Source of the DNA: Pseudomonadota bacterium
GTDB taxonomy: Bacteria > Pseudomonadota > Gammaproteobacteria > Steroidobacterales > JBCBZW01
Assembly (NCBI GenBank): GCA_039193195.1
Contig: JBCCWS010000008.1
Span: 62,001 to 126,000, forward strand
Length of the DNA stretch: 64,000 nucleotides
Direction: 5' to 3'
The notes under the pieces: model-generated
Told to the model about the DNA's origin: nothing
Seen by the model: the letters and a program-made list of their open reading frames with translations, nothing else
Databases searched by the model: none
Translations under genes and position numbers: made by a program
Shown here: positions 1-64,000 of the stretch, piece after piece
How positions within the stretch are numbered: the first letter of the stretch is position 1
How the letters are laid out: each line of letters opens with the position of its first letter

Positions 1-2
1 AG

Positions 3-254
3 CGCTTCCGCGCGACCTTTGGCGCCGGCTTGGACCAGCTCGATGCGCTGATCAGCCAAAAGACGGTCACCGTCGCGAAGCTGATGGAGATCGCGCCCGC
101 AGGCACGGTCGACCCCACGCCCAGCCTCTACAACCTGACCATGTACCTAATGGCTGCACTACTAGCGGTGGCCTTGGTGAGCAACGCGCTCATGTCGCCA
201 GTGGACGAGCGACACCATATGAGCGACGAAGCCATGCGTCAGGCGACGGACTGA
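3..254 (+). CDS. MFS transporter, C-terminal fragment (cut by window start)
   Basis: The reading frame is open from the first complete codon at base 3, so this is the 3' end of a gene that begins before the window; an internal TTG at 30 is not its start. About 83 residues are visible. They include one hydrophobic helix (LMAALLAVALVSNALM) after a PTPSLYNLTMY stretch, then a short polar tail. This is the usual look of the last transmembrane helix of oxalate/formate-antiporter-like MFS proteins, which often carry a YN-x-TMY-LMA motif there. The substrate cannot be read from the fragment. The family call rests on resemblance only. The next gene follows after 32 bases on the same strand. Confidence 0.6.
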   Translation, partial: RFRATFGAGLDQLDALISQKTVTVAKLMEIAPAGTVDPTPSLYNLTMYLMAALLAVALVSNALMSPVDERHHMSDEAMRQATD

Positions 255-286
255 CCGTCGCAAGGCCGTTCGCTACAGAGATCGCC

Positions 287-769
287 ATGGCTCCTGTGGC
301 CCAAAGAGTTCACGCCCTACTCGCTGCCGGCCTGGCGCTGTCCCTAGGTCTTAGCGTCTACCTCTTGCTGCGACCCGCGGCAGCAGGGCCCGCGCTGTTG
401 CTCGGCAGCACGCCTGCCCTCACGCACGCCTTCGCGTTCTCTGCACTGCTGTTGGTGACTGCCCAACCGCGCCGCCCACGGCAGCGTCGCTTGCTCCTCG
501 GCGGATGGTTAGTGTTGCTGGTTGGCTTTGAATGCATGCAACTGCCAGCCGCGCGCGCTTGGGTGGGCGCTTCGATCCAATACCTGGAGAGCGGCTGGCC
601 GTACCTGGCCTCACTGCTGCGCGCCCATGGCGCGGGTACCTTCGACATGTACGACGTGCTCGCCAGCGCCCTGGGCGTGACCCTGGCGGCCGCCCTACTT
701 CGCCCTGTGCGAGCTCCCACCACGCGCGGGCTCACCTTATCGAGAGAGACTTATGCCGCATCTTCGTGA
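287..769 (+). CDS. small integral membrane protein, distantly VanZ-like
   Basis: A 160-residue protein with about four hydrophobic helices: near residues 10-30, 45-60, 70-85 and 122-138. The segment TFDMYDVLASALG before the last helix recalls the D-x-x-A-N-x-x-G region of VanZ-like proteins, and GGWLVLLVGFECMQL recalls their E-x-x-Q helix, but the match is weak and I would not assign a function. The start has a purine-rich AGAGATC upstream. Its last 17 bases overlap the start of the following exported protein, so the two are probably translated together. The tail (residues 140-160) is polar and may be cytoplasmic. Confidence 0.55.
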   Translation: MAPVAQRVHALLAAGLALSLGLSVYLLLRPAAAGPALLLGSTPALTHAFAFSALLLVTAQPRRPRQRRLLLGGWLVLLVGFECMQLPAARAWVGASIQYLESGWPYLASLLRAHGAGTFDMYDVLASALGVTLAAALLRPVRAPTTRGLTLSRETYAASS

Positions 770-1796
770 TCATCGACCCGCGCTCACCATCGCCGTGCTG
801 GTGGCAGGCCTGTGGACCTTGCTCGCCAGCAGCACCTTCGAGGACAGCGACCCAGACACACGCGCTAGGGTGAGCTTCGCCGTCAGCACCAGCCTCGCAC
901 CCTTGACCTTGGAAGACGGTACCGTCGAGTCCGTGGCCATGAACCTGCGCGTAGCCGGCGACTACGAGGACGATCTCGGCGACCCCATTACCATAGAGCG
1001 CAACAACCTCACCATCGACGTCTCCACCACCTTCGATCTGTCGGTGAACGCGGTTGACGGCGAGGATAACCTCGGCAGCGATGAGATCGACTTCGGCACC
1101 GCCTTCGAGGTGCTGCTCGATATCGACCAGGACCCGGACCAAGGCCAGTTCTCGGTGATCATCGACGGCACCACCACCCTGCTCACGGTGGAGAACGACG
1201 GCTTCACCATCGAAACCACTGGCAGCGACACCATCAGCCGCGACTTCGATGACTTCCGAGCCGCCATAGAGGATGAAGATGAGGACGAGCCCGACGAGGT
1301 ACGCCTGTCAGCCGCCGCCTACGCTTTCGTGCCTCTCGCCCTGCAGATCGCGCGCATCGCAGAGGAGTTCGCCGACGACATCGAGTTCAACGCGGAAACG
1401 CTCGAAGGCATGAACCTCAACGAATCCCTGACCCTCACCTGCAGTAACAGCGGTGGCGAGCGGGTGATCATCTGGACTCAGGACGCCTCGGGCACCGGCG
1501 AAGGTGAAGTAGGTGCTGGCGACAGCTTCGAGCTGCGGGTTGAGAGCTGCTTTGACAGCCAGCTGAGCCGTTTTTTGGACGGGGTGATCACGTTGACAGA
1601 CTACATTCCGATCGACGAGGACGCCGCGGAGCGCAGCTTTGGCGCGAGCCTCGATCTGGCTCAGCTGTTCATCAGCGAGGAAGAGGTCAACGTGGGCACC
1701 AACGCCTCCAGTACATCACCGCGAGTCGACGGCATTGTGATCGTGCGCTACGACGAGATAGAGATCGAAGTGGTGACCGATGAGGACACGTTCTAA
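753..1796 (+). CDS. exported acidic protein of unknown function
   Basis: A 347-residue protein. The N-terminus has a short basic stretch, then a hydrophobic segment (TIAVLVAGLWTLLAS) that could be a signal peptide or membrane anchor. The mature part is very acidic, rich in Asp and Glu (for example EDEDEDEPDEV near residue 175), and largely beta-like. Two cysteines in the second half (LTCSN and VESCFD) could form a disulphide. ATG at 753 is preceded by GAGAGAGAC, a usable ribosome-binding site. It overlaps the upstream membrane gene by 17 bases. I do not recognise the family. The acidity and Asp-rich stretches would suit calcium binding or a salty periplasm, but that is only inference. Confidence 0.65.
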   Translation: MPHLRDHRPALTIAVLVAGLWTLLASSTFEDSDPDTRARVSFAVSTSLAPLTLEDGTVESVAMNLRVAGDYEDDLGDPITIERNNLTIDVSTTFDLSVNAVDGEDNLGSDEIDFGTAFEVLLDIDQDPDQGQFSVIIDGTTTLLTVENDGFTIETTGSDTISRDFDDFRAAIEDEDEDEPDEVRLSAAAYAFVPLALQIARIAEEFADDIEFNAETLEGMNLNESLTLTCSNSGGERVIIWTQDASGTGEGEVGAGDSFELRVESCFDSQLSRFLDGVITLTDYIPIDEDAAERSFGASLDLAQLFISEEEVNVGTNASSTSPRVDGIVIVRYDEIEIEVVTDEDTF

Positions 1797-1846
1797 CGCC
1801 CGCTGCGGATGGCTCGAGAACGGCCTCCGGGGCCGCCGGCTACCGC

Positions 1847-2476
1847 TCAGAGCAGCTGCAGGTACGGCATGATCGCCTCGCGAAGGGCACTACTCGCAGC
1901 CGCGAGCGTCCAGCCGACAACCGAACCAGCTAACACATCCGAGGGGTAATGTAACCCGAGTACCGGGCGCGAGAGCCCGACTAGTATGGCGAAGGGAATC
2001 AGCAGCGAGGCGAGCTCGGGGAACGACGCCAGGCAGAGTACGGTAAAGCACACCGCGTGCAGCGTGTGGCCGGAGGGAAAACTGTACTGATCGAGCTGCC
2101 GTGCCACAGCGCGAATCGACTCGTGGGAAACGTGGGGCCGTTCGCGCACGAAGCGCCCCTTCATCCAGCGGTAGAGCAGCACGCCGACCATGCCCGTAAG
2201 CGCCATCTGTACGGTCGTGATCAAACCCGCCCGGCCGTAGGCTACCGGCAGCACGAGCATGAGCACGTACCAGAACACCCCATCGCCAAGGCGGCTCGCC
2301 AACCAGAACACGCTGCGCGCTATCGCGATGTTGCTAAGGCCGTTGAGACCTCGGCATAGCGACACCTCAGCTTCGATCAGGCGCCGTATGGCCGGCGAGG
2401 TCACCGGCGTTGGCGCCGGTCCATCGCCAGATAGCTTGTCAGCGCGACTGCTAGAGGTGCCGAAAAGCCTGCTCAT
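1847..2476 (-). CDS. PAP2-family phosphatase
   Basis: A 209-residue membrane phosphatase of the type 2 phosphatidic acid phosphatase family, which removes phosphate from lipids such as phosphatidate or undecaprenyl diphosphate at the membrane. All three active-site motifs are visible: K106-x6-R113-P114, P-S-G-H at 134-137, and S169-R170-x5-H176-x3-D180. Hydrophobic helices flank them. The gene lies 15 bases after moaE on the same strand, so it may be transcribed from the Moco operon, though no functional link is obvious. The substrate cannot be inferred from sequence. Confidence 0.88.
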   Translation of the reverse strand: MSRLFGTSSSRADKLSGDGPAPTPVTSPAIRRLIEAEVSLCRGLNGLSNIAIARSVFWLASRLGDGVFWYVLMLVLPVAYGRAGLITTVQMALTGMVGVLLYRWMKGRFVRERPHVSHESIRAVARQLDQYSFPSGHTLHAVCFTVLCLASFPELASLLIPFAILVGLSRPVLGLHYPSDVLAGSVVGWTLAAASSALREAIMPYLQLL

Positions 2477-2491
2477 GAGCTATCTAAACCC

Positions 2492-2965
2492 TTAGTTTTC
2501 ACGACCGTGTGAATGATCGTCGTGCTCGCGGCCGTGGGAAGCAGCGCGCTCACAGTTGACCCAGCCGGAGTCACCGGCTGTGAAGTGCTCCTTCTTCCAG
2601 ATGGGCACGCGCAGCTTTACCTCATCGATGATGTACCGGGCGGCCTGAAACGCCTCGTCTCGGTGGGCGGCACTCACGCCCACCCATACGGCCAGATCAC
2701 CAATCTCTAGTCGCCCCACGCGATGGACACACCCCGCCTTGGTGATCGGCCAGCGCTCGGCAGCCTCTGCTAGGATGCGCGCACCCTCCTTCACCGCCAA
2801 GCCCGCGTAGGCCTCGTACTCCAAACGCAGGACGCCACGACCCTCGTTGTGGTCGCGCACCCAGCCCTCGAAAGCGACGTAGCCACCGCAGTGATCGTCC
2901 TGGGTCCGACCTCGAAGAACGGACACATCGAGCGCCGTATCCTCAAACTCGAAGAACTGACTCAT
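2492..2965 (-). CDS. moaE: molybdopterin synthase large subunit MoaE
   Basis: Catalytic subunit of molybdopterin synthase, which with thiocarboxylated MoaD puts two sulphurs on cyclic pyranopterin monophosphate. The frame is open further upstream, but the ATG at 2965 gives a family-like 157-residue protein and lies 4 bases after moaD. Family landmarks are present: GGYVAFEGWVRDHNEGR (the strand and loop that hold MoaD's tail), LEYEAYAGLA, HRVGRLEIGD, VGVSAAHRDEAF, and the catalytic-lysine segment VPIWKKEHF. The C-terminus has an additional His-rich tail (REHDDHSHGREN) that could bind metal. Fourth gene of the moaC-mobA-moaD-moaE operon. Confidence 0.95.
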   Translation of the reverse strand: MSQFFEFEDTALDVSVLRGRTQDDHCGGYVAFEGWVRDHNEGRGVLRLEYEAYAGLAVKEGARILAEAAERWPITKAGCVHRVGRLEIGDLAVWVGVSAAHRDEAFQAARYIIDEVKLRVPIWKKEHFTAGDSGWVNCERAASHGREHDDHSHGREN

Positions 2966-2969
2966 CGCC

Positions 2970-3212
2970 TCAACCTCCAGCGACGGGCGGGATAAAGACG
3001 ACCACATCGCCATTCCCAAGACCTGCATCCCAGGCGCAAAACTCTTCGTTGACGGCCACGCGCAGGGCGTCCCGCGAGACCCGCAGGTCGTGACGCTGGG
3101 CGAGCTCGAGGTAAAGGTCCGCGGGCGTGCGCGCGGCCGTCTCGACCAGCTCGGCCTGCGTGCCGCGTTGCTCACGCAGCACGGCGAAGTACTCCACCTT
3201 CACCTGGATCAT
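2970..3212 (-). CDS. moaD: molybdopterin synthase sulphur carrier MoaD
   Basis: An 80-residue ubiquitin-like sulphur carrier. The protein ends in Gly-Gly (VFIPPVAGG), the residue pair that MoeB/ThiF-type enzymes adenylate and thiocarboxylate before sulphur transfer in MoaE. Length and the strand pattern ([13 protein letters not shown] at the start, VAVNEEFC in the middle) match the family. It overlaps mobA by 4 bases and is followed 4 bases later by moaE, so translation is probably coupled. No moeB activating enzyme is in the window. Confidence 0.95.
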   Translation of the reverse strand: MIQVKVEYFAVLREQRGTQAELVETAARTPADLYLELAQRHDLRVSRDALRVAVNEEFCAWDAGLGNGDVVVFIPPVAGG

Positions 3213-3850
3213 GCATTCCCCTCCGCGCGCGCCAGGACCCTCGGCGCAAGCGCCTGGAGGGCGCGCGCGATGCGAAGGCGCTCATCGGGCGTGTTGGCGT
3301 TGTCGAGGCTGGCGGGATCGGCCTGCTCGATCAAGGTCGTGTTCATGCGCAGCAAGGCCTGGCGCGGACCGTTCCCTGCCTCGGACAGCGTAGCGGCGAG
3401 GATCGGCGCACTGGACGGCTCCCAGATGGCGCACAGCGGTTCCGGCAGTCCGTCGTGAGCACTTACAAACGCGGTCGCATCGGCCTGCGGATCGCGACAC
3501 ACGACGAGCGCACGCAGGGCATCCAGGCCCAAACGCGGCAGGTCACAGGCGAGCACCAACCAGGCCGCCTGGGGGTCGGCGAGCTGCGCTGCGCGAATGC
3601 CGCTGGCGGGCCCTTGTACCTCAGGGATATCGACGATCTGCGCGTGACGAGCACGCTCAGGTTCTTCTCGCTGATCCTCGCGGACCGAGAGCTTCACACT
3701 ACCCTCCACCACGGCGGCGAGCATCTCGTGCGCCACCGAAAGCTGTGTACGTTGTTCGCGATAGCGCAGCAACGCCTTGTCCTCGCGCATGCGTCGACTG
3801 CGCCCCCCCACGAGCAGCAGGCCGTGCAGAGGCGCACTACTACGGGTCAT
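3209..3850 (-). CDS. mobA: molybdenum cofactor guanylyltransferase MobA
   Basis: A 213-residue nucleotidyltransferase that attaches GMP to Mo-molybdopterin to make the MGD form used by DMSO-reductase-type enzymes. The N-terminus carries the nucleotide-binding signature [17 protein letters not shown], and the middle has VLACDLPRL, the acidic metal-binding strand of the fold. It overlaps moaC and moaD by 4 bases at each end. A second, related enzyme (mocA at 27.6 kb) probably makes the cytosine form, so this genome appears equipped for both nucleotide versions of Moco. The family also includes enzymes with other substrates; operon context favours MobA. Confidence 0.88.
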
Positions 3851-4353
3851 TGTCCTTGCCCCTCGGCGCGGGCGAAGTCGCGCTTGCCGCCGGCCTTGGC
3901 CATCAGCTTAACCTCGTGGAGCACGATGTCGTGGGAGAGCGCCTTGCACATGTCGTACACGGTCAGCGCCGCCACGCTGGCGCCGGTCAGGGCCTCCATC
4001 TCCACTCCGGTCCGACCGCTTACGGCGACGTGACACTCGATGCGGACCTCGCCTGCGGCCTCGTCGAGGTCGACGTGGAGTTTGCAGTTCTCGAGGGCCA
4101 AGGGATGACAGAAGGGGATCAGCTCGTGCGTCCGCTTTGCGGCCATCACGCCCGCGATGATCGCCGTGTCGAAGACCGGGCCCTTCTTGGTCCTTCCGGC
4201 GCCGGCCTGCAGCGCCGCGAGCACCTCGCTCGGCAGAGCAACGCGCGCTAGGGCCGTCGCCGAGCGGCGGGTGACCTGCTTGTCGCCCACGTCGACCATG
4301 GTAGGCCGACCCGCCGCATCGACGTGGGTCAGGGATTGCGCTGAATCGGACAC
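3847..4353 (-). CDS. moaC: cyclic pyranopterin monophosphate synthase MoaC
   Basis: A 168-residue MoaC, which with MoaA turns GTP into cyclic pyranopterin monophosphate, the first step of Moco synthesis. The family's conserved pieces are all here: [14 protein letters not shown] near the start, [28 protein letters not shown] in several shorter conserved blocks, [27 protein letters not shown] in the second half, and the basic C-terminal KLMAKAGGK. First gene of the operon; its start faces glcD across a 145-base divergent region. Its partner moaA is 17 kb away in the cox locus. Confidence 0.96.
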
Positions 4354-4392
4354 CGATCGTGCACCGCAGTGGAGAATGCTTCAGTGTACCCG

Positions 4393-4419
4393 GGCCTATG
4401 TGACAGTCACTAGTAGGCC
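4393..4419. promoter_or_regulatory. inverted repeat in the moaC/glcD divergent region, candidate operator
   Basis: The core is a perfect palindrome GTGACAGTCAC (4400-4410). Outer arms GGCCTA (4393-4398) and TAGGCC (4414-4419) are also complementary, separated from the core by 1 and 3 bases. It sits between divergent genes, 80 bases before glcD and 40 bases before moaC, which is where a repressor or activator of either operon would bind. The protein that binds it is unknown; no regulator gene is adjacent. Confidence 0.4.
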
Positions 4420-4498
4420 TGCGCACGATTCACGGCTGCTAGACTCCTACTTACGTTAAACCGCCGCCCAGCGGCAACGACGCAGGACGCTTACCTCG

Positions 4499-6010
4499 AT
4501 GACCACCACCGCTTACGACCCTGCCCTAGACGCGGTAGACGGCGCACGAACCGCTGACCCCGAGGGGCTTTTGCGGGCCTTGCGCCAGCACTTCCCCAGC
4601 GGGGAGGACATCATCACAGGTGAAGAAGCCCTGCGCCCCTTCGAGTGCGACGGCCTCACCATGTACCGCGAGCCTCCCCTCTGCGCCGTGCTTGCGACGA
4701 GCGCTGACATGGCCGCGGCCGTCTTGCGCCTGTGCCACCGACACGCGGTCCCCGTGGTGACCCGCGGCGCCGGCACCGGCCTCTCTGGCGGCGCCCTGCC
4801 GATGCGCCACGCGGTACTGCTGGTCATGTCGCGCATGAACCGCATCCTCAGCATCGACGAGAAGAATCTGACGGCCCGTGTCCAGCCCGGGGTGACCAAC
4901 CGTGCCATCACCGAGGCCGTAGCGCCGCTGGGCTTGTACTACGCGCCGGATCCCTCATCCCAGATCGCCTGCACCATCGGCGGCAACGTGGCGGAGAACT
5001 CAGGCGGCGTGCACTGCCTGAAGTACGGGTTGACCGTACACAACGTGCTCGCCGCCCACATGCTCACGGCGGACGGCGAGGCGATCAGCCTGGGCAATCG
5101 CGCTCTGGACGGTCCAGGTTACGATCTGCTCGCGCTCACCCATGGCTCCGAGGGCATGCTGGGGGTGATCACGGAGGTCACCGTGCGCCTGCTGCCGACG
5201 CCGCCGAAGCGAACAGTACTATTAGCCAGCTTCGATGACGTAGCAACGGCGGCGCGGGCGGTGGCTCAGGTCATCGCCGCCGGCATCTTGCCGGCGGGCC
5301 TGGAGATGATGGATCAAGCTGCCACCTGTGCTGCAGAGGACTTCGTGCACGCGGGATACCCTCGCGACGCGGCCGCCATATTGCTGTGCGAACTCGACGG
5401 CAGCGCTGCGCAGGTCGAGCACGATGCGCAGGCGGTCAGCGCGAGCTTACGTGAAGCAGGAGCGAGGGACGTGAGGCGTGCCCGCGACGAGGAGGAACAG
5501 GAGCGATTCTGGTCTGGCCGCAAGGCAGCCTTCCCCGCCGTGGGCCGCATCGCCAACGACTACTACTGCATGGACGGCACGATTCCACGTCGCGCCCTGG
5601 CCGATGTACTAACGCATATCGAGCAGCTCGCCAAACGTCACGAGCTTCGCGTTGCCAACGTTTTTCACGCAGGCGACGGCAACCTCCACCCCCTGATTCT
5701 CTTCGATGCCAATGAAGCGGACGAACTTGCGCGGGCGGAAGCATTCGGCAGTGACATCCTCACCGCGTGCGTCGAGGTTGGCGGCACCATCACCGGCGAG
5801 CATGGGGTCGGCCGGGAGAAGATCAACGAGATGTGCCTTCAGTTCACGGAGGCCGAGCTGAACCAATTCCACGCGGTCAAGCGGGCCCTCGATCCGGAGG
5901 GGCTGCTGAACCCCGGCAAGGCGGTGCCCACGCTAGCCCGCTGTGCCGAGTTCGGCGCCATGCACGTCCACGGCGGGCAACTGCCTCACCCGGAATTGGA
6001 ACGCTTCTGA
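4499..6010 (+). CDS. glcD: glycolate oxidase FAD subunit GlcD
   Basis: A 503-residue FAD-binding subunit of glycolate oxidase, which oxidises glycolate to glyoxylate and passes electrons to the membrane. The N-terminal half is a PCMH-type FAD domain: RGAGTGLSGGALP near residue 93 and the pyrophosphate-binding IGGNVAENSGG near 160, then GSEGMLGVITEVTVRLLP. The C-terminal half is the FAD-oxidase C domain with VFHAGDGNLHPLI and GTITGEHGVGREK. It ends in the usual DPEGLLNPGK. First gene of glcDEF, with glcE starting 2 bases after its stop. Other FAD-linked 2-hydroxyacid dehydrogenases are similar, but the D-E-F set makes glycolate or a close analogue likely. Confidence 0.93.
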   Translation: MTTTAYDPALDAVDGARTADPEGLLRALRQHFPSGEDIITGEEALRPFECDGLTMYREPPLCAVLATSADMAAAVLRLCHRHAVPVVTRGAGTGLSGGALPMRHAVLLVMSRMNRILSIDEKNLTARVQPGVTNRAITEAVAPLGLYYAPDPSSQIACTIGGNVAENSGGVHCLKYGLTVHNVLAAHMLTADGEAISLGNRALDGPGYDLLALTHGSEGMLGVITEVTVRLLPTPPKRTVLLASFDDVATAARAVAQVIAAGILPAGLEMMDQAATCAAEDFVHAGYPRDAAAILLCELDGSAAQVEHDAQAVSASLREAGARDVRRARDEEEQERFWSGRKAAFPAVGRIANDYYCMDGTIPRRALADVLTHIEQLAKRHELRVANVFHAGDGNLHPLILFDANEADELARAEAFGSDILTACVEVGGTITGEHGVGREKINEMCLQFTEAELNQFHAVKRALDPEGLLNPGKAVPTLARCAEFGAMHVHGGQLPHPELERF

Positions 6011-6012
6011 CG

Positions 6013-7134
6013 GTGCCCGCCCGCGAGCACGACGATAGCGATGCGCTGGTCGACGCCGTGCGCCTGGCCGCTCGGCGGCGAGAACCCGTGCGCATCGTCG
6101 GCGGCGATAGCAAACGCTTCCTCGGCCGTCGCACGCCCTATGCTCAGGAACTCAGCACGCGCGAGCACTGTGGCGTGGTGAACTACCAACCGGAGGAGCT
6201 CGTGCTCACTGCTCGGGCCGGCACGCCTCTCACGGCGATCAACGCCCAACTCGATTCCCACGGCCAACACCTGCCCTTCGATCCTCCCCAGTTCGGACCT
6301 GACACCACCTTTGGCGGCGCTATCGCAAGCGGCCTATCAGGGCCCGCTCGACCCTTCGTCGGGCCCGCCCGTGACTTCGTGCTCGGCGTGCGCATCATCA
6401 ACGGTCGCGGCCAAGTGCTGCGCTTCGGCGGCGAGGTCATGAAGAATGTGGCGGGCTACGATCTGTCACGTCTACTAACGGGAGCTTTTGGTACGCTGGG
6501 AGTCTTGCTGGATGTTTCGGTCAAGGTACTTCCCGCGCCACGACACACGAGTACCCTCTGCGCCTACATGCGCGCTCGCCAAGCTATCGACTGCCTGATC
6601 GACCTACGCGCGCAAGCACTACCGATCACCGGTGCGATGTGGCACGACGGTGAACTTTCCGTGCGCCTAGCCGGCAGCGAGCAGGCGGTCGAAGACGCTA
6701 GAGCATCGCTAAGTAAGAGTATTCCGGCTCTCTCGGATGCTAGTACGAACGATCGCTGGCCCGCCCTTCGCGATCTCACTGCTAGGGCCTTCAGACGCAC
6801 CCCGGAGGAAGGCCTCTACCGCCTATCCGTTGCACCTGCCTCACCGCCCGTAGACCTCCCGGGTACGTGCGTGATCGATTGGGCGGGCGCTCAGCGGTGG
6901 TTGGTCAGCAGCGCGCCGATCGGCATGATACGCAACGAAGCGGCGACCTTGGGGGGGCACGTCACGCGATACCACGCGCCGATGGTGGCGCAGGAGCAAG
7001 CGCCGTCGCCCGAGACCGTCGAGGATGCCTTTCATCCCCTACCGCCCGCCCTCTATGCACTTCATCGTCGCCTCAAGGCCGCCTTCGATCCGCACGGCGT
7101 GCTCAACGCCGGCCGCCTATATCCTGGAATTTGA
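6013..7134 (+). CDS. glcE: glycolate oxidase subunit GlcE
   Basis: A second, shorter FAD-domain subunit, 373 residues, needed for glycolate oxidase activity. The frame is open upstream through glcD, but the GTG at 6013, two bases after the glcD stop, is the sensible start and gives normal GlcE length. Landmarks are IVGGDSKRFLGR near the start, FDPPQFGPDTTFGGAIASGLSGP (FAD loop, seen as two adjoining blocks), RIINGRGQVLRFGGEVMKNVAGYD and FGTLGVLLDVSVKVLP. The protein ends in DPHGVLNAGRLYP, parallel to the GlcD ending. It is the middle gene of the operon. Confidence 0.92.
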   Translation: MPAREHDDSDALVDAVRLAARRREPVRIVGGDSKRFLGRRTPYAQELSTREHCGVVNYQPEELVLTARAGTPLTAINAQLDSHGQHLPFDPPQFGPDTTFGGAIASGLSGPARPFVGPARDFVLGVRIINGRGQVLRFGGEVMKNVAGYDLSRLLTGAFGTLGVLLDVSVKVLPAPRHTSTLCAYMRARQAIDCLIDLRAQALPITGAMWHDGELSVRLAGSEQAVEDARASLSKSIPALSDASTNDRWPALRDLTARAFRRTPEEGLYRLSVAPASPPVDLPGTCVIDWAGAQRWLVSSAPIGMIRNEAATLGGHVTRYHAPMVAQEQAPSPETVEDAFHPLPPALYALHRRLKAAFDPHGVLNAGRLYPGI

Positions 7135-7139
7135 ACTCC

Positions 7140-8393
7140 ATGCAGACCGGCATCGATGAGCACCTGTTGCCACCCCATACGCGTGGGGAGGCCGAGACGG
7201 CACTACGCAAGTGCGTTCATTGCGGTTTCTGCAACGCGACCTGCCCCACCTATCAGCTCACCGGGAATGAACTCGACGGCCCGCGTGGACGCATCTACCT
7301 GATCAAAGAGGTGCTGGAGGGCACGACACCGACGGAGCTCACCCAACGCCACCTGGACCGCTGCCTCACCTGCACCGCTTGTGAAAGCACCTGCCCGTCG
7401 GGAGTGCCGTACCACACGCTACTTGGTATCGGCCGCGAGCAGGTCGACGCACAAGTATCACGCCCAATGCGAAGGGGCATGAGCCGCAAGCTCATCCGCG
7501 GCATTGCATCGCGCACCTGGCTGTTCCGCACGGCGCTATGGCTGGGGCGCCGACTGCGCACGGCCCTGCCGGCGGCCCTGCGCACCACCCTGCCCACGCC
7601 AGGTAAGCGCCTGGCTCCGCTGCCGCAGGCGCCCACCTCGTCAGCTCCCACCGACTCGACCACGAGCGTATTGTTGCCCGGCTGTGTGCACCCGGTGTTG
7701 GCCCCTGCAACCCATGAGGCAGCAGCGCGCGTGCTCGTGCGCCTCGGCACGAAGGTGGTTTCGGGGGACAGGGTCGGCTGTTGTGGCGCACTCCATCATC
7801 ACTTCGGCGATACGCGAGGGGCGAGGCGACGCGTCGAGCGCAACGTGGACCAGCTAATTCGCCTAATGGACGAAAAAGGTGTGACGAGGATCATAACGAC
7901 GGCCAGCGGCTGTGGCGCCTTCATGCGAGACTACCCAGCGCTTCTCGCAGACCCACACACCGGTGAGGTCCCCGTCGACGCCCAACGCGTCGCCGGCGCC
8001 CTGCGCGACATCGCCGAGGTGCTCGACCCGCAGGAGCTCGCGCGGCGCACCAGCCCGGGGGCCACGGACGGCACCTCGCAGCAGTTGCATTGCCCATGCA
8101 CGCTGGAACACGGATTGCACCTGAGCGGAACCGTGCGAGAGCTGCTGCAGGCAGTCGGCCTGGAGGCTAGGGCCGATCCGCACCCAGGCGCCTGCTGCGG
8201 CTCGGCGGGCGCTTGGTCCGTCCTCGAACCGCAGATGGCTCACTCGCTTGGCGAGCGCCGCGCACAACAGCTCGACGCCGACGACCCCGACGTGATCCTC
8301 ACGGCCAACGTCGGCTGCCAGCAGCACCTTTCCCGCCACACGGGCACCCCCGTGCGGCACTGGATCGAAGAGGTAGAGGCGCGCACGCGCTGA
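7140..8393 (+). CDS. glcF: glycolate oxidase iron-sulphur subunit GlcF
   Basis: A 417-residue iron-sulphur subunit that carries electrons from GlcD/GlcE. Two ferredoxin-type [4Fe-4S] motifs are visible: C25-x2-C28-x2-C31-x3-C35 and C75-x2-C78-x2-C81-x3-C85. Two cysteine-rich CCG domains follow, with GCCGALHHHFG and ACCGSAGAWS. ATG at 7140 lies 5 bases after the glcE stop; the longer open frame upstream lies inside glcE and is not the gene. The gene ends 22 bases from the convergent amidase gene with no obvious terminator between. Confidence 0.93.
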   Translation: MQTGIDEHLLPPHTRGEAETALRKCVHCGFCNATCPTYQLTGNELDGPRGRIYLIKEVLEGTTPTELTQRHLDRCLTCTACESTCPSGVPYHTLLGIGREQVDAQVSRPMRRGMSRKLIRGIASRTWLFRTALWLGRRLRTALPAALRTTLPTPGKRLAPLPQAPTSSAPTDSTTSVLLPGCVHPVLAPATHEAAARVLVRLGTKVVSGDRVGCCGALHHHFGDTRGARRRVERNVDQLIRLMDEKGVTRIITTASGCGAFMRDYPALLADPHTGEVPVDAQRVAGALRDIAEVLDPQELARRTSPGATDGTSQQLHCPCTLEHGLHLSGTVRELLQAVGLEARADPHPGACCGSAGAWSVLEPQMAHSLGERRAQQLDADDPDVILTANVGCQQHLSRHTGTPVRHWIEEVEARTR

Positions 8394-8415
8394 GCGGAGC
8401 GCGCCGAACCGTGGC

Positions 8416-10035
8416 TTAGGGGAGCGTTGCGCGGTAGGTAGGCAACACCCGTCCACCGTGCTGCTGTTCGAAGGCGTAGGCGAGACGCAGAAGCAGGGGC
8501 TCGGACCAGGCTCCAGCGAACAGGGAGATGCCAATCGGCAAGCCGTGCACGTGGCCAGCAGGCACGGTGATGTTCGGATATCCGGCCCGGGCCGCGGCGC
8601 TCGAACTGCTGATCCCCACCCAGTTGTCCCCGTTCACCCGATCCGTGGTCCACGCCGGACCGTTGGTGGGCGCCACGATCGCGTCCAGGTGGTGTTCGCC
8701 TAGGGCAGCGTCGATACCCTCATCGCGGCTCATGCGCCGCACGGTCGCCAGGGCCTCGAGGTAAGCGGGATCTTGCAAACCCGCCGTGGCCTCGGCGGCA
8801 ATCATGATGTCCTGACCAAACCACTCGAGTTCCGTGTCGGCATGGGCGTCATTGAACGCGATGACCTCGGCGAGGCTCTTCGGCCCCTCACCGATGCGCG
8901 TTGCCAGGTAGCGATTGAGCCCATCCTTGAACTCACTTTTTAACACCTGATACGAGGCCTCGCCGTAATCACTCCAGTTATCGATATCGACCGGATCGAT
9001 GAGCTCAGCACCGGCGGCGCGCAGGGAGTCGAGCGCGCGCTCGTAGACCGCGTCCACGCCCTCGTGGCGTCCGCTCCAACGTCGCATCACACCGATGCGC
9101 GCGCCACGCAGGCCATCGCGATCAAGAAACTGCGTGTAGTCCGCGTGCAAGTGCTCGGTCGCGACGCTGGTGGCAGGATCGCGTGGATCGACACCGGCGA
9201 TGCCGCCCAGCATCACGGCGGCGCCGGTCACGTCGATGGTCATCGGACCTGCCGTATCCTGCGAGGCGGAGATCGGTACGATCCCCGCGCGACTCACCAG
9301 CCCCACGGTTGGCTTCAGGCCGACGATTCCACAGGTCCCCGCGGGACACACGATCGAGCCGTTAGTCTCCGTACCGATCGCCCCGGCGCACAGTCCGGCT
9401 GCGACGGCCGCAGCGGAGCCGGAACTCGACCCGCACGGGTTGCGGTTCAGCACGTGGGGATTTCGCGTCTGCCCCCCACGGCCGCTCCAGCCGCTTGATG
9501 AGCGCTCGGAGCGAAAGTTTGCCCACTCGCTCAAGTTCGTCTTGCCGAGGATTAGGGCGCCGACCGCCTCCAGGCGCTGGGCCACTGTGGAGGGGCGCGA
9601 TGGCATGCTGTTCATCAGGGCCAGAGAACCCGCCGTGGTCAGCATGCCGGCGCTGAGGGCGCCGGCCGTATCCACGTTGTCCTTGAGCATGAGCGGAATG
9701 CCGTGCAAAGGGCTGTCGGCCAGTCCGCTGCGGCGTTCACTGTCGCGAGAAGCGCCAAGCAAACGTGCCTTGCGGTTCGTCTCGAGCACCGAACGCAAGG
9801 TTGGGCCGGCGCTATCGAGGTTATCGATGCGAGCAAGGTACCCTTCCACGATAGATGCGCAGGAATAACGTCCGCTGTCCATCCACTCGCGCAGCTGCCG
9901 CAGACCTGCATCCGCCAGGATCTGCACCGGCGGAGGCGTGAGCTTGCCCCCGTAGGCCGCCGCACCGAACGCTCGCGAACTGGCCGGCGCCACAGTGCTA
10001 GCGATCGCCAGGCGAATGAAGTCCCGTCTGTCCAC
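8416..10035 (-). CDS. exported amidase-signature enzyme
   Basis: A 539-residue amidase-signature hydrolase. I place the start at GTG 10035: it has GAGGAG eight bases upstream and opens directly into DRRDFIRLAIAS, a twin-arginine (Tat) signal, while the longer frame adds a random-looking extension. The Ser-cisSer-Lys triad is visible: the lysine in MLKDNVDT, the Gly/Ser-rich block GSSSGSAAAVAAG and the nucleophile region GTETNGSIVCPAG. Family members cleave many amides, so the substrate is open. Tat export suggests it works in the periplasm. The upstream gene on the same strand, 172 bases away, is the Sel1/SPOR protein. Confidence 0.88.
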   Translation of the reverse strand: MDRRDFIRLAIASTVAPASSRAFGAAAYGGKLTPPPVQILADAGLRQLREWMDSGRYSCASIVEGYLARIDNLDSAGPTLRSVLETNRKARLLGASRDSERRSGLADSPLHGIPLMLKDNVDTAGALSAGMLTTAGSLALMNSMPSRPSTVAQRLEAVGALILGKTNLSEWANFRSERSSSGWSGRGGQTRNPHVLNRNPCGSSSGSAAAVAAGLCAGAIGTETNGSIVCPAGTCGIVGLKPTVGLVSRAGIVPISASQDTAGPMTIDVTGAAVMLGGIAGVDPRDPATSVATEHLHADYTQFLDRDGLRGARIGVMRRWSGRHEGVDAVYERALDSLRAAGAELIDPVDIDNWSDYGEASYQVLKSEFKDGLNRYLATRIGEGPKSLAEVIAFNDAHADTELEWFGQDIMIAAEATAGLQDPAYLEALATVRRMSRDEGIDAALGEHHLDAIVAPTNGPAWTTDRVNGDNWVGISSSSAAARAGYPNITVPAGHVHGLPIGISLFAGAWSEPLLLRLAYAFEQQHGGRVLPTYRATLP

Positions 10036-10206
10036 GTCGATTCTCCTCGAGCGGTCGTTAGCCGACGGACTCGGCTCCTTTGACCCGATGGTAGTCCGGG
10101 GCGAGCCGCGACGCGCGGAGAGAGACTCAAGGAGTGCCGGCAACCCGATACGGGAACCAGAAGCCCACTCGCTCCAGCTAGGAATTTAGCTAACTAACGT
10201 TGAGCC

Positions 10207-11454
10207 TCAGGGCTGCAAGGCTTGCAGTGCCCCCACACGTCGCATCCACGGGTCGCCGGTCGTCAGCAGTGGTCGCACGGCGGTGGCTGCCTCACCGGCC
10301 GCGGTCCGACCGTCGTAAAGGCCGAGCACTACGGCGTAGCGCACCGACCCCGCGGCGCGATAGGCCACTACGTAAAGCGTATCGTCCAGCTGCGCGCGGA
10401 GCTCGTCGGCGAAGCCTCGCGCCGTCTGTTCGGTGGACATGCTCGCCAGCTGAAGCACCCACGCCTGGGGCGCGGCATCTGCAAAGCTCGAAACGGAGCG
10501 AACCGCGGGCGCACTCGTGGCAGGGGGCGGCGCCGCCGGCGCCGGGGCCGGCGTCGACCTCACCTCCCGTGCCACCGGCCCGGGCTCGGCGAGCGGCTCT
10601 CGCGGCTCCAAGGGCGGCGCGACAACCTTCGCAGGCGGCGCAGTGCGCACGACGCCCTCCGCCGAAGAGACGCTAGAGCCGCTGCGCGTACGCCGCTCCC
10701 GTCGCAGTTCCGCTAGCTTGACCACTGCACCTTCTTCACCGGCCGCTGCCGCTCGGCGCAGCAAGTCCTCCGCTCGTGCTTCATCGACAGCGACGCCCAT
10801 CCCCGAGATCAGGAGCGACGCCAAATTGTACTGAGCCTTTGGATAATTCTGCTCAGCGGCTCGGGCGAACCAGCGCGCCGCCTCCGCGTAATCCTTAGGC
10901 ACGCCGTTACCGGTGGCGTAGAGCACGCCCAAGCCGTGCTCGGCGCGCGCGAGACCGCGACGCGCTGCAGCTTCGTAGAGTTCGAGGGCCTTAGCGTAGT
11001 CTCGCGGCACGCCCTTGCCCGTGTGGTAGAGCAAGCCGAGATCGTACTGGGACTCCGGCACGCCACCGTCGGCCGCCTCGCGCCACCAGCGCGCCGCCTT
11101 GGCGTAATCTAGGATGAGACCATCCCCGCTGTAGAACTTGGTGGCCAAGTTATGGCGAAACTCCAAGTCCATCCCCGGCGCCGCCTCCTCGTAGAGTTCG
11201 GCTGCCTTTGCGGGAGAGCGCTCGACACCTTGCCCGAACTCGTACATCAAGGCCAAGGTGGCCTGGGCGCCCGCGTCACCAGCATCGGACAAGGGACGGA
11301 GCAGGTCGAGCGCAAGCTCGTAGTCTCCTCGCCGCCAGGCCGCGCGCGCGTCATCCAGGGGATCGGCATGGGCCCCGCCAGTCGACAGCAGCAGCATGGC
11401 GAGCAGGGCGAGAAAGGGAACGGTCGAATGAGAGGTAGCAGAAAATCGCGTCAT
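10207..11454 (-). CDS. exported Sel1-repeat protein with C-terminal SPOR domain
   Basis: A 415-residue exported protein: signal peptide (residues 1-30, ending STGGAHA), then about five Sel1-like helical repeats (roughly residues 35-250; YEFGQGVERSPAKA, YHTGKGVPRDYAKA and YATGNGVPKDYAEA are three repeat cores). A low-complexity Pro/Ala/Glu linker (255-325) leads to a SPOR domain (about 328-410, AWVLQLASMSTEQTA). SPOR domains bind denuded peptidoglycan at division sites, and Sel1 repeats hold protein partners, so a role in cell-wall or division assembly is likely. It is divergent from the M1 peptidase gene across 267 bases. Confidence 0.85.
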   Translation of the reverse strand: MTRFSATSHSTVPFLALLAMLLLSTGGAHADPLDDARAAWRRGDYELALDLLRPLSDAGDAGAQATLALMYEFGQGVERSPAKAAELYEEAAPGMDLEFRHNLATKFYSGDGLILDYAKAARWWREAADGGVPESQYDLGLLYHTGKGVPRDYAKALELYEAAARRGLARAEHGLGVLYATGNGVPKDYAEAARWFARAAEQNYPKAQYNLASLLISGMGVAVDEARAEDLLRRAAAAGEEGAVVKLAELRRERRTRSGSSVSSAEGVVRTAPPAKVVAPPLEPREPLAEPGPVAREVRSTPAPAPAAPPPATSAPAVRSVSSFADAAPQAWVLQLASMSTEQTARGFADELRAQLDDTLYVVAYRAAGSVRYAVVLGLYDGRTAAGEAATAVRPLLTTGDPWMRRVGALQALQP

Positions 11455-11721
11455 ATTTTAGTTATCAGTAGGTCAGTGGGTCATGCGATGTCGATGCCTC
11501 GGACGGTGGGCCATCACGCACCATCGGCCGACGAACGGACCGTAGTGTAACGCTCCGAGGAGGCCGGACGCCCGTGTAGCCGATTCCCGTCTCACCTACA
11601 TCACGTCCCAGGCAGCTGGCGACGCTTCATTGGAGTCATCCTCGATCCGCCCGCAAAGCCCCTATCGAACTGCTAGGCTTGGCCGCTTTGCTCATTACTT
11701 CTGACAGCCCGCACCACACCT

Positions 11722-14220
11722 ATGACTCATCGTTTCCTCCTCGCACTGACGTTGCTGCTCCCCCTGAGCGTTGCCCACAGCGATGCTATCCGCCAAACGA
11801 AGGGCGACTTCTACGACGCCTTCCGCCAGCTCGGCGTGGACCTGCCGACGGCCAACGTCTACCGCACGGCCTCGGGCGCCCCTGGGGCGGCCTACTGGCA
11901 GCAGCGCGCCGATTACCGAATCGATGTCACGCTGAACGAGAGCGCCCGCCGCATCTTGGGTACGGTGGAAATCACCTATCACAACAATTCGCCAGACAGC
12001 CTTCGCTATCTGTGGCTACAACTGGACCAAAACCGCTTCGCCCCGGGTTCGCTAGAAGCGCGCTCGAACACAGCAGCCGATGCCGCCGGGCGCAGCACCT
12101 GGCGCGAAGCAAAGGGCAAGGGAAAGGACGTTCTCAGCTACAAGGCGATCGCCAAGCATCAGAACCGCCAAGACGTCGAATATGGCTTTGAGTTGGGCGC
12201 TGTTACTGACAATACAGGCAGCGCCCTCGCACATACGGTGGTCGACACGATGATGCGCGTGGATCTCCCCGAGGCCTTGGCGAGTGGTGAGCGCACGGTG
12301 CTGCGCATCGAGTTCGCCTTCAACGTACTACTCGAGATTCTCAACGATTCGCGCGGTGGCTACGAGTACTTCCCCGACACCGACACGGCCCTGTTCTTCC
12401 TCGCCCAATGGTATCCCCGGGTCGCTGCATACACTGACTACGCAGGCTGGCAGCACAAGCAGTTTCTAGGGCGCGGCGAGTTCACCCTCGAGTTTGGGGA
12501 CTTCGAAGTGGCCATCACGGTGCCATCGAACCACATCGTGGCCTCTACCGGCGAGCTGCAGAACCCGCGTGAGGTGCTGAGCTCCACTCAGCTGAAGCGG
12601 CTGGCCGAGGCACGCACGAGCGAAGCCCAACCGGTCTTCATCGTCACGCCCGAGGAAGCATTGGCGAACGAGAAAACCAACAGCGGGGAGATGAAGACCT
12701 GGGTGTTTCACGCCGAGAGCGTGCGCGATTTCGCCTGGTCGAGCTCGAACAAATACGTTTGGGATGCAATGTCCCACCGCCAACCTGGCGCCACCCACGA
12801 CAACGTACTCGCCATGTCCTTCTACCCGAATGAGGCAGGCGAGATCTGGGCTAAGTACTCCACCCATGCGGTCAAGCACACCATGGAGGTCTACTCACGC
12901 TTCTCCTTCGACTACCCCTACCCCACCGCCCAGTCCGTCAACACCTGGAAGAGCGGCGGCATGGAGTACCCGATGATCACCTTCAACGGCTATCGGGAAG
13001 AAGAAGTGGAGGCGGATGCGGAGGACCTGGTCGAGGACGCGCGGAAGAGCACCTACTCACGCAAAACTAAGTACGGCCTGATCGGTGTGATCATCCATGA
13101 GATCGGCCACATCTATTTCCCCATGACGGTGAACTCGGACGAGCGCCAGTGGACCTGGATGGACGAGGGCATCAACAGCTTTTTGGACTACCTATCCGCA
13201 TGGGAGTGGGAGGAGAACTACCCCGCCTATCGGCCGAACCATGTCAACGTGCTGGACTACGTCACCGATTACATGACCAGTGAAGATCAGGTGCCGATCA
13301 TGACCAACTCCGATTCGGTGCTTCACCTTGGTCCCAACGCCTACACCAAGCCGACTGCGGCCCTGGTCGTCTTACGCGAAACCGTAATGGGTCGTGAGCT
13401 GTTCGACTTCGCCTTCAAGGAGTACTCGCGACGGTGGCGCTTCAAGCGCCCCACGCCAGCGGACTTCTTCCGCACCATGGAAGACGCCTCGGGCGTCGAT
13501 CTAGATTGGTTCTGGCGCGGTTGGTTCTACTCCACGGATCACGTGGATGTGGCCATCAGCGACGTGCGCGAGTACCAGGTCTCCAGCACCGACCCCGAGG
13601 TGGAGAGCCCCCTGGCCCGCGCGGAGCGCGCGCGAGAGGTGCCGGAAGCGATCGGTCAGCGTCGCAACCGAGAGGAGCGCCGTGCCACCTACCTCCAACG
13701 CCATCCGGAGCTCGCCGACTTCTACAATCTGAATGACGAGTTCACCACAACCAATAGGGCGCGCAACGACCACGGCGAACTCCTCGAGGGCTTGGATGAC
13801 TGGGAGTACGAGGCCTTGCGCCGCGCGGTGGCGGAACAGCAGTACATATACTTTGTCGAGTTCGACAATCTCGGCGGCCTGCCTACGCCCCTGCCCCTGG
13901 AGATCACCAACGCGGACGGATCGCAGGAATCGCTCATGCTCCCCGCAGAGATCTGGCGCCGCGACATCGCTCGCATCACCAAGCTGCTGGTTCGAGATCA
14001 GCCGATCAGCGCCATCTCCCTAGACCCCCAGCACCAGACCGCCGATGCAGACTTCTCCAACAACCACTTCCCCCGGCGGATCGAGCGCTCGCGCATCGAG
14101 CTGTACAAGGAGGAAGACGAGACCCGCAACCTCATGCGTGAGACCTTGGACAAGCTGCGCGAACGCAAGGCTGGTGAGGACGGCGTGATTCGCACGGTGC
14201 CGTTGACCGATACGCCGTGA
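11722..14220 (+). CDS. exported M1-family zinc metallopeptidase
   Basis: An 832-residue exported aminopeptidase-like enzyme. A signal peptide (residues 1-19) precedes an N-terminal beta domain with YRIDVTLNESARRILG. The exopeptidase motif appears as GGMEYP at 412-417. The zinc site is H459-E460-x2-H463 with the third ligand E482 in WMDEGINSF. M1 enzymes trim N-terminal residues from peptides. The C-terminal part (after 600) is long, charged and not catalytic-looking. Its stop overlaps the next gene by 4 bases (ATGA-type), implying coupled translation with the DUF6702 protein, a pairing seen for this sort of enzyme. Confidence 0.92.
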   Translation: MTHRFLLALTLLLPLSVAHSDAIRQTKGDFYDAFRQLGVDLPTANVYRTASGAPGAAYWQQRADYRIDVTLNESARRILGTVEITYHNNSPDSLRYLWLQLDQNRFAPGSLEARSNTAADAAGRSTWREAKGKGKDVLSYKAIAKHQNRQDVEYGFELGAVTDNTGSALAHTVVDTMMRVDLPEALASGERTVLRIEFAFNVLLEILNDSRGGYEYFPDTDTALFFLAQWYPRVAAYTDYAGWQHKQFLGRGEFTLEFGDFEVAITVPSNHIVASTGELQNPREVLSSTQLKRLAEARTSEAQPVFIVTPEEALANEKTNSGEMKTWVFHAESVRDFAWSSSNKYVWDAMSHRQPGATHDNVLAMSFYPNEAGEIWAKYSTHAVKHTMEVYSRFSFDYPYPTAQSVNTWKSGGMEYPMITFNGYREEEVEADAEDLVEDARKSTYSRKTKYGLIGVIIHEIGHIYFPMTVNSDERQWTWMDEGINSFLDYLSAWEWEENYPAYRPNHVNVLDYVTDYMTSEDQVPIMTNSDSVLHLGPNAYTKPTAALVVLRETVMGRELFDFAFKEYSRRWRFKRPTPADFFRTMEDASGVDLDWFWRGWFYSTDHVDVAISDVREYQVSSTDPEVESPLARAERAREVPEAIGQRRNREERRATYLQRHPELADFYNLNDEFTTTNRARNDHGELLEGLDDWEYEALRRAVAEQQYIYFVEFDNLGGLPTPLPLEITNADGSQESLMLPAEIWRRDIARITKLLVRDQPISAISLDPQHQTADADFSNNHFPRRIERSRIELYKEEDETRNLMRETLDKLRERKAGEDGVIRTVPLTDTP

Positions 14221-14723
14221 GGATGCTGGCCGTATGCGCGAAGCAAGCGCTCGTTGCGCTGCTTGCTGTGGCGAGCATCAGCGCAGCCGACGCCCACCGC
14301 AGTCCGGGCAGCGTCAGTCGGATCACCTGGAACCCGCGCAGCGGCCTGACGGAGATCACCCACCGCCTGCACGTGCACGATGCGGCCCTCGGGGTAGCGC
14401 AGGTGGAAGGGCTAGAGCGTCTAGAGCTCAGCCGTCTAGCAGATCGGGCCCGGGCTGCCCTGTATGTGGAAGCACGCTTCGCCGTGGAGCTCGCCGGCAA
14501 GCCGGTGGCCCTGCGCACCTTAGGCGCAGAGCTAAGCGATGACTACCTGCTCGTGTACCAGGAGACAGAGCGGCGCATGAGCGAGGAAGTCCGCGTGGCC
14601 AACGGCATTCTGCGTGATGCCTTCAGCGGCCAAATCAATGAAGTCAACATCCACCTTGGCGACGGCGTTCGCACGCTGCGCTTCGCGGGTGACGACGGCT
14701 GGCTGGGGCTGCTCGAACGCTGA
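14217..14723 (+). CDS. exported DUF6702-like protein
   Basis: A 168-residue exported protein with a signal peptide (ALVALLAVASISAADA). The mature part begins HRSPGSVSRITWNPRSG and continues with strands separated by DYLLVYQE, resembling the DUF6702 family whose members start with His after the signal peptide and have an I-x-(Y/W)-N-P motif. The function of the family is unknown. It overlaps the M1 peptidase gene by 4 bases and probably acts with it in the periplasm or outer membrane. It ends 6 bases from a convergent gene. Confidence 0.7.
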   Translation: MRMLAVCAKQALVALLAVASISAADAHRSPGSVSRITWNPRSGLTEITHRLHVHDAALGVAQVEGLERLELSRLADRARAALYVEARFAVELAGKPVALRTLGAELSDDYLLVYQETERRMSEEVRVANGILRDAFSGQINEVNIHLGDGVRTLRFAGDDGWLGLLER

Positions 14724-14729
14724 ACTTGC

Positions 14730-15686
14730 CTATGGGGACTCGCCGGCGCGCCCGCGTCCCTTGCGCCTCGCCTCTTTTCGAGCAGCGCGACCCTGGCGCT
14801 TCTCCGTCTCCTTTTCCGCCCGCGCCTGCTGCCGCGCTCGCGCCTCGGGCGACACGGACAGTGTCTTTAGGCTCTCCAGCACATCGACTTCCCCCTCCGC
14901 GAGCAAAGTCTCGAAGTTCTCCCGGCACACGGTCCAGGTCGCACCGATGATCGCCAGCAGGACGACGCCCATCAGCAGCGCGTAGGTGAGCACATCAGCA
15001 AGGTCACCTAACCAGTCCGGTGGGTACCAGCCGGTCGCCGCACCGATCATGGCGCTCGCGATGGGACCGACGATACCAATCTCGACCAGCACCAGCACCA
15101 TGACCCACATGGTGATCGAGAAGACGAACAGACGGACGGCCAGATCCCGCAGGGCTCGCCACCAGTTGCGCCGGTAGCAAAGGGTGGCGATTGCTACCGC
15201 ATAACCTGCAGCTACCGAGAGCATGTCAGCCAACACTCGCGCGACGGCGTCGGCGATCTCCAATGGGTCAGGCGCCCCCCCCAAAAGAGCAGGCATGCTC
15301 ACCGCGCCCCGCCATGCTTGAGCCAGGACCAAGACCGCAATCGCCGGCCCAATGGACGCGGCTAGCCAGGGAAAATCCCCCGAACCCGCCTCTTTCGTAC
15401 GAAACAGATAGCGCCGAATGAGTGCAGCTTGGGCGGCACCGATCATCACTGCAGCCGGGTTTACGGCGCCGTTGAGGTCTATCGACGGCACCAGCATTGC
15501 CAGCAGCTCACCAGCCAACACCCCGAAGACCGCTAGCGCCAGCAAGTTTCGCCGCGGTGTGTGGCCGAACACGAGATGCAGTCGTCCCTGCTCGTGCCGC
15601 TCGCCGAACACCACGCCACGCACGGAGGGCACCATATCCGCCAGGCCATCGCGCGCCACCGAGCGCAGCCACTTCAAATCGTACAT
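14730..15686 (-). CDS. multi-pass membrane protein of unknown function
   Basis: A 318-residue protein with about six hydrophobic helices: roughly 48-65, 75-90, 108-128, 150-168, 185-215 and 235-255. The C-terminal 50 residues are highly charged and basic ([25 protein letters not shown]), so likely cytoplasmic. No catalytic motif is evident. I do not recognise the family. It stands alone on the minus strand between the M1/DUF6702 pair (6 bases away, convergent) and the chemotaxis receptor (divergent, 135 bases). Confidence 0.65.
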
Positions 15687-15821
15687 GGGGCTAGTTTAGC
15701 GTCCGATTGGGGCTGCGGTGATGCCGTCCACTCACCGCAGTGCGTACTGATCGACAGTTCGCAGCACGTACATAACCCAGACTGGTGCTCTGCTGTTCAG
15801 CCGACGAGAGATCAGCCGCCA

Positions 15822-17237
15822 ATGGCCGCCCACGTACCCGCCCTCGATGACACCCAGCACGCGACCCAGCTTGGCACCGTCCTGCAGCAGGTGGCTAAGC
15901 AGGCCACGCTGCTGAGCACAGAAATCGTAGACATCTCAGCCAACGTCACTGCCGTCAGCGGTCAGGTCGGCGAGCAGGCGACACTGTTTTCCCGCCTGGG
16001 TCAGGACGCGGACGAGATGGCTCAGGTGAACAAGCAGATCACCGCCGCGGCGGAAGCCGCCCACGGCGTCTCCACGCGAACCTCGGCCCAGGTGGCGGAG
16101 TCTCGAGTTCAGGTAGATACGGCGGTGCAGACGATCCACGAGCTCGTGGAAGGCGTAAGCCGGGTCGGCGATCAGCTCGAAGGGATCAAGAAGGCCCTGG
16201 CAGGCGTCAACAGCGTAGCTGCCGAGATTGATCGTATCGCCCGCCAAACCAACCTCTTGGCGATCAACGCCGCCGTGGAAGCCGCCCGTGCCGGCGAAGC
16301 CGGCCGGGGCTTCGCGGTGGTGGCCGGAGAGGTGAAGGCCCTGGCCACACAGACCTCAGAGGCCACTGCGGATATCGACAAGACGCTGCGGGGACTTGGG
16401 GCGCAGTTCGAAACCCTGATCGCCGAAGGTAGCAAGAGCACCAACGCTGCAGAAGAGGTTCGCGAGGGCACCACCGCCATCAGTGAACTGGTCGTCACGG
16501 TAGATACGGCAATGGGCGAGTTGCGCGAGCAAGCCGATAGCATCGACGGCGCTGCCGAGCGGATCGGCCAGCACGTTACGCAGATGCAAGACGCCTTTCA
16601 CAGCCTGGGAGGGCAAGTCGACGATACCAGCGTCGCCTTGGCGGACACCTCGCAGCGGGTCAACCGCTTGATCGAGGTCGGTGAAACGATGGTCGGCCTC
16701 ACGGCGACGAGCGGCATCAACACCCCGGACACGCTGTTCGTGCGCCTCGCTCAGGAGACGGCAGCCACGATCAGCGCACTGTTCGAACGCGCACTGGACG
16801 AGGGTCAGCTCACGGCGGAAACCCTCTTCGACCGGGACTACCAGCCGATCCCAACGACCAACCCCGAGCAGGTCATGACCAAGTACGTGGACTTCACCGA
16901 TCGACACCTGCCAGCGATTCAGGAACCACTGCTGGAGAACACCCAGATCGCCTTCTGCGCAGCGGTGGACACCAATGGCTACCTACCGACCCACAACCAT
17001 AAGTTCTCCAAACCGCAGGGATCAGACGTCGATTGGAACACGGCCAACTCAAGAAATCGTCGAATCTTCGATGACCGCGTCGGACTTGCTGCCGGTCGCA
17101 ACCGCGCACCGCAGCTCGTGCAGACCTACCGCCGAGACATGGGCGGGGGTCAATTCGTGATGATGAAGGACATCTCCGCCCCGATTGTCGTGCGCAACCG
17201 ACACTGGGGTGGCTTTCGCATGGGCATCAAGGTGTAA
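15822..17237 (+). CDS. soluble methyl-accepting chemotaxis-type receptor
   Basis: A 471-residue receptor with no transmembrane segment. I take ATG 15822 as start; the frame is open upstream but that part overlaps the divergent gene and looks non-coding. The signalling hairpin tip is clear: [22 protein letters not shown] with [12 protein letters not shown] directly after, the CheA/CheW contact region, at about residues 140-180. The C-terminal 150 residues hold a sensor-like domain with [29 protein letters not shown] and [16 protein letters not shown], seen in a group of cytoplasmic receptors with C-terminal sensing domains. No other chemotaxis gene is nearby, so its partners are elsewhere. Confidence 0.87.
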
Positions 17238-17267
17238 GCGAGTCCATAGGCCGCCGGAGCAAGCAGT

Positions 17268-17780
17268 ATGCCAAGTCACCTTGACCTCTTCCGCGCACTA
17301 TTCTCATTAGGCGTGTTCCTAGGTGCCTGGGCGGGTGTCGCCAGCGCCAGTGACAATGTGACCATCACGATCAGCCCCGTGCTGCCGGATCGCAGCCTCG
17401 CGCGCGCCGGAGGCGAACCCGCCACCTCCGTGGTGACGATGCTCGGCGAGACCGTCATGCTCACGATTACCAGTGGCCGAGACTTCACCTTGGCCGGACT
17501 CGGTGGCCTGGCAGGCACCCGCCTCGATCAGATGCCAACAGATGGCGATGTGGTGCACATCACGCCGCAACCCAGAGACGGTGAGGACGGCTACGTCCTG
17601 CGCATTCAAACCTCCCGCTGGCGCAACGGTCAGGTGCGAGTCTTCAGCAGCACCGTGGGCGCCACCGCTGGCGAGTGGGTTCGCCTGTGGGGCAGACAGC
17701 AAGCCCCAGATGCGCGCAAGGTGCTGCGCTTCAGCGCTGGCGTGCGCGAGGAGGCGCTCTACGTGATGGTGGAGCCATGA
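17268..17780 (+). CDS. small exported protein of unknown function
   Basis: A 170-residue protein with a signal peptide (LFSLGVFLGAWAGVASA) and a beta-rich mature part with no cysteines and no recognisable motif. It starts 30 bases after the chemotaxis receptor and its stop overlaps the start of the next gene (ATGA), so it is probably co-translated with the exported GNAT-like protein. Both are likely periplasmic. I do not recognise the family. Confidence 0.55.
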   Translation: MPSHLDLFRALFSLGVFLGAWAGVASASDNVTITISPVLPDRSLARAGGEPATSVVTMLGETVMLTITSGRDFTLAGLGGLAGTRLDQMPTDGDVVHITPQPRDGEDGYVLRIQTSRWRNGQVRVFSSTVGATAGEWVRLWGRQQAPDARKVLRFSAGVREEALYVMVEP

Positions 17781-18322
17781 GCACTGCCGGCGCAGGAGCC
17801 CTCGCCCTTGCGCTGCTCCTACTGTGCCAAGCGACAAGCATCGCCACGGCGCAAGCTGCACCGTTCGTACCGACCTCGTTCACGGTGCCCACCAACGTCA
17901 CCCTGGGACCGTACACCCTAACGAAAGTAGACCCGCGCTTTAGCGAACAGGACTATCGAGCGTTGATGCGCGCTAGGCACTACATCCGCAGGCAGCTAGG
18001 CAGCGAGTGGCCTGAAGAGGACTTCACCATCGCTGCCAGCCGGCAGACCCTGGCGGACGACGTGCTGCGCTTCGACGCGCGAGAGTCCTTCACCTACCAC
18101 GTGTTGCAAGGGGCGCATGTAATTGGTTGCGTCTACGTCCTGCCGCCCTCGAACGGCGAGGTGGATGCCTCGCTCTTTGTGTGGACCGATCCGACGCATC
18201 TCGCCGAGGCGCAGTTCGACGATCTGCGGGAGATCGTCCATCGCTGGCTGCTCGTCGATTGGGGGCTAGGGCGTATCGACCGCTCCTTGAACGCGGTGAC
18301 GAGCGCTTTAGAAAATACTTAG
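17777..18322 (+). CDS. exported GNAT-fold-like protein
   Basis: A 181-residue protein. The ATG at 17777 overlaps the upstream stop; the longer frame is inside the previous gene. A convincing signal peptide (residues 1-27) is followed by a domain resembling GNAT-family proteins: FTVPTNVTLGPYTLTKVD, a helix with DYRALMRARHYI, EWPEEDFT, and the strand HVIGCVYVLPP. The usual acetyl-CoA pyrophosphate loop (R/Q-x-x-G-x-G/A) is not apparent after that strand. Exported and without a clear cofactor loop, it may not be an acetyltransferase; a binding or structural role is possible. It ends 14 bases from the convergent DUF1501 gene. Confidence 0.6.
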   Translation: MSTAGAGALALALLLLCQATSIATAQAAPFVPTSFTVPTNVTLGPYTLTKVDPRFSEQDYRALMRARHYIRRQLGSEWPEEDFTIAASRQTLADDVLRFDARESFTYHVLQGAHVIGCVYVLPPSNGEVDASLFVWTDPTHLAEAQFDDLREIVHRWLLVDWGLGRIDRSLNAVTSALENT

Positions 18323-18336
18323 GTCGTCCGCAACGC

Positions 18337-19518
18337 TCAGGCAATGAGGTCGCGCACTGGCGCGAGACGCTGGGTATCGGGAAACACCTCTTCAGCGAGC
18401 GCCCGCATGCTCAGCCCGAGATGATCAGCGAGCACGCCCTTTATAAGCGCGCGGGTGTCCAGCGTGGGGCGCAGATCCCGCCCCTCGCGTAGCGACTTCG
18501 ATGATAGGCCCGGCCAGTCGGCCACCACCTGGCGACCGCGCACGGCACCGCCCATGAGAAACCCCGCTCCCCCCGTGCCGTGGTCCGTGCCCTCCGTACC
18601 ATTCATCGCCACGGTGCGACCAAACTCTGTCAATACCATCACCACTGTGTGTCGCCAGGCCTCGCCCAAGGAGAGGCGCAGGGCATCGAGGCCTGCATCC
18701 AAGCGGCGGAACTGGCCGTGCAGGGCGCCGCCGCGCTCCTGCCGCGCATGGGTGTCCCACCCGACCGACTCGAGCATCGCGACGCGTGGCCCCTCGGGCG
18801 CGGAGAGGAACTCTCCAGCCGCTTGCGCGAGGGCCGCGAAATCGCGACGACCTCCCAAGGCACCCTGTTGCCGCGGCGCGAGATCGTTGATCTCGAGCGC
18901 CTGGGCGAACGCCTGCGCCAAGGTCTGATCCTCGGAGTACAGTCGCTGTAGGCGCTCGAGGAGCTCTTCCTCCGGCGCCGGCAGTGCCGAGGGCGACCAG
19001 GAGGTCACCGGCGCCTTCCCTCGCAGCACTAGGGGCATCGCTGGCGCGATCGCGATCGCCTTCGGCTGCGCCCCACGGCTTGCGATCGCCCGATTCAGCC
19101 AGCCGGAGGACAAGCTGAACGGCGCTAGGCCGCCGTGCTCGAGCACGTTCTGCGCATCGAAGTGAGAGCGGCCTTGATAGGGGATGCAGTGGGCGTGAAG
19201 CACGGCGAGCTCCCCGGCTGCCCAGCGCGCGTGCAACTTGGGCAGGGTCGGGTGGAGGCCGAAGAAACCGTCGAGATCGAGGGCACCGTCCCGCGCGGAG
19301 CCGGGTGAGGCCAATGCGAGCCCCCGGCGAGCGCTCTCGAACTGTGGATCACCGAAGGCGGGCACGGCCGATAGGCCATCCATACCCCCGCGCAGCACGA
19401 GTAACACCAGTCTAGGATCGTCCTCCTGCCGCCCAGGGGCAGCGGCCAACACGCGGCATGACGCAGCCGCCACCATCATACCCATAAATTTTATTAGCTC
19501 ACGGCGGCCCAAGGGCAT
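18337..19518 (-). CDS. Tat-exported DUF1501 protein
   Basis: A 393-residue protein of the DUF1501 family, related in fold to sulphatases and alkaline phosphatases. The N-terminus GRRELIKFMGMMVAAAS is a twin-arginine signal. Conserved pieces are LVLLVLRGGMDGLSAVPAFGD, HDGLHPTLP-like FFGLHPTLPKL, and a C-terminal VVMVLTEFGRTVAMNGTEGTDHGTGG, which holds the family's Asp/His cluster. It follows the DUF1800 gene by 3 bases; the two families are regularly found together in bacteria, with the function still undefined. Confidence 0.88.
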   Translation of the reverse strand: MPLGRRELIKFMGMMVAAASCRVLAAAPGRQEDDPRLVLLVLRGGMDGLSAVPAFGDPQFESARRGLALASPGSARDGALDLDGFFGLHPTLPKLHARWAAGELAVLHAHCIPYQGRSHFDAQNVLEHGGLAPFSLSSGWLNRAIASRGAQPKAIAIAPAMPLVLRGKAPVTSWSPSALPAPEEELLERLQRLYSEDQTLAQAFAQALEINDLAPRQQGALGGRRDFAALAQAAGEFLSAPEGPRVAMLESVGWDTHARQERGGALHGQFRRLDAGLDALRLSLGEAWRHTVVMVLTEFGRTVAMNGTEGTDHGTGGAGFLMGGAVRGRQVVADWPGLSSKSLREGRDLRPTLDTRALIKGVLADHLGLSMRALAEEVFPDTQRLAPVRDLIA

Positions 19519-19521
19519 CGC

Positions 19522-21063
19522 TTACCTCCGCATGAACTCGGGGCACAGGAGCAAAAGCGAGAGGGCCTGTGCGGGCGACGAAGCGCTGGCGACGGATCGC
19601 GCAAGGGTCTTGGAGTACGCACTACCGAGCACCTGTGCACCGAGCTGGCCAACCTCTCGCGTGGCCGATGCGGTGCGTTCAGCCAAACGCGAGGCCCACT
19701 CCATGCGCTTCCAAACACCATCGGGTGAGGCCCAGTGCGCTTCAAGGTCTGACCAGCCATCGGGCCCCGGCGCGAGGTAGAGCCCCTGCCCCATCACGCG
19801 AATGGCGCGCACGAAGGGGCGCAGCTCGGTAGGCGGCACCTCAAGCGCGCGTAGCACAGACACCAGATACTCTTCGGGCCGCTTGAACTTGCGCGGCGCC
19901 CCGTCCCAGGCCTGCGGACATTCCAAGAGTAGGGCGCGATAGGTGGCAGTGAGGTCTCCGTCGCTCTTGCGAAAGGCCCGTGCCACCCGCGCGACCGCTG
20001 GGCCGGGGGGCGCGTCGGCGATGAAGTGCGTACACAGCTTGGTGGCGATGAAGTCGGCCGTGCTCGGATGGGTCGCCAGGTCGTCCAAGATCGCCTGCGC
20101 TTGCGCCACGCCCCCGTGCGCATACCGCTTGCCCAGCACGTCGACGGCGCCAGGCTCATGGGCCCGCGCATCGAAGTAGAAAAGGGTCGTCCAGTCCGCC
20201 TTCCGGTAGTTATCGCGCAACGAAGCGAGGTCCTTCGCCAGGGCATCTAGCGGATTTGCATCACTGGCGATGGCCCGAAGGCGCGCGCGCCTTTCATCGC
20301 GCGTGCCCAGCACCTCACGTACGCCCCATCCGGTGAGCGCGCGGGCAAACTGCTCCACATCGTCCTGATCGTAGCCCCCGCCAACACCAACCGTGTGTAG
20401 CTCGAGGATCTCACGGGCATGGTTTTCGTTCAGGCCCAAGGTCTTGCGCCGCGGTCCGCTGCGCGCATGGGCGTAGGCCTGCGGGTGCTCCGCGTAGTAG
20501 GAGCTAGGTCCAACACTGTGGTGGTTGTCCAGGTAGCGCTGCATCGCCGGGTGCTGGGTGGCCGCTCGTAACAGATCTGCGAAGCTGCCAGTGACACGCG
20601 GCCGCACCACGTCGCGCTCGAAGGCTGGGGGCAGCAAGCGCATCGCTCGACTGGTGCCCGACACGCTGAAGTGGTTGGACCAAAAGTGCACCAAGCGCTC
20701 GCGAAAAGGGGAGTCGGTACCGACCGCAACCGCGAGGCGAGCCTCGCTCGCCGCCTGCGCGCGCCTTGCCTCCTCCCGTCGTTGGGCCTTGCTCAGCGCC
20801 TGGGCATCGAGCATCGCGCCGGTATTCTTCCGTCCCTGCTGATCGAAGCGGCGATAGACCTCTCGCTGCGCGCTGGCGAGGGGCTCGTAAAGGAGATCTT
20901 CGTGCGACGGTGGCAAATCGCGCAGAGGCGCGGGAAGGCGTTGGACCGGAGAGAGCTGGGCCAAGAGCCAGTCGCGCGGGTCCTTGGCGATCGCCGACAG
21001 ATCACCCGGTCGGGCACCGAAGCCGAAGCGGTTGGCAGCGATGGTAGCGTTCTGTAGCGACAT
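19522..21063 (-). CDS. DUF1800 protein
   Basis: A 513-residue DUF1800 protein. The family pattern is visible: NRFGFGARPGDL at the start, FWSNHFSV near residue 140, a central NENHAREILELHTVG, YDQDDVEQFARALTGWG, and TADFIATKLCTHFI. There is no clear signal peptide. It is the usual partner of DUF1501 proteins. It lies 64 bases downstream of moaA on the same strand, so it may share the cox-locus transcript, although a functional tie to Moco is not evident. Confidence 0.88.
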   Translation of the reverse strand: MSLQNATIAANRFGFGARPGDLSAIAKDPRDWLLAQLSPVQRLPAPLRDLPPSHEDLLYEPLASAQREVYRRFDQQGRKNTGAMLDAQALSKAQRREEARRAQAASEARLAVAVGTDSPFRERLVHFWSNHFSVSGTSRAMRLLPPAFERDVVRPRVTGSFADLLRAATQHPAMQRYLDNHHSVGPSSYYAEHPQAYAHARSGPRRKTLGLNENHAREILELHTVGVGGGYDQDDVEQFARALTGWGVREVLGTRDERRARLRAIASDANPLDALAKDLASLRDNYRKADWTTLFYFDARAHEPGAVDVLGKRYAHGGVAQAQAILDDLATHPSTADFIATKLCTHFIADAPPGPAVARVARAFRKSDGDLTATYRALLLECPQAWDGAPRKFKRPEEYLVSVLRALEVPPTELRPFVRAIRVMGQGLYLAPGPDGWSDLEAHWASPDGVWKRMEWASRLAERTASATREVGQLGAQVLGSAYSKTLARSVASASSPAQALSLLLLCPEFMRR

Positions 21064-21127
21064 AACCGTATCCGAAGGTCTCTCTCAGATAACGGCCGCG
21101 CGCGGGCACCGTTGACGAGCGTGCGGA

Positions 21128-22255
21128 CTAGCCCCCGATGTAGTACATCTCGATCTTCTCGCGCCGCGGAGCGCCCTCGGCGCGTTGCTCGCTGTAGCGA
21201 TCGGTGCGCCCGCGCCACACGGCGCCGACCAATTCCTCGAGCCCCGCATCGCCCAGGCCCTCGCGCAGGGGCGCGCGCAGATCGAAGCCCTCAGTGGCGA
21301 ACAGGCACGAGTAGAGCTTGCCCTCAGAGGACAGGCGAGCCCGCGAGCAGGCGCCGCAAAACGGTTCGGTCACCGATGTGATGAAGCCGATCTCACCTCG
21401 CCCGTCCGCATAACGGTAGCGGCTCGCCACATCACTCGCATGACGCCGTTTCACAGCTTCCAGGGGCCAGCGCGCATCGATCATGTCGACCAGCTCGCGT
21501 GCGGGCACCATGTCATCGTGCTGCCAGTGATTGATGTTGCCTACGTCCATATACTCGATCATCCGCACCACGACATCCGTACCGCGAAAGCGTTCGAGCA
21601 GATCCAGCACCGTGTGATCATTCACCCCACGCTGCACCACCGTGTTGATCTTGATTGGCCGCAGATCCGCCTCCAGTGCGGTCTCGATCCCATCCAGCAC
21701 GCGCGGCACGCCGCCGCGACCGCCACTCATGAAAGCGAAGACGTCCGGATCGAGGGAATCGAGGCTGACGGTGATTCGATCGAGGCCGGCGGCCTTAAGC
21801 ATGGCGGCGTATTGACCGAGCAATACCCCGTTTGTCGTCAGCGCGATGTCTTTGATGCCTTCCAGCTGGGATAGCTCGGCGATGAGGTCCGCTAGGTTTG
21901 GTCGAAGCAGGGGCTCGCCGCCTGTGATACGCAGCTTGCTCACCCCTAGGTGCGTCGCCGCGCGCGCGACGCGGACGATCTCCGCGAAGCTCAGCCGATC
22001 CCCAGGATCGAGGAAACGGAAGTGACGGTGGAACTTGTCCTCCGGCATACAGTAGGGGCAACGGAAGTTGCAGCGATCCATGACGCTGATGCGAAGATCA
22101 CGCAGGGGGCGACCGAGCGTGTCGCGCGGGCCGGCGGGCGGCGCGTCGAGACCTGCGCCGAAGGTAACCGGCGTCTCGGCTACCGTCGCCGGCAAGGCCC
22201 GCCTCTCGCTGCGCGGCGTTCGATCGTCATGGGTGAAGAGAGTCTTATCGCTCAA
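21128..22255 (-). CDS. moaA: GTP 3',8-cyclase MoaA
   Basis: A 375-residue radical SAM enzyme that, with MoaC, starts Moco synthesis from GTP. The N-terminal [4Fe-4S]/SAM motif is C62-x3-C66-x2-C69 (MDRCNFRCPYCMPE). LRITGGEPLLR and LTTNGVLL follow. The second cluster ligands are in FCGACSRARLSSEGKLYSC near residue 305. The protein ends in Gly-Gly, the required tail. An unusual 45-residue polar N-terminal extension precedes the domain. It sits 14 bases after coxD, which ties Moco synthesis to the Mo-hydroxylase genes. Confidence 0.95.
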   Translation of the reverse strand: MSDKTLFTHDDRTPRSERRALPATVAETPVTFGAGLDAPPAGPRDTLGRPLRDLRISVMDRCNFRCPYCMPEDKFHRHFRFLDPGDRLSFAEIVRVARAATHLGVSKLRITGGEPLLRPNLADLIAELSQLEGIKDIALTTNGVLLGQYAAMLKAAGLDRITVSLDSLDPDVFAFMSGGRGGVPRVLDGIETALEADLRPIKINTVVQRGVNDHTVLDLLERFRGTDVVVRMIEYMDVGNINHWQHDDMVPARELVDMIDARWPLEAVKRRHASDVASRYRYADGRGEIGFITSVTEPFCGACSRARLSSEGKLYSCLFATEGFDLRAPLREGLGDAGLEELVGAVWRGRTDRYSEQRAEGAPRREKIEMYYIGG

Positions 22256-22269
22256 GGTCCTGTCCGTCT

Positions 22270-23199
22270 CTACCGCTCGCCCTGCACCTGTGCCAGCAGG
22301 CGCGCCGCCTGCGGACCACGGATGCGAGCCATGTCGTCCTGATACTTCAGCAGCGTGCCCAGCGTGTCGTCCACCAGCTCGTCGGTGAGCGACGAGGCCC
22401 CCAATTGCGTGAGGGCGTTGGCCCAGTCGAGGGTCTCAGCCACACCCGGCGCCTTGAGCAGAGCCTGCTCACGCAGACCGTGGATAAACGCCACGATCTG
22501 CCCGCGCAAGGCCTCACTCACCTGCGGAGCACGGTTGGCGACGATCTGCTGTTCCATTGTCGTATCTGGGTAGTCTACCCAGTGATACAAGCAACGGCGC
22601 TTAAGGGCGTCATGCACGTCGCGTGTTCGATTGGAGGTGAGCACGACGATAGGTGGCATGGGGGCGCGCACCGTTCCCAACTCCGGTATCGAGAGCTGAA
22701 AATCCTCCAGGAGTTCCAGCAGAAAGGCCTCGAAGGGTGGATCTGCGCGATCCAGTTCGTCGATTAGCAACACTGGCGCCCCGTTGGCCCGGGGCCGCAG
22801 GGCCCTCAAGAGCGGTCGTTCGATCAGGTAGCGTTCGCGGTAGAGATCTTGCTCCAACGACTGCGTATTGGGCGCCTGACGCTCCGCCGCTCGAATATGC
22901 AGCAACTGGCGAGGGTAGTCCCACTCGTAGGCTGCGCTTGCAAGGTCGAGTCCCTCGTAGCACTGGAGACGAATCAGGTCGCGGCGCAGCGCGCTCGCCA
23001 GAACCTTAGCCAGCTCCGTCTTGCCGACGCCCGCCTCGCCTTCGAGGAACAGCGGCCGGTTCAGGCGTAGGGCGAGGAAGGCCGCCGCGGCGAGGCCGCG
23101 CGAGGCGACGTAACCGGCACTCGCGAGAAGCGCCACGGTGTCGTCAACATCGTCAGGAGGCGCCTGCGCGGCTGCCGCCGCGGCGCGTGATTCAGCCAC
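22270..23199 (-). CDS. coxD: MoxR-type AAA+ ATPase, CoxD-like
   Basis: A 309-residue AAA+ chaperone-like ATPase. Walker A is LEGEAGVGKTELAK at about residue 52, Walker B is VLLIDELDRAD near 142, and sensor 1 is VVLTSNRTRD near 188. In CO dehydrogenase systems CoxD, with the VWA protein CoxE, helps complete the copper-sulphur-molybdenum active site. It overlaps coxM by 8 bases and a coxE homologue lies 3.3 kb away, so assignment to Mo-hydroxylase maturation is well supported by context. Confidence 0.87.
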   Translation of the reverse strand: MAESRAAAAAAQAPPDDVDDTVALLASAGYVASRGLAAAAFLALRLNRPLFLEGEAGVGKTELAKVLASALRRDLIRLQCYEGLDLASAAYEWDYPRQLLHIRAAERQAPNTQSLEQDLYRERYLIERPLLRALRPRANGAPVLLIDELDRADPPFEAFLLELLEDFQLSIPELGTVRAPMPPIVVLTSNRTRDVHDALKRRCLYHWVDYPDTTMEQQIVANRAPQVSEALRGQIVAFIHGLREQALLKAPGVAETLDWANALTQLGASSLTDELVDDTLGTLLKYQDDMARIRGPQAARLLAQVQGER

Positions 23200-23992
23200 C
23201 GGCGGCAGCCACAGCTCGCCTAGCCATTACACCCACCAAATGAGAGCGATAGGCAGCTGAGGCGTGCAGGTCCTCGTTGAGTGCCACCTCGGCGGGCACG
23301 CCAATCCCCGTCAGCACTTCCTCGGAGAAGCGCTGCCCCAAGGCTCGCTCCATCTGCGGTACGCGAAACACGTGCTGGCCGGCGCCGGTGACCGCCACGC
23401 GCGTACCCGAGCTGGTCTGCGCCACCATCACCCCTACTACGGCGTAGCCGGAAGCAGGGTTGGGGAACTTCGCGTATGCCGCGCGCGTTGGAATCGGAAA
23501 GCTCACACGGACCACGAGCTCGTCGGGCGCGAGCGCCGTCTCGAACATGCCCGTAAAGAAGTCGTCCGCCCCTATCGCTCGACGATCCGTGTACACGGTG
23601 GCGCCTAGGCCTAGGAGCGCGGCAGGGTAGTCGGCGGCGGGGTCGTTGTTGGCCACGGACCCGCCCAAGGTGCCTCGATTGCGCACCTGCGGATCACCTA
23701 TCTGAGAGGCGAGACACGCCAGGGCGGGAATTGTCTCCCTCACGCGTACGTCGCCTGCCACCTGCGCGTGTCGAGTCATCGCACCGATGACGAGCGCGTT
23801 GTCCTCGCGGGAGACGCCCACCAGCTGAGGCAGCTTGTCCAAAGCGATGAGCTGCGTTGGGCTAGCCAGGCGTATCTTCATCGTAGGCAATATGGTCATA
23901 CCCCCGGCGAGGAACTTAGCCTCCTCATCGGCCTTCAGCGCGGCCACGGCCTCCTCGATCGAAGTCACCGCTCGATAGGAGAATGCATACAT
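23192..23992 (-). CDS. coxM: Mo-hydroxylase FAD (medium) subunit, CoxM-like
   Basis: A 266-residue FAD-binding medium subunit of a CO dehydrogenase/xanthine dehydrogenase-type enzyme. The two FAD loops are AGGMTILPTMKIRLA at residues 31-45 and RGTLGGSVANNDPAADYPAAL around 110-130. The C-terminal domain is of the CO_deh_flav_C type (AHRSHLVGV-like AAYRSHLVGVMARRAV at the end). It directly follows coxS with a 15-base gap. In canonical loci the large catalytic subunit coxL is close by; here it is absent. Confidence 0.92.
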   Translation of the reverse strand: MYAFSYRAVTSIEEAVAALKADEEAKFLAGGMTILPTMKIRLASPTQLIALDKLPQLVGVSREDNALVIGAMTRHAQVAGDVRVRETIPALACLASQIGDPQVRNRGTLGGSVANNDPAADYPAALLGLGATVYTDRRAIGADDFFTGMFETALAPDELVVRVSFPIPTRAAYAKFPNPASGYAVVGVMVAQTSSGTRVAVTGAGQHVFRVPQMERALGQRFSEEVLTGIGVPAEVALNEDLHASAAYRSHLVGVMARRAVAAAGG

Positions 23993-24007
23993 GCCTGATG
24001 CCCTCGC

Positions 24008-24490
24008 TCAGCGCGCCACAGCGCGCAGTCGCTCAGCCGCGGCCAGCACGGCATCCACGATGCCCTGGTAGCCGGTGCAACGACAGATGTTCCCTTCCAA
24101 CCACTCGCGCACTTGCGCCTCCGTCGGCGCCGTATTCCGCCGCAGAAGGTCGACCGCGCTCATGATCATACCCGGCGTGCAGAAGCCGCACTGCAACCCG
24201 TGATGCTCGCGAAAGGCTTCCTGAACAGGATGCAGGTGACCGGCGCCAGCGAGACCCTCGATCGTGGTCACCGCGGCACCGTCGGCCTGCACCGCGAGGA
24301 GCGTGCAGCTCTTAGCGGATACGCCATCGAGGTGAATGACGCACGCGCCGCACTGGCTCGTGTCACAGCCAACGTGGGTGCCGGTGAGATCGAGCCCGTT
24401 GCGCAGAAAATCGACGAGCAGTAAGCGCGGCTCCACGTCGGCATTCACCTGCTGACCGTTAACGCTCATTGCCACCTTCATCGACGACAT
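24008..24490 (-). CDS. coxS: Mo-hydroxylase [2Fe-2S] (small) subunit, CoxS-like
   Basis: A 160-residue small subunit with both [2Fe-2S] clusters: the plant-ferredoxin-like set C42, C47, C50, C62 and the second set C101, C104, C136, C138 (QCGFCTPGM and [11 protein letters not shown]). Electrons leave the molybdenum site through these clusters to the FAD in CoxM. Length and all eight cysteines are normal. It lies 69 bases after coxG and 15 bases before coxM. Confidence 0.94.
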
Positions 24491-24559
24491 CTGCCCACAT
24501 CATCCGCCATCTGTGCCGTGCGCAGCATCTGCAGGCGCGCGAGAATTGCCCGTCTTGCT

Positions 24560-25126
24560 TCAGTTCGCACCGAACAGTACCCATAGCACGATGATGAACG
24601 CTAGCGCGCCGACCGTGACACGCCACGCGCTTGAGCGCTTGCGTGTAGCTGCGTCCTCTTCCGTAGGCATCTGGGAGCTCTGCGAATCGGCGCCTATGCG
24701 CTCAGCGAACGCGGCGAAGAACTGGTCCGAGATTTTGCGCGCCACGCCGACCACGAGCCGTGAGCCCACCTGTGCCAGCTTCCCCCCTACCTTCAGCGTT
24801 GCCTCGTAGGTCAACACCGTTTCCGGTCCATCCTCCGCCAGCGCAACCGTGGCGCTTCCGCGCCCGAAGCCCGCCGCGCCACCCTTGCCCTCCCCGTGCA
24901 TGGTGTAGCTGGCTGGGGGCTCGAGTTCGCTTAGGGTTATCGTGGTCTTGAATCGCGACTTTACGGGCCCGACGGCGGCCGTGAGGACCGCGTTGACCTG
25001 CTCATCGGACACCTTCTCCAAGGACTCGCAACCCGGGAGGCATGCTTGCAGGGTATCCGCCTCGTGCAAGGCATCCCACACGCGCTGGCGTGGGGCCGCC
25101 AAGCGATACTCACCGGCGATGTCCAT
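24560..25126 (-). CDS. coxG: CoxG-like SRPBCC protein with C-terminal membrane anchor
   Basis: A 188-residue protein. ATG at 25126 has AAGGAG upstream and starts MDIAGEYRLAAPRQRVW, the normal beginning of CoxG; the longer frame is not supported. Residues 1-140 form an SRPBCC-type domain (LPGCESLEKVSDE, GKGGAAGFGRGSA, VGGKLAQVGSRLV). A hydrophobic C-terminal helix (WRVTVGALAFIIVLWVLFG) anchors it. CoxG is thought to recruit the CO dehydrogenase to the membrane and link it to quinones. First gene of the minus-strand cox run, with a hairpin-rich leader. Confidence 0.88.
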   Translation of the reverse strand: MDIAGEYRLAAPRQRVWDALHEADTLQACLPGCESLEKVSDEQVNAVLTAAVGPVKSRFKTTITLSELEPPASYTMHGEGKGGAAGFGRGSATVALAEDGPETVLTYEATLKVGGKLAQVGSRLVVGVARKISDQFFAAFAERIGADSQSSQMPTEEDAATRKRSSAWRVTVGALAFIIVLWVLFGAN

Positions 25127-25148
25127 CGGTCTCCTTGCGATCGGCGCC

Positions 25149-25206
25149 CGGGCGCATCGCCCGTTTCGAGGCAGTGACGACTGCCGAGTCGTGCTCGAAG
25201 AGCACG
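25149..25206 (-). promoter_or_regulatory. three consecutive hairpins in the coxG leader
   Basis: Three perfect short stems lie in a row just upstream of the coxG ribosome-binding site: 25149-25163 (6 bp, CAT loop), 25171-25184 (5 bp, 4-base loop) and 25190-25206 (7 bp, 3-base loop). They would form in the coxG mRNA leader, about 20 to 80 bases before the start codon. Their arrangement suggests a regulatory RNA element, possibly one sensing Moco, but I cannot match them to a known consensus by eye. Confidence 0.35.
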
Positions 25207-25332
25207 CATTCCTTAGCTTAGCATGCGATTTTCTGCCTTCTGTGCGTGGGGCGTGGGTGAGCCTGGGCTTAATATGCACAATCAAGGGCAAAACACGTCT
25301 TTCACCAACGCAACTACAAAGAGCACGCGATC

Positions 25333-26475
25333 ATGACGATGCGCGCACTATGCGAGCAGTTCCAACGCTGGCGTGAGGCGTCCCAAGCGATGGTGCTCGC
25401 CACGGTCATCGACACAGCCGGCTCCACTTACAGCAAAGCCGGGGCGCAGATGCTTATCGCGCCGGGACACGGCTATCGAGGCTTGCTGAGCGGCGGCTGC
25501 CTCGAAGGCGACCTGACGCTGCACGCCGAGCGTTGCCTCGCCGCGGGGCATCCGCAGGTGGTGCGCTACGACATGCGCAACCGCGAAGAGGATGAAATCT
25601 GGGGTCTAGGCCTCGGGTGCGATGGCGCCCTCGACATACTCTTACAACCGCTGAGCGCCGAAGATGCCTGGCAGCCCTTCGCCGCAATCGCCGATGCCGC
25701 CCAATCGGGGCGACAGGCAGCTTGGGCACTGGTGATTGGACCCACGCCCAACGCTACCGCCACACCGCATCCCTTGCTAGCCAGCAGCGTGGTCGTGATG
25801 GACCCGAACAGCAGCTCGCAGATCAGCCTCGCCCGCGGTGCCCTCGGCGATGCAGCCCTCAGCGAGGTCACCGAACGTTGCCGCGACGTCGCTCTCGCGG
25901 GCGGCGTGGAGCGGATCGAGCTTGGAAAACACCGGGGCGCGCCCGTCAACGTGCTGATCACGCAAGTCAATGTTCCTATTCGCCTACTAATCGTAGGCGC
26001 TGGCCCAGACACGGTACCACTGCTGCACATGGCGAGGGAGCTGGGTTGGTACGTGACGCAAGCAGATCACCGGCCGGGGAGCCTAGCGGCGGCGGCTGAG
26101 AGCGCACCCCTAGACCACTCCGTTCAAGTGATCCCGGGGCAGCTTCGCGAGCACCTGGCCCTCGACAGCTTCGATGCGGTCGTGATCATGAGTCACCACC
26201 TCGTGAGCGATCGAGCGTATCTGCTGGAGCTCGCCCTTTCAGAGGTGCCCTTCATCGGTCTGCTGGGCCCCGCTGCGCGCCGACGCCGTCTGCTTGCCGA
26301 TGTCACGGAGCGCCTGGCGAACGCGGGCGATCGCGCAACCGGCCTTCGCGATGCACGCGCGCTCACGGCGCGCACCCACGGCCCCGTGGGCCTCGACCTT
26401 GGCGCCCGTGATCCGGCCGGCATCGCGCTGTCCATCGCGGCTCAAGTACAACAGTTCCACGCCCGCAACGGCTGA
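25333..26475 (+). CDS. XdhC/CoxF-family Mo-hydroxylase maturation factor
   Basis: A 380-residue protein of the XdhC/CoxF family, which delivers sulphurated Moco to xanthine dehydrogenase-type enzymes. The N-terminal domain has VIDTAGSTYSKAGAQMLI and GLLSGGCLEGDL (residues 20-65), and ENR-like DMRNREEDEIWGLGLGCDG follows. The C-terminal half is a Rossmann domain (LLIVGAGPDTVPLLHMARELG, then VTQADHRPG). It is divergent from coxG across 206 bases and convergent with coxE 6 bases away. Two ATG codons (25333, 25339) are possible starts. Confidence 0.92.
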   Translation: MTMRALCEQFQRWREASQAMVLATVIDTAGSTYSKAGAQMLIAPGHGYRGLLSGGCLEGDLTLHAERCLAAGHPQVVRYDMRNREEDEIWGLGLGCDGALDILLQPLSAEDAWQPFAAIADAAQSGRQAAWALVIGPTPNATATPHPLLASSVVVMDPNSSSQISLARGALGDAALSEVTERCRDVALAGGVERIELGKHRGAPVNVLITQVNVPIRLLIVGAGPDTVPLLHMARELGWYVTQADHRPGSLAAAAESAPLDHSVQVIPGQLREHLALDSFDAVVIMSHHLVSDRAYLLELALSEVPFIGLLGPAARRRRLLADVTERLANAGDRATGLRDARALTARTHGPVGLDLGARDPAGIALSIAAQVQQFHARNG

Positions 26476-26481
26476 GTCCCC

Positions 26482-27630
26482 TTACGCGAAAAGCAAGGTC
26501 GCCAACGACTCGAGGAAATGCAGGTTATGCGCCGGGCGCAGCTCATCGACGTGGGGTAGCAGCGCACAAATGCCAGCGGCCCTCGGCTCGAAGCACCCGT
26601 AACGCAGCAACGGGTTGAGCCAGATCCAGCGATGGGCCTTACGCCCGAGACGGGCCGCCTCGAGGCCAAGTTGGGCGCTTGTCTCGCGCTCAAGACCATC
26701 GCTCAGCAGCACTAGCAGCGCACGATCGGCCAGCACGCGACGGGCCCATTGCTGATTGAACTCGCCTAAGCACCCGGCGATGCGCGTGCCGCCAGACCAA
26801 TCGCGCACATCGCCACTCACCCGCTCGATGGCCCTATCGGGATCGTGTTCTCTAAGTTCCCGCGTCACGTTGCTAAGTCGCGTCGAGAACACGAAGCTGG
26901 ACACCTGGTGGCGCCGCGAGGTGAGCGCATGGGCGAAGTGGAGAAACATACGTGAGTAGGCAGCCATGGAGCCGGAGACGTCGCACAGTAGGACGATCGG
27001 CAGGTCGCGGTACGCCGTCCGCGCTGGCACGAGCTCGACCGGCTCGCCGCCGTAGCGCCGTGCTCGGCGTAGGGTCGCCCTAAGGTCGACGCGCGAGCCC
27101 CGAAACGAACGCGCCTGTCGACGCGAGGGGCGTCTTGGCAGAGCGGGCAGCAGGGAGGCTATCGCCGCCCGCGCCTGAACGAGCTCAGCGTCACTCATGC
27201 GCGCAAAGTCGCGCTCGCTCAGCACCTCCCGATCGCAAGCACCCCGCCCGATGCTCATGGCAGGCACTGAGGCTGCGGGTTCCTCACCGTCGAGGCCACG
27301 TCGCGGCGCGTCTTCTGCTTCCTGCGCTCGCTGGCTCGCGGGGGCGCTCGCTTGGGAGCTCACCCCCACCTCGAGCGCGCGCATATCCCGGAAATACATA
27401 TCGAAGACTCGATCGAAGGGCAGGCCCTCCTCCGGCCTGCTCACGAGCGCGGCGCGCAGCGACCAGTACACATCCACGCGCTCACGCACCCCCACCGCTT
27501 GCACGCAGCGTAGCGCCTGCAGCACCTGGGCGGGCCCTACGGGCACGCCGCACGTGCGCAAGGCGCGCGCGAAGGCGATGATGTGCTCCGGCAAGCGCTG
27601 AGCCAATTCGAGATAGGGAGGCGAAGCCAT
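26482..27630 (-). CDS. coxE: CoxE-like VWA-domain protein
   Basis: A 382-residue CoxE-type protein. The N-terminal 100 residues are helical (LAQRLPEHIIAFARALR), followed by a polar linker and a von Willebrand A domain with the metal-ion site D-x-S-x-S in LCDVSGSMAAYSRM at about residue 215, and DWSGGTRIAG as a further MIDAS segment near 275. CoxE partners the MoxR ATPase CoxD in finishing the Mo active site. Its ATG lies on the opposite strand within the same CATG as the mocA start, and there is no strong ribosome-binding site. Confidence 0.88.
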   Translation of the reverse strand: MASPPYLELAQRLPEHIIAFARALRTCGVPVGPAQVLQALRCVQAVGVRERVDVYWSLRAALVSRPEEGLPFDRVFDMYFRDMRALEVGVSSQASAPASQRAQEAEDAPRRGLDGEEPAASVPAMSIGRGACDREVLSERDFARMSDAELVQARAAIASLLPALPRRPSRRQARSFRGSRVDLRATLRRARRYGGEPVELVPARTAYRDLPIVLLCDVSGSMAAYSRMFLHFAHALTSRRHQVSSFVFSTRLSNVTRELREHDPDRAIERVSGDVRDWSGGTRIAGCLGEFNQQWARRVLADRALLVLLSDGLERETSAQLGLEAARLGRKAHRWIWLNPLLRYGCFEPRAAGICALLPHVDELRPAHNLHFLESLATLLFA

Positions 27631-28282
27631 GAACGATTACACCGCTGGGGTGGGACCAGTGTTACCGCCGCTGGCAGGTGTGATCAAACCCGTGGTGCTG
27701 GCGGCCGGCGTGTCGCGCAGGCTCGGAAGACCCAAGCAGCTCCTACGCTGGGGCGAGAAGGCGCTGATCGCCCACGCCGTGGATGCAGTGCTGGAAGCCC
27801 AACGGGACTTGGCCCCAGTTAGCGTCGTCGTCACCTCGAGGCTGCGCCCCGCCATAGCGCAGGCCTTGGGCGGTCGCCCGATCCTACTCATCGACAACCC
27901 CATCGCGGAGCGCGAAGGCATGGCGAGCTCCCTTAGGCTGGCCGTGGCGGCGGCTCGATCGGCGCGCGCAAACGCATTGATGCTGCTCTTGAGCGATCAA
28001 CCGCTGGTCGATGCACGGAGCCTACGACGGTTACTCGCCGCCTGGGCCGATCAACGGATGCAAGCCGTCGCCAGCACCTACGATGGGGTGATCGCCGGCG
28101 TGCCCGCGATCTTGCCCAAGACCATGTTCACTGAGTTGGCCGCCTTGCGCGGTGATGTAGGCGCTCGCGCTGTGTTACGCAGCGCTGAGTACATCGCCGT
28201 GGATATGCCTAACGCCGCCCTGGACATCGACCGCCCGGAAGACCTCGCGACCTTGCGGAAGCGCCAGGAACCACCCCAGTAG
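27629..28282 (+). CDS. mocA: Mo cofactor cytidylyltransferase, MocA-like
   Basis: A 217-residue nucleotidyltransferase. The signature VVLAAGVSRRLGRPKQLL near residue 27, EREGMASSLRLAV near 95 and LLLSDQPLVD near 118 mark the MocA/CoxI-like group, which attaches CMP to Moco for xanthine dehydrogenase-type enzymes. That fits the surrounding cox genes. GGGAGG stands 8 bases before the ATG. MobA at 3.2 kb covers the guanine form. It ends 7 bases from the convergent histidine kinase gene. Confidence 0.88.
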   Translation: MNDYTAGVGPVLPPLAGVIKPVVLAAGVSRRLGRPKQLLRWGEKALIAHAVDAVLEAQRDLAPVSVVVTSRLRPAIAQALGGRPILLIDNPIAEREGMASSLRLAVAAARSARANALMLLLSDQPLVDARSLRRLLAAWADQRMQAVASTYDGVIAGVPAILPKTMFTELAALRGDVGARAVLRSAEYIAVDMPNAALDIDRPEDLATLRKRQEPPQ

Positions 28283-28289
28283 GACCGAC

Positions 28290-29750
28290 CTACCGATCGC
28301 ACACGTTGGGAAGCAACACACGGGCGACCAACCCTGCACCGGGCGCGTTTCTAAGGCTAATGCTCCCGCCCAGTGACTCGATAAGAGCCTCGGTGATCGC
28401 CAGACCAAGGCCCGCGCCGCCGGTTTCGCGCGAGCGAGAGTCCTCGACGCGGTAAAAGGGCTCGGTCAACTTCGCCAATGCCTGCGCCGGCACACCTTGG
28501 CCTTCATCGCGCACGGTCACCGTCAACACACGCTGCGCCTCGACCTCCTCCGACGCAACGACGATGTGGGCACCGCGACCGTAGCGCACCGCGTTCTCCA
28601 CAAGGTTGCCGAGGGCGCGGCGCAAGGGCGCGCTGGCCAGGGCGATCCGAACGCCCTCGCCCGGCGGGTTGTCGACACGCAGGGAGACGGATGCACCGGC
28701 CGACTCGTGAGGCTCGAGCAGGTCGCGCAGCAAGGGGACGAGGTCGAGAGTACGCGGCTCATGCTTTGCCTCGACAGCGGTGGCCGAGGCAGAACGTGCG
28801 TACGCCAGCGTATCGTCCAGCAAGGCACTCATCTCATCGAGATCGGCGATCGCCTTCTCGCGCTGCGCCTCATCTGCGATGTACTCCGCGCGTAAGCGCA
28901 AGCGCATGAGGTAGGTGCGGTAGTCGTGCGCTATCGCCGCCAGGGTCATCGTCCGCTGCTCCACTAGCCGGCGAAGATCACCCTGGAGTCGGTTGAAAGC
29001 GGCGGCGACGCGGCGCACCGGCCCGGGGCCCCGCTCCTCCAGCGGTTCCCCATGGAGGTCGTCAGCAAAGGCGATGATCCCTTGCGCCATGCGTGCCAGG
29101 GGTCGCGAGGTGGCCAGGGACGCCCATATCAGGCCCGCCAATAGAGCCAGCCCGACCGCGGAGCTGACCACGAGCATCAATGACAGCGCAAGCTGCCGTC
29201 GGTGCAGGGGGCTTGCCTCCATCACCAATCCGCCGCCGCCGTCGAGCTCTACGATCAACGCAAAGCCACCTGAACGAAACACACCATGACCATCACGGCG
29301 ATGCGCAGGACCGCTCTTGCGCGGCGCAGGATGACCATCCGCACCGGCTCGGGGCGGCGGCCGGGGTCGACGCACCGCGCCCGGCGGCGGCTCGCGTTCG
29401 TAGGCGTAGAAGGCCCGCGGGGCGAGGGCCCGCTCGTACACTTGCGCCAAATGAGCGCTCGCCAAGTCCGAGTCGGGATGGGGGTCCTGCGCCGGAAAGA
29501 CCGACAGCAGGCGATAGCGCACGAGGGGAGAATTCACGGCCCGCAGTACGCGCGCATGGTCGGCGACGGGCGTTGCCTCAAGCAGCTCGACGGTAGCCAC
29601 CGTTTGCGCAACCAGCGTAGGGCGAAGGGGCATGCCAAAGTCCCGCACGCGCAACCAGGCACTGCCCCCGACCAGAGCGATCTGTAGCGCCGTGAGCAGC
29701 GCAAGCGCCAGTATCAGCACGCGCATCCCAAGACCATCCGATACAACCAT
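28290..29750 (-). CDS. sensor histidine kinase with atypical H-box
   Basis: A 486-residue membrane kinase. There are two transmembrane helices (about 10-30 and 187-210), enclosing a periplasmic part with an odd Pro/Arg-rich stretch (residues 120-150). HAMP-like residues follow. The phosphorylation motif is IAHDYRTYLMRLRL with H275; most relatives read HDLRTPL, so the usual Pro is Tyr here. The ATPase boxes look intact: NLVENAVRYG, DEGQGVP, EPFYRVED, GGAGLGLAI. It follows the response regulator gene by 14 bases. The signal is unknown. Confidence 0.88.
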   Translation of the reverse strand: MVVSDGLGMRVLILALALLTALQIALVGGSAWLRVRDFGMPLRPTLVAQTVATVELLEATPVADHARVLRAVNSPLVRYRLLSVFPAQDPHPDSDLASAHLAQVYERALAPRAFYAYEREPPPGAVRRPRPPPRAGADGHPAPRKSGPAHRRDGHGVFRSGGFALIVELDGGGGLVMEASPLHRRQLALSLMLVVSSAVGLALLAGLIWASLATSRPLARMAQGIIAFADDLHGEPLEERGPGPVRRVAAAFNRLQGDLRRLVEQRTMTLAAIAHDYRTYLMRLRLRAEYIADEAQREKAIADLDEMSALLDDTLAYARSASATAVEAKHEPRTLDLVPLLRDLLEPHESAGASVSLRVDNPPGEGVRIALASAPLRRALGNLVENAVRYGRGAHIVVASEEVEAQRVLTVTVRDEGQGVPAQALAKLTEPFYRVEDSRSRETGGAGLGLAITEALIESLGGSISLRNAPGAGLVARVLLPNVCDR

Positions 29751-29764
29751 CAGCGCCTGGCGAT

Positions 29765-30517
29765 CTACGCGCGGTGCACGTCGACGGCGAGCAAGTAGCC
29801 GCCGCCCCGCACGGTCTTTATCAACTGAGGATCGCGGGGCTTGTCTCCCAGCTTTCGTCGTAGGCGGGAGAGTTGCACGTCGATCGCCCGATCGACCGGC
29901 GCCGCATGATCAGCCCTTGTCCAATCGAGAAGCTGATCACGGGAGAGCACGCGGCGAGGATGGCGAACGAATGCACTAAGTAAATCGAACTCTCCTTGGG
30001 ACAGCACCACCACCGCGCCCTGGGGGTCGATGAGCGTACGCTCGTCGAGATCGATGGACCAGTCCGCAAAGCGGTAGCGAGTTTGGCGTGTCGACGACGT
30101 CGCATCTGACGGGGTAGCGACAAGCGGCACTGGGCGCGCATGGCGCCGAAGCACGGCGCGGATGCGAGCCATCAGCTCGCGTGGATTGCAAGGCTTTGGC
30201 AGGTAGTCGTCAGCACCGACCTCCAAGCCCACGATGCGATCCACGTCATCGCCGCGACCTGACAGGAGGATCACAGGTACCTTGCCCTCTGCGCTCAGGC
30301 GCCGACAGATCGACAGACCATCCTCGCCGGGCATCATGATGTCGAGCACCACCAAGTCGATAGGCGTCTCGGCCAGCAAGGCCTCGAGATCTGCGCCGTG
30401 GCGACAGGTGGAAACACGCAGACCCTGCTGGGCCAAATAGGCCTGCAGCAGTTCGCGGATCTCCTGGTCGTCCTCCACCAGGGCGATGTGGGGCTCGATC
30501 GACGGGCTGTCACTCAT
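29765..30517 (-). CDS. OmpR/PhoB-family response regulator
   Basis: A 250-residue response regulator. The receiver domain has the acidic pair in VEDDQEIREL, the phospho-acceptor D59 in LVVLDIMMPGEDG, and K in ADDYLPKPCNPREL. A winged-helix DNA-binding domain follows (about 155-250) with LSQGEFDLLSAFVRHPRRVLSRDQLL and the C-terminal QLSRLRRKLGD. Start choice is uncertain: ATG 30517 gives a usual N-terminus, ATG 30541 adds eight residues, and neither has a clear ribosome-binding site. It is first in the two-gene operon with the kinase. Confidence 0.9.
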   Translation of the reverse strand: MSDSPSIEPHIALVEDDQEIRELLQAYLAQQGLRVSTCRHGADLEALLAETPIDLVVLDIMMPGEDGLSICRRLSAEGKVPVILLSGRGDDVDRIVGLEVGADDYLPKPCNPRELMARIRAVLRRHARPVPLVATPSDATSSTRQTRYRFADWSIDLDERTLIDPQGAVVVLSQGEFDLLSAFVRHPRRVLSRDQLLDWTRADHAAPVDRAIDVQLSRLRRKLGDKPRDPQLIKTVRGGGYLLAVDVHRA

Positions 30518-30921
30518 GGGGAGATAGTTCAGCAGACCCATGTAAGCGGCGAATCGGTCGATTGTAACGCCTTCATTACAGTGAATAGTGGCCCACCGGC
30601 TGCTAGGCGAATACGTAAAACAACGTGGCGGGCACGAACTGAGCGGGACGCGCGAGGTCCCAAGAGTTGATCAGTTGGGCGGCAACGTGCGGACGTGGAA
30701 AGCACCGCCTTGCATCTAATTTCACGCGTTTCCAAGGGCCAGGGTGTTGAAACGAGAGAATTATCGTAGGTACCCTGCCTCACCATTGCCCGTTGGGCAC
30801 CCGGGGAGCGTTCCGTCGTCGCACGCTGAGTGCTCGCGACCGACCGCCTTCCCTGGCTGTGCCGCCCACCTCTAGTGAGGCGCCCGACACCGCATTCCAT
30901 CCATCGTTTCGGAGTTTGTTT
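30518..30921. other. intergenic region between response regulator and cupredoxin
   Basis: About 400 bases between divergent genes. It contains a possible plus-strand promoter at 30747-30776 (listed separately). Open frames crossing it are not coding-like. I see no RNA gene or repeat in it. Confidence 0.5.
30747..30776 (+). promoter_or_regulatory. possible promoter for the cupredoxin gene
   Basis: TTGAAA (30747-30752) and TACCCT (30771-30776) are separated by 18 bases, a weak match to a sigma70 promoter. It would give a leader of about 140 bases before the GTG at 30922. The call is tentative because the -10 element is poor. Confidence 0.25.
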
Positions 30922-31419
30922 GTGAAGACGAAAACAACCATAACGGCTTCCCTGTTCGCGGCCCTGTGCATGGGCGCATTCGGCATCTTCTCGACCGCCA
31001 GCGCAGACCATCACGAGAGCAGCACCGGCGGTACCACCCACACGGTCGATGCCCAGGGCGTGAAGTTCAACCCGATGTTCCTGTACGTGGAGCCCGGCGA
31101 CACGGTGACCTGGTCCAATATGATCGGTCACAACGTGGAGACCATCGACATCATGGTCCCCGAAGGCCAGGAGAAGGTCCTGACGGAGATGGGCCAGCTG
31201 CCGGCGATCACCTTCGACCAGACTGGGATCGTCGTCTACAAGTGCACGCCGCACTGGGGCGCACGTATGGGTGGCATCATCGTGGTTGGTAAGCCCGACG
31301 ACCCCAGCGCCATCATCGACGCCTACACGGCGGCGATCGAGTCCGATCCCAGCTCCAAGCCCGCCAAGGGTCTGCTGAAGAAGCTGCGCGTGGACATGGA
31401 GTCCAAGGGCCTGCTCTAG
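30922..31419 (+). CDS. pseudoazurin-like type 1 copper protein
   Basis: A 165-residue periplasmic cupredoxin. The GTG at 30922 has GGAG seven bases upstream and opens a signal peptide (TITASLFAALCMGAFGIF ending TASA); the longer frame is not needed. The copper ligands are H70 (IGHNVE), C108, H111 (KCTPHWG) and M116 (ARMGG), the normal type 1 order. Pseudoazurins shuttle electrons, for example to nitrite or nitrous oxide reductases; no such enzyme is nearby. A polar C-terminal tail of about 40 residues after the domain is longer than I expect. Confidence 0.88.
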   Translation: MKTKTTITASLFAALCMGAFGIFSTASADHHESSTGGTTHTVDAQGVKFNPMFLYVEPGDTVTWSNMIGHNVETIDIMVPEGQEKVLTEMGQLPAITFDQTGIVVYKCTPHWGARMGGIIVVGKPDDPSAIIDAYTAAIESDPSSKPAKGLLKKLRVDMESKGLL

Positions 31420-31434
31420 GCGCCCTTGCGCTTT

Positions 31435-31461
31435 GCGCGGGTGATGTCCTATCACCCGCGC
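31435..31461 (+). terminator. hairpin after the cupredoxin gene
   Basis: A perfect 11-bp stem (31435-31445 with 31451-31461) around a 5-base loop starts 15 bases after the cupredoxin stop. A second stem of 8 bp (31473-31480 with 31489-31496) follows. No T-run comes after either, so termination is likely but not certain. Confidence 0.55.
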
Positions 31462-31668
31462 CCCCGGCTCGACACCCACGCGCTCAGTCGTGGGTGGAGC
31501 CGCCGCTACCGAACCTCTGTGAGCCATTTGTAACGCGACCACCACTCGGCAGCCGCGTACGCTCACAATCGGCTTATTCCCGTGCAAGGTGCGTGGGGCA
31601 TTGTGATGCTCAAGGCAGGGCTGAGTCGCAGCCCTCGCTGATGGTTCAAGGAACTTATCAGGAGCAAT

Positions 31669-32163
31669 ATGATGATACACCTTCCGAAAACCCTCTCCAC
31701 GCCACTGCTGCTCGGTGTCACGCTGGTGTGTGCTAGCGCTGTCACCCTGGCCGATCCCGGCGCCGGGCGAGGTCAACGCCCAGACATGTCCGAGCGCTTG
31801 GCTGAAGTCGATACCAACGATGACGGGCTGATCAGCCGCGAGGAGTTCGTGGCCGCCCGAACCGACCACTTCGCCATGCTTGATCGCGACGGCGACGGCT
31901 ACTTCAGCGAACTCGACATACCCGAGCGCCTACGAGGGCGCGACCAGGCTCAGCACAGACACGAGCGGATGCTGGCGCAGTTCGATCAGGACGGCGACCG
32001 CCTCGTAAGTCAGCTGGAATTCGAGAGCGGCCCCACGCCGCACTTCGACCGGGCAGATGGCAACGGCGACGGGCAGATCGATGCCACCGAGGTGCACCAG
32101 CTACACCCCAGCGGCCACCCGGGTGCACGCCACAAGCGCGGATCGCAGGACAACCAGTTCTGA
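31669..32163 (+). CDS. exported EF-hand protein
   Basis: A 164-residue exported protein with a signal peptide (PLLLGVTLVCASAVTLA) and four EF-hand-like loops: DTNDDGLISREEF, DRDGDGYFSELD, DQDGDRLVSQLEF and DGNGDGQIDATEV. It should bind calcium in the periplasm. AGGAG lies upstream of two adjacent ATG codons (31669 and 31672), the second with the better spacing. The C-terminus is His-rich and basic. It is 249 bases from the cupredoxin gene with hairpins between, so it is probably a separate unit. Confidence 0.82.
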   Translation: MMIHLPKTLSTPLLLGVTLVCASAVTLADPGAGRGQRPDMSERLAEVDTNDDGLISREEFVAARTDHFAMLDRDGDGYFSELDIPERLRGRDQAQHRHERMLAQFDQDGDRLVSQLEFESGPTPHFDRADGNGDGQIDATEVHQLHPSGHPGARHKRGSQDNQF

Positions 32164-32175
32164 CCTTCCACTCAC

Positions 32176-32203
32176 CTATCGGCCCGCCGTAGCGGGCCGA
32201 TAG
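32176..32203 (+). terminator. strong hairpin after the EF-hand gene
   Basis: A perfect 12-bp stem (32176-32187 with 32192-32203) around the loop CGTA, beginning 12 bases after the EF-hand stop. There is no T-run, but its position and strength make a transcription terminator the best reading. Confidence 0.6.
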
Positions 32204-32551
32204 ATCGCGCGGGCGGCGCATCGACCTACGGGTGCGTGACCCTCTCCTAGGCCACGAGTCGCCCCAAGGTGTCGCCTCGAACGGTGGCCTGCTCGTCCAT
32301 GGCTCCCATTGGGTCGCCGACGCCCATGTGCGCCCTGTCCTGCGACGAGGCTCGGCGTGGGGTGCCAGCTGTCCACCGATCTACGCGTCCCCGTAAGCCG
32401 GCGCAAGCAGCGCGAGGTTGCCCAGTGGTACGGGCAGAGCGGCGACGCTGTGGCGATTAGCGCGCGCGATACCTGCTAGCGCGGTCGCCGCCACTTCCAA
32501 GCCAGGAAATCCGCTTCTGCTAGGCTTGACCTGCAGTTCCGTATCGCTGAC
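32204..32551. other. intergenic region before moeA
   Basis: About 350 bases between a probable terminator and moeA. Small open frames exist on both strands but none looks coding, and I see no convincing promoter, RNA gene or repeat. Confidence 0.4.
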
Positions 32552-33784
32552 ATGATGCCCATGCTTCTGCGACCCCACGACGCCCTCCAGCGCATCCTCG
32601 AGACCTGTCCGCAGCTTACCGCTGAAGCGGTGCCGCTCGAGCGCGCCGGGGGGGAGGTACTGCGCGAGCCGATCGTCGCCGAGCGCGACCAGCCCCCCTT
32701 CGACAGGGTGACCATGGACGGCATCGCGCTGTGCTACGCGTCCTACGCCAGCGGCATCACGCGCTTTCGCTCCCTGGGCACCCAGGCGGCGGGCGCCACC
32801 CCGATGCAGGTGATCGACCCAGGCACTTGCGTGGAGGTGATGACCGGCACGCCGCTTCCCTACGGCGCCGACTGTGTGGTGCCCATAGAGCGACTTGCTC
32901 GGGAAGAGTCGGCAGACGGCTCGGTCCACTTGCAGCTCGCTGATGATGCCGACCCGGTGCAGCACACGTTCATTCACCCGCAGGGCTCGGACTACTTGCG
33001 CGCCAGCACGCTGCTCACCCCCGGCACCTACCTGGGCCCACCGGAGCTCGCCGTGCTCGCGTCCAGCGGAAGAGCCACCGTGCAGGTGTCGCGCAGACCG
33101 CGCATCGCCGTGTTACCCACGGGTAGTGAACTGATCACTCCCGGCGCACCGATCGAGGACCATCAGATTCGGCGATCGAACGACTTCGCGATCAGCGCCG
33201 CCCTGCGCGCACGCGGCCACCAGCACCTGGCGGTAGAGGCACTCATGGACGACCCGGTGCTTCTCGAGCGCGCCATCGCGCGACACCTGGAACGACAGGA
33301 TGCACTGGTGCTCACCGGTGGCGTGTCCATGGGTAAGTTCGACCATCTGCCGACGATCCTGAACAAGCTCGGCGTGGAGCGCGTCTTCCATCGCATCCAG
33401 CAGCGCCCGGGCCGCCCCATGTGGTTCGGCGTGCACCCAGCGCGCAGCGTGTGCGTGTTCGCCCTGCCAGGCAACCCCGTGTCGAGCCTCGTCTGTCTCG
33501 CCCGTTACGTGCTCCCCGCACTGGACCACGCCATGGGGCTACCCACCCCCGCGCCACAGTGGGTGCAGATGGCGGAGACCGTAACCTTCAAGCCTGCCTT
33601 GTACTACCATCTGCCCGTACGCCTCGCACACCGCGAGGAGGATGGCGTCGCCCTGGCCCTACCGAACCCAACGAATACGTCAGGTGATTTCGCGGCCCTT
33701 GCCGGCAGCCCGGGCTTCGTGCAGCTACCCGCAGACGAGAGTTCCTTTCCCGCGGGCTATGTGGCCCGCCTCTGGCGCTGGTAG
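32552..33784 (+). CDS. moeA: molybdopterin molybdenumtransferase MoeA
   Basis: A 410-residue MoeA, which inserts molybdate into adenylated molybdopterin. Expected pieces are DQPPFDRVTMDGIAL near residue 50, EVMTGTPLPYGADCVVPIE near 95, PTGSELITPG near 190, and VLTGGVSMGKFDHLP near 252, with the RPGRPMWFGVH and FALPGNPVSS blocks later. Several in-frame ATGs at the start (32552, 32555, 32561) leave the exact start open. It stands alone, away from the two other Moco loci. Confidence 0.94.
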   Translation: MMPMLLRPHDALQRILETCPQLTAEAVPLERAGGEVLREPIVAERDQPPFDRVTMDGIALCYASYASGITRFRSLGTQAAGATPMQVIDPGTCVEVMTGTPLPYGADCVVPIERLAREESADGSVHLQLADDADPVQHTFIHPQGSDYLRASTLLTPGTYLGPPELAVLASSGRATVQVSRRPRIAVLPTGSELITPGAPIEDHQIRRSNDFAISAALRARGHQHLAVEALMDDPVLLERAIARHLERQDALVLTGGVSMGKFDHLPTILNKLGVERVFHRIQQRPGRPMWFGVHPARSVCVFALPGNPVSSLVCLARYVLPALDHAMGLPTPAPQWVQMAETVTFKPALYYHLPVRLAHREEDGVALALPNPTNTSGDFAALAGSPGFVQLPADESSFPAGYVARLWRW

Positions 33785-34182
33785 ATCGCACGGGAAGCGC
33801 CGACAAGGGCAGTGGCGACTGGATCCGTACTGACGCCATGCTGGGGACTCTGGGCATATGCGCAGGCGACGAGCGTCGGCTGCGCCCCAGACTCGGGCGC
33901 TCCACGAGAGTCCGTCGCCACGGAGCGCGCAATAGGCTGACTCGATTGCCCAGGTCATAGGCTCGGTCTGCGGAACGCGCGCGGTTCGCGCCATGCGGCG
34001 AATATTCCGATTTTGCACTCAGCCTATCGGCGGTGCGCCACTCACAACGGCGGCGTTGCTCATGGCCAGACGCCGCGGAGATTCGTGACGTTTCGGTCAG
34101 CGGAAACCCGCGACGCTGCAGTGGGTTGCCGCATCTAGTAGGGTTCGCAGTCCGTCCCGTTATGCGTCGTGGAGAACCCCGG
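33785..34182. other. intergenic region between moeA and the M16 peptidase
   Basis: About 400 bases. The open frame of the M16 gene extends to 34033, but that extension is Arg/Pro-rich and lacks a signal peptide. I see no RNA gene, repeat or strong promoter here. Confidence 0.4.
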
Positions 34183-36927
34183 ATGAGCAACGCCCCCCGG
34201 TCCCGTTGGCTGGCCCGCCTCGCAGCCCTTGCGCTCGCCCTGACCGTCACCAGCAACGTCAGCGCCGCCGACATCGACATCCCCTACGAGAAGTTTGTGC
34301 TCGACAACGGCCTGCGGGTCATCGTGCACGAGGATCGGAAGGCCCCGATTGTGGCCGTGAGCATCTGGTACCACGTGGGTAGCAAGGATGAACCCGAGGG
34401 CAAGAGCGGCTTCGCCCATCTGTTCGAACACCTCATGTTCAACGGCTCGGAGAACTACGACGACGAGTTCTTCCGCCCCCTCGAGGACGTCGGCGCAACG
34501 CAACTAAACGGCACCACCTACTTCGACCGCACGAACTACTTCGAGACGGTACCTACGCCGGCCCTGGAGCTCGCCCTGTTCCTCGAATCGGACCGCATGG
34601 GCCACCTGCTCGGCGCGATCTCCCAGGATAAGCTCGACGAGCAGCGCGATGTGGTGAAAAACGAGAAACGCCAGGGCGACAACCAACCTTACGGACTAGT
34701 TAACTACAAGATGCTGGAGGGAATCTTCCCGGAAGGCCATCCCTACCGCTGGTCGCCAATCGGCTCTATGGAGGACCTCAACAACGCCTCTGTGGACGAC
34801 GTAAAGGAGTGGTTCTCCACCCGCTACGGCCCAAACAACGCCGTGCTCGTACTCGCGGGCGATGTAGACGCGGCCACTGCGAAGGCCTTGGTCGACAAGT
34901 ACTTCGGGGATATCCCGCCCGGGCCACCCCTGCATCGCCGGCGCGAGTGGGTGCCACGCCTCGACGCCAACGTGTACGAGACCATGCAAGACCGTGTGCC
35001 GCAGACGCGCATCTACCGCTCCTGGCCGGCCCCTGCCACCAACAACCCTCAGGTGCAGCGTCTGGATCTCGCCGCGGCAGCGCTCGGCAGCGGTAAGAAC
35101 TCGCGTCTGTACAAGGCCCTGGTCTACGACAAGCAGCTAGCCACGAGCGTGTCCGCGAGCATGAGCGAGCTGGAGATCGCTGGTAACTTCGATATTGAGG
35201 TCACCCTCAACCCGGACGCTGATCTCGACCAAGCCATCGACATCCTCGATACCACGATTGCCGCGTTTCTAGAATCCGGCCCCACCAACGATGAGATCGA
35301 GCGTGCACGCACGTCGATCGAAGCGGGTGTGGTACGCGGCTTAGAGCAGGTCGGGGGTTTTGGCGGCAAGGCGACCACGCTAGCCCGTGGCGAGCTCTAC
35401 GCGGGCAACCCGGCCGACTACGCCGTTCGCCTGGCGCGCCTGAACCAGGCTACGCCTAAGGAAGTGAAGGCGATCGCAAACGACTGGCTGACCCGTGGGT
35501 ACTACCAGCTGGTCGTGAGCCCCTATGGTGAGCCCAGCGCCGCTAGCGCCGGCGTCGATCGCTCCAGCCTGCCTGAGCTGACGGGTGAGGCCAACTTGAG
35601 CTTCCCGACCATAGAGCGCGCCACACTATCGAACGGCATCGAAGTGGCCCTCGCCAAGCGATCCACCGTGCCCGTGGTGAACGTTGCGATTCAGTTCGAT
35701 GCTGGCTACGCCGCCGACGTCGGCCAAAAGCTCGGCACCTCGAGCTTCGCTCTCGCCATGCTCGATGAGGGCACGGCAGACCGCACGGCGCTCGAGATCA
35801 GCGCCACGGCGGAGCGCCTCGGCGCCAGCATCAGCGCGGGCTCCAACCTCGATGTCTCCACCGCCAGCCTGTCCGCGCTCGTTGAGAAGCTGGACCCGTC
35901 GCTGGAGCTGTTCGCGGACGTCGTGCGCGAGCCGCTCTTCGCCGAGGCAGAAATCGAGCGCCTGCGGCGGCGCTGGCTGGCCACGATCGGCCAGGAGAAG
36001 GTACAGCCCGTGGGCCTCGCCCTGCGCGCCCTACCGCCCCTGCTCTACGGCGAGGGCCATGCCTACGCCATTCCCTTCACTGGCTCTGGAACGGAAGCCT
36101 CCATCACCTCGCTCACGCGCGAGGACTTGCAGGAGTTTCACCGCCGGTGGATTCGTCCCTCGAACGCGACGATCTACGTGGCGGGCGATACGGATCTGGA
36201 CAGCATCGTGCCGATGCTGGAGAAGCACTTCGGCAAGTGGAAGGACACGATCGACAGCCCGCCGGAGAAGGTGGTGGCCGAGGTGCCCGACCAGGAAGGC
36301 TCGCGCGTGTTCCTGATCAATCGCCCGGCGGCCCCTCAGACGCTGATCCTGGCAGGCCATCTCGCGCCGCCTAAGGGTGACCCCGCAAACATGGCGATCG
36401 AGACCATGAACGACGCCCTAGGTGGTCAGTTTACCGCGCGAATTAACATGAACCTACGCGAGGACAAGGGCTGGGCCTACGGCGCTTACAGCATTCTCTA
36501 CGACGCCCGCGGCCAGCGCCCCTGGTTGCTCTATGCGCCCGTGCAGAGTGATCGCACGGGCGATGCCATCGCCGAGATGCAGCGCGAGGTGGCGCAGTAC
36601 ACCGGCGAACGCCCCGCCACCGACGACGAGGTGGCCCGCGTGGTGAACAACGCCGTTCGGTCTCTGCCCGGACAGTTCGAGACCGCAGGGGCCGTGCTCG
36701 GCGCCATGCTCTCCAACGCCCGCTACGGCCGCCCGGACGAGTACGTGCGCACGCTGGTGCCCCGCTACAAGGCGCTGGAGACCGAGGCCGTGAATGAGCA
36801 GGCCCAGCGAGTGCTTGCGGACAAGCCCATCACATGGGTGATCGTGGGCGACCTAAGCGCCATTCGCGAGCAAGTCGAAGCACTGGAACTTGGGCCCATC
36901 GAAGTGCTGGAGGTTGCCGACCTCTAG
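34183..36927 (+). CDS. exported M16-family zinc peptidase (fused two-unit form)
   Basis: A 914-residue protein with two M16 units. ATG 34183 has GGAG eight bases upstream and begins a signal peptide (WLARLAALALALTVTSNVSA). The first unit carries the inverted zinc motif H79-x2-E82-H83 (HLFEHLMFNG) and the downstream acidic helix DEQRDVVKNEKRQ. The second unit (from about residue 470) lacks that motif and is the inactive half that closes the chamber. Such enzymes degrade peptides in the periplasm. A strong hairpin follows the stop. Confidence 0.93.
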   Translation: MSNAPRSRWLARLAALALALTVTSNVSAADIDIPYEKFVLDNGLRVIVHEDRKAPIVAVSIWYHVGSKDEPEGKSGFAHLFEHLMFNGSENYDDEFFRPLEDVGATQLNGTTYFDRTNYFETVPTPALELALFLESDRMGHLLGAISQDKLDEQRDVVKNEKRQGDNQPYGLVNYKMLEGIFPEGHPYRWSPIGSMEDLNNASVDDVKEWFSTRYGPNNAVLVLAGDVDAATAKALVDKYFGDIPPGPPLHRRREWVPRLDANVYETMQDRVPQTRIYRSWPAPATNNPQVQRLDLAAAALGSGKNSRLYKALVYDKQLATSVSASMSELEIAGNFDIEVTLNPDADLDQAIDILDTTIAAFLESGPTNDEIERARTSIEAGVVRGLEQVGGFGGKATTLARGELYAGNPADYAVRLARLNQATPKEVKAIANDWLTRGYYQLVVSPYGEPSAASAGVDRSSLPELTGEANLSFPTIERATLSNGIEVALAKRSTVPVVNVAIQFDAGYAADVGQKLGTSSFALAMLDEGTADRTALEISATAERLGASISAGSNLDVSTASLSALVEKLDPSLELFADVVREPLFAEAEIERLRRRWLATIGQEKVQPVGLALRALPPLLYGEGHAYAIPFTGSGTEASITSLTREDLQEFHRRWIRPSNATIYVAGDTDLDSIVPMLEKHFGKWKDTIDSPPEKVVAEVPDQEGSRVFLINRPAAPQTLILAGHLAPPKGDPANMAIETMNDALGGQFTARINMNLREDKGWAYGAYSILYDARGQRPWLLYAPVQSDRTGDAIAEMQREVAQYTGERPATDDEVARVVNNAVRSLPGQFETAGAVLGAMLSNARYGRPDEYVRTLVPRYKALETEAVNEQAQRVLADKPITWVIVGDLSAIREQVEALELGPIEVLEVADL

Positions 36928-36945
36928 CCCCGTGGCTCGCGGCTG

Positions 36946-36977
36946 GGACGGTGGCTGCACCTTTGCAGCCACCGTCC
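36946..36977 (+). terminator. hairpin terminator after the M16 gene
   Basis: A perfect 14-bp stem (36946-36959 with 36964-36977) with a CCTT loop begins 18 bases after the M16 stop, between convergent genes. There is no long T-run on either side; it could serve both strands. Confidence 0.7.
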
Positions 36978-37101
36978 TAGGAGTTCATCGTCCTGGCTTC
37001 CGGACACGAGAAGCCAAGGGGTCCGGTGGTCGCTGAGCGCCCGGGTCGAGACCGCCTGGAGTGCGATCGCGACCCCACCAGAGGCAACTGCCTAACTTCC
37101 C

Positions 37102-39066
37102 CTAATCGATCCCCAGATGCTGCTCCAGGAACTGCGCCACTCGCGTGTAAGCGGTCACCCGGTTGCCCAGGCGCGATATGCTGTGACCCTCGTCCGCGAA
37201 ACGTAGGTATTGCGCCTGCCCCAGGTTGTCGCGGATAGCCTGCACGAAGCGGTCGGACTCGCTCACCGGGTCCCGTGGATCGTTCGCCCCATGAATCACG
37301 AGCACCGGCGCCTTGAGGCGATCGACGTTATTGATAGGCGAGATACTGCGGAAGAACTCGCGATCATCGGGATCGTTGATATCGCCGTACTCGATGCGAT
37401 CACTCGCCTTCAGGGCGGGCGATGCCTGCTCCAACGCCCGCACCCAATCGGACACGCCAACGAAGGACACACCCGCCGCGAAGAGATCGGGGTATTCGCC
37501 GAGGCCGGCGTTGGTGAGGTACCCGCCGTAGGAGCCGCCCATCAGGGCGACGCGGTCCGCATTCACACGACCGTCTTCGCGCAGGAACCCGACCGCGTCG
37601 GCCATGTCGCGCACGGCATTCGGCCGCTGGCGCTGATTGTCCAGGCGGGCGAAGCGCTTGCCGAATCCGGTTGAGCCGCGGAAATTCAAATCGAACACGG
37701 CCACGCCGCGGGCGACAAGGTACTGGGTGACCGCACGAAAGCTCGGACGCGCCTGCCCGGTTGGGCCGCCGTGCACCATCATCACCACCGGCGGCTTCGG
37801 ACCTTCGTCAGAAATATCGTTAGGCAGGTAGAGTAGACCGTTCAGGCGCACACCGTCGCGCGCCTCGAAGTAAAGCGATTGGGGCTCCACCATCACCGAT
37901 CGATCGAGGCCTGCGGTCGTGGCGGGTACGACCGCGTAAGTCTCGTTGGCAGCTAGGTCCCATACCCAGAGATCGCCCGGCGTGCGCGGGCCAGTCACCT
38001 GCACCATCAAGCGCGGCGCGTGATCGGCGCCGCTCAGGTCGTAAACACCGCGTGGCAGCACTTGCGGGGCGGACAGGGTGCGCCCCGTGCGCAGATCGCG
38101 CACCTGAAGGCGGCTGTAACCCCCGTCGTTGACGCACCACGCGACGTAGCGCCCGTCGGCGAACACAGCCAACTTCTCGACGTCCGCATCCGGCGCTTCC
38201 AGCACGCGTAGCTGCTCTGTCGCCATGGCGAAGTAGGCGAGCGCCGAATACTCGCGATCCTGATTGGTCAGCAGGTAGAAACCGCTCCCGTCCCCATCCC
38301 AGACGAACGCGCTGTACTCGGCAGCGATCTGCGGCTTGAACAGGGGCGCGATCTCGCCGCTTTGCGCATTTAAGAGGTACACGTCCACGGCGTCCTCGCC
38401 GCGCGTCTCCGTGACGATGACCGCCTCCCCATTCGGCTGCCAGGCGTTCGCGAAGAAGCCGAAGTTGCCTTCGTACACCTGGCGATCTTCATCGCTCAAG
38501 AGGCTGGCCACGTGGATATCGAAGTCGACCCCGTTGCGCGCAGTGGTGGCGTAGGTGAAGTGCTCGTCGTCGCTTGCGAAGCTGCCGAACACGACGAAGG
38601 CCTCCGAGGCGGGCAGCACCTGCGTCTCGCGCAAACCGTCCGCACTGATACGCGTGTAACCCTGGCGCTCGTTACCGTCGCGGTCGGCGCCGTAGACGAT
38701 GGCGGACCCGTCGGGCACCCAGCGGAAGCTGCGCACGCCGCGACCGAAGGTGAGCTGCACCGGAAAGCCCCCATCCACCGGTATCGTCCACAGCTGGGGC
38801 TCGCCGGTGACGCCGGTCACGTAGGCCAGCTGACGCCCATCCGGTGACAAGGCGCCGCGCGCACCGCGGGCCATCAGGTAGCGCACGATGTCCGGGCGGC
38901 CGCCAGCGAGGGCGGGAGTCTCACTGGAGGCGCTGGGCACGTCCTCAGGCCACGGCCAATCGCTTTGGGCCTGCACACGGGTGGGCTGGACCACGCCCAG
39001 CAGCACCATCACTGCGAGGAGAGTGGCGGCCCCTTCCCCCTTTATCGTCGCGCCATCGATCGTCAT
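37102..39066 (-). CDS. exported S9-family prolyl-oligopeptidase-like peptidase
   Basis: A 654-residue protein with a signal peptide (about residues 1-34). The N-terminal two thirds form a beta-propeller (LSPDGRQLAYVTGV and similar blades). The C-terminal alpha/beta hydrolase carries the nucleophile S512 in MGGSYGGYLTNAG, a likely acid D596 in HGANDPRDPV, and H628 in DEGHSI. S9 enzymes cleave short peptides, often after proline or as acyl-aminoacyl or dipeptidyl peptidases. It is convergent with the M16 gene and divergent from the S8 gene. Confidence 0.93.
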   Translation of the reverse strand: MTIDGATIKGEGAATLLAVMVLLGVVQPTRVQAQSDWPWPEDVPSASSETPALAGGRPDIVRYLMARGARGALSPDGRQLAYVTGVTGEPQLWTIPVDGGFPVQLTFGRGVRSFRWVPDGSAIVYGADRDGNERQGYTRISADGLRETQVLPASEAFVVFGSFASDDEHFTYATTARNGVDFDIHVASLLSDEDRQVYEGNFGFFANAWQPNGEAVIVTETRGEDAVDVYLLNAQSGEIAPLFKPQIAAEYSAFVWDGDGSGFYLLTNQDREYSALAYFAMATEQLRVLEAPDADVEKLAVFADGRYVAWCVNDGGYSRLQVRDLRTGRTLSAPQVLPRGVYDLSGADHAPRLMVQVTGPRTPGDLWVWDLAANETYAVVPATTAGLDRSVMVEPQSLYFEARDGVRLNGLLYLPNDISDEGPKPPVVMMVHGGPTGQARPSFRAVTQYLVARGVAVFDLNFRGSTGFGKRFARLDNQRQRPNAVRDMADAVGFLREDGRVNADRVALMGGSYGGYLTNAGLGEYPDLFAAGVSFVGVSDWVRALEQASPALKASDRIEYGDINDPDDREFFRSISPINNVDRLKAPVLVIHGANDPRDPVSESDRFVQAIRDNLGQAQYLRFADEGHSISRLGNRVTAYTRVAQFLEQHLGID

Positions 39067-39354
39067 CCGAATCCTCCCTGAACGGGTCTACGGTCAGCTG
39101 ACGATAGAAGAGTCCGCGCCATGATGCACTGCAGATACCGCGTGGCGACCTGAAACCATGCCGCGACCCGGGAGCCAGCGCCCGATTTGTGGGCCACATT
39201 CGACGGCAGACATATCGCTCCAAGGTTACGACATAAGATTCCCTTGTCGCTCCGCCCGCATGCTGTATTTTTCTGGGTCGCACGGCCGGGGTCCGCGCCG
39301 CCTGCGCGCCCCGGATCGCACGCATTACGGACATAACCTCACAGGATGGACACC

Positions 39355-42300
39355 ATGCCGAAGAAGAGTCAGGGGACTGGGCTGAGAGCGCTTGCGCGCA
39401 TCGGCCTCACGGCGAGCGTTACCGCCCTCGCCGCGTCGGCCAACGCCGGCGACATCACCACTCGTCCCAGCCACAAGGGCCTGGAGGGTGCACGCCTCGC
39501 CACGCCCGTGCTGCGGGCCGCACCTGCCGCGCCGACCGCGCGTGCCGACTACCTCGTACGCCTGCGTGCCGCGCCAGTCGCCCGCGGGGGCGTGCGCGCG
39601 AACATCGACGCGCAGCACGCGAGCTTCCGCCGCGATCGCCTGGCCAAGCTGCGCGGTCGGGTGATCAGCGAGCTGTACTTAGCCACCAACGGCTTCCTGG
39701 TCAGCATGACCGAAGCCGAAGCGAAGACGCTGCGTGATGACCGGCGAGTCCTCAGCGTGCGTCGCACAGGCATCTACACCAACCAGCTCGAAGACACGGT
39801 GCCCTACATCGGCGCCTCGGCCGTGCAAGAGCTCGGCTTCGACGGTGAGGGCGTGACGGTGGCCGTGTTCGATAGCGGCGTCGACTACACCCACGCCGAC
39901 CTCGGTGGCGAGGGTACCTTGGAAGCCTATGAGGCGGCTTACGGCACCGATACGGCCGATCCGCGTAACACCTCCCGCGACGGTCTGTTCCCCACCGATC
40001 GGGTGATCGAAGGTTTCGATTTCGTGGGCGAAGTGTGGCCCAATGGCGACCTGATCCCCGACGACGATCCCATCGACTTCGAAGGTCACGGCAGTAACGT
40101 CGCCGACATCATAGGCGGCAACCTCGGCGTGGCACCGGCAGTCGATATCTACGCAGTGAAGGTCTGCTCCGCCGTATCCTCGTCCTGCAGCGGCACCGCG
40201 CTGATCCAAGGCATGGAGTACGCCCTCGATCCCAACGGCGACGGCAGCATGGATGACCGCGTGGACATCATCAACATGTCCCTCGGCGCCAACTACGGCC
40301 AGCCCTTCGACGACGATCTCTCCGCCGCCGTCGACAACGCCACGGCCATGGGCATCCTGACCGTCGCCTCCGCCGGCAACAGCGCCGACAACCCCTACAT
40401 CACGGGCACGCCCGCCGCCGCGGCCACGGCCCTGTCCGTAGCCCAGACGCAGGTTCCGTCTGCAGGTTTCCAGCTGGCGGAGATCGCCGACTTCGGCAAC
40501 GTCGACGCGGCCTTCCAGACCTGGTCCGCGGAGCTCACGGAAGTGATCTCCGGCGTCGTCCAATATGGCGACGGCGAGGGCGGTGCCCTCGACGGCTGCA
40601 GCCTCGACCCGGACAACCCCACCGAGTCCAACCCCTTCCCGCCGGGTTCCCTCGACGGCCAGATCGTGATGGTCGACCGCGGTGTCTGCTTCTTCTCCGA
40701 GAAGATCTTCAACATCGAGCAGGCCGGTGGCATCCTCGGCATCATCGCCCAGAACGTGCCGGACGCGCCCTTCCCGGGCGGCTTCGGTGGCAACACGCCA
40801 GAGCCAGAAATCCCCGGCTTCATGATCGGCCAGACCTCGGGCGATCCTCTGCGCGGTAGCGACACGGAGGTCACCTTCGATCCAGCCAACACCCGTTCCC
40901 TGGTCGGTAGCGTGGTGGCCTCGTCCTCCCGCGGGCCCTCGGGCTTCGACAACCGCATCAAGCCGGAAATCGGCGCACCGGGTGCCAACGTGTCCGTTGC
41001 CGCAGGCACGGGCATCGATCGTCGCGTATTCGGCGGCACCTCCGGCGCCGCGCCGATGGTGGCGGGCTCCGCCGCCCTGCTAAAGCAAGCTAACCCCGAT
41101 GCTAGCCCGCTCGAGCTGAAGCAAGCGCTGATCAACGGTGCGGAAACCGACATCCAAAATGACGACACCTTCTCCCTGCTCGCACCGATCTCGCGCATCG
41201 GCGGCGGTGAGGTCCGTGTCGACAGCTCCTTCGCCCTGCCCGCGATCGCCTACAATGCTGACGACGAGGCCGGCGGTGGTCTCAGCTTCGGTGTCGTGCG
41301 CGCCGGCCGCACCACGGCCACGCGCGTGCGCAATCTGGCGGTGAAGAACGTCTCCGACGAGCCCCTGAGCTACACGATCACGCCCACCTTCCGCTACGAG
41401 GAGGACGCCGCCTCAGGCGCCGCCGCCGTCGAGGTGGCCGAGACGATCACCGTGGCCCCTGGCAGCACGGCAACGGTGCCGGTGACCCTGAGCATCACCC
41501 CGGCCAACCTGCCGGACAACGCCATGGACTCCGGCATCGCGGGCAACAACCCCGGCCCGCTGACCACACAGGAGATCGACGGCTACCTCGTGCTCACGGC
41601 CGAGGACCACGAGCTGACCGTGCCCTGGCACGTGCTGCCGCTGAAGGTATCGCACACCATACCCGACAGCTTCGAGTTCACCACCGGCAACGACGGCGCT
41701 ACCGTGGGCCTGACCAACTTCGCCTTCGGCACCGCGCAGATCGACTCGTTCTCCCTCCTGGGCACGAGCGACGACCTGCCGGAAGGTGATGCCGGTGCGC
41801 AAAGCCCGGTACCTGACCTGCGTGCCGCGGGCGTGGCCACCTTCGAGTCCACCTGCGCGGCGGGCTTCACGTGGGCCTTCGGGGTGAACGCCTGGGAGAC
41901 CTCCACGCACCTCTTCCCGGTGCGCTACCAGGTGGTGCTGGATACGGATCGTGACGGCACCGACGACTTCGCGATCTTCAACCAAGACCTCGACCCTGCG
42001 GTCTCCAACAGCAACCAGGCCACCTTCGTGGAAGACCTCGCCACGGGCGAACAATCCGCGTTCTTCTTCACCGTGCACTCGATGAACAGCGGCAACGTGC
42101 AGCTGCTCATCTGCGGTGAGCAGGTGGGTCTTACGGCGGAGGATATCGGTGTGACGCCGGTGAACGCGCGCTTCGAAGCGATCGACTTCTACTTTGGCAC
42201 GGGCGTCACCGACACCATCGATGGCATCACCATCACGCCGGCCGGTGAGCAGTACGTCGGCGCCGCCGAGGATATCCCCGGCCGCACGCAAGGGCTGGTG

Positions 42301-42435
42301 GAGATCAGCGACTTCGGCAAGCTGCCGGAGAACTCTCAGGAAATCGGCATCATGCTGATGACCGACGGGGTGCGGGCACTGCCGGGGGCGGCCTCGCGTC
42401 GCACGGCGGCCGTGCTACTGGAAGCGGCTGAGTAA
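39355..42435 (+). CDS. exported S8 subtilisin-like protease with PA domain
   Basis: A 1026-residue secreted subtilase. I prefer ATG 39355, with AGGA eight bases upstream, over ATG 39346. A signal peptide is followed by an inhibitor-like propeptide (about 65-145). The triad is D173 (VFDSGVDYTHADL), H245 (EGHGSNVADI) and S563 (GGTSGAAPMVAG). A PA domain is inserted at about 397-507 (DGQIVMVDRGVCFFSEK). The C-terminal 450 residues are beta-sandwich-like, with no sorting motif that I recognise. It probably degrades extracellular proteins. Confidence 0.94.
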   Translation: MPKKSQGTGLRALARIGLTASVTALAASANAGDITTRPSHKGLEGARLATPVLRAAPAAPTARADYLVRLRAAPVARGGVRANIDAQHASFRRDRLAKLRGRVISELYLATNGFLVSMTEAEAKTLRDDRRVLSVRRTGIYTNQLEDTVPYIGASAVQELGFDGEGVTVAVFDSGVDYTHADLGGEGTLEAYEAAYGTDTADPRNTSRDGLFPTDRVIEGFDFVGEVWPNGDLIPDDDPIDFEGHGSNVADIIGGNLGVAPAVDIYAVKVCSAVSSSCSGTALIQGMEYALDPNGDGSMDDRVDIINMSLGANYGQPFDDDLSAAVDNATAMGILTVASAGNSADNPYITGTPAAAATALSVAQTQVPSAGFQLAEIADFGNVDAAFQTWSAELTEVISGVVQYGDGEGGALDGCSLDPDNPTESNPFPPGSLDGQIVMVDRGVCFFSEKIFNIEQAGGILGIIAQNVPDAPFPGGFGGNTPEPEIPGFMIGQTSGDPLRGSDTEVTFDPANTRSLVGSVVASSSRGPSGFDNRIKPEIGAPGANVSVAAGTGIDRRVFGGTSGAAPMVAGSAALLKQANPDASPLELKQALINGAETDIQNDDTFSLLAPISRIGGGEVRVDSSFALPAIAYNADDEAGGGLSFGVVRAGRTTATRVRNLAVKNVSDEPLSYTITPTFRYEEDAASGAAAVEVAETITVAPGSTATVPVTLSITPANLPDNAMDSGIAGNNPGPLTTQEIDGYLVLTAEDHELTVPWHVLPLKVSHTIPDSFEFTTGNDGATVGLTNFAFGTAQIDSFSLLGTSDDLPEGDAGAQSPVPDLRAAGVATFESTCAAGFTWAFGVNAWETSTHLFPVRYQVVLDTDRDGTDDFAIFNQDLDPAVSNSNQATFVEDLATGEQSAFFFTVHSMNSGNVQLLICGEQVGLTAEDIGVTPVNARFEAIDFYFGTGVTDTIDGITITPAGEQYVGAAEDIPGRTQGLVEISDFGKLPENSQEIGIMLMTDGVRALPGAASRRTAAVLLEAAE

Positions 42436-42482
42436 GCGCTGTCGACAGGCTGGCGTTGGAGGCACTCCGACGCCGGTTGCGA

Positions 42483-42516
42483 AAAAGGGGCGGTTCGCTT
42501 TCGATCCGCCCCTTTT
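42483..42516. terminator. bidirectional intrinsic terminator
   Basis: A perfect 11-bp stem, AAAAGGGGCGG (42483-42493) with CCGCCCCTTTT (42506-42516), and a partly paired loop. It ends in a T-run on the plus strand and has an A-run on the left that acts as a T-run for the minus strand. It lies between the convergent S8 and CsgG-like genes and should stop both. Confidence 0.85.
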
Positions 42517-42537
42517 ATTTGGACTAGGCGCCAACCA

Positions 42538-43566
42538 TCAGTGCTTGACGAGCGCCTTCTTGACCCAACCACCGCCCTCGGCCGTCTCCACCTGCAGGTA
42601 GTTGCCCTCAGCGGCTCCCATGTAAACCATCTCCGAACCGCGCGGCAAGGTCGCCACCACAGAGGCACCGTCCGAAGGATTCGCCATCAACTTCACGTTG
42701 CCTATCTTCGGCTGAATTACATCGCCCTCATTGAACACCGCACCGGCGATCGTGACCGTACCGGCCTCTTCCGCTAGCGTACCTACGTTTCGCTGTAGGT
42801 TCGGATCGTTGCGCACCACCTGAACGATCTGATTGAAGTTGTCTGCGTAGCTGGCAGCGAGGATCTTGCCCTGGTCGGTGCTACCGTAGCCACCACCGGC
42901 ACCGCCGATCCCACCTCCACCTAGCAAGGCTCCGAAGTTAAAGTCAGCTTTCTTCGCACTCCCTTCCGCGGCCGCCACCTGCACGCCAGAACGCGCATCC
43001 GTAACGAGCATGCTGGTCTGTGCCTCCTTGAACTGCACGCCGGCGGCCGCTCCACCGAGGATGCGGCTGCGTCGGCCGATGAACCCTCCGATGGCACCGC
43101 CCACGCCACCCGCATTGTCGTCGGAGAATACGACCGCCGGCGTCAGTACGAAGTCCGCGGCGACCATCTGCCCACCGCCGATGTTCGAGCTCTCCCGCAG
43201 CTGCCCTGAGTCCGCCAGGGAACGCTCTTGCATCATGTTGTTCATCGCCATGCCGCGCTCCACCACGATGAAGCAGTTGGACTGCTGAACCATCATCCGG
43301 ATCAAGCCCGAGGGCGATCCCAGCTGATAGCGGGACAGGGCCTGCATCACATAATCCTGTGGCTCTACCACGGCGAGCGCACCCATCGGCTTGTCGCAGC
43401 GCGCGAGATCATCGTTACCGGTGCTGGTCTCGGTGCCAGCAGCACCCTGTACCTCACTGCCACCCTTGCCTTTTTTGGTCTTGAACGGCCCCGCCTCGGC
43501 CATGGTGGCTGCCCCTAGGGCGAGTGCGGCGGTAGTCATCAGGGCGATCAACTTGTCGGCTTTCAT
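42538..43566 (-). CDS. exported CsgG-like protein with C-terminal SH3-like domain
   Basis: A 342-residue exported protein. The signal peptide ends near MAEA. The middle resembles the CsgG/HfaB family: CFIVVERGMAMNNMMQERSLADSG, then ADFVLTPAVVFSD. A Gly-rich loop (GALLGGGGIGGAGGG) is conspicuous. The final 65 residues look like a bacterial SH3 domain (KLMANPSDGASVVATLPRGSEMVYMG, split into strands), a wall-binding module. CsgG homologues form outer-membrane secretion channels or assemble surface structures; without a lipobox cysteine here I keep to 'CsgG-like'. Confidence 0.75.
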   Translation of the reverse strand: MKADKLIALMTTAALALGAATMAEAGPFKTKKGKGGSEVQGAAGTETSTGNDDLARCDKPMGALAVVEPQDYVMQALSRYQLGSPSGLIRMMVQQSNCFIVVERGMAMNNMMQERSLADSGQLRESSNIGGGQMVAADFVLTPAVVFSDDNAGGVGGAIGGFIGRRSRILGGAAAGVQFKEAQTSMLVTDARSGVQVAAAEGSAKKADFNFGALLGGGGIGGAGGGYGSTDQGKILAASYADNFNQIVQVVRNDPNLQRNVGTLAEEAGTVTIAGAVFNEGDVIQPKIGNVKLMANPSDGASVVATLPRGSEMVYMGAAEGNYLQVETAEGGGWVKKALVKH

Positions 43567-43950
43567 CTTGAGCTCTCTCCTATCACTTGGGCGGTGGGGC
43601 GGTCCGGGGGGTTGGCCAGCCTATCGACTGTCTCGCGGGCCCGCGCCAGTCACGACGAGGATCCTACTCCACTGTGCGTAAAGGCGTCTCGAGTTCGCAC
43701 CGCACCATGCTCGTCGCGTGGGCAGTACTCCGGGCCCACCAGGCCGCGAGCGTGCGCCCGCTTAAGAGGCAAAGCCACGGAAGAGCCGTGGGAATCCACA
43801 CGTGCCAATGACCCACCGCCAGCAGCTTGCTGCCGCGTGCCGGAGCTGTGCTGCTGCAAGCCACTAAGTAAGCAGAAGCGATAGGTTGACATCACCCGGT
43901 CAGTGTCGCCAGGAAGCAGCGGCCTGCTGCGGATCGGTCCTCCCTTCGGG
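43567..43950. other. intergenic region upstream of the CsgG-like gene
   Basis: About 380 bases between two minus-strand genes. It holds a short hairpin (CCACGG-x5-CCGTGG near 43775-43791) and a small open frame at 43664-43864, minus strand. From GTG 43864 that frame would encode 66 residues including a hydrophobic, Trp-rich stretch (HVWIPTALPWLCLLSG). I cannot tell whether it is a real small membrane protein or a remnant. Confidence 0.35.
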
Positions 43951-45453
43951 TCAAACGCCCGGAGAGACAACGCTCCCAACGGCACCACGCCCTTCGCCCG
44001 GCGAGCATTGACGCAAGCTTCTGCGAAACCTCAGGTGCCGGCGCCGAGACACCTCGATAAGCGGTGCCCACGCCACGCCCGTGAGGCGGTGTTGAATCAG
44101 CCATTGCCATAGCCAGTTGCTGCGTTTGTACAGGTAGCTCATCGCCAGGTAGGGCGCTACAGCGCGCCAGTCGCTAGGCCGCCGTCGCCAGATCGACCGG
44201 TGGGAGAACAAGCGTCGGTAGCTCCAGGCGTAGCCCTCGGCGAGGCGCTCTACACTCATCAGCTTCGGCTCGAACACGACGTGGGCCGTGTCGTAGCGTG
44301 ACCAATCGCGATGCAGCAGGCGACCCTGCGCCTCGAGCTGTCGAAACAGCGGTGTCTTCGGATAGGGCGTCAGGATATGGAAGGTGGCACACTGCAGGCG
44401 CTGTGCCTCGATCCACTCCACCGTGCGGGCGAAAACCTCCTCATCGTCGTGATCGAAGCCGAAGACGAAGCTACCATTTACCTGGATACCGCAGTCATGA
44501 AACAGGGCGATCCGGCGCGCGTAGTCCTCCGCTGAGGGTGAACGTTTGCGGGCCGCAGCGATGTTGGCGTCGTTGAGCGACTCGAAGCCGATAAAGACGC
44601 CCGTGCACCCAGCCAAGGCCATCTCACGCACCAGGAGCGGATCGTCAGCGACATCGACGGTCACCGCGGCGCTCCAAATGATGTCCAGCAGTGCCAGTGC
44701 CTGGCACAGCGCCCAAAGGTACTCCGGTCGCGAGCCGAGATTGTTGTCCGTGAACACCGCGTAGGGCTGGCCGTCCTCACGAATCTCATCGACCACCTGT
44801 TGCACCTCACGCATACGATAGGGCATGTGTAGACCATCGGTGGCGAGGTAGCAGAAGCCACAGCGGTTGTGACAACCGCGGGTGGCGATCACGCTGCTGG
44901 TGGTGAGGAACTGCCCGCGAGGCAGGAGGTGGCGAGCGGGCGGCGGGTCATCCCGGTAGGGGCGTCGATAATCACCCTGATACACGGGCCGTAGCTCGCC
45001 GCGGCTCACATCTTCCAGCACCCGAGGCCAGCACGCGACCCCCTCACCGATCACCAGCGCATCGCCATGGGGCGCTGCTTCCTCCGGACAGGAAGTCACG
45101 TGCAGACCGCCAAGCACGACGAGAACGCCCTGCGCGCGATACCAAGCGGCGAGTGCGTAGGCGCGCTGCGCAAAGGTCAAATGCACGGTAATCCCCACCA
45201 CCTGGGGCAAGGGTACGCTCGGTGGCGGCCCTTGCAGCAGGTTCTCATCGAAGTAATCCACGTGCCAAGTACTCGGAGTGGCGCCGGCGATGCTGGTCAA
45301 CGCCAAGGTTGGGGTGAGCACGTGTTTGCCGAAGCTGGCGTGCGGGTCCTTGCGGTAGAAGGGGTTGATGAGTAGTGCACGGTAGGGCGTTACCTGCTGG
45401 CTCCCGCTTGGCGCAGGCAGCTCAGCGGCCATGCGCATGCGATCAACGGGCAT
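43951..45453 (-). CDS. B12-binding radical SAM enzyme
   Basis: A 500-residue class B-type radical SAM protein. An N-terminal cobalamin-binding-like domain (residues 25-165, with [15 protein letters not shown]) precedes the radical SAM core with C194-x3-C198-x2-C201 ([11 protein letters not shown]) and FIGFESLND. The C-terminal part ([20 protein letters not shown]) resembles DUF4070 regions of enzymes such as the hopanoid methylases. Those enzymes methylate isoprenoid or other unactivated carbons. The start overlaps the stop of the cis-prenyltransferase gene by 11 bases, so the substrate may be its product, which is inference. Confidence 0.88.
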
Positions 45454-46213
45454 GACGTACCTGCGGGTCTTGGCCTGTCACGGACGCCTCGGAAAGACCG
45501 CCGAAGCGTCGGTTCCGCAAGCCAAAGGCATCAAGGGCGGTGGCGAAGTTCTGCGCCGTGAAGTCCGGCCACAGGACGTCGGTGAAATAGAGCTCCGCAT
45601 AGGCGCATTCGAGCAACAGAAAATCGCTCAACCGACGCTCGCCCCCACTGCGGATCAGTAGGTCGACATCACCGATCGGGCGCTTCGCGTGCACGACACT
45701 AGCGAGCTGATCGCTTAGGCGGTGGCGCCTGTGCGGTGGTGAGGATGGCAGCACCTGCCTCGCCGAAGGCGAGGCAGCACACTGCATCATCAGATGCGCG
45801 ATACTCTGGCGACTGGAATAGTCTACAGCGATCCGTAGCCGCATGCGCTCGCCGGCGGCGGTTGCCCCCTCGCACCTGTCGATGGCCTCACCCAAGGACC
45901 GCCCCAAGCGATCGCGTCGGCCGATCACTTCGAGAGCTATCCCCTGCTCAAGGCATGTACGTATCTCTTGACAGAGGTATTGCTGGAGCAGAGCCATGAG
46001 CACTGTCGTCTCGCCTAGGGGGCGCTGCCAGTTGTCGCTGGAGAACGCAAACAGGGTAAGTTCTCGCACCTGATGTTGGGCGGCGAACTCCACGATGCGG
46101 CGTACGGCCTTCGCGCCGCGACGATGCCCAGCGGTTCGCGGTAAGCCGCGGCGGCTCGCCCAACGTCCGTTGCCATCCATGATGATGGCGACATGCTGAG
46201 GTATGCTTTGCAT
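45443..46213 (-). CDS. cis-prenyltransferase (UppS family)
   Basis: A 256-residue cis-prenyl diphosphate synthase. ATG 46213 gives the usual N-terminus; the longer frame does not. Catalytic parts are intact: [10 protein letters not shown] (D13), [22 protein letters not shown], and the C-terminal diphosphate-binding [11 protein letters not shown] with [11 protein letters not shown] and RNRRFGG. It makes long-chain isoprenyl diphosphates such as undecaprenyl diphosphate. The housekeeping uppS normally lies with frr, cdsA and dxr; here the neighbours are a radical SAM enzyme and a regulator, so this is probably a specialised paralogue. Confidence 0.9.
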
Positions 46214-46251
46214 AGTACTTTTCACTATAAAGCTAGGGTGCAAAAAAATAT

Positions 46252-46656
46252 TCACCGATCTCGGGTCGCAGCGATCAGCGACTCCATGTGCTCGAGATAA
46301 CGCTCGAGGGCACGGCGGCCCCTGCTCAGCAAGCGATACTCGCTGCGCGGAGTGCGGCCCTCGAAGACCTTGCGGCAAGACACGTATCCGGCCTGTTCCA
46401 GCTTGCGTGCATGGCCGGCGAGGTTGCCATCTGTAAGACCGAACAGCTGCTTCAACTCAGTGAACGTGAGCATGTCATTCACCGCCAGGGCGCTGACGAT
46501 GCCGAGGCGGATGCGTTCATAGATGAGCTTATCGTGATCGCTGTCTGGCCCCTGCCCAATGCTGCTGCTCACCGCCTCCAGGGCCGCGAGCTTGCGCGGC
46601 GCACGAGACGATGCAGGCGACTTGCGCGCCGCGCCGCGCTTTCGCGATTCAGCCAC
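46252..46656 (-). CDS. winged-helix transcriptional regulator
   Basis: A 134-residue regulator. I take GTG 46656 as start: GGAGG lies seven bases upstream, and it overlaps the previous stop by 8 bases, whereas the ATG at 46761 would overlap the upstream gene by over 100 bases. The DNA-binding domain is at about 50-125 ([40 protein letters not shown], then the wing [14 protein letters not shown]). It resembles the HTH_34/MarR-like regulators often found beside a small membrane protein, as here. It probably controls its own operon. Confidence 0.82.
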
Positions 46657-47257
46657 CGTGCCGCCTCCAGATGTACGCGCCGACGAGGATATGCGCTGCG
46701 CCAAAGCCCGCGATGAGACACCATTGCTGTTGCGCAGGATCGAGTGCGACGCACGCTGCACCGCACGCCATGCACAGCATCCCTAGGGCACGAACGGCGC
46801 GTACGGACAGGGCGCCGGCAGCGCACACGCTAGCCCCGTAGCCCAGCAGCCACGTCGCCGGCACCAGTGTCAGCTGTCCGCTCACAAGCATGGCCAGGGA
46901 TAACAGCGCGCAGGCGAGAAAGCCCGGCACCAGTGCGAACAGGAAGCGCCGACCCACCCCGTGCGTCATGCTCGAGCCATTGCGCGCCGCCTTGCGCATC
47001 ATCATGAGGATGCCTACGGGCCCAGCGACAGCGGCAACGGCCAGCCAAAGCGCTGGCCATCGGCTAGCTAGCGAGGACACGCTCAGCGACAAGACGCCCG
47101 CGACACACGCGATCACTCCTGCGAAAACCGTCGCCGGCCCGGATACGGACGTGAAAGCCCCGCCCGACGCCATCGTGGCGCGGATAAAACGCAGATTCCC
47201 CTCCGCCGCGCTGTGCAGCGCCGCCGGAATCTGGGGTTGGGGTTGGGGGGCAGCCAT
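46649..47257 (-). CDS. membrane protein paired with the winged-helix regulator
   Basis: A 202-residue protein with five or six hydrophobic helices (for example VIACVAGVLSLSVSSLA, ALWLAVAAVAGPVGILMMM and FLFALVPGFLACALLSLAMLV). I choose ATG 47257; the longer frame adds a hydrophilic stretch with no ribosome-binding site. No enzymatic motif is seen. It overlaps the regulator by 8 bases and is first in the four-gene unit ending with the radical SAM enzyme. Its role may be to sense a signal for the regulator, which is inference. Confidence 0.7.
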   Translation of the reverse strand: MAAPQPQPQIPAALHSAAEGNLRFIRATMASGGAFTSVSGPATVFAGVIACVAGVLSLSVSSLASRWPALWLAVAAVAGPVGILMMMRKAARNGSSMTHGVGRRFLFALVPGFLACALLSLAMLVSGQLTLVPATWLLGYGASVCAAGALSVRAVRALGMLCMACGAACVALDPAQQQWCLIAGFGAAHILVGAYIWRRHGG

Positions 47258-47264
47258 TGGCGAG

Positions 47265-47293
47265 ACCCTAGCGAATCGCCCAACCAGGGTCAA
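47265..47293 (-). promoter_or_regulatory. candidate promoter giving a leaderless transcript
   Basis: On the minus strand TTGACC (47293-47288) and TAGGGT (47270-47265) are 17 bases apart, a fair sigma70 match. The start codon begins at 47257, only 7 bases past the -10 element, so transcription would start at or next to the ATG. No ribosome-binding site lies in between. Confidence 0.4.
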
Positions 47294-47474
47294 ATCTGAA
47301 GAGTACTTTGCAGAAAAGAGCTGGACGGCGGAACTGGCGGATCGATCGCGCACGCCCATTGGTAGTAGCGCAACTCCGCGCTGGTGAAGGCTCTCCAGCT
47401 CCTCTATCCGCTGGGCCACCTAAGCGTGGTCCGCCGAGGCTCCCTGTGCCTCGAGCCGCGTGAGGCGCGCGTCT

Positions 47475-48707
47475 CTACTTTCGTCCCTCGGGCCACTGCC
47501 AGGGCGGCTGATCGAGCATCGATTGCCCGCCCACGGCCGTCTCCCCCATCTCACGCTCTAGCTGCAGCGTCTGGCAATGCTCGGCCTCCTCGAGGGCGGC
47601 GATCAAGCGCGACGCGTGAGAGACCACCCACACCTGCGTGCGCGACGAAGCCGTAACGATCAACCTTGCCAATGCAGGCAATAGATCTGGATGGAGGCTA
47701 GTCTCCGGCTCGTTGAGCACCATCAGCGGCGGCGGGCGCGGGGTGAGTAGGGCCGCCACTAGGAGCAGGTAGCGCAGAGTCCCATCGGAAAGCTCACTCG
47801 CATCCAAGGGCCGGAGCAGCCCAGCCTGATGCAAGCGCACGGAGAGCCACCCGGCCTCGCTCGCCTGAACGTCCACTGATGTGCCCGGGAACGCGTAGTC
47901 GATGGCCTCGTCGAGGGCAGCGACGTCGCCGATCTCACGGATAGTCTCCAACGCGGCCGCTAGGTGGCGACCTTCATCGTCGAGCGCGGTGGTGCGCGTG
48001 CCCACCTGAGGCTGCCGCGCGGGCGCCTCGGCATCGGTCCGCAGGTGATCGTAGAAGCGCCACGCGCGCATGCGCTCTCGCAGCGTGAGCACCTCCGGCG
48101 CCTGCTCGGGGTCGGCGAGGTGGGTGAGCACGCTGTCGAAGGCGCTCATGTGTTGGGTCACGACGTGCCACTCGCGCCCTCGCCGCACGCGCACCATCGG
48201 TCCACGCCGCTCCAATAGGGTGGAGGCAGGGCGCCACGCGGGCCCGGCCCAGATGCACTCGTGCTTAATCTGAGGATCACGACCAAAGTGCGAGCTACGT
48301 CGGCTGCCGTCGGCGAGCACCACCTGCGGATTGGAGTCGGGAAGCCCTAGGCCGATGGCATAGCCGAAGTCATCGGCACCGAAACCCAAACGCAGGCGCA
48401 CCACGTGCTGGCGGGGTTGTCCCTGCACCGGCACCTCCCCGCGGCGCATGCGAGCGCCGACGGTCTCCGGCCCTGCCCACAGCACAGAGGACAAGCCGCC
48501 CTCGCGCGCCAGCGGCCCCACGGGGCCATCGGCCGCCGCCGCGGCCAGCAGGCGCAGGGCTCGGTAGAGGTTCGATTTGCCGCTGCCATTCGCACCGCAG
48601 ACCACGTTCAGCCCGCCCAACGGCGCGATGAGTTCGCGCAGGGAGCGATAGTTGGCCACGGCGAGGGTGCTCAAGCCGTTCTCGCCTACGCCCTGTTTCT
48701 CTGCCAT
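47475..48707 (-). CDS. AAA-type ATPase (SMC/RecF-like, AAA_21)
   Basis: A 410-residue ABC-type ATPase. Walker A is VCGANGSGKSNLYRAL near residue 36; the signature-like LSDGTLRYL near 300 and the Walker B/D-loop MVLNEPETSLHPDLL near 330 are present, as is a C-terminal switch His (VVSHASRL). The middle is an insertion of mixed structure. No TOPRIM nuclease domain is fused, unlike OLD proteins, and no nuclease is next to it. Such proteins occur in DNA repair and phage defence, but alone this is not diagnostic. Confidence 0.85.
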   Translation of the reverse strand: MAEKQGVGENGLSTLAVANYRSLRELIAPLGGLNVVCGANGSGKSNLYRALRLLAAAAADGPVGPLAREGGLSSVLWAGPETVGARMRRGEVPVQGQPRQHVVRLRLGFGADDFGYAIGLGLPDSNPQVVLADGSRRSSHFGRDPQIKHECIWAGPAWRPASTLLERRGPMVRVRRGREWHVVTQHMSAFDSVLTHLADPEQAPEVLTLRERMRAWRFYDHLRTDAEAPARQPQVGTRTTALDDEGRHLAAALETIREIGDVAALDEAIDYAFPGTSVDVQASEAGWLSVRLHQAGLLRPLDASELSDGTLRYLLLVAALLTPRPPPLMVLNEPETSLHPDLLPALARLIVTASSRTQVWVVSHASRLIAALEEAEHCQTLQLEREMGETAVGGQSMLDQPPWQWPEGRK

Positions 48708-48890
48708 CGCCCGATTTCGCTCCCGCCTGCACCCGAGCCCGCCTGCATGGTAGCGCCTGGCAATTGGCGCTGCCGCAAGCTAAGGCCATTCGCTCCCCAC
48801 CGCCGCACGATGTGACGGCGGTCACGCCCACAGCCTACACACGGGTGTTAACTCGGGGCATTGAACGTCCGCCTCGGAGTACGGTTACGG

Positions 48891-50123
48891 ATGATCTCGC
48901 ACACGCGGCACTTTCTCACCGCGCGCCGCGTCGCGGGGTTCGCCGCGACCGCAATCGCGCTACTTCACCCGCCGTTGGCGTCGGGGCAGGCATGCACATG
49001 GCGGCAACCGATACCCCATTGCCTACGCCTCGCTGAATCCCACCATAGCGTGCTCGGCGACCTCGATCTTACGGTCGCCGGTCAAGCCGCCGTTGGTGGT
49101 GCGGGACCGCAAGCGCCTCTGCTAAGTTCCCACTTGCACCTAGCAGGGCTCGACGGGCGCCTGCGCTACGAGCTGCGATACAGCTTCGACAGTGGCGACA
49201 TCCTCGCTGCCCATGAGCACGCCCAGGCACGCCTACACACCCTTGCGGCCGAGCGCCGTGAGCAGCGCTGGGGCCTGCGCCTCGCCACCCTGGGCGGCCA
49301 TCCCGCCGTGCTCGAGCATCGGCTCACCACGCAACAGCGCTGGACCGTCGATGGACTGCATCAGCACCGCGAAGAGCGCACGGAGCTGCGTTGGCAATCG
49401 CCTCGGGTAGAGATCGAGCTGCGCCTACTCTCACCGAGCGCGCCGCAGATTGACGCTGCGACTGGCCTGCGCTGCGACAGCTCAGCCTCGATGGCTCTGA
49501 AGCCTAGAGCGACGTCAGCCGCTGGATCCGTGCGCCTGCTCGCAAAGGGATGCGAGCTACCTCCGTCACTGCCCGGCGGCGACGCCAGCGCCGGCGCGGC
49601 GTCTTCGCTCGAGCTCAGCTATCGTCGCGAAGATCCTCACGGCAGCGACACGATTCGCTTCGAACAGCTCGCGGCTCGGACCTACGGGGCCTTGCGTGCG
49701 ACGCGCAGCTATCGTTTCCAATGGCAACATCAACGCAGGCGAGGAGCTTGGCAAACCTCCGCGCAGGCATCGTTGCGCCACCAAGATTGGCTGCCTACGC
49801 TCTTCGCTCCACCACCGATCGGTCCGGCCGATTCCACTTTGCAATGGGCGGCGAACGCCTCCATTGCGCGGGAGGTGATAGGCGGCAAGGCGTTTGCTCG
49901 ATGGAGCAGCGCGAGCATGGCGGGATCCCTCTTCACGCCCCAGCCCCTAGGGCGAACCGATCGACTTCATCTCGGCTTAGATCTGTCGCGCTGGCTTGGC
50001 GAGCTGCTACCGCGGGCTGCGCCATCGCTGGTGATGCAATGGCACGGATCAGTCTCTGGCGCGCCAGATCGTCCACGTGCCCACGAGCAACGCATGGATG
50101 TAAAGGTGGCCATGCGGTGGTAG
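48891..50123 (+). CDS. putative outer-membrane beta-barrel protein
   Basis: A 410-residue exported protein. The ATG at 48891 opens a signal peptide (VAGFAATAIALLHPPLASG); an in-frame TTG at 48861 is a less likely start. The mature sequence is full of alternating short strands rich in Arg, Gln, His and Trp (GRLRYELRYSFDSG, RSYRFQWQHQRRRGAWQTS), and it ends in RMDVKVAMRW, a terminal aromatic residue as in outer-membrane barrels. No family recognised. It is divergent from the AAA ATPase gene by about 180 bases. Confidence 0.6.
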   Translation: MISHTRHFLTARRVAGFAATAIALLHPPLASGQACTWRQPIPHCLRLAESHHSVLGDLDLTVAGQAAVGGAGPQAPLLSSHLHLAGLDGRLRYELRYSFDSGDILAAHEHAQARLHTLAAERREQRWGLRLATLGGHPAVLEHRLTTQQRWTVDGLHQHREERTELRWQSPRVEIELRLLSPSAPQIDAATGLRCDSSASMALKPRATSAAGSVRLLAKGCELPPSLPGGDASAGAASSLELSYRREDPHGSDTIRFEQLAARTYGALRATRSYRFQWQHQRRRGAWQTSAQASLRHQDWLPTLFAPPPIGPADSTLQWAANASIAREVIGGKAFARWSSASMAGSLFTPQPLGRTDRLHLGLDLSRWLGELLPRAAPSLVMQWHGSVSGAPDRPRAHEQRMDVKVAMRW

Positions 50124-50148
50124 CGCTGCGCTCGGTAGCCGATGCCCC

Positions 50149-51342
50149 CTAGGCCTGCGTAAACACCCGACGCGCCTCGACCGCTGGCCCTGGGTCGTCC
50201 GCGAATACGCCTCCCACCCCCGCCACCCACAGCTTCACTAGCTCCTGCTCTGCACTCAGCGTGTCACCGTCTTCTCCTAGCACGCGGAAGACCGTCTCTG
50301 GACGCAGGGTGTAGGCGTGCACGGCAAGGCCCGCTGCTTTGGCGTTGGCGAGCAGCGGGTGGACCTCCCCAGTCAGTTGAGGCAGCCTTGCCGAATCACC
50401 CGTGCGCCCGCGCAGCTTGCGTGGCAACACGGCCGTAATCCACGGTCCGAGCGCCGCGGCGTAGGCCCTCGCGATCGCGGACAGGGCGTCACCGGTGGTG
50501 AGCGACTCGTAGGTGAGCGCTTCGCCCCGCGCCATCCCGAGGCAGGCGGCCAACGCGCCGTAACACTCCTCGGGGTGATGACCGGCCTTAGCGTGGTACA
50601 CCGTGTCCCAAGGATGAGCGAAGGCGAAGTCGGGGGCTTGGGGCGCATTGCCGAGATCCCCAAGCAGCTGCACCAGGGGCAACTCGACCCCCGCCGCCGG
50701 CATGATGCGTTGGCCGAGCAGCAGCAAGTTTTCGATTTCGAAGGACTGGATGAACACGCGCGACGGGTCGATAAAATGCGCCTCCCTCAGCGTGTCGATA
50801 AGCACCTGGCTGATGGACCGGTGGATTGGCGTCCCGTCGATGCGGCGCCCCTCGTGGGCGAAGTAGGTGGGGTGCTTGGTCTCCGTATAGAGCCCGACCA
50901 ACCGGCCCTTGCGCTCGAACTCCCGCACGAGCCCGATGATCTCCCCCAGGGTGGGAATGCGCTCGGCGGGAAAGCGCTGGTCGTTGTGGGGACGGAGGTC
51001 GGGTAGGCGTTCCCGGGCGCGCAGCGTGCGCAGTTCGGCGAGGGTGAAGTCCTCTGCGAACCAGTCTGTTCTCTCTGCGCCGTCCACCCGTTTAGTCGTT
51101 CGGCGATTGGCGAACTGCCCACGCTCGGCGACGTCGGTGGTGTCCTCTAGCGTATTCTCATGACGCGCCACCAGCACACCGTCGCGCGTAAGTACCAAAT
51201 CGGGTTCGATAAAGTCGGCGCCGGCTAGAATCGCCTCGCGATAGGACGAAAGCGTGTGCTCGGGCGCCCGAGCGCTCGCCCCGCGGTGGGCGATGATGAT
51301 CGGCTCTGGGACCTGCGGTGGCGGCGACAGGGTGCTCGACAT
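50149..51342 (-). CDS. glycerophosphodiester phosphodiesterase
   Basis: A 397-residue GDPD-family enzyme, which releases alcohols from glycerophosphodiesters to give glycerol 3-phosphate. ATG 51342 precedes the domain closely; the longer frame is Cys- and Arg-rich and unlikely. Active-site parts are IIAHRGASARAPEHT (H19, R20, E28), DFIEPDLVLTRDGVLVARHE, and LYTETKHPTYF. The barrel ends with WVAGVGGVFADDPG. No signal peptide is seen. It is convergent with the barrel-protein gene and divergent from the MFS gene. Confidence 0.9.
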   Translation of the reverse strand: MSSTLSPPPQVPEPIIIAHRGASARAPEHTLSSYREAILAGADFIEPDLVLTRDGVLVARHENTLEDTTDVAERGQFANRRTTKRVDGAERTDWFAEDFTLAELRTLRARERLPDLRPHNDQRFPAERIPTLGEIIGLVREFERKGRLVGLYTETKHPTYFAHEGRRIDGTPIHRSISQVLIDTLREAHFIDPSRVFIQSFEIENLLLLGQRIMPAAGVELPLVQLLGDLGNAPQAPDFAFAHPWDTVYHAKAGHHPEECYGALAACLGMARGEALTYESLTTGDALSAIARAYAAALGPWITAVLPRKLRGRTGDSARLPQLTGEVHPLLANAKAAGLAVHAYTLRPETVFRVLGEDGDTLSAEQELVKLWVAGVGGVFADDPGPAVEARRVFTQA

Positions 51343-51505
51343 GACGTTGGGCAACTCCTCTTTGTGGGTGCCATCGCAATGACATGGCGGCGACCAAGCG
51401 CGGCGCGCGCACGGTAAGCCTGGCGCGCACACGACGCAGTGGCATGTGTCGCCAGCCTCGGTCTTCCCCACCGAATGATAGCGCGTGCGATGACGCCCTT
51501 AAGCA

Positions 51506-52813
51506 ATGCTACGATCCCATGCGATCAGCTCTACGCGACCAAGCGGAGAAACTCGCCTGACCGATCGAAGCGACGCGCCGCTCAGCACGCAGCGCCCCGA
51601 GCCCGCAGGTCAGTACGCCTTGCTCGGCGCAAGCGTGCTGCTCGCTATGGGCCTATGGTTCTCAGCGTCGGCAGTGGTGCCACAGCTTGCCAGCGAGTGG
51701 TCACTGGCAGCCAACCAGCTGGGCTGGCTGACCGCCAGCGTTCAGCTAGGGTTCGTCGTGGGGGCCCTCGCGAGCGCTTTTACGGGCCTTGCCGATCGCA
51801 TTCCCATACATTGGCTCATCGCCGTCAGCGCCGCACTCGCGGCCCTGGCCAACGCGGCCATCGCCCTGCCCGCCACGGGCTTCGAGGGAACCCTGATCCT
51901 ACGCGGGCTCACCGGAATGCTGCTAGCAGGTGTCTATCCGCCCGGCATGAAGCTCGTTGCCAGCTGGACACGACGGCGGCGTGGTCTCTACGTCGGCATG
52001 TTGATCGGCGCCCTTACGGTGGGCTCCTCCATGCCCCACCTGCTCAACGCAGCCTTCGCCGGTGCTGGCGACAGCGCGCCTGCGGCCTGGCGAGTGATCG
52101 TGCTGGGTGCTAGCGGACTGGCGCTAGTGGGCAGCGCCCTCGCCCTGCCCTTGCGCCCGGGCCCCTTTGCTGCCCCCCCTGGTAGCCGGTCCTTTAGGTG
52201 GCGTGAAGTCCCTGCGCTGATAGGTGCCCGCGACGTGCGCTTGGCGAATCTTGGCTACCTCGGTCATATGTGGGAGCTCTACGCCATGTGGACCTGGGTG
52301 CCCCTTTACCTGTCCTTGTCCTTCGCTTCCGGTGGACTGCCTGAAGGCGCAGCGCGCTGGGTGGCGTTCGCCACGATCGCAGCCGGAGCACCCGCCTGCG
52401 TCTTGGCCGGCTGGTTCGCAGATCGCCTGGGCCGCACCGCCGTCACCGCCATTGCGATGGGAGTGTCAGGAGTCTCCGCCCTCGCCGCCGCCGCGAGCTT
52501 CGCCCATCCGGTCCTGCTGTCGGCCATCTGTCTGCTTTGGGGCGCCGCCGTGATCGCTGACAGCGCTCAGTTCAGCGCAGCGGTCACGGAACTCACCCCG
52601 CCCCACCGCATCGGCACGGCACTGACCCTGCAAACTGCCCTCGGCTTCCTGCTGACGATGGTGACCGTCCAGCTCCTGCCCGTGGTGGCCGAACGCGCCA
52701 GCTGGCCTGTGGCAATGGCTGTGCTCGCGATCGGCCCGGCGGTCGGCGCGGCGGCGATGCTCCGCCTACGTGCGCTGCCGCAGGCGACAGCCATGGCCGG
52801 CGGGCGCCGCTGA
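51506..52813 (+). CDS. MFS transporter (CynX/NimT-like)
   Basis: A 435-residue transporter with 12 predicted helices. Loops between helices 2-3 carry GLADRIPIH and those between 8-9 carry GWFADRLGRTA, the MFS signature. The helix set and a TRRRRGLYVGMLIGALTVGSS motif resemble the nitrate/cyanate-type CynX/NimT group, but the substrate cannot be read. Its N-terminal 30 residues are hydrophilic and the exact start is uncertain. It is followed 115 bases later by an exported protein on the same strand. Confidence 0.85.
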   Translation: MLRSHAISSTRPSGETRLTDRSDAPLSTQRPEPAGQYALLGASVLLAMGLWFSASAVVPQLASEWSLAANQLGWLTASVQLGFVVGALASAFTGLADRIPIHWLIAVSAALAALANAAIALPATGFEGTLILRGLTGMLLAGVYPPGMKLVASWTRRRRGLYVGMLIGALTVGSSMPHLLNAAFAGAGDSAPAAWRVIVLGASGLALVGSALALPLRPGPFAAPPGSRSFRWREVPALIGARDVRLANLGYLGHMWELYAMWTWVPLYLSLSFASGGLPEGAARWVAFATIAAGAPACVLAGWFADRLGRTAVTAIAMGVSGVSALAAAASFAHPVLLSAICLLWGAAVIADSAQFSAAVTELTPPHRIGTALTLQTALGFLLTMVTVQLLPVVAERASWPVAMAVLAIGPAVGAAAMLRLRALPQATAMAGGRR

Positions 52814-52928
52814 GCTCAAGCAGCAAGCTGACAGGGAGCTTTGCTGCTCCCGCGCGGTTGATCCGCCGCCTCAACCCAGTCAACCTTGCGGACCTGCCAG
52901 CCAACGCAAGACAAGGAGTCACCACTTC

Positions 52929-53747
52929 ATGACCCGAATCCAGCGGCGTTCCTCATACGCCGCGGCCATCACCACTACTAGTCTCATGCTGCTCGCCCAA
53001 GGCGCGGCCGCACACGATACTTTCCTGTTACCCGCCACGTGGACCACGCCTCCGGGGACACCACTCGCCCTGCAACTCACCAGCGGCTCATCCTTCCCCG
53101 CGCTGGACTCCGGACCCACACCTGACCGCATCGTGGCCCTCGGCGGGCAGGTACTCACAAGCGACGGGCGAGCCCCCGTCTCCCTGCGTGTCAGCGGGCA
53201 TTCGTCCAGCGCGCTGCAGCCACGACTATCGGCAGCAGGCGCGGGCGAGGTGACCGCCGGATTGTCGCTCGCGCCGCGCGATATCGATCTGCAGCCGGAT
53301 AGCGTGGAACACTATTTCGAAGAGATCCGCCCAAGCGCCGGCGTTCGTGAGGCGTGGGCCGCCCAAGAGCATCCCGTACTGCGCGAGACCTACGCAAAAC
53401 ACGCCAAGGTGCTGCTCTGCGCAACCCCTTGCGCCCCAGACGATGGCAAACGCGCACCGGTGGCCCTTGGACATCCGTTGGAGTTTCTCCCGCTCGGCTC
53501 CCCGAACGAGGATGGACGACGATTCCGTTTGCTGGCCAACGGGCAACCGGCTATCGACCATCCTCTCAACGTGTGGACCGCCGACGGCGAACACGCCGCG
53601 CTGCGCACGAACTCGAGCGGCGAAGTGTCCGTGCGGCTGGAAGTGGCAGGGCCCGCCATGCTGTCGGCCGTGAATCTCCGCCCACCGACAGCAAGCGACA
53701 AACGCTTTCAATCAGACTTCGCCACGCTCACCCTGCTCGTGCCCTAA
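52929..53747 (+). CDS. exported DUF4198-like protein
   Basis: A 272-residue exported protein with a signal peptide ending AAA before HDTFLLPATW; the His-Asp/Glu start of the mature protein is typical of the DUF4198 family, some members of which are linked to nickel or other metal uptake. A likely disulphide pair is LLCATPCAPD. The C-terminal part is beta-sandwich-like (SGEVSVRLEVAGPAML). AGGAG lies ten bases before ATG 52929. A haloperoxidase gene converges on it; no metal transporter is directly adjacent. Confidence 0.65.
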   Translation: MTRIQRRSSYAAAITTTSLMLLAQGAAAHDTFLLPATWTTPPGTPLALQLTSGSSFPALDSGPTPDRIVALGGQVLTSDGRAPVSLRVSGHSSSALQPRLSAAGAGEVTAGLSLAPRDIDLQPDSVEHYFEEIRPSAGVREAWAAQEHPVLRETYAKHAKVLLCATPCAPDDGKRAPVALGHPLEFLPLGSPNEDGRRFRLLANGQPAIDHPLNVWTADGEHAALRTNSSGEVSVRLEVAGPAMLSAVNLRPPTASDKRFQSDFATLTLLVP

Positions 53748-53765
53748 GGGAGGCGATCGCCCGCA

Positions 53766-53785
53766 GCCGCCCATACGGGGGCGGC
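53766..53785. terminator. hairpin between convergent genes
   Basis: A perfect 7-bp stem (53766-53772 with 53779-53785) with a 6-base loop lies between the stops of the DUF4198-like and haloperoxidase genes. No T-run follows. It may act on both strands. Confidence 0.4.
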
Positions 53786-53814
53786 CACGGGTCGACCTTC
53801 CAGCCGCCCTTGAC

Positions 53815-55671
53815 CTATCGGCGACCGATAGTCACCACATCGCCATCGAACGTCGGGATCGACATTACGAAGGGATCTTGGACGTAGCCGAGCGCTTGCT
53901 CTTCCAGCATGCCGATGGCGATCTGCTCGCCCATGCGCACGCTGTCGAAGTAGTCGGTGAAGTAGTGCACGCCGGCCATATTACGACCAATCGAGATGTT
54001 GGCTGCGAGCTTGTTGAGCTCTCCTTCCAAGGTGAGGAACTGGCCCGGGGCGACGCTGTCGAGGAGGTTGCCGCTGCTGGGCGGTACGTAAGCGATCGCT
54101 TGATCACCTGCCGCCCGACGACGAAAGCGCACATCCCCTTTACGCTTTGCGAGCACCGCATCCGTGTCGAAGAATGCCTTCAGCACCGTGACGCACGCAC
54201 CGGCGACGGTGGCGTGACCCGCGCCGTAGGCAGGATGCATGGGAGAGCCCTCAGGGAAGGCCATCGGCAAGAAGTAGGTGCCGTTACCTAGGTGGGCACC
54301 GGCCTGGATCAATCCGAGCGTACTGTCGGCGAAGCCAGTGGATCCATTTTTGCCCAACGCCTCGACGAAGGGCTTGAGCGTGTCGGCCAACCCGGGCGGT
54401 ACCGTGTCCTTCGCCGCCTTTGCGAGCGTCGGAAGCGTTCGCGCGAGCTCCAGGCGCGCCGCCAACGCTTCCGGGCGAAGGCGCATGTGATTGTTGAACT
54501 TCTGATAGCGCACGGCCTTCAACGCGCGCGTCGCCACCTCCGTGACCAGAGTCAGGATGTGCGGGCCGCCGAACAGGGCAAAGCCCGAGGCGTTGCGCCG
54601 GACCTCCCTACCGCCATCTACCACCTTCGTTGAAGCGCCGGACAGGGCGTCGAAGCCGGGGTCGAAGGGAACCTCCGTCGCCAGCAGCGTTAGGCAGGCG
54701 TTGAGGTAGGCCTCGTACAGCGCGTCGTAGTGCACGTAGGTGGCGAGATCCCGGGGCGTGGTGATGAAGCGTTGCTCGACCCGCCCGCCCGTACCCGTCT
54801 GGTAGGGCTCAGGCGAAGGGCGCAAGCCGTTCTGCGCGTCGACGTAGTCGTCCATGGTGACCATGAAGTTCACCGCTTTGGCCTGCGCAACACGCAGGTT
54901 GAGACGAAGCGCGCCGTAACTCACCTGACCATCCGCGGGGCTGCCACCCATCGCCAGATCAGTACTGCCGGCTAGCAGCAACTGTGACAGGTGAGGCCCC
55001 ACATCGGCGCCCGGTGAGAACCCTCGGAACACGCTTTGCGCCGTGAGCAGTCCGGTGCTGGCGTCGACCTTACGCGGACGGCCTGAGAATGGGTTCGCTC
55101 CGACCGCGTACGACAACCGTTTGAGGCGATCAACCGAGGCGTTAACCTCAGCGCCGCCCGCACCCTCGAATTCAGTAAAGGGCTGGTCGCGTAGGATCGC
55201 GAGCTCGTACACCTCCGCCATTTCGAAGACGAGTTCCGGATTCACCTCACCGCTAGTGAGCAGCAACGGCGGCGCGGGGGGCATGGTGACGGCCTGCGCG
55301 TCGGGGCCTTGCAGATCGAAGACGAGCCCCGCAGTGGGCGCCTCCCACTGGCGAAAGTCCTGGGGGATCTCGCTCGCGGCAGTCACAGTGCCATCGGCCT
55401 TTACGCTGAACGCGGCACCATGGCGGGCGCCGTCCGTGAAGGGATCGATGCCCCCCCGGTCGATCGCCTGGCGGAACCGGCGGTAGTCCGCTTCCTGCGC
55501 CAGGAGGCCGGTCTGCGGGTGGTGGGGTAAGCCCTTGGTGAACGACATGAAGTAGCGATCAGACGCGAAACGCTGCTCATCTCCATTCGCCTCATGGGTG
55601 GGGTGAGGGCGCGCGCTGGCGAGCTCCGCCGCAGCGAGCCTCACGGATTTGGCCGTTTGCCTTCTGTCCAT
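53815..55671 (-). CDS. vanadium-dependent haloperoxidase
   Basis: A 618-residue enzyme of the vanadium haloperoxidase family, which uses H2O2 to oxidise halides. Vanadate-binding residues can be placed as K391 and R399 (KFNNHMRLRPEA), G485-H486 (HPAYGAGHATVAGA), R563 and H569 (GRNMAGVHYF). The position usually held by Ser before Gly-His is Ala484. No signal peptide is seen; the N-terminus is basic and polar. Bromoperoxidase activity seems likelier than chloroperoxidase from the overall resemblance, but this is inference. It is last in a same-strand run of genes. Confidence 0.9.
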   Translation of the reverse strand: MDRRQTAKSVRLAAAELASARPHPTHEANGDEQRFASDRYFMSFTKGLPHHPQTGLLAQEADYRRFRQAIDRGGIDPFTDGARHGAAFSVKADGTVTAASEIPQDFRQWEAPTAGLVFDLQGPDAQAVTMPPAPPLLLTSGEVNPELVFEMAEVYELAILRDQPFTEFEGAGGAEVNASVDRLKRLSYAVGANPFSGRPRKVDASTGLLTAQSVFRGFSPGADVGPHLSQLLLAGSTDLAMGGSPADGQVSYGALRLNLRVAQAKAVNFMVTMDDYVDAQNGLRPSPEPYQTGTGGRVEQRFITTPRDLATYVHYDALYEAYLNACLTLLATEVPFDPGFDALSGASTKVVDGGREVRRNASGFALFGGPHILTLVTEVATRALKAVRYQKFNNHMRLRPEALAARLELARTLPTLAKAAKDTVPPGLADTLKPFVEALGKNGSTGFADSTLGLIQAGAHLGNGTYFLPMAFPEGSPMHPAYGAGHATVAGACVTVLKAFFDTDAVLAKRKGDVRFRRRAAGDQAIAYVPPSSGNLLDSVAPGQFLTLEGELNKLAANISIGRNMAGVHYFTDYFDSVRMGEQIAIGMLEEQALGYVQDPFVMSIPTFDGDVVTIGRR

Positions 55672-55898
55672 TTTTCAATCTCTCTTGCTGTGCACTCGGG
55701 TAGGTATGCCGGTCCTACCGCAGTAGTGCCCTCCTCGCTCGGTTTCTCTCACAAGGTCAGACAGGAGGTGTCGGGCGAGCACTGCCACGCGCGAGATAAC
55801 CGATAGCTGGCGAAGCTATGCGAGAGCTTGTCGACAACGCTCAGTGTTGAGTTCGTGCACGTTGGCAAAGGGGCGAGCCTAGTGGGCCGCTTCGCAAT

Positions 55899-56855
55899 TC
55901 AATCATCCGCATAAAGGTTGATATCGAACCTAGCCAACGCATCCCGCACGGCGAGGTGGTCCGCTTGCGAGATCCGCTCACGCCAACGCGAGTGCACCCA
56001 GGCGGAATCGCCCGCGGCGATCCGCGCTCTCGTGCGCGCCGTGCTCGACTGCTTGGTGGATCTGGAAGGCAGTGTCAGACGCGCCAGCATCGGCTCGGCG
56101 CAGGGCAGGCCCAGGTGGGTCGCTAGCGACCGCACGGTCGACTCCGGCTCGATCACCAAGTCCTCATAGCGCACGTGCAACCAGTGTGGCCGTTCGGGCA
56201 GCAGACGCAGGGGCACGAGGTTCTCGAGGATCCAGTTCACCACGTGCTTGAGCAGCAGCGAGTCGCCTTCCATGACGTCGTGGACGTACGCCTGCTGACG
56301 GTCGCTCAAGTGATCATGCACGAAATCCGGATTCTCCAGGAAGGCCTGCGTGGTCAAGCCCCAGCCGTTGCGGATGATCGAGAGTGCGGTCGGGATGGGG
56401 TGGCGCGTGGAATACACGGTCTTCACAGCAAAGTGCTGGTCGATGCGATCGATTAACGCCTTCGCGTCGACGATCTTCAGCACCACGCGCGAACTGACCC
56501 AATCGAACTGTGGATCCCAAACGCGCCAGGGGCCGTTCACCCGCAAGCGTCCGCTGAACAAGTCCTCGAGGTAGGCGCTGACACGCGCCCAAGCCTCATC
56601 GTCCACCGTGATCAACTTCCCCGACGGACCGGTGGGAATGCGGTTCCGCTGCCGCGCGGAGGCCGAGTAGATCGAAAACGGCTGATCACTATAGGTGATG
56701 CCAGGGTTGGCGGCGATAAGCTCCATCAGCCAGGTGCTACCGCCGCGACGGGTGGCGTAGAGACAAATGTTGGGCAGATCTGCGGGCCGGTGGCGCGTGA
56801 GCGCACCGACCGCCTCCTTGACCAGCGCCTTGGCGGTCAGCCGCAAGGAGGGCAT
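55899..56855 (-). CDS. sulfotransferase
   Basis: A 318-residue sulfotransferase, which transfers sulphate from PAPS to a hydroxyl or amine. The 5'-phosphosulphate loop is TRRGGSTWLMELI near residue 35, and the 3'-phosphate-binding region is VYSTRHPIPTALSII near 145. WLHVRYEDLVIEPESTV is a further family landmark near 225. The acceptor is unknown. It lies 227 bases upstream of the haloperoxidase gene and 59 bases after the membrane-anchor gene, all on one strand. Confidence 0.87.
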   Translation of the reverse strand: MPSLRLTAKALVKEAVGALTRHRPADLPNICLYATRRGGSTWLMELIAANPGITYSDQPFSIYSASARQRNRIPTGPSGKLITVDDEAWARVSAYLEDLFSGRLRVNGPWRVWDPQFDWVSSRVVLKIVDAKALIDRIDQHFAVKTVYSTRHPIPTALSIIRNGWGLTTQAFLENPDFVHDHLSDRQQAYVHDVMEGDSLLLKHVVNWILENLVPLRLLPERPHWLHVRYEDLVIEPESTVRSLATHLGLPCAEPMLARLTLPSRSTKQSSTARTRARIAAGDSAWVHSRWRERISQADHLAVRDALARFDINLYADD

Positions 56856-56914
56856 TCGACTGCCACTTGCCTAGCAGACTCGCAAGCAGAAAGGAGCGAC
56901 TGCCGGAGCGCTCC

Positions 56915-57451
56915 TCATTCGTCGCTCATGTCTTTGACCCGCACGTATTGACCAGCGAAGGTGAGGTCGATCGTTACGTCCTCATCACCGTCGTTGCGCC
57001 AGTACCAGCCGTGGGTACCGTCGAAGAGCGCTGTGAACTTCCCCTGCATCTCCCGGGCGTTGCTCACCGCGTAGCTCTCGTAGTAGCCAGTGGTGTCACC
57101 TTGGGGCTCTCCGTGGAGATCCACATGAACGGTGTCGCTGGCGATCCAGCGGTACTCGAGGCGCTGCCCCAAGGTCATCACCAGCTTGTACTCGACACCG
57201 TCGCCGGCCTCGAGGGTGACGAGGTGATGGCCCGGCACACTAGCGGCCGGTGCCGGCAGCGATGGCGCCTGCTCGGCCGGGTCAGGGCTCTGCGGCGCCA
57301 GCTGTAGCAGGCCCAGACGCTGACCGATGCCCGTAGGATCAACCCCGTACTCCGCAGGCAACACCGCCGCGACGATGATTGTGAGTCCGAGCGCAAGCGC
57401 CGCGGCGAGCGCGCCCAAGACGCTGCGAGGGCCGTATTCAGGTGATGCCAT
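56915..57451 (-). CDS. single-pass membrane-anchor protein, HupE partner
   Basis: A 178-residue protein with one N-terminal helix (ALAAALALGLTIIVAAVLP) and a periplasmic beta-rich domain with YKLVMTLGQRLEYRW and GWYWRNDGDEDVTIDL. ATG 57451 is chosen since the longer frame runs back into the HupE gene. It follows the HupE/UreJ-like gene by 14 bases, and a protein of this kind, annotated as a transmembrane anchor protein, is often found next to such genes. The function is unknown. Confidence 0.7.
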   Translation of the reverse strand: MASPEYGPRSVLGALAAALALGLTIIVAAVLPAEYGVDPTGIGQRLGLLQLAPQSPDPAEQAPSLPAPAASVPGHHLVTLEAGDGVEYKLVMTLGQRLEYRWIASDTVHVDLHGEPQGDTTGYYESYAVSNAREMQGKFTALFDGTHGWYWRNDGDEDVTIDLTFAGQYVRVKDMSDE

Positions 57452-57465
57452 GAAGCGAGTCCCCC

Positions 57466-58170
57466 CTAGGAGAAGAAGTAGCCACCAAGCTGCAAGCCGA
57501 TCAATACGACACCCGCGCTCATCAACAGGGTGTTCGTGAGCAGCGCGGCGCCCGTGAAGGAGCGGTGACGGCGCCATAGGTTGAGAATGGCGAGGATCAG
57601 GCCGAGGGCCAGCAGCTGGCCAATCTCGACGCCAACATTGAAGGCCACCAGGTTACCGAATAGGTGCTCTCGCGGCAGCTCGAAGTCCTGCAGCTTGGTG
57701 GCGAGACCGAAGCCGTGCACGAGTCCGAACAAGGCCACCATGAGCTTCGGTTCCGGTCGCGGGAGGCCGAGCGCAGGGAAGCCCCCTAGGTTGTCGAAGC
57801 CCTTGTAGAGCACGGAGAGGCCGATGACGGCGTCGACAAGGTAGGCGTTTAGCGACAGCCCGGTGAGTACGCCAAGGAGCAGGGTCGCGCTGTGCCCGAG
57901 GGTAAACAGGGTAACGTAGGTCAACACGTCTCGCCCGCGGACCAGGAGGAACATCACGCCGAATAGGAACAGCAGATGGTCGTAGCCGGTCACCATGTGC
58001 TTGGCACCAATGTACAGGAACGGCCCGATGAGCAGGCCGCTGGCTTGACTCAGGAAGTCGCGCGTACCGTCGTCCACGCCGTGCCCCAGGGTGGGTGCGG
58101 CCGCACCGAGCGCTATCAGCAATATCATCAGAGCGCACAGGCGCGCCCCGCGAGGTTGGATCGATGACAT
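57466..58170 (-). CDS. HupE/UreJ-like membrane protein
   Basis: A 234-residue membrane protein with a signal peptide-like start and about six helices. Family landmarks are GHGVDDGTRDFL after the signal sequence, IGAKHMVTGYDHLLFLFG, FTLGHSATLLL, and LFGLVHGFGLAT. HupE/UreJ proteins are nickel or cobalt permease-like proteins of hydrogenase and urease loci. No hydrogenase or urease gene is in this window, so the metal is open. ATG 58170 is used; the longer frame lacks a signal peptide. Next is its membrane-anchor partner. Confidence 0.85.
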   Translation of the reverse strand: MSSIQPRGARLCALMILLIALGAAAPTLGHGVDDGTRDFLSQASGLLIGPFLYIGAKHMVTGYDHLLFLFGVMFLLVRGRDVLTYVTLFTLGHSATLLLGVLTGLSLNAYLVDAVIGLSVLYKGFDNLGGFPALGLPRPEPKLMVALFGLVHGFGLATKLQDFELPREHLFGNLVAFNVGVEIGQLLALGLILAILNLWRRHRSFTGAALLTNTLLMSAGVVLIGLQLGGYFFS

Positions 58171-58329
58171 AGGTCCGGCGAATCGAAAACGTGCGGCGTC
58201 CGAGTGTAGAGCATCTGACTGGGGCTGGCAGATGAGACGCACCTGAGCGCGATGATCGCACCCGCGGTGTCAGTCGGCACGGCCGGTCCCGGCGACCGCT
58301 GCGAAGGGGGCAGCGGTCGCCAAAGGTCG

Positions 58330-59262
58330 TCAGCCGAAGCAACTCACCGCTCCCCAGCGCATCTCCGGTGCTCGCAGGTGGAAGTCCGGAGAGGTGTTCA
58401 TGTCGATCAACGCTTTTCCGTAGCCCGCGCACGGAGCGCACAGGGTCGCTGTCAGACGAACCGTGGCGGGATCGTTGCCACGCAAACTGCCCCGGAACGC
58501 GGGAAAGTCACTGAAGCTGAATCCCGCCTGGGCGGCAGAGCCGCCCGATTCGACGTGGTCGACGATAGTCTCGGTCGCCTCGTGCAGCGCCTGACCGCCG
58601 GCAGAGAGAGGGCCAAGGCCACGCCAATGTCGTCAAACGGCTGCTTCACCTCAATACGCTTCTCCACGCACAGCTCGACAGCCAACTCGTCCGCCGACAC
58701 CTCGCAGTTCCCCCACGTCCACGCGAGCCGGTAACCGCTCAGCTGGCAGACGGGGACGATGCAGTACTCACCCTCGAGGCCAGGATCGAAGCCAAAGGCG
58801 AAGGAGATCGACATCTTGGCGACGTTCTGAGCGCCGGGACCAGGCCCGTTGACCTCCAGTCGCGGCCGCGCCGTATTGGCGTCTACGCTGATGTTGGCAG
58901 CATTCTCGACGACGTCACCATCGTTGTCTGTGTGCACGCTGATGAGGGCCTCGGTCTCCTCGAGGGTCGCCCAGCAATAGCACTGCGGCGGTCTTGGCGC
59001 TGCGCGGAAGGCCCTTATGAATAGCTGGCGTTCCGTGCCGCTTGTTCGCAAATACCTCTCGATCGTGTTGGGCGATGACACTACCCTGGTCAGCCTCGAG
59101 TTCTCCTCGGAGGGCGGCAAGTAGCGCCTCGTACTGATCAGCAGTGTCCTTTGCGGCGGTTTGCACAGCGTCGTCGTCGGCGCCGCGAAGGGTTCGAAAC
59201 CGTTTTGCGCTCTGCAGACGCTGAGCGCGGAGTCGTCGTCTTAGGTCACAGCTGATATCCAT
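58330..59262 (-). pseudogene. frameshifted gene of unknown family (two frame changes)
   Basis: Three coding-like stretches line up in different frames. From ATG 59262 (GGAG eight bases upstream) about 100 residues run to near 58960 (ending AVLLLGDP). The frame then shifts and continues EETEALISVHTDNDGD to about 58605. It shifts again at a CT-dinucleotide repeat (AGAGAGAG on the plus strand, 58603-58610) and runs QALHEATETIVDHVESGG to a TGA at 58330. N- and C-terminal parts share one frame. The restored protein would be about 309 residues with several cysteines (CYCW, CIVPVC, LCAPC). I do not recognise it. It could be a pseudogene or carry sequencing errors. Confidence 0.6.
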
Positions 59263-59453
59263 CTCAGTCTCCAGTCGTGAGCAATCGTGCGAGGTCGGCG
59301 TTACATGTGCCGATCGTGTGCTTGACTAGAGGGATTTCAAAGCCGTGGACAGCGACGCATGCAAGATCGGTGAGGTCGATGGCAACCCAATACCGAGTGT
59401 GGATTCAGCTGTTACAAGCATGTTGACCGAGCCACCGCTCGCCCGACAGAGCG

Positions 59454-59897
59454 TTACTGCAGCACGAATGCCTTCTGGACAATCCTCCACTCATCCTCGA
59501 TGTGGACGAGCGTCAGCGCATCGTAGAAGCGATCCGCCGAGCGGAACAGCACCACGGCGATGCGATCGTCGACAATGTCCATGGATAGGATCTCGCCGTC
59601 ACGTTCAGTGCCCGGCGGGTTCTCGTTTGCCGACCAGTTGGCGAGCACCTCGGTCATGTCTTTCCATGCGCGGATACTCTCGTTACCTTGAGCGTCGCGC
59701 GTGACTCCAACCATGGTGGCGAACTCTGCGGCGAACGCGCGATTCAAGCGTTCCGCGCTGGCTTCGCCCTGGCCGTGAAAGTAATCGAATACTGCAGCCT
59801 CGATCGCGGCCTTGTGTTCCGCGGCGTGGTCAACAGTCGCAGCGCTAACGGGTACAAGGCCGAAGAAGATGAGTACCGTGAGCAGTTTGGCATGCAT
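59454..59897 (-). CDS. exported NTF2-like protein
   Basis: A 147-residue protein with a signal peptide (MHAKLLTVLIFFGLVPVSAA) and an NTF2-like or lumazine-binding-2 type domain: HKAAIEAAVFDYFHGQGEASAERLNRAF, split over the first helices, and a C-terminal strand set ending DALTLVHIEDEWRIVQKAFV. Such proteins are often small-molecule binding or enzymes with no fixed reaction. ATG 59897 is used; the longer frame adds a polar stretch. It is 191 bases upstream of the frameshifted gene and 89 bases after the NHL-type gene. Confidence 0.75.
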   Translation of the reverse strand: MHAKLLTVLIFFGLVPVSAATVDHAAEHKAAIEAAVFDYFHGQGEASAERLNRAFAAEFATMVGVTRDAQGNESIRAWKDMTEVLANWSANENPPGTERDGEILSMDIVDDRIAVVLFRSADRFYDALTLVHIEDEWRIVQKAFVLQ

Positions 59898-59986
59898 TCG
59901 TGTTGTACCTCGCTTTCTTGTCTCATTGCACACGGGTCGTATGCATTGGTGAAGACCCTCCGCAGGTACTCAAGTTCCGCATGAGC

Positions 59987-60847
59987 TTACCGAGAGCCTT
60001 TTACCGGATGCTTTGCGAGATCAGGGCTGCGGAAGGCGACGACCTGGTTGTCGTATCCCGTCGGGATCAACACGAGTCCCGTACTCGGCTGATAGCCGTG
60101 ATTTGCACTGCCAACACCCTCGACAGCGGTGACGGATGAGACCGCCCCGTTGACCAACTGCACCAACGGGCCACCGACAGGAGTTACCTGCAACACCTGC
60201 CCATCGACTACCTCGATGCCGTCGATGTCCTCGAGCCAACTCGGACCCACCACCGAGATCTCCAAAGACGCCAACTCGATACGCCACAAGCGTTCGCCCC
60301 CTACCCACAGCACATCGCCATCAATGGCGATGCCGTTTGCGCCAGGGAAGACAGGTTGCGGCGTCAGCGTCGAGACCTCCTCTGAAGGGCGCACCAGGTA
60401 GACGTGACCGGCAGCCGTGTCGGTGACGAATAGCGAGCCATCCGCGCCCACGGCGATGTCGTTGGCCACGCGCGAGGGCAAGGGGATTACACGTTCGGCT
60501 GACAGATCGACCCCAACGTACACTCGCACGGAGTTGCGATCGACGACGTACAGTCGCTGGCCACGCCGGGCCATTCCGAGCGGTGCATCAAGGCCCTCGA
60601 TGCGCTTGGGTGTCAACACCTCGCCTAAAGCCGATAGCTCCGTCAGGTAACCCGTGCCATCGGTGCGGTAGTCGCAAACGTTGGAGACCAGCAGGTGACC
60701 GTCAGGCATTGGCAGCACGGTCTCGGGTTCACAGAATTGGCCCTCGGCAATCCACACCGGCTCGACGAGCGTAGGCGCTGGCATCGCGGCCGACGCAGCC
60801 GAAGCCGCGGCCGCCGCCAGCACGACCAACCCCGTCGAGATGATCAT
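59987..60847 (-). CDS. exported SMP-30/NHL-type beta-propeller protein
   Basis: A 286-residue protein with a signal peptide (IISTGLVVLAAAAASAASA) and repeated propeller blades (FCEPETVLPMPDGHLLVSNV, VANDIAVGADGSLFVTDT, GANGIAIDGDVLWVGG). This is the SMP-30/gluconolactonase or NHL-repeat fold, used by lactonases and by binding proteins. No metal-site signature can be fixed by eye. It starts 16 bases after the RND gene and so is probably co-transcribed with it. ATG 60847 is chosen because the longer frame starts inside the RND gene. Confidence 0.75.
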   Translation of the reverse strand: MIISTGLVVLAAAAASAASAAMPAPTLVEPVWIAEGQFCEPETVLPMPDGHLLVSNVCDYRTDGTGYLTELSALGEVLTPKRIEGLDAPLGMARRGQRLYVVDRNSVRVYVGVDLSAERVIPLPSRVANDIAVGADGSLFVTDTAAGHVYLVRPSEEVSTLTPQPVFPGANGIAIDGDVLWVGGERLWRIELASLEISVVGPSWLEDIDGIEVVDGQVLQVTPVGGPLVQLVNGAVSSVTAVEGVGSANHGYQPSTGLVLIPTGYDNQVVAFRSPDLAKHPVKGSR

Positions 60848-60863
60848 GGGCCGTAAACCTCTC

Positions 60864-63287
60864 CTATGCGATCGATCCCGACGGTAGAGCATCTGCCGGC
60901 GCGCTGCTGTCTCGCTCACCCCTGTCGTAGTACTTATCGAGCTTGATCAGCATACGTGCCAGCGCCGGCAACAACACCAGCGCGCCGAGCATGTTCCACA
61001 GGAACATGAAGGTGAGCATCACGCCCATATCCGCTTGGAACTTGATCGGCGAGAAGATCCAGGTGCCCACGCCCACGGCGAGCGTAAAGCCCGTAAAGGC
61101 CACCGCCGTCCCCGTCGTCTTCAGGGTCTTGTAGTAGGCCTCGCGCAGGCGGATACCCCGCTCGAGGTAGCGTTCCAAGCGACTGTAGATGTAGATCCCG
61201 TAGTCCACGCCGATGCCGACGCCGAGGGCAATCACCGGCAGCGTTGCCACCTTCACGCCGATACCAAGCCACGCCATCAGCGCCTGAGCCAAAACGGACG
61301 TTAGCGCCAGTGGGAGGATGATGCAAAGGACGACGCGGACGGAGCGGAAGGTGATCAGGCACAGCACCGCCACCACTGCGTACACCCAGGCGAGCATCTC
61401 GTACTGGGCGCGCGCGATCACCATGTTGGTGGCCGCCTCCACCCCGGCATTGCCCGCCGCAAGCTCAAACCGCACGGACTCGCTGTCGTAGCGTTCGGCA
61501 AAGTCCGAGGTGGCGGCCACCACCCGCTCCAGCGTAGCGGCCTTGTGATCATCGAGGAACACGAGCACGGGCGCCATGCTGCAGTCCGTATTCATGAGCG
61601 TGCTGGGCGCGCGGCTGGTGCTGTTGTTCAGGACCAGCCGATTGCGGCTGAGCACGGCCCACTTGAGATTGCCCTCGTTCATGCCTGCGTTGACCAACTT
61701 GGCCACGTTCACCAGCGAGAGCGCAGACTGTACGCCCGCCACCGTCGCCAGCTCGGACTGCAGGCGGTCCATGGCGGTCACGGCCTCGTAGCTGCCGCAC
61801 TGCTGACTCTCAGTCTGCACCATCACCACGAACACATCCGTGCTGGTGGAGTAGTGCGCCGTGAGATAAGCGTTGTCCTGGTTGTAGCGCGAGTCCGGGC
61901 GCAGCTCTGGCGCGCCGGGATCGAGGTCGCCGATCTGCAGCCCGCGGCCGCCGACCAGGCCCACCACGAACAGCAGGGCCGCGACGCCTACGGTAATCCG
62001 CGCCGTGGTCGGATGGGAGAAATTGGAGACGAAGCGCCACAAGGGCTGTGGCTTGCCGCTGCGCGAAGCGTAGAAGTCGATGCAGCCCTTGGAGACACCG
62101 GAGAAGGACATCAGCAGGGGCAGAAGCACGAGGTTGGTCAGGATCAGCACGGCGATACCGAGGCTAGCCGTCACCGCGAGCTCTTTGATCACGGGAATGT
62201 CAATCACCCGCAGGGTGAAGAAACCGATGCCGTCGCTCACCAGCGCGATGATGCCGGGCGTGCACAGACGGCGGAACGTCTCGCGACAGGCCTTCTCGCA
62301 GGGCGCGCCAAAGGTGGATTGGATCGCGATGGTATTGACCATCTGCACGCCGTGACTGATGCCGATCGCAAACACCAGAAACGGCACAAGCATCGAGTAC
62401 GGATCCAGGCCGAACCCAAGCGCACGCAGCAGGCCCAGTTGCCAGACCACCGCGACCGTGGAACAGAGCAGTGTGATACCCGTGGCGTAGTGGCAGCGCG
62501 AGTAGGCGTAGAGCAGCACCATGGTGATCAAGAAGGCGATGCCGAAGAAGGTCGCCACCTGACTCGAGCCCTCGATGAGATCGCCGACCACCTTGGCGAA
62601 GCCCACCATGTGGATACGGATGCTGTCGGTTTGGTACACGTCGCGAACCCGAGTCTCCAGCTCCCGCGAGAGTTGGCGATAGTCGAGGCGCTCGCCCGTG
62701 GTCGGGTTCTCATCGACGATTGGCGCCAGGATGATCGAGGACTTGAAGTCGTTGGCGACGAGCCGGCCGACGGTACCTGAGCGCAGCACGTTCGCGCGCA
62801 GCTCCTCCAGGCTCTCCGGTGAGCCGTCGTAGGAATCGGGCACCACCGTGCCGCCGACGAAGCCTTCCTCCGTGACCTCGCTCCAGCGCACGTTCGGCGT
62901 CCACAGGGACTCGAGGCCTCCCTTATCGACACCCTCCACATTCAAGAACACCTCGTCGGTGATCTGCTTCAGCGCCTCCTGATACTCGGCACTGAAGATG
63001 TCGCCCTCCTGCGCGGCGACGACGATGCGAATCGTGTTGCCAAGGGCCGCGAGGGCGGCGCGGTTCTCGATGTAGTTTTCGATGAAGGGATGCCCCGTGG
63101 GGATCATCTTCAGGAAACTGGCATCCGCACGCAGCTGAGAGGCTTGATAGCCAAGTGTCAGGGTGGCGATGACGAAGGCGATCAGCCACAGGGGGCGGTT
63201 GCCGAAGAAGAGCCTCTCGAAGAAGCTCACGAGGGCGCCCGTGGGCTGCTCAGGCAATTCAGTGGCCTGGTCGTCTTGCGTAGCCAA
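60864..63287 (-). CDS. MMPL/RND-superfamily exporter
   Basis: An 807-residue RND-superfamily protein with the usual duplicated layout: helix 1 (LWLIAFVIATLTLGY), a periplasmic loop (about 60-235), helices 2-6 (about 236-405), helix 7 (near 432), a second loop (450-625) and the last five helices. The residues DPYSMLVPFLVFAIGISHGVQMV and VIALGVGIGVDYGIYIYSRL are the two conserved GIG/GVD helix regions of sterol-sensing or MmpL-like RND proteins. It is of the COG1033 type, thought to move lipids or hydrophobic compounds. YCF48-like and NHL-type neighbours flank it on the same strand. Confidence 0.92.
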   Translation of the reverse strand: MATQDDQATELPEQPTGALVSFFERLFFGNRPLWLIAFVIATLTLGYQASQLRADASFLKMIPTGHPFIENYIENRAALAALGNTIRIVVAAQEGDIFSAEYQEALKQITDEVFLNVEGVDKGGLESLWTPNVRWSEVTEEGFVGGTVVPDSYDGSPESLEELRANVLRSGTVGRLVANDFKSSIILAPIVDENPTTGERLDYRQLSRELETRVRDVYQTDSIRIHMVGFAKVVGDLIEGSSQVATFFGIAFLITMVLLYAYSRCHYATGITLLCSTVAVVWQLGLLRALGFGLDPYSMLVPFLVFAIGISHGVQMVNTIAIQSTFGAPCEKACRETFRRLCTPGIIALVSDGIGFFTLRVIDIPVIKELAVTASLGIAVLILTNLVLLPLLMSFSGVSKGCIDFYASRSGKPQPLWRFVSNFSHPTTARITVGVAALLFVVGLVGGRGLQIGDLDPGAPELRPDSRYNQDNAYLTAHYSTSTDVFVVMVQTESQQCGSYEAVTAMDRLQSELATVAGVQSALSLVNVAKLVNAGMNEGNLKWAVLSRNRLVLNNSTSRAPSTLMNTDCSMAPVLVFLDDHKAATLERVVAATSDFAERYDSESVRFELAAGNAGVEAATNMVIARAQYEMLAWVYAVVAVLCLITFRSVRVVLCIILPLALTSVLAQALMAWLGIGVKVATLPVIALGVGIGVDYGIYIYSRLERYLERGIRLREAYYKTLKTTGTAVAFTGFTLAVGVGTWIFSPIKFQADMGVMLTFMFLWNMLGALVLLPALARMLIKLDKYYDRGERDSSAPADALPSGSIA

Positions 63288-63300
63288 CAGCCTTCCTTCC

Positions 63301-64000
63301 TTAGGGAATTTCCACTCGGTGAATGCCGGCTGCGCCGACCACCACCACGTGCGACGCGTCCGCCGCTGCCACGCCGCTCAAGGACAGGCGATCTTGTCGA
63401 TAGCGCACGCTGAAGGTGCGCCCGTGATCACCGCTGGTGAGGATGGCGCCCGAGTTGCCGACCAGGACCAGACGGCCGTCTGCCAGGTGCGTGCCGGCGG
63501 TGAGCGATGCCTGATTGTCTGCGTCGATGCGCTGCCATTGCTCGCCGCGATCCGTAGAGCGATAGATATTGCCGCGCAGACCAAAGGCGAGAACGTAGGC
63601 TTCATCGCCGTCAACACCGGTGAGGACGCTGAAGTAAGACCCCTCGTAAGGGCTGTCCAGGGTGATCCAGTTGGCGCCGCCATCGTCGGAGCGATAGAGC
63701 AAGCCGGCCTCGCCGACCAGGTACAAGGTGCCGTCCCGCGCCTGATCGATACCGTAGTAATGGTACTTGTCTGGGTTTTCGATGGTGCGAGCGGCGAGCG
63801 TCCACGCCTCGCCACCGTTGCCCGTGGCGAACAACGTGCCGTAAGCGCCCGCCGCTACGCCCTTGCCATCGCCGTCGAACCACAGGGTTAGGAACGGATT
63901 GGATGGCCCCTCCTGCAGCGCAGTCTGCAGGTCTTCGAGCGCCCACTGAGCATCTTCCACGGCGAGCGTTGCGTCCATGTCGTCCGCACCCTCCTCGAGG
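63301..64000 (-). CDS. YCF48-like beta-propeller protein, 3' part (cut by window end)
   Basis: At least 225 residues; the frame stays open to the window edge (EEGADD precedes the first visible Met), so the N-terminus is outside. The visible part is made of BNR/YCF48-type blades: GTLFATGNGGEAWTLAAR, GLLYRSDDGGANWITLD, GNIYRSTDRGEQWQRID and AILTSGDHGRTFSVRY. YCF48-like proteins next to MMPL/RND exporters (with DUF1302/DUF1329 outer-membrane proteins further upstream) form a recurring cluster in proteobacteria. It is 13 bases before the RND gene. Confidence 0.82.
   Translation of the reverse strand, partial: LEEGADDMDATLAVEDAQWALEDLQTALQEGPSNPFLTLWFDGDGKGVAAGAYGTLFATGNGGEAWTLAARTIENPDKYHYYGIDQARDGTLYLVGEAGLLYRSDDGGANWITLDSPYEGSYFSVLTGVDGDEAYVLAFGLRGNIYRSTDRGEQWQRIDADNQASLTAGTHLADGRLVLVGNSGAILTSGDHGRTFSVRYRQDRLSLSGVAAADASHVVVVGAAGIHRVEIP

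Follow-up and report, generated by a model that had tools for sequence, protein, structure and literature searches.

The cox genes on contig C8 pose a question of composition: the small and medium subunits of a molybdenum hydroxylase are encoded together with a set of helper proteins, and the gene for the catalytic large subunit has to be sought elsewhere. Analysis of the window, by which we mean the whole 64,000-nucleotide stretch of DNA under study, revealed coxS (24008–24490, minus strand), whose product has two 2Fe-2S domains (Pfam PF01799 and PF00111). On the same strand follow coxM for the FAD subunit (23192–23992; PF00941 and PF03450), a gene for a coxD-like AAA ATPase of maturation (22270–23199; PF07728) and moaA for the first step of molybdopterin synthesis (21128–22255), which scores 375.8 bits against TIGR02666 (cut-off 284). 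On the other side of coxS are coxG (minus strand; PF06240), for a putative membrane and quinone link, the gene of a cofactor insertion factor (25333–26475, plus strand; PF02625 and PF13478), coxE for a VWA-domain maturation protein (26482–27630, minus strand; PF05762) and the gene of a mocA-like nucleotidyltransferase (27629–28282, plus strand; PF12804), whose 122 bits with TIGR03310 fall short of the cut-off of 186. The initial annotation had placed these eight genes in one cluster, and the open reading frames and the presence of the expected Pfam domains in every cassette protein bear this out; the gene set stands, but the name XdhC/CoxF given to the insertion factor does not, the Pfam label being 'XdhC and CoxI family'.

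The coxG open reading frame extends from 24560 to 25291. Because alignment with the protein of the sister species shows homology only from residue 56 onwards, the true gene is probably 24560–25126. The C-terminus of the product looks hydrophobic by eye. A moeA-like gene for a molybdenum insertion protein (32552–33784, plus strand; PF03453 and PF00994) lies nearby, not adjacent to the cluster, and its membership of the cox set is a guess.

The 15 bases separating coxS from coxM (23993–24007, with no strand assigned), a spacing reported earlier and found again here, occupy the site of coxL in relatives with the order S-L-M, and they hold no remnant of it. A domain search of the genome gave no match to PF02738 or PF20256 on contig C8, and tblastn of the window with 19 related CoxL proteins (E ≤ 0.01) returned no coxL remnant, in agreement with the claim that the window lacks this gene. 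Of 35 related loci, 17 likewise have S and M touching; in other relatives, L is located between them, which upholds the suggestion that the locus was rewired.

The genome (G000) is a draft of 113 contigs, 98.7% complete, and the S–M junction might for that reason be an assembly break or misassembly, as had been contemplated at the outset. Against this, the independent genome of the sister species in the genus, G001, has the same eight genes in identical order, with S and M adjacent across the same junction, and the separation of S-M from L recurs there with matching flanks on both sides. In G000, contig C1 extends 395 kb to one side of the large subunit gene described below and 145 kb to the other, and C8 continues for 85 kb or more on both sides of coxM. 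We attach practically no weight to an artefact of assembly.

A cluster without L might also be a relic, left when a form II cox cluster lost coxL and yielding no enzyme, with the CoxL on C1 unrelated to it. The unequal conservation of the cassette fits such a relic to some extent: coxE and mocA are the least conserved cassette genes between the two species (60% and 69% identity to G001, with 80% for the coxD-like protein and 81% for XdhC), and their pN/pS values within the genus, 0.44 and 0.35, mark them as loosely conserved. Nevertheless, both species keep the eight genes intact and in one order, and six of them have pN/pS values of 0.13–0.24 (S, 0.17; M, 0.22; D, 0.24), like the puf and bch genes (0.15–0.33); the value for the detached L is 0.22. 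The dS between the species is 0.8–1.8 and the time since their divergence is therefore long, which also speaks against a relic. Because gene order is the same in G001 and selection on S, M and D is of this strength, the locus shows no obvious decay and its S–M junction is not an artefact of assembly; decay is disfavoured, and we consider the relic very improbable. The earlier idea of a decayed copy beside a complete second coxMSL set fails too, as no second complete set was found in the genome.

A search of the full genome supported the proposal that the large subunit is encoded elsewhere. Large-subunit genes number six, five of which adjoin an S gene of their own, with domain matches about 120–200 bases apart on the same strand and with MoCoBD_2 split around MoCoBD_1 in the large subunit; we take these two-subunit sets to be of the IorAB type. 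The sixth encodes a complete CoxL of 782 residues and stands alone on contig C1, inside the photosynthesis gene cluster with bchI as its neighbour (G000:C1:394758–397103; L007:8759–11107), as it does in G001. The domains of a large subunit, one hammerhead and two for the Mo cofactor, are complete in this protein and in canonical order; it carries the motifs AYRGAGR (form II), GGGFG and GAGEAG, and is the sole large subunit of the three-subunit type found in the genome. The only match to PF00941 in the whole genome is the window's coxM. The domain set of a three-subunit molybdenum hydroxylase is thus present, with S and M in the window and L at another locus. Because M occurs once in the genome and just one S and one L are left unpaired, the C1 CoxL is, by elimination, the putative partner of the window's S and M. 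With one candidate L and one M, G000 does not bear out the suggestion of several alternative large subunits for one S and M, although in the more distant genome G350 the gene numbers do point to sharing.

The IorAB-type sets resemble the proposed enzyme in having large and 2Fe-2S subunits of one superfamily; they differ in that no FAD subunit is adjacent, the L domains are split and S adjoins L, features at odds with the canonical domain order of the C1 CoxL and its lack of an adjoining S. Since these are large-subunit enzymes of the same superfamily and the genome has five further S genes, the C1 CoxL might act alone or with an IorAB-type S, leaving the window cassette to serve an IorAB-type enzyme. 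However, each of the five S genes adjoins its own large subunit, and the domain order of the C1 CoxL is that of the three-subunit type, with MoCoBD_2 split in the other five, so that we judge this arrangement improbable.

The bchI–coxL gap contains no PpsR/CrtJ-type motif (TGT-N12-ACA) in either species of the genus, nor does anything else tie the control of the two loci together; both points count against the proposed pairing. On contig C30 (L013), a MoCoBD_2 match of 57 positions was considered as a coxL relic and rejected, as none of 19 CoxL queries matched it; by eye, it resembles the C-terminus of an IorB-type gene.

Comparison with known structures and families places the three subunits near an archaeal enzyme. 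In the PDB, the window's S is closest to 4zoh_C, the corresponding subunit of glyceraldehyde oxidoreductase 2 (GAOR2) from Sulfolobus tokodaii (E 3.2e-60); 4zoh_B is the third match of M, and 4zoh_A is the seventh of the C1 L, whose best is 8uem_A. Archaeal glyceraldehyde dehydrogenase is likewise the nearest NCBIfam enzyme for L, M and S (for S, the gamma subunit), all scoring below the cut-offs of NF041018, NF041019 and NF041020 (L, 523.5 of 790 bits; M, 217 of 350; S, 238.5 of 290). In the available text of PMC4726530, GAOR2 and GAOR3 were purified, they use a common M/S pair and their L genes lie far from it, a crystal structure (4ZOH) is reported, and M/S is described as a scaffold for L. 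The present case resembles these members of the xanthine oxidase family in that M and S are adjacent and L is distant. It differs in being bacterial, with one L in place of two per M/S pair, in the company of M/S with the cox maturation set (D, E, G, XdhC, MocA and MoaA) and in the position of L beside photosynthesis genes.

Form I CO dehydrogenase is defined by the active-site motif AYxCSFR, according to the available text of PMC13203968. Because the C1 L has AYRGAGR in its place, it is, as judged from this motif, not a form I CO dehydrogenase; it shares superfamily and accessory genes with the form I Mo-Cu enzymes (coxMSL; 8UEM, 1N5W), but gene order and location differ. With form II coxSLM, as described for Rubrivivax gelatinosus pCOD (available text of PMC10434068), it has in common AYRGAGR and the accompanying S, M, D, E, G and XdhC-type factor. 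Unlike form II, the order coxS-coxL-coxM is absent, L not lying between S and M, and in trees, the window L is separate from the S-L-M large subunits.

We consider it likely that the window locus is a scaffold-and-maturation cassette for a three-subunit molybdenum hydroxylase whose catalytic L comes from another locus. In the putative complex, CoxS (2Fe-2S) and CoxM (FAD) would bind the detached CoxL of contig C1, with MoaA and MocA contributing to cofactor synthesis and XdhC, CoxD and CoxE acting in maturation. Substrate would be oxidised at Mo and electrons would reach FAD by way of the Fe-S clusters and go on to quinone, with CoxG at the membrane. Our best guess at the substrate class is an aldehyde or an N-heteroaromatic compound.

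The history of this arrangement can be read from trees. The nearest large subunits outside the genus, 47–51% identical, are in genomes G669, G563 and G633, whose S-M cassettes also lack L, as in the window genus. In the L tree, a clade (100/99) unites the window genus with the G563 group, and their L cluster with other detached L (100/99, 96/94), apart from the S-L-M large subunits, the deeper joins being unsure given the long branches on detached L. The S-M-D-E cassette tree conflicts with this: the G563-group cassette is sister to the S-L-M cassette of G573 (100/100), and its union with the window-genus cassette is rejected (1.8e-7). Because the two trees conflict, cassettes appear to have exchanged their L more than once. 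In the window lineage, the native L of an S-L-M cluster would have disappeared and one from another lineage would have taken its place, the direction being the part we infer.

The same enzyme and mechanism could have arisen if the native L was relocated, not replaced, and then diverged fast. The long branches of the detached L would fit, as would the letter make-up of the window-genus L, flagged by the tree program. Outside the genus, L has diverged far more than M from each relative included in a comparison made without G037 and G212 (near-duplicates of other genomes) and with 4 of 45 S-L-M pairs dropped (their M at least 75% identical), and lies 10 points below M in identity even against the G563 group. 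Moreover, with CoxM alone, a shared origin of the two cassettes is not rejected (p-AU 0.078). What tells against relocation is the joint L clade set beside the sister relationship of the G563-group and G573 cassettes, the rejected union, and the finding that G350 and G108 hold an S-L-M cluster plus an extra L from this wider clade. On this evidence, we think relocation possible but rather unlikely, and prefer replacement. The greater divergence of L than of M would also fit a large subunit that has evolved independently, and in that respect counts against partnership.

A broader reading, which we put forward tentatively, is that proteobacterial cox genes form plug-in S-M-D-E(-G-XdhC) cassettes, each serving separate and separately inherited L, sometimes two at once, as G350 would suggest, the reaction being swapped with L. 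If so, the position of L at the edge of the photosynthesis cluster means that the hydroxylase of the window genus may feed electrons into the quinone pool of phototrophy. Surveys that read function from the neighbours of coxL, or score cox loci as incomplete, will misread such genomes because helper and catalytic genes lie apart, with apparently different histories. The function of form II enzymes is described as unresolved in the available text of PMC13203968 and PMC13240472, and would become testable by combining a cassette with different large subunits. A principle of assembly shown for a single archaeon (available text of PMC4726530) would also be carried to bacteria. In literature lying mostly outside subscription journals, we recognised no bacterial report of a detached, orphan or shared large subunit and none that sets coxL beside photosynthesis genes.

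G350 has three L, two M and two S, numbers which suggest that its L genes share M/S. G452 was examined as a candidate for several L on one cassette and set aside, as three of its four L have their own M and S and one is detached. In G108, a second L without an M was seen on contig C13.

The cox locus at positions 21128–28282 comprises moaA, coxD, coxM, coxS and coxG on the reverse strand, xdhC on the forward strand, coxE on the reverse strand and mocA on the forward strand, and the ORFs with their expected Pfam domains bear out the initial annotation, which had placed all these genes together. The product of coxS (24008–24490, reverse strand), the small 2Fe-2S subunit, contains eight cysteines across two cluster motifs, as read from the ORF translation, and coxM (23192–23992, reverse strand), encoding the FAD subunit, is the only PF00941 match of the genome. 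The 15-base spacing of coxS and coxM and the lack of a gene for the catalytic large subunit, coxL, were likewise correctly described: own-genome domain searches list no match to PF02738 or PF20256 on contig C8, of which the window covers 62001–126000, and 19 related CoxL proteins searched against the window gave nothing at E ≤ 0.01. Directly downstream of moaA (18337–21063) are genes for a DUF1800 protein and a usual-looking partner without an NCBIfam match, both kept in the sister species, G001. A plastocyanin-like protein is encoded at 30793–31419, with a counterpart at the matching place in G001 (L058:560–1192).

As the initial annotation advised, CoxL-family genes were sought throughout the genome, a 6.71 Mb assembly in 113 contigs with an estimated completeness of 98.7% and contamination of 1.6%, and their neighbours examined. 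There are six PF02738 and six PF01799 matches. Five large subunits (contigs C2, C6, C14, C15 and C97) have MoCoBD_2 split around MoCoBD_1 and a small-subunit match some 120–200 bases away on the same strand, as is typical of IorAB-type two-subunit enzymes. The sixth (C1:394758–397103) has the domain order Ald_Xan_dh_C, MoCoBD_1, MoCoBD_2 and neither a small nor a FAD subunit gene adjoining it. Since the other five have their own small subunits and the genome has a single FAD subunit, a single gene of each kind (S, M and L) remains unpaired. The nearest NCBIfam models of all three are archaeal glyceraldehyde dehydrogenase subunits, with scores under the cut-offs. A frame of 183 residues on C30 contains a short piece of MoCoBD_2 (L013, around 9037–9207; C30:17037–17207), which by eye looks like the end of a disrupted IorB-type gene.

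In the proposed enzyme, MoaA and MocA would help to supply the cofactor, which XdhC, CoxD and CoxE would mature; L would oxidise the substrate at Mo, and electrons would pass through the clusters of S to the FAD on M. PMC13240472 cites CoxG as a menaquinone-binding membrane protein that hands electrons on, and PMC11962113 interprets CoxG-like proteins as anchors. GGGFG and GAGEAG are kept in L; GGGFGM is followed by R in both species and by K in most L proteins compared. Judged from its sequence, L is unlikely to act on CO, because it carries AYRGAGR and not the form I motif AYxCSFR. Form II is defined, in PMC13203968, by AYRGAGR and the order S-L-M; the motif is present here, but the gene order is not. 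The published work on Sulfolobus tokodaii GAOR2 and GAOR3 (PMC4726530) describes adjacent M and S genes serving L subunits encoded at distant loci, with the M/S complex proposed as a scaffold. By analogy, the same working principle may apply to a putative complex here; this kind of detached L is already known from an archaeon. The GAOR2 subunits rank, among PDB matches, first for the window S (GAOR2 S), third for the window M (GAOR2 M) and seventh for the C1 L (GAOR2 L). Its occurrence in a bacterium, together with a cox maturation cassette, appears to be new.

Among the genomes searched, the genus is otherwise represented only by G001. Its contig C4 carries mocA-coxE-xdhC-coxG-coxS-coxM-coxD-moaA, ordered as in the window; it has a single PF00941 match, and L is on C1. 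The pN/pS ratios between the two species, which are rough because dS is 0.8–1.8, are 0.22 for coxL, 0.17 for coxS, 0.22 for coxM, 0.24 for coxD, 0.23 for coxG, 0.21 for xdhC and 0.13 for moaA, with looser constraint on coxE (0.44) and mocA (0.35), and 0.16 for bchI, 0.19 for pufL, 0.15 for pufM and 0.33 for bchD.

The C1 coxL adjoins bchI and is divergent to it. pufL, pufM, bchD and bchI, all within 9 kb, and the more distant bchH, on the same contig, pass NCBIfam cut-offs; other bch and crt genes were identified by eye. This photosynthesis gene cluster (C1, around 357000–398000; L068, L066, L007) makes the host, with its 6.7 Mb genome, probably an anoxygenic phototroph. Directly after coxL lies an ORF of 426 residues (L007:11157–12437) with no Pfam match, for which NCBIfam offers nothing beyond a weak match to PigE; it is 90% identical in G001, with the lowest pN/pS (0.10) of 14 genes compared. 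bchI, coxL and this ORF are again adjacent in G001. The bchI–coxL gap lacks a TGT-N12-ACA motif in both species, so that the link to photosynthesis is positional only; the location of L beside such genes appears to be new. The plastocyanin-like protein of G001 shares 33% identity with the product of a gene close to puf (L007:1008–1460).

CoxM matches at E ≤ 1e-70 occur in 53 of 396 genomes of the order, and flanks were read in 35, the source genome included. In this comparison of relatives' loci, again advised at the outset, L lies directly upstream of M in 18; S and M touch in 17, G000 (the source genome) and G001 among them. L is divergent and adjoins coxG in two of the 17 (G533, G536), lies one gene-length past M in two (G006, where the intervening gene is of the UbiD family, and G507) and is farther along the same contig in one (G019); another locus (G054) is cut by contig ends, and two genomes (G663 and G479, 72 and 76% complete) have no L at E ≤ 1e-40. 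The remaining nine have L on another contig (G000, G001, G563, G669, G633, G434, G503, G458, G452); several of these contigs are short, so that the distance may be merely some kilobases, and separation is clear for G000, G001 and G503, whose contigs are long. In family f6, a gene for a UbiD-family decarboxylase precedes L (identified by Pfam in L063:9153–13154 and by eye in L145, L146, L147 and L148), often near transporter genes; these loci may belong to a pathway for aromatic or furan acids.

The histories of L and the cassette conflict. In a 28-row L tree, the L of the window genus clusters with its detached counterparts from G563, G669 and G633 (100/99), then with the extra L of family f66 (96/94) and with those of G150 and f6 (95/93), all apart from S-L-M proteins; the deeper joins are unsure because of long branches and unusual letter make-up (G000, G001 and G006 flagged). 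In joined S-M-D-E from 16 genomes, however, the cassette shared by G563, G669 and G633 has its sister in G573, a genome of the same family with S-L-M order (100/100). With groups drawn from the other gene's tree, a union of the G563-group cassette and that of the window genus is rejected (1.8e-7; CoxM alone leaves it unrejected, 0.078), as is placing the L of G563, G669 and G633 with that of G573, where the M tree would put it (p-AU 6e-54), or that of G452, G458 and G503 with G483 (7e-5). In protein identity to G000, L averages 19.6 percentage points below M against ten S-L-M genomes (15 to 26), 10.3 against the G563 group (three genomes, one L partial), 17.5 against two divergent-L genomes and 24.3 against four f6 detached-L genomes. 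In 41 pairs of S-L-M genomes, L exceeds M by 6.2 points (−1 to +14). Such excess divergence is compatible with either replacement or fast evolution of L; the sequence trees speak for replacement. Most simply, S-L-M clusters would have lost their own L more than once while the detached L took over; the reverse, entry of an L into an S-M cassette, is conceivable. That the arrangement recurs within a single order, with L and cassette differing in ancestry, also appears to be new.

Eight of 369 genomes of the class, G000 included, have L at E ≤ 1e-130. Two of these, G350 and G108 (f66), combine a complete S-L-M cluster with a second L that has no S or M within the 14 kb read. The extra L of G350 probably borrows subunits, as there are three L and two each of M and S. 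In G108 the counts are seven for PF02738, four for M and five for S; six of its L score highly, and for two of these the contig carries no M. Of the four L in G452, three come with an M and an S of their own. In G350 (L083:5215–5766) and G108 (L088:3347–3841) a gene for a small cytochrome c of SoxA/TsdA type lies downstream of the additional, detached coxL, directly so in G350.
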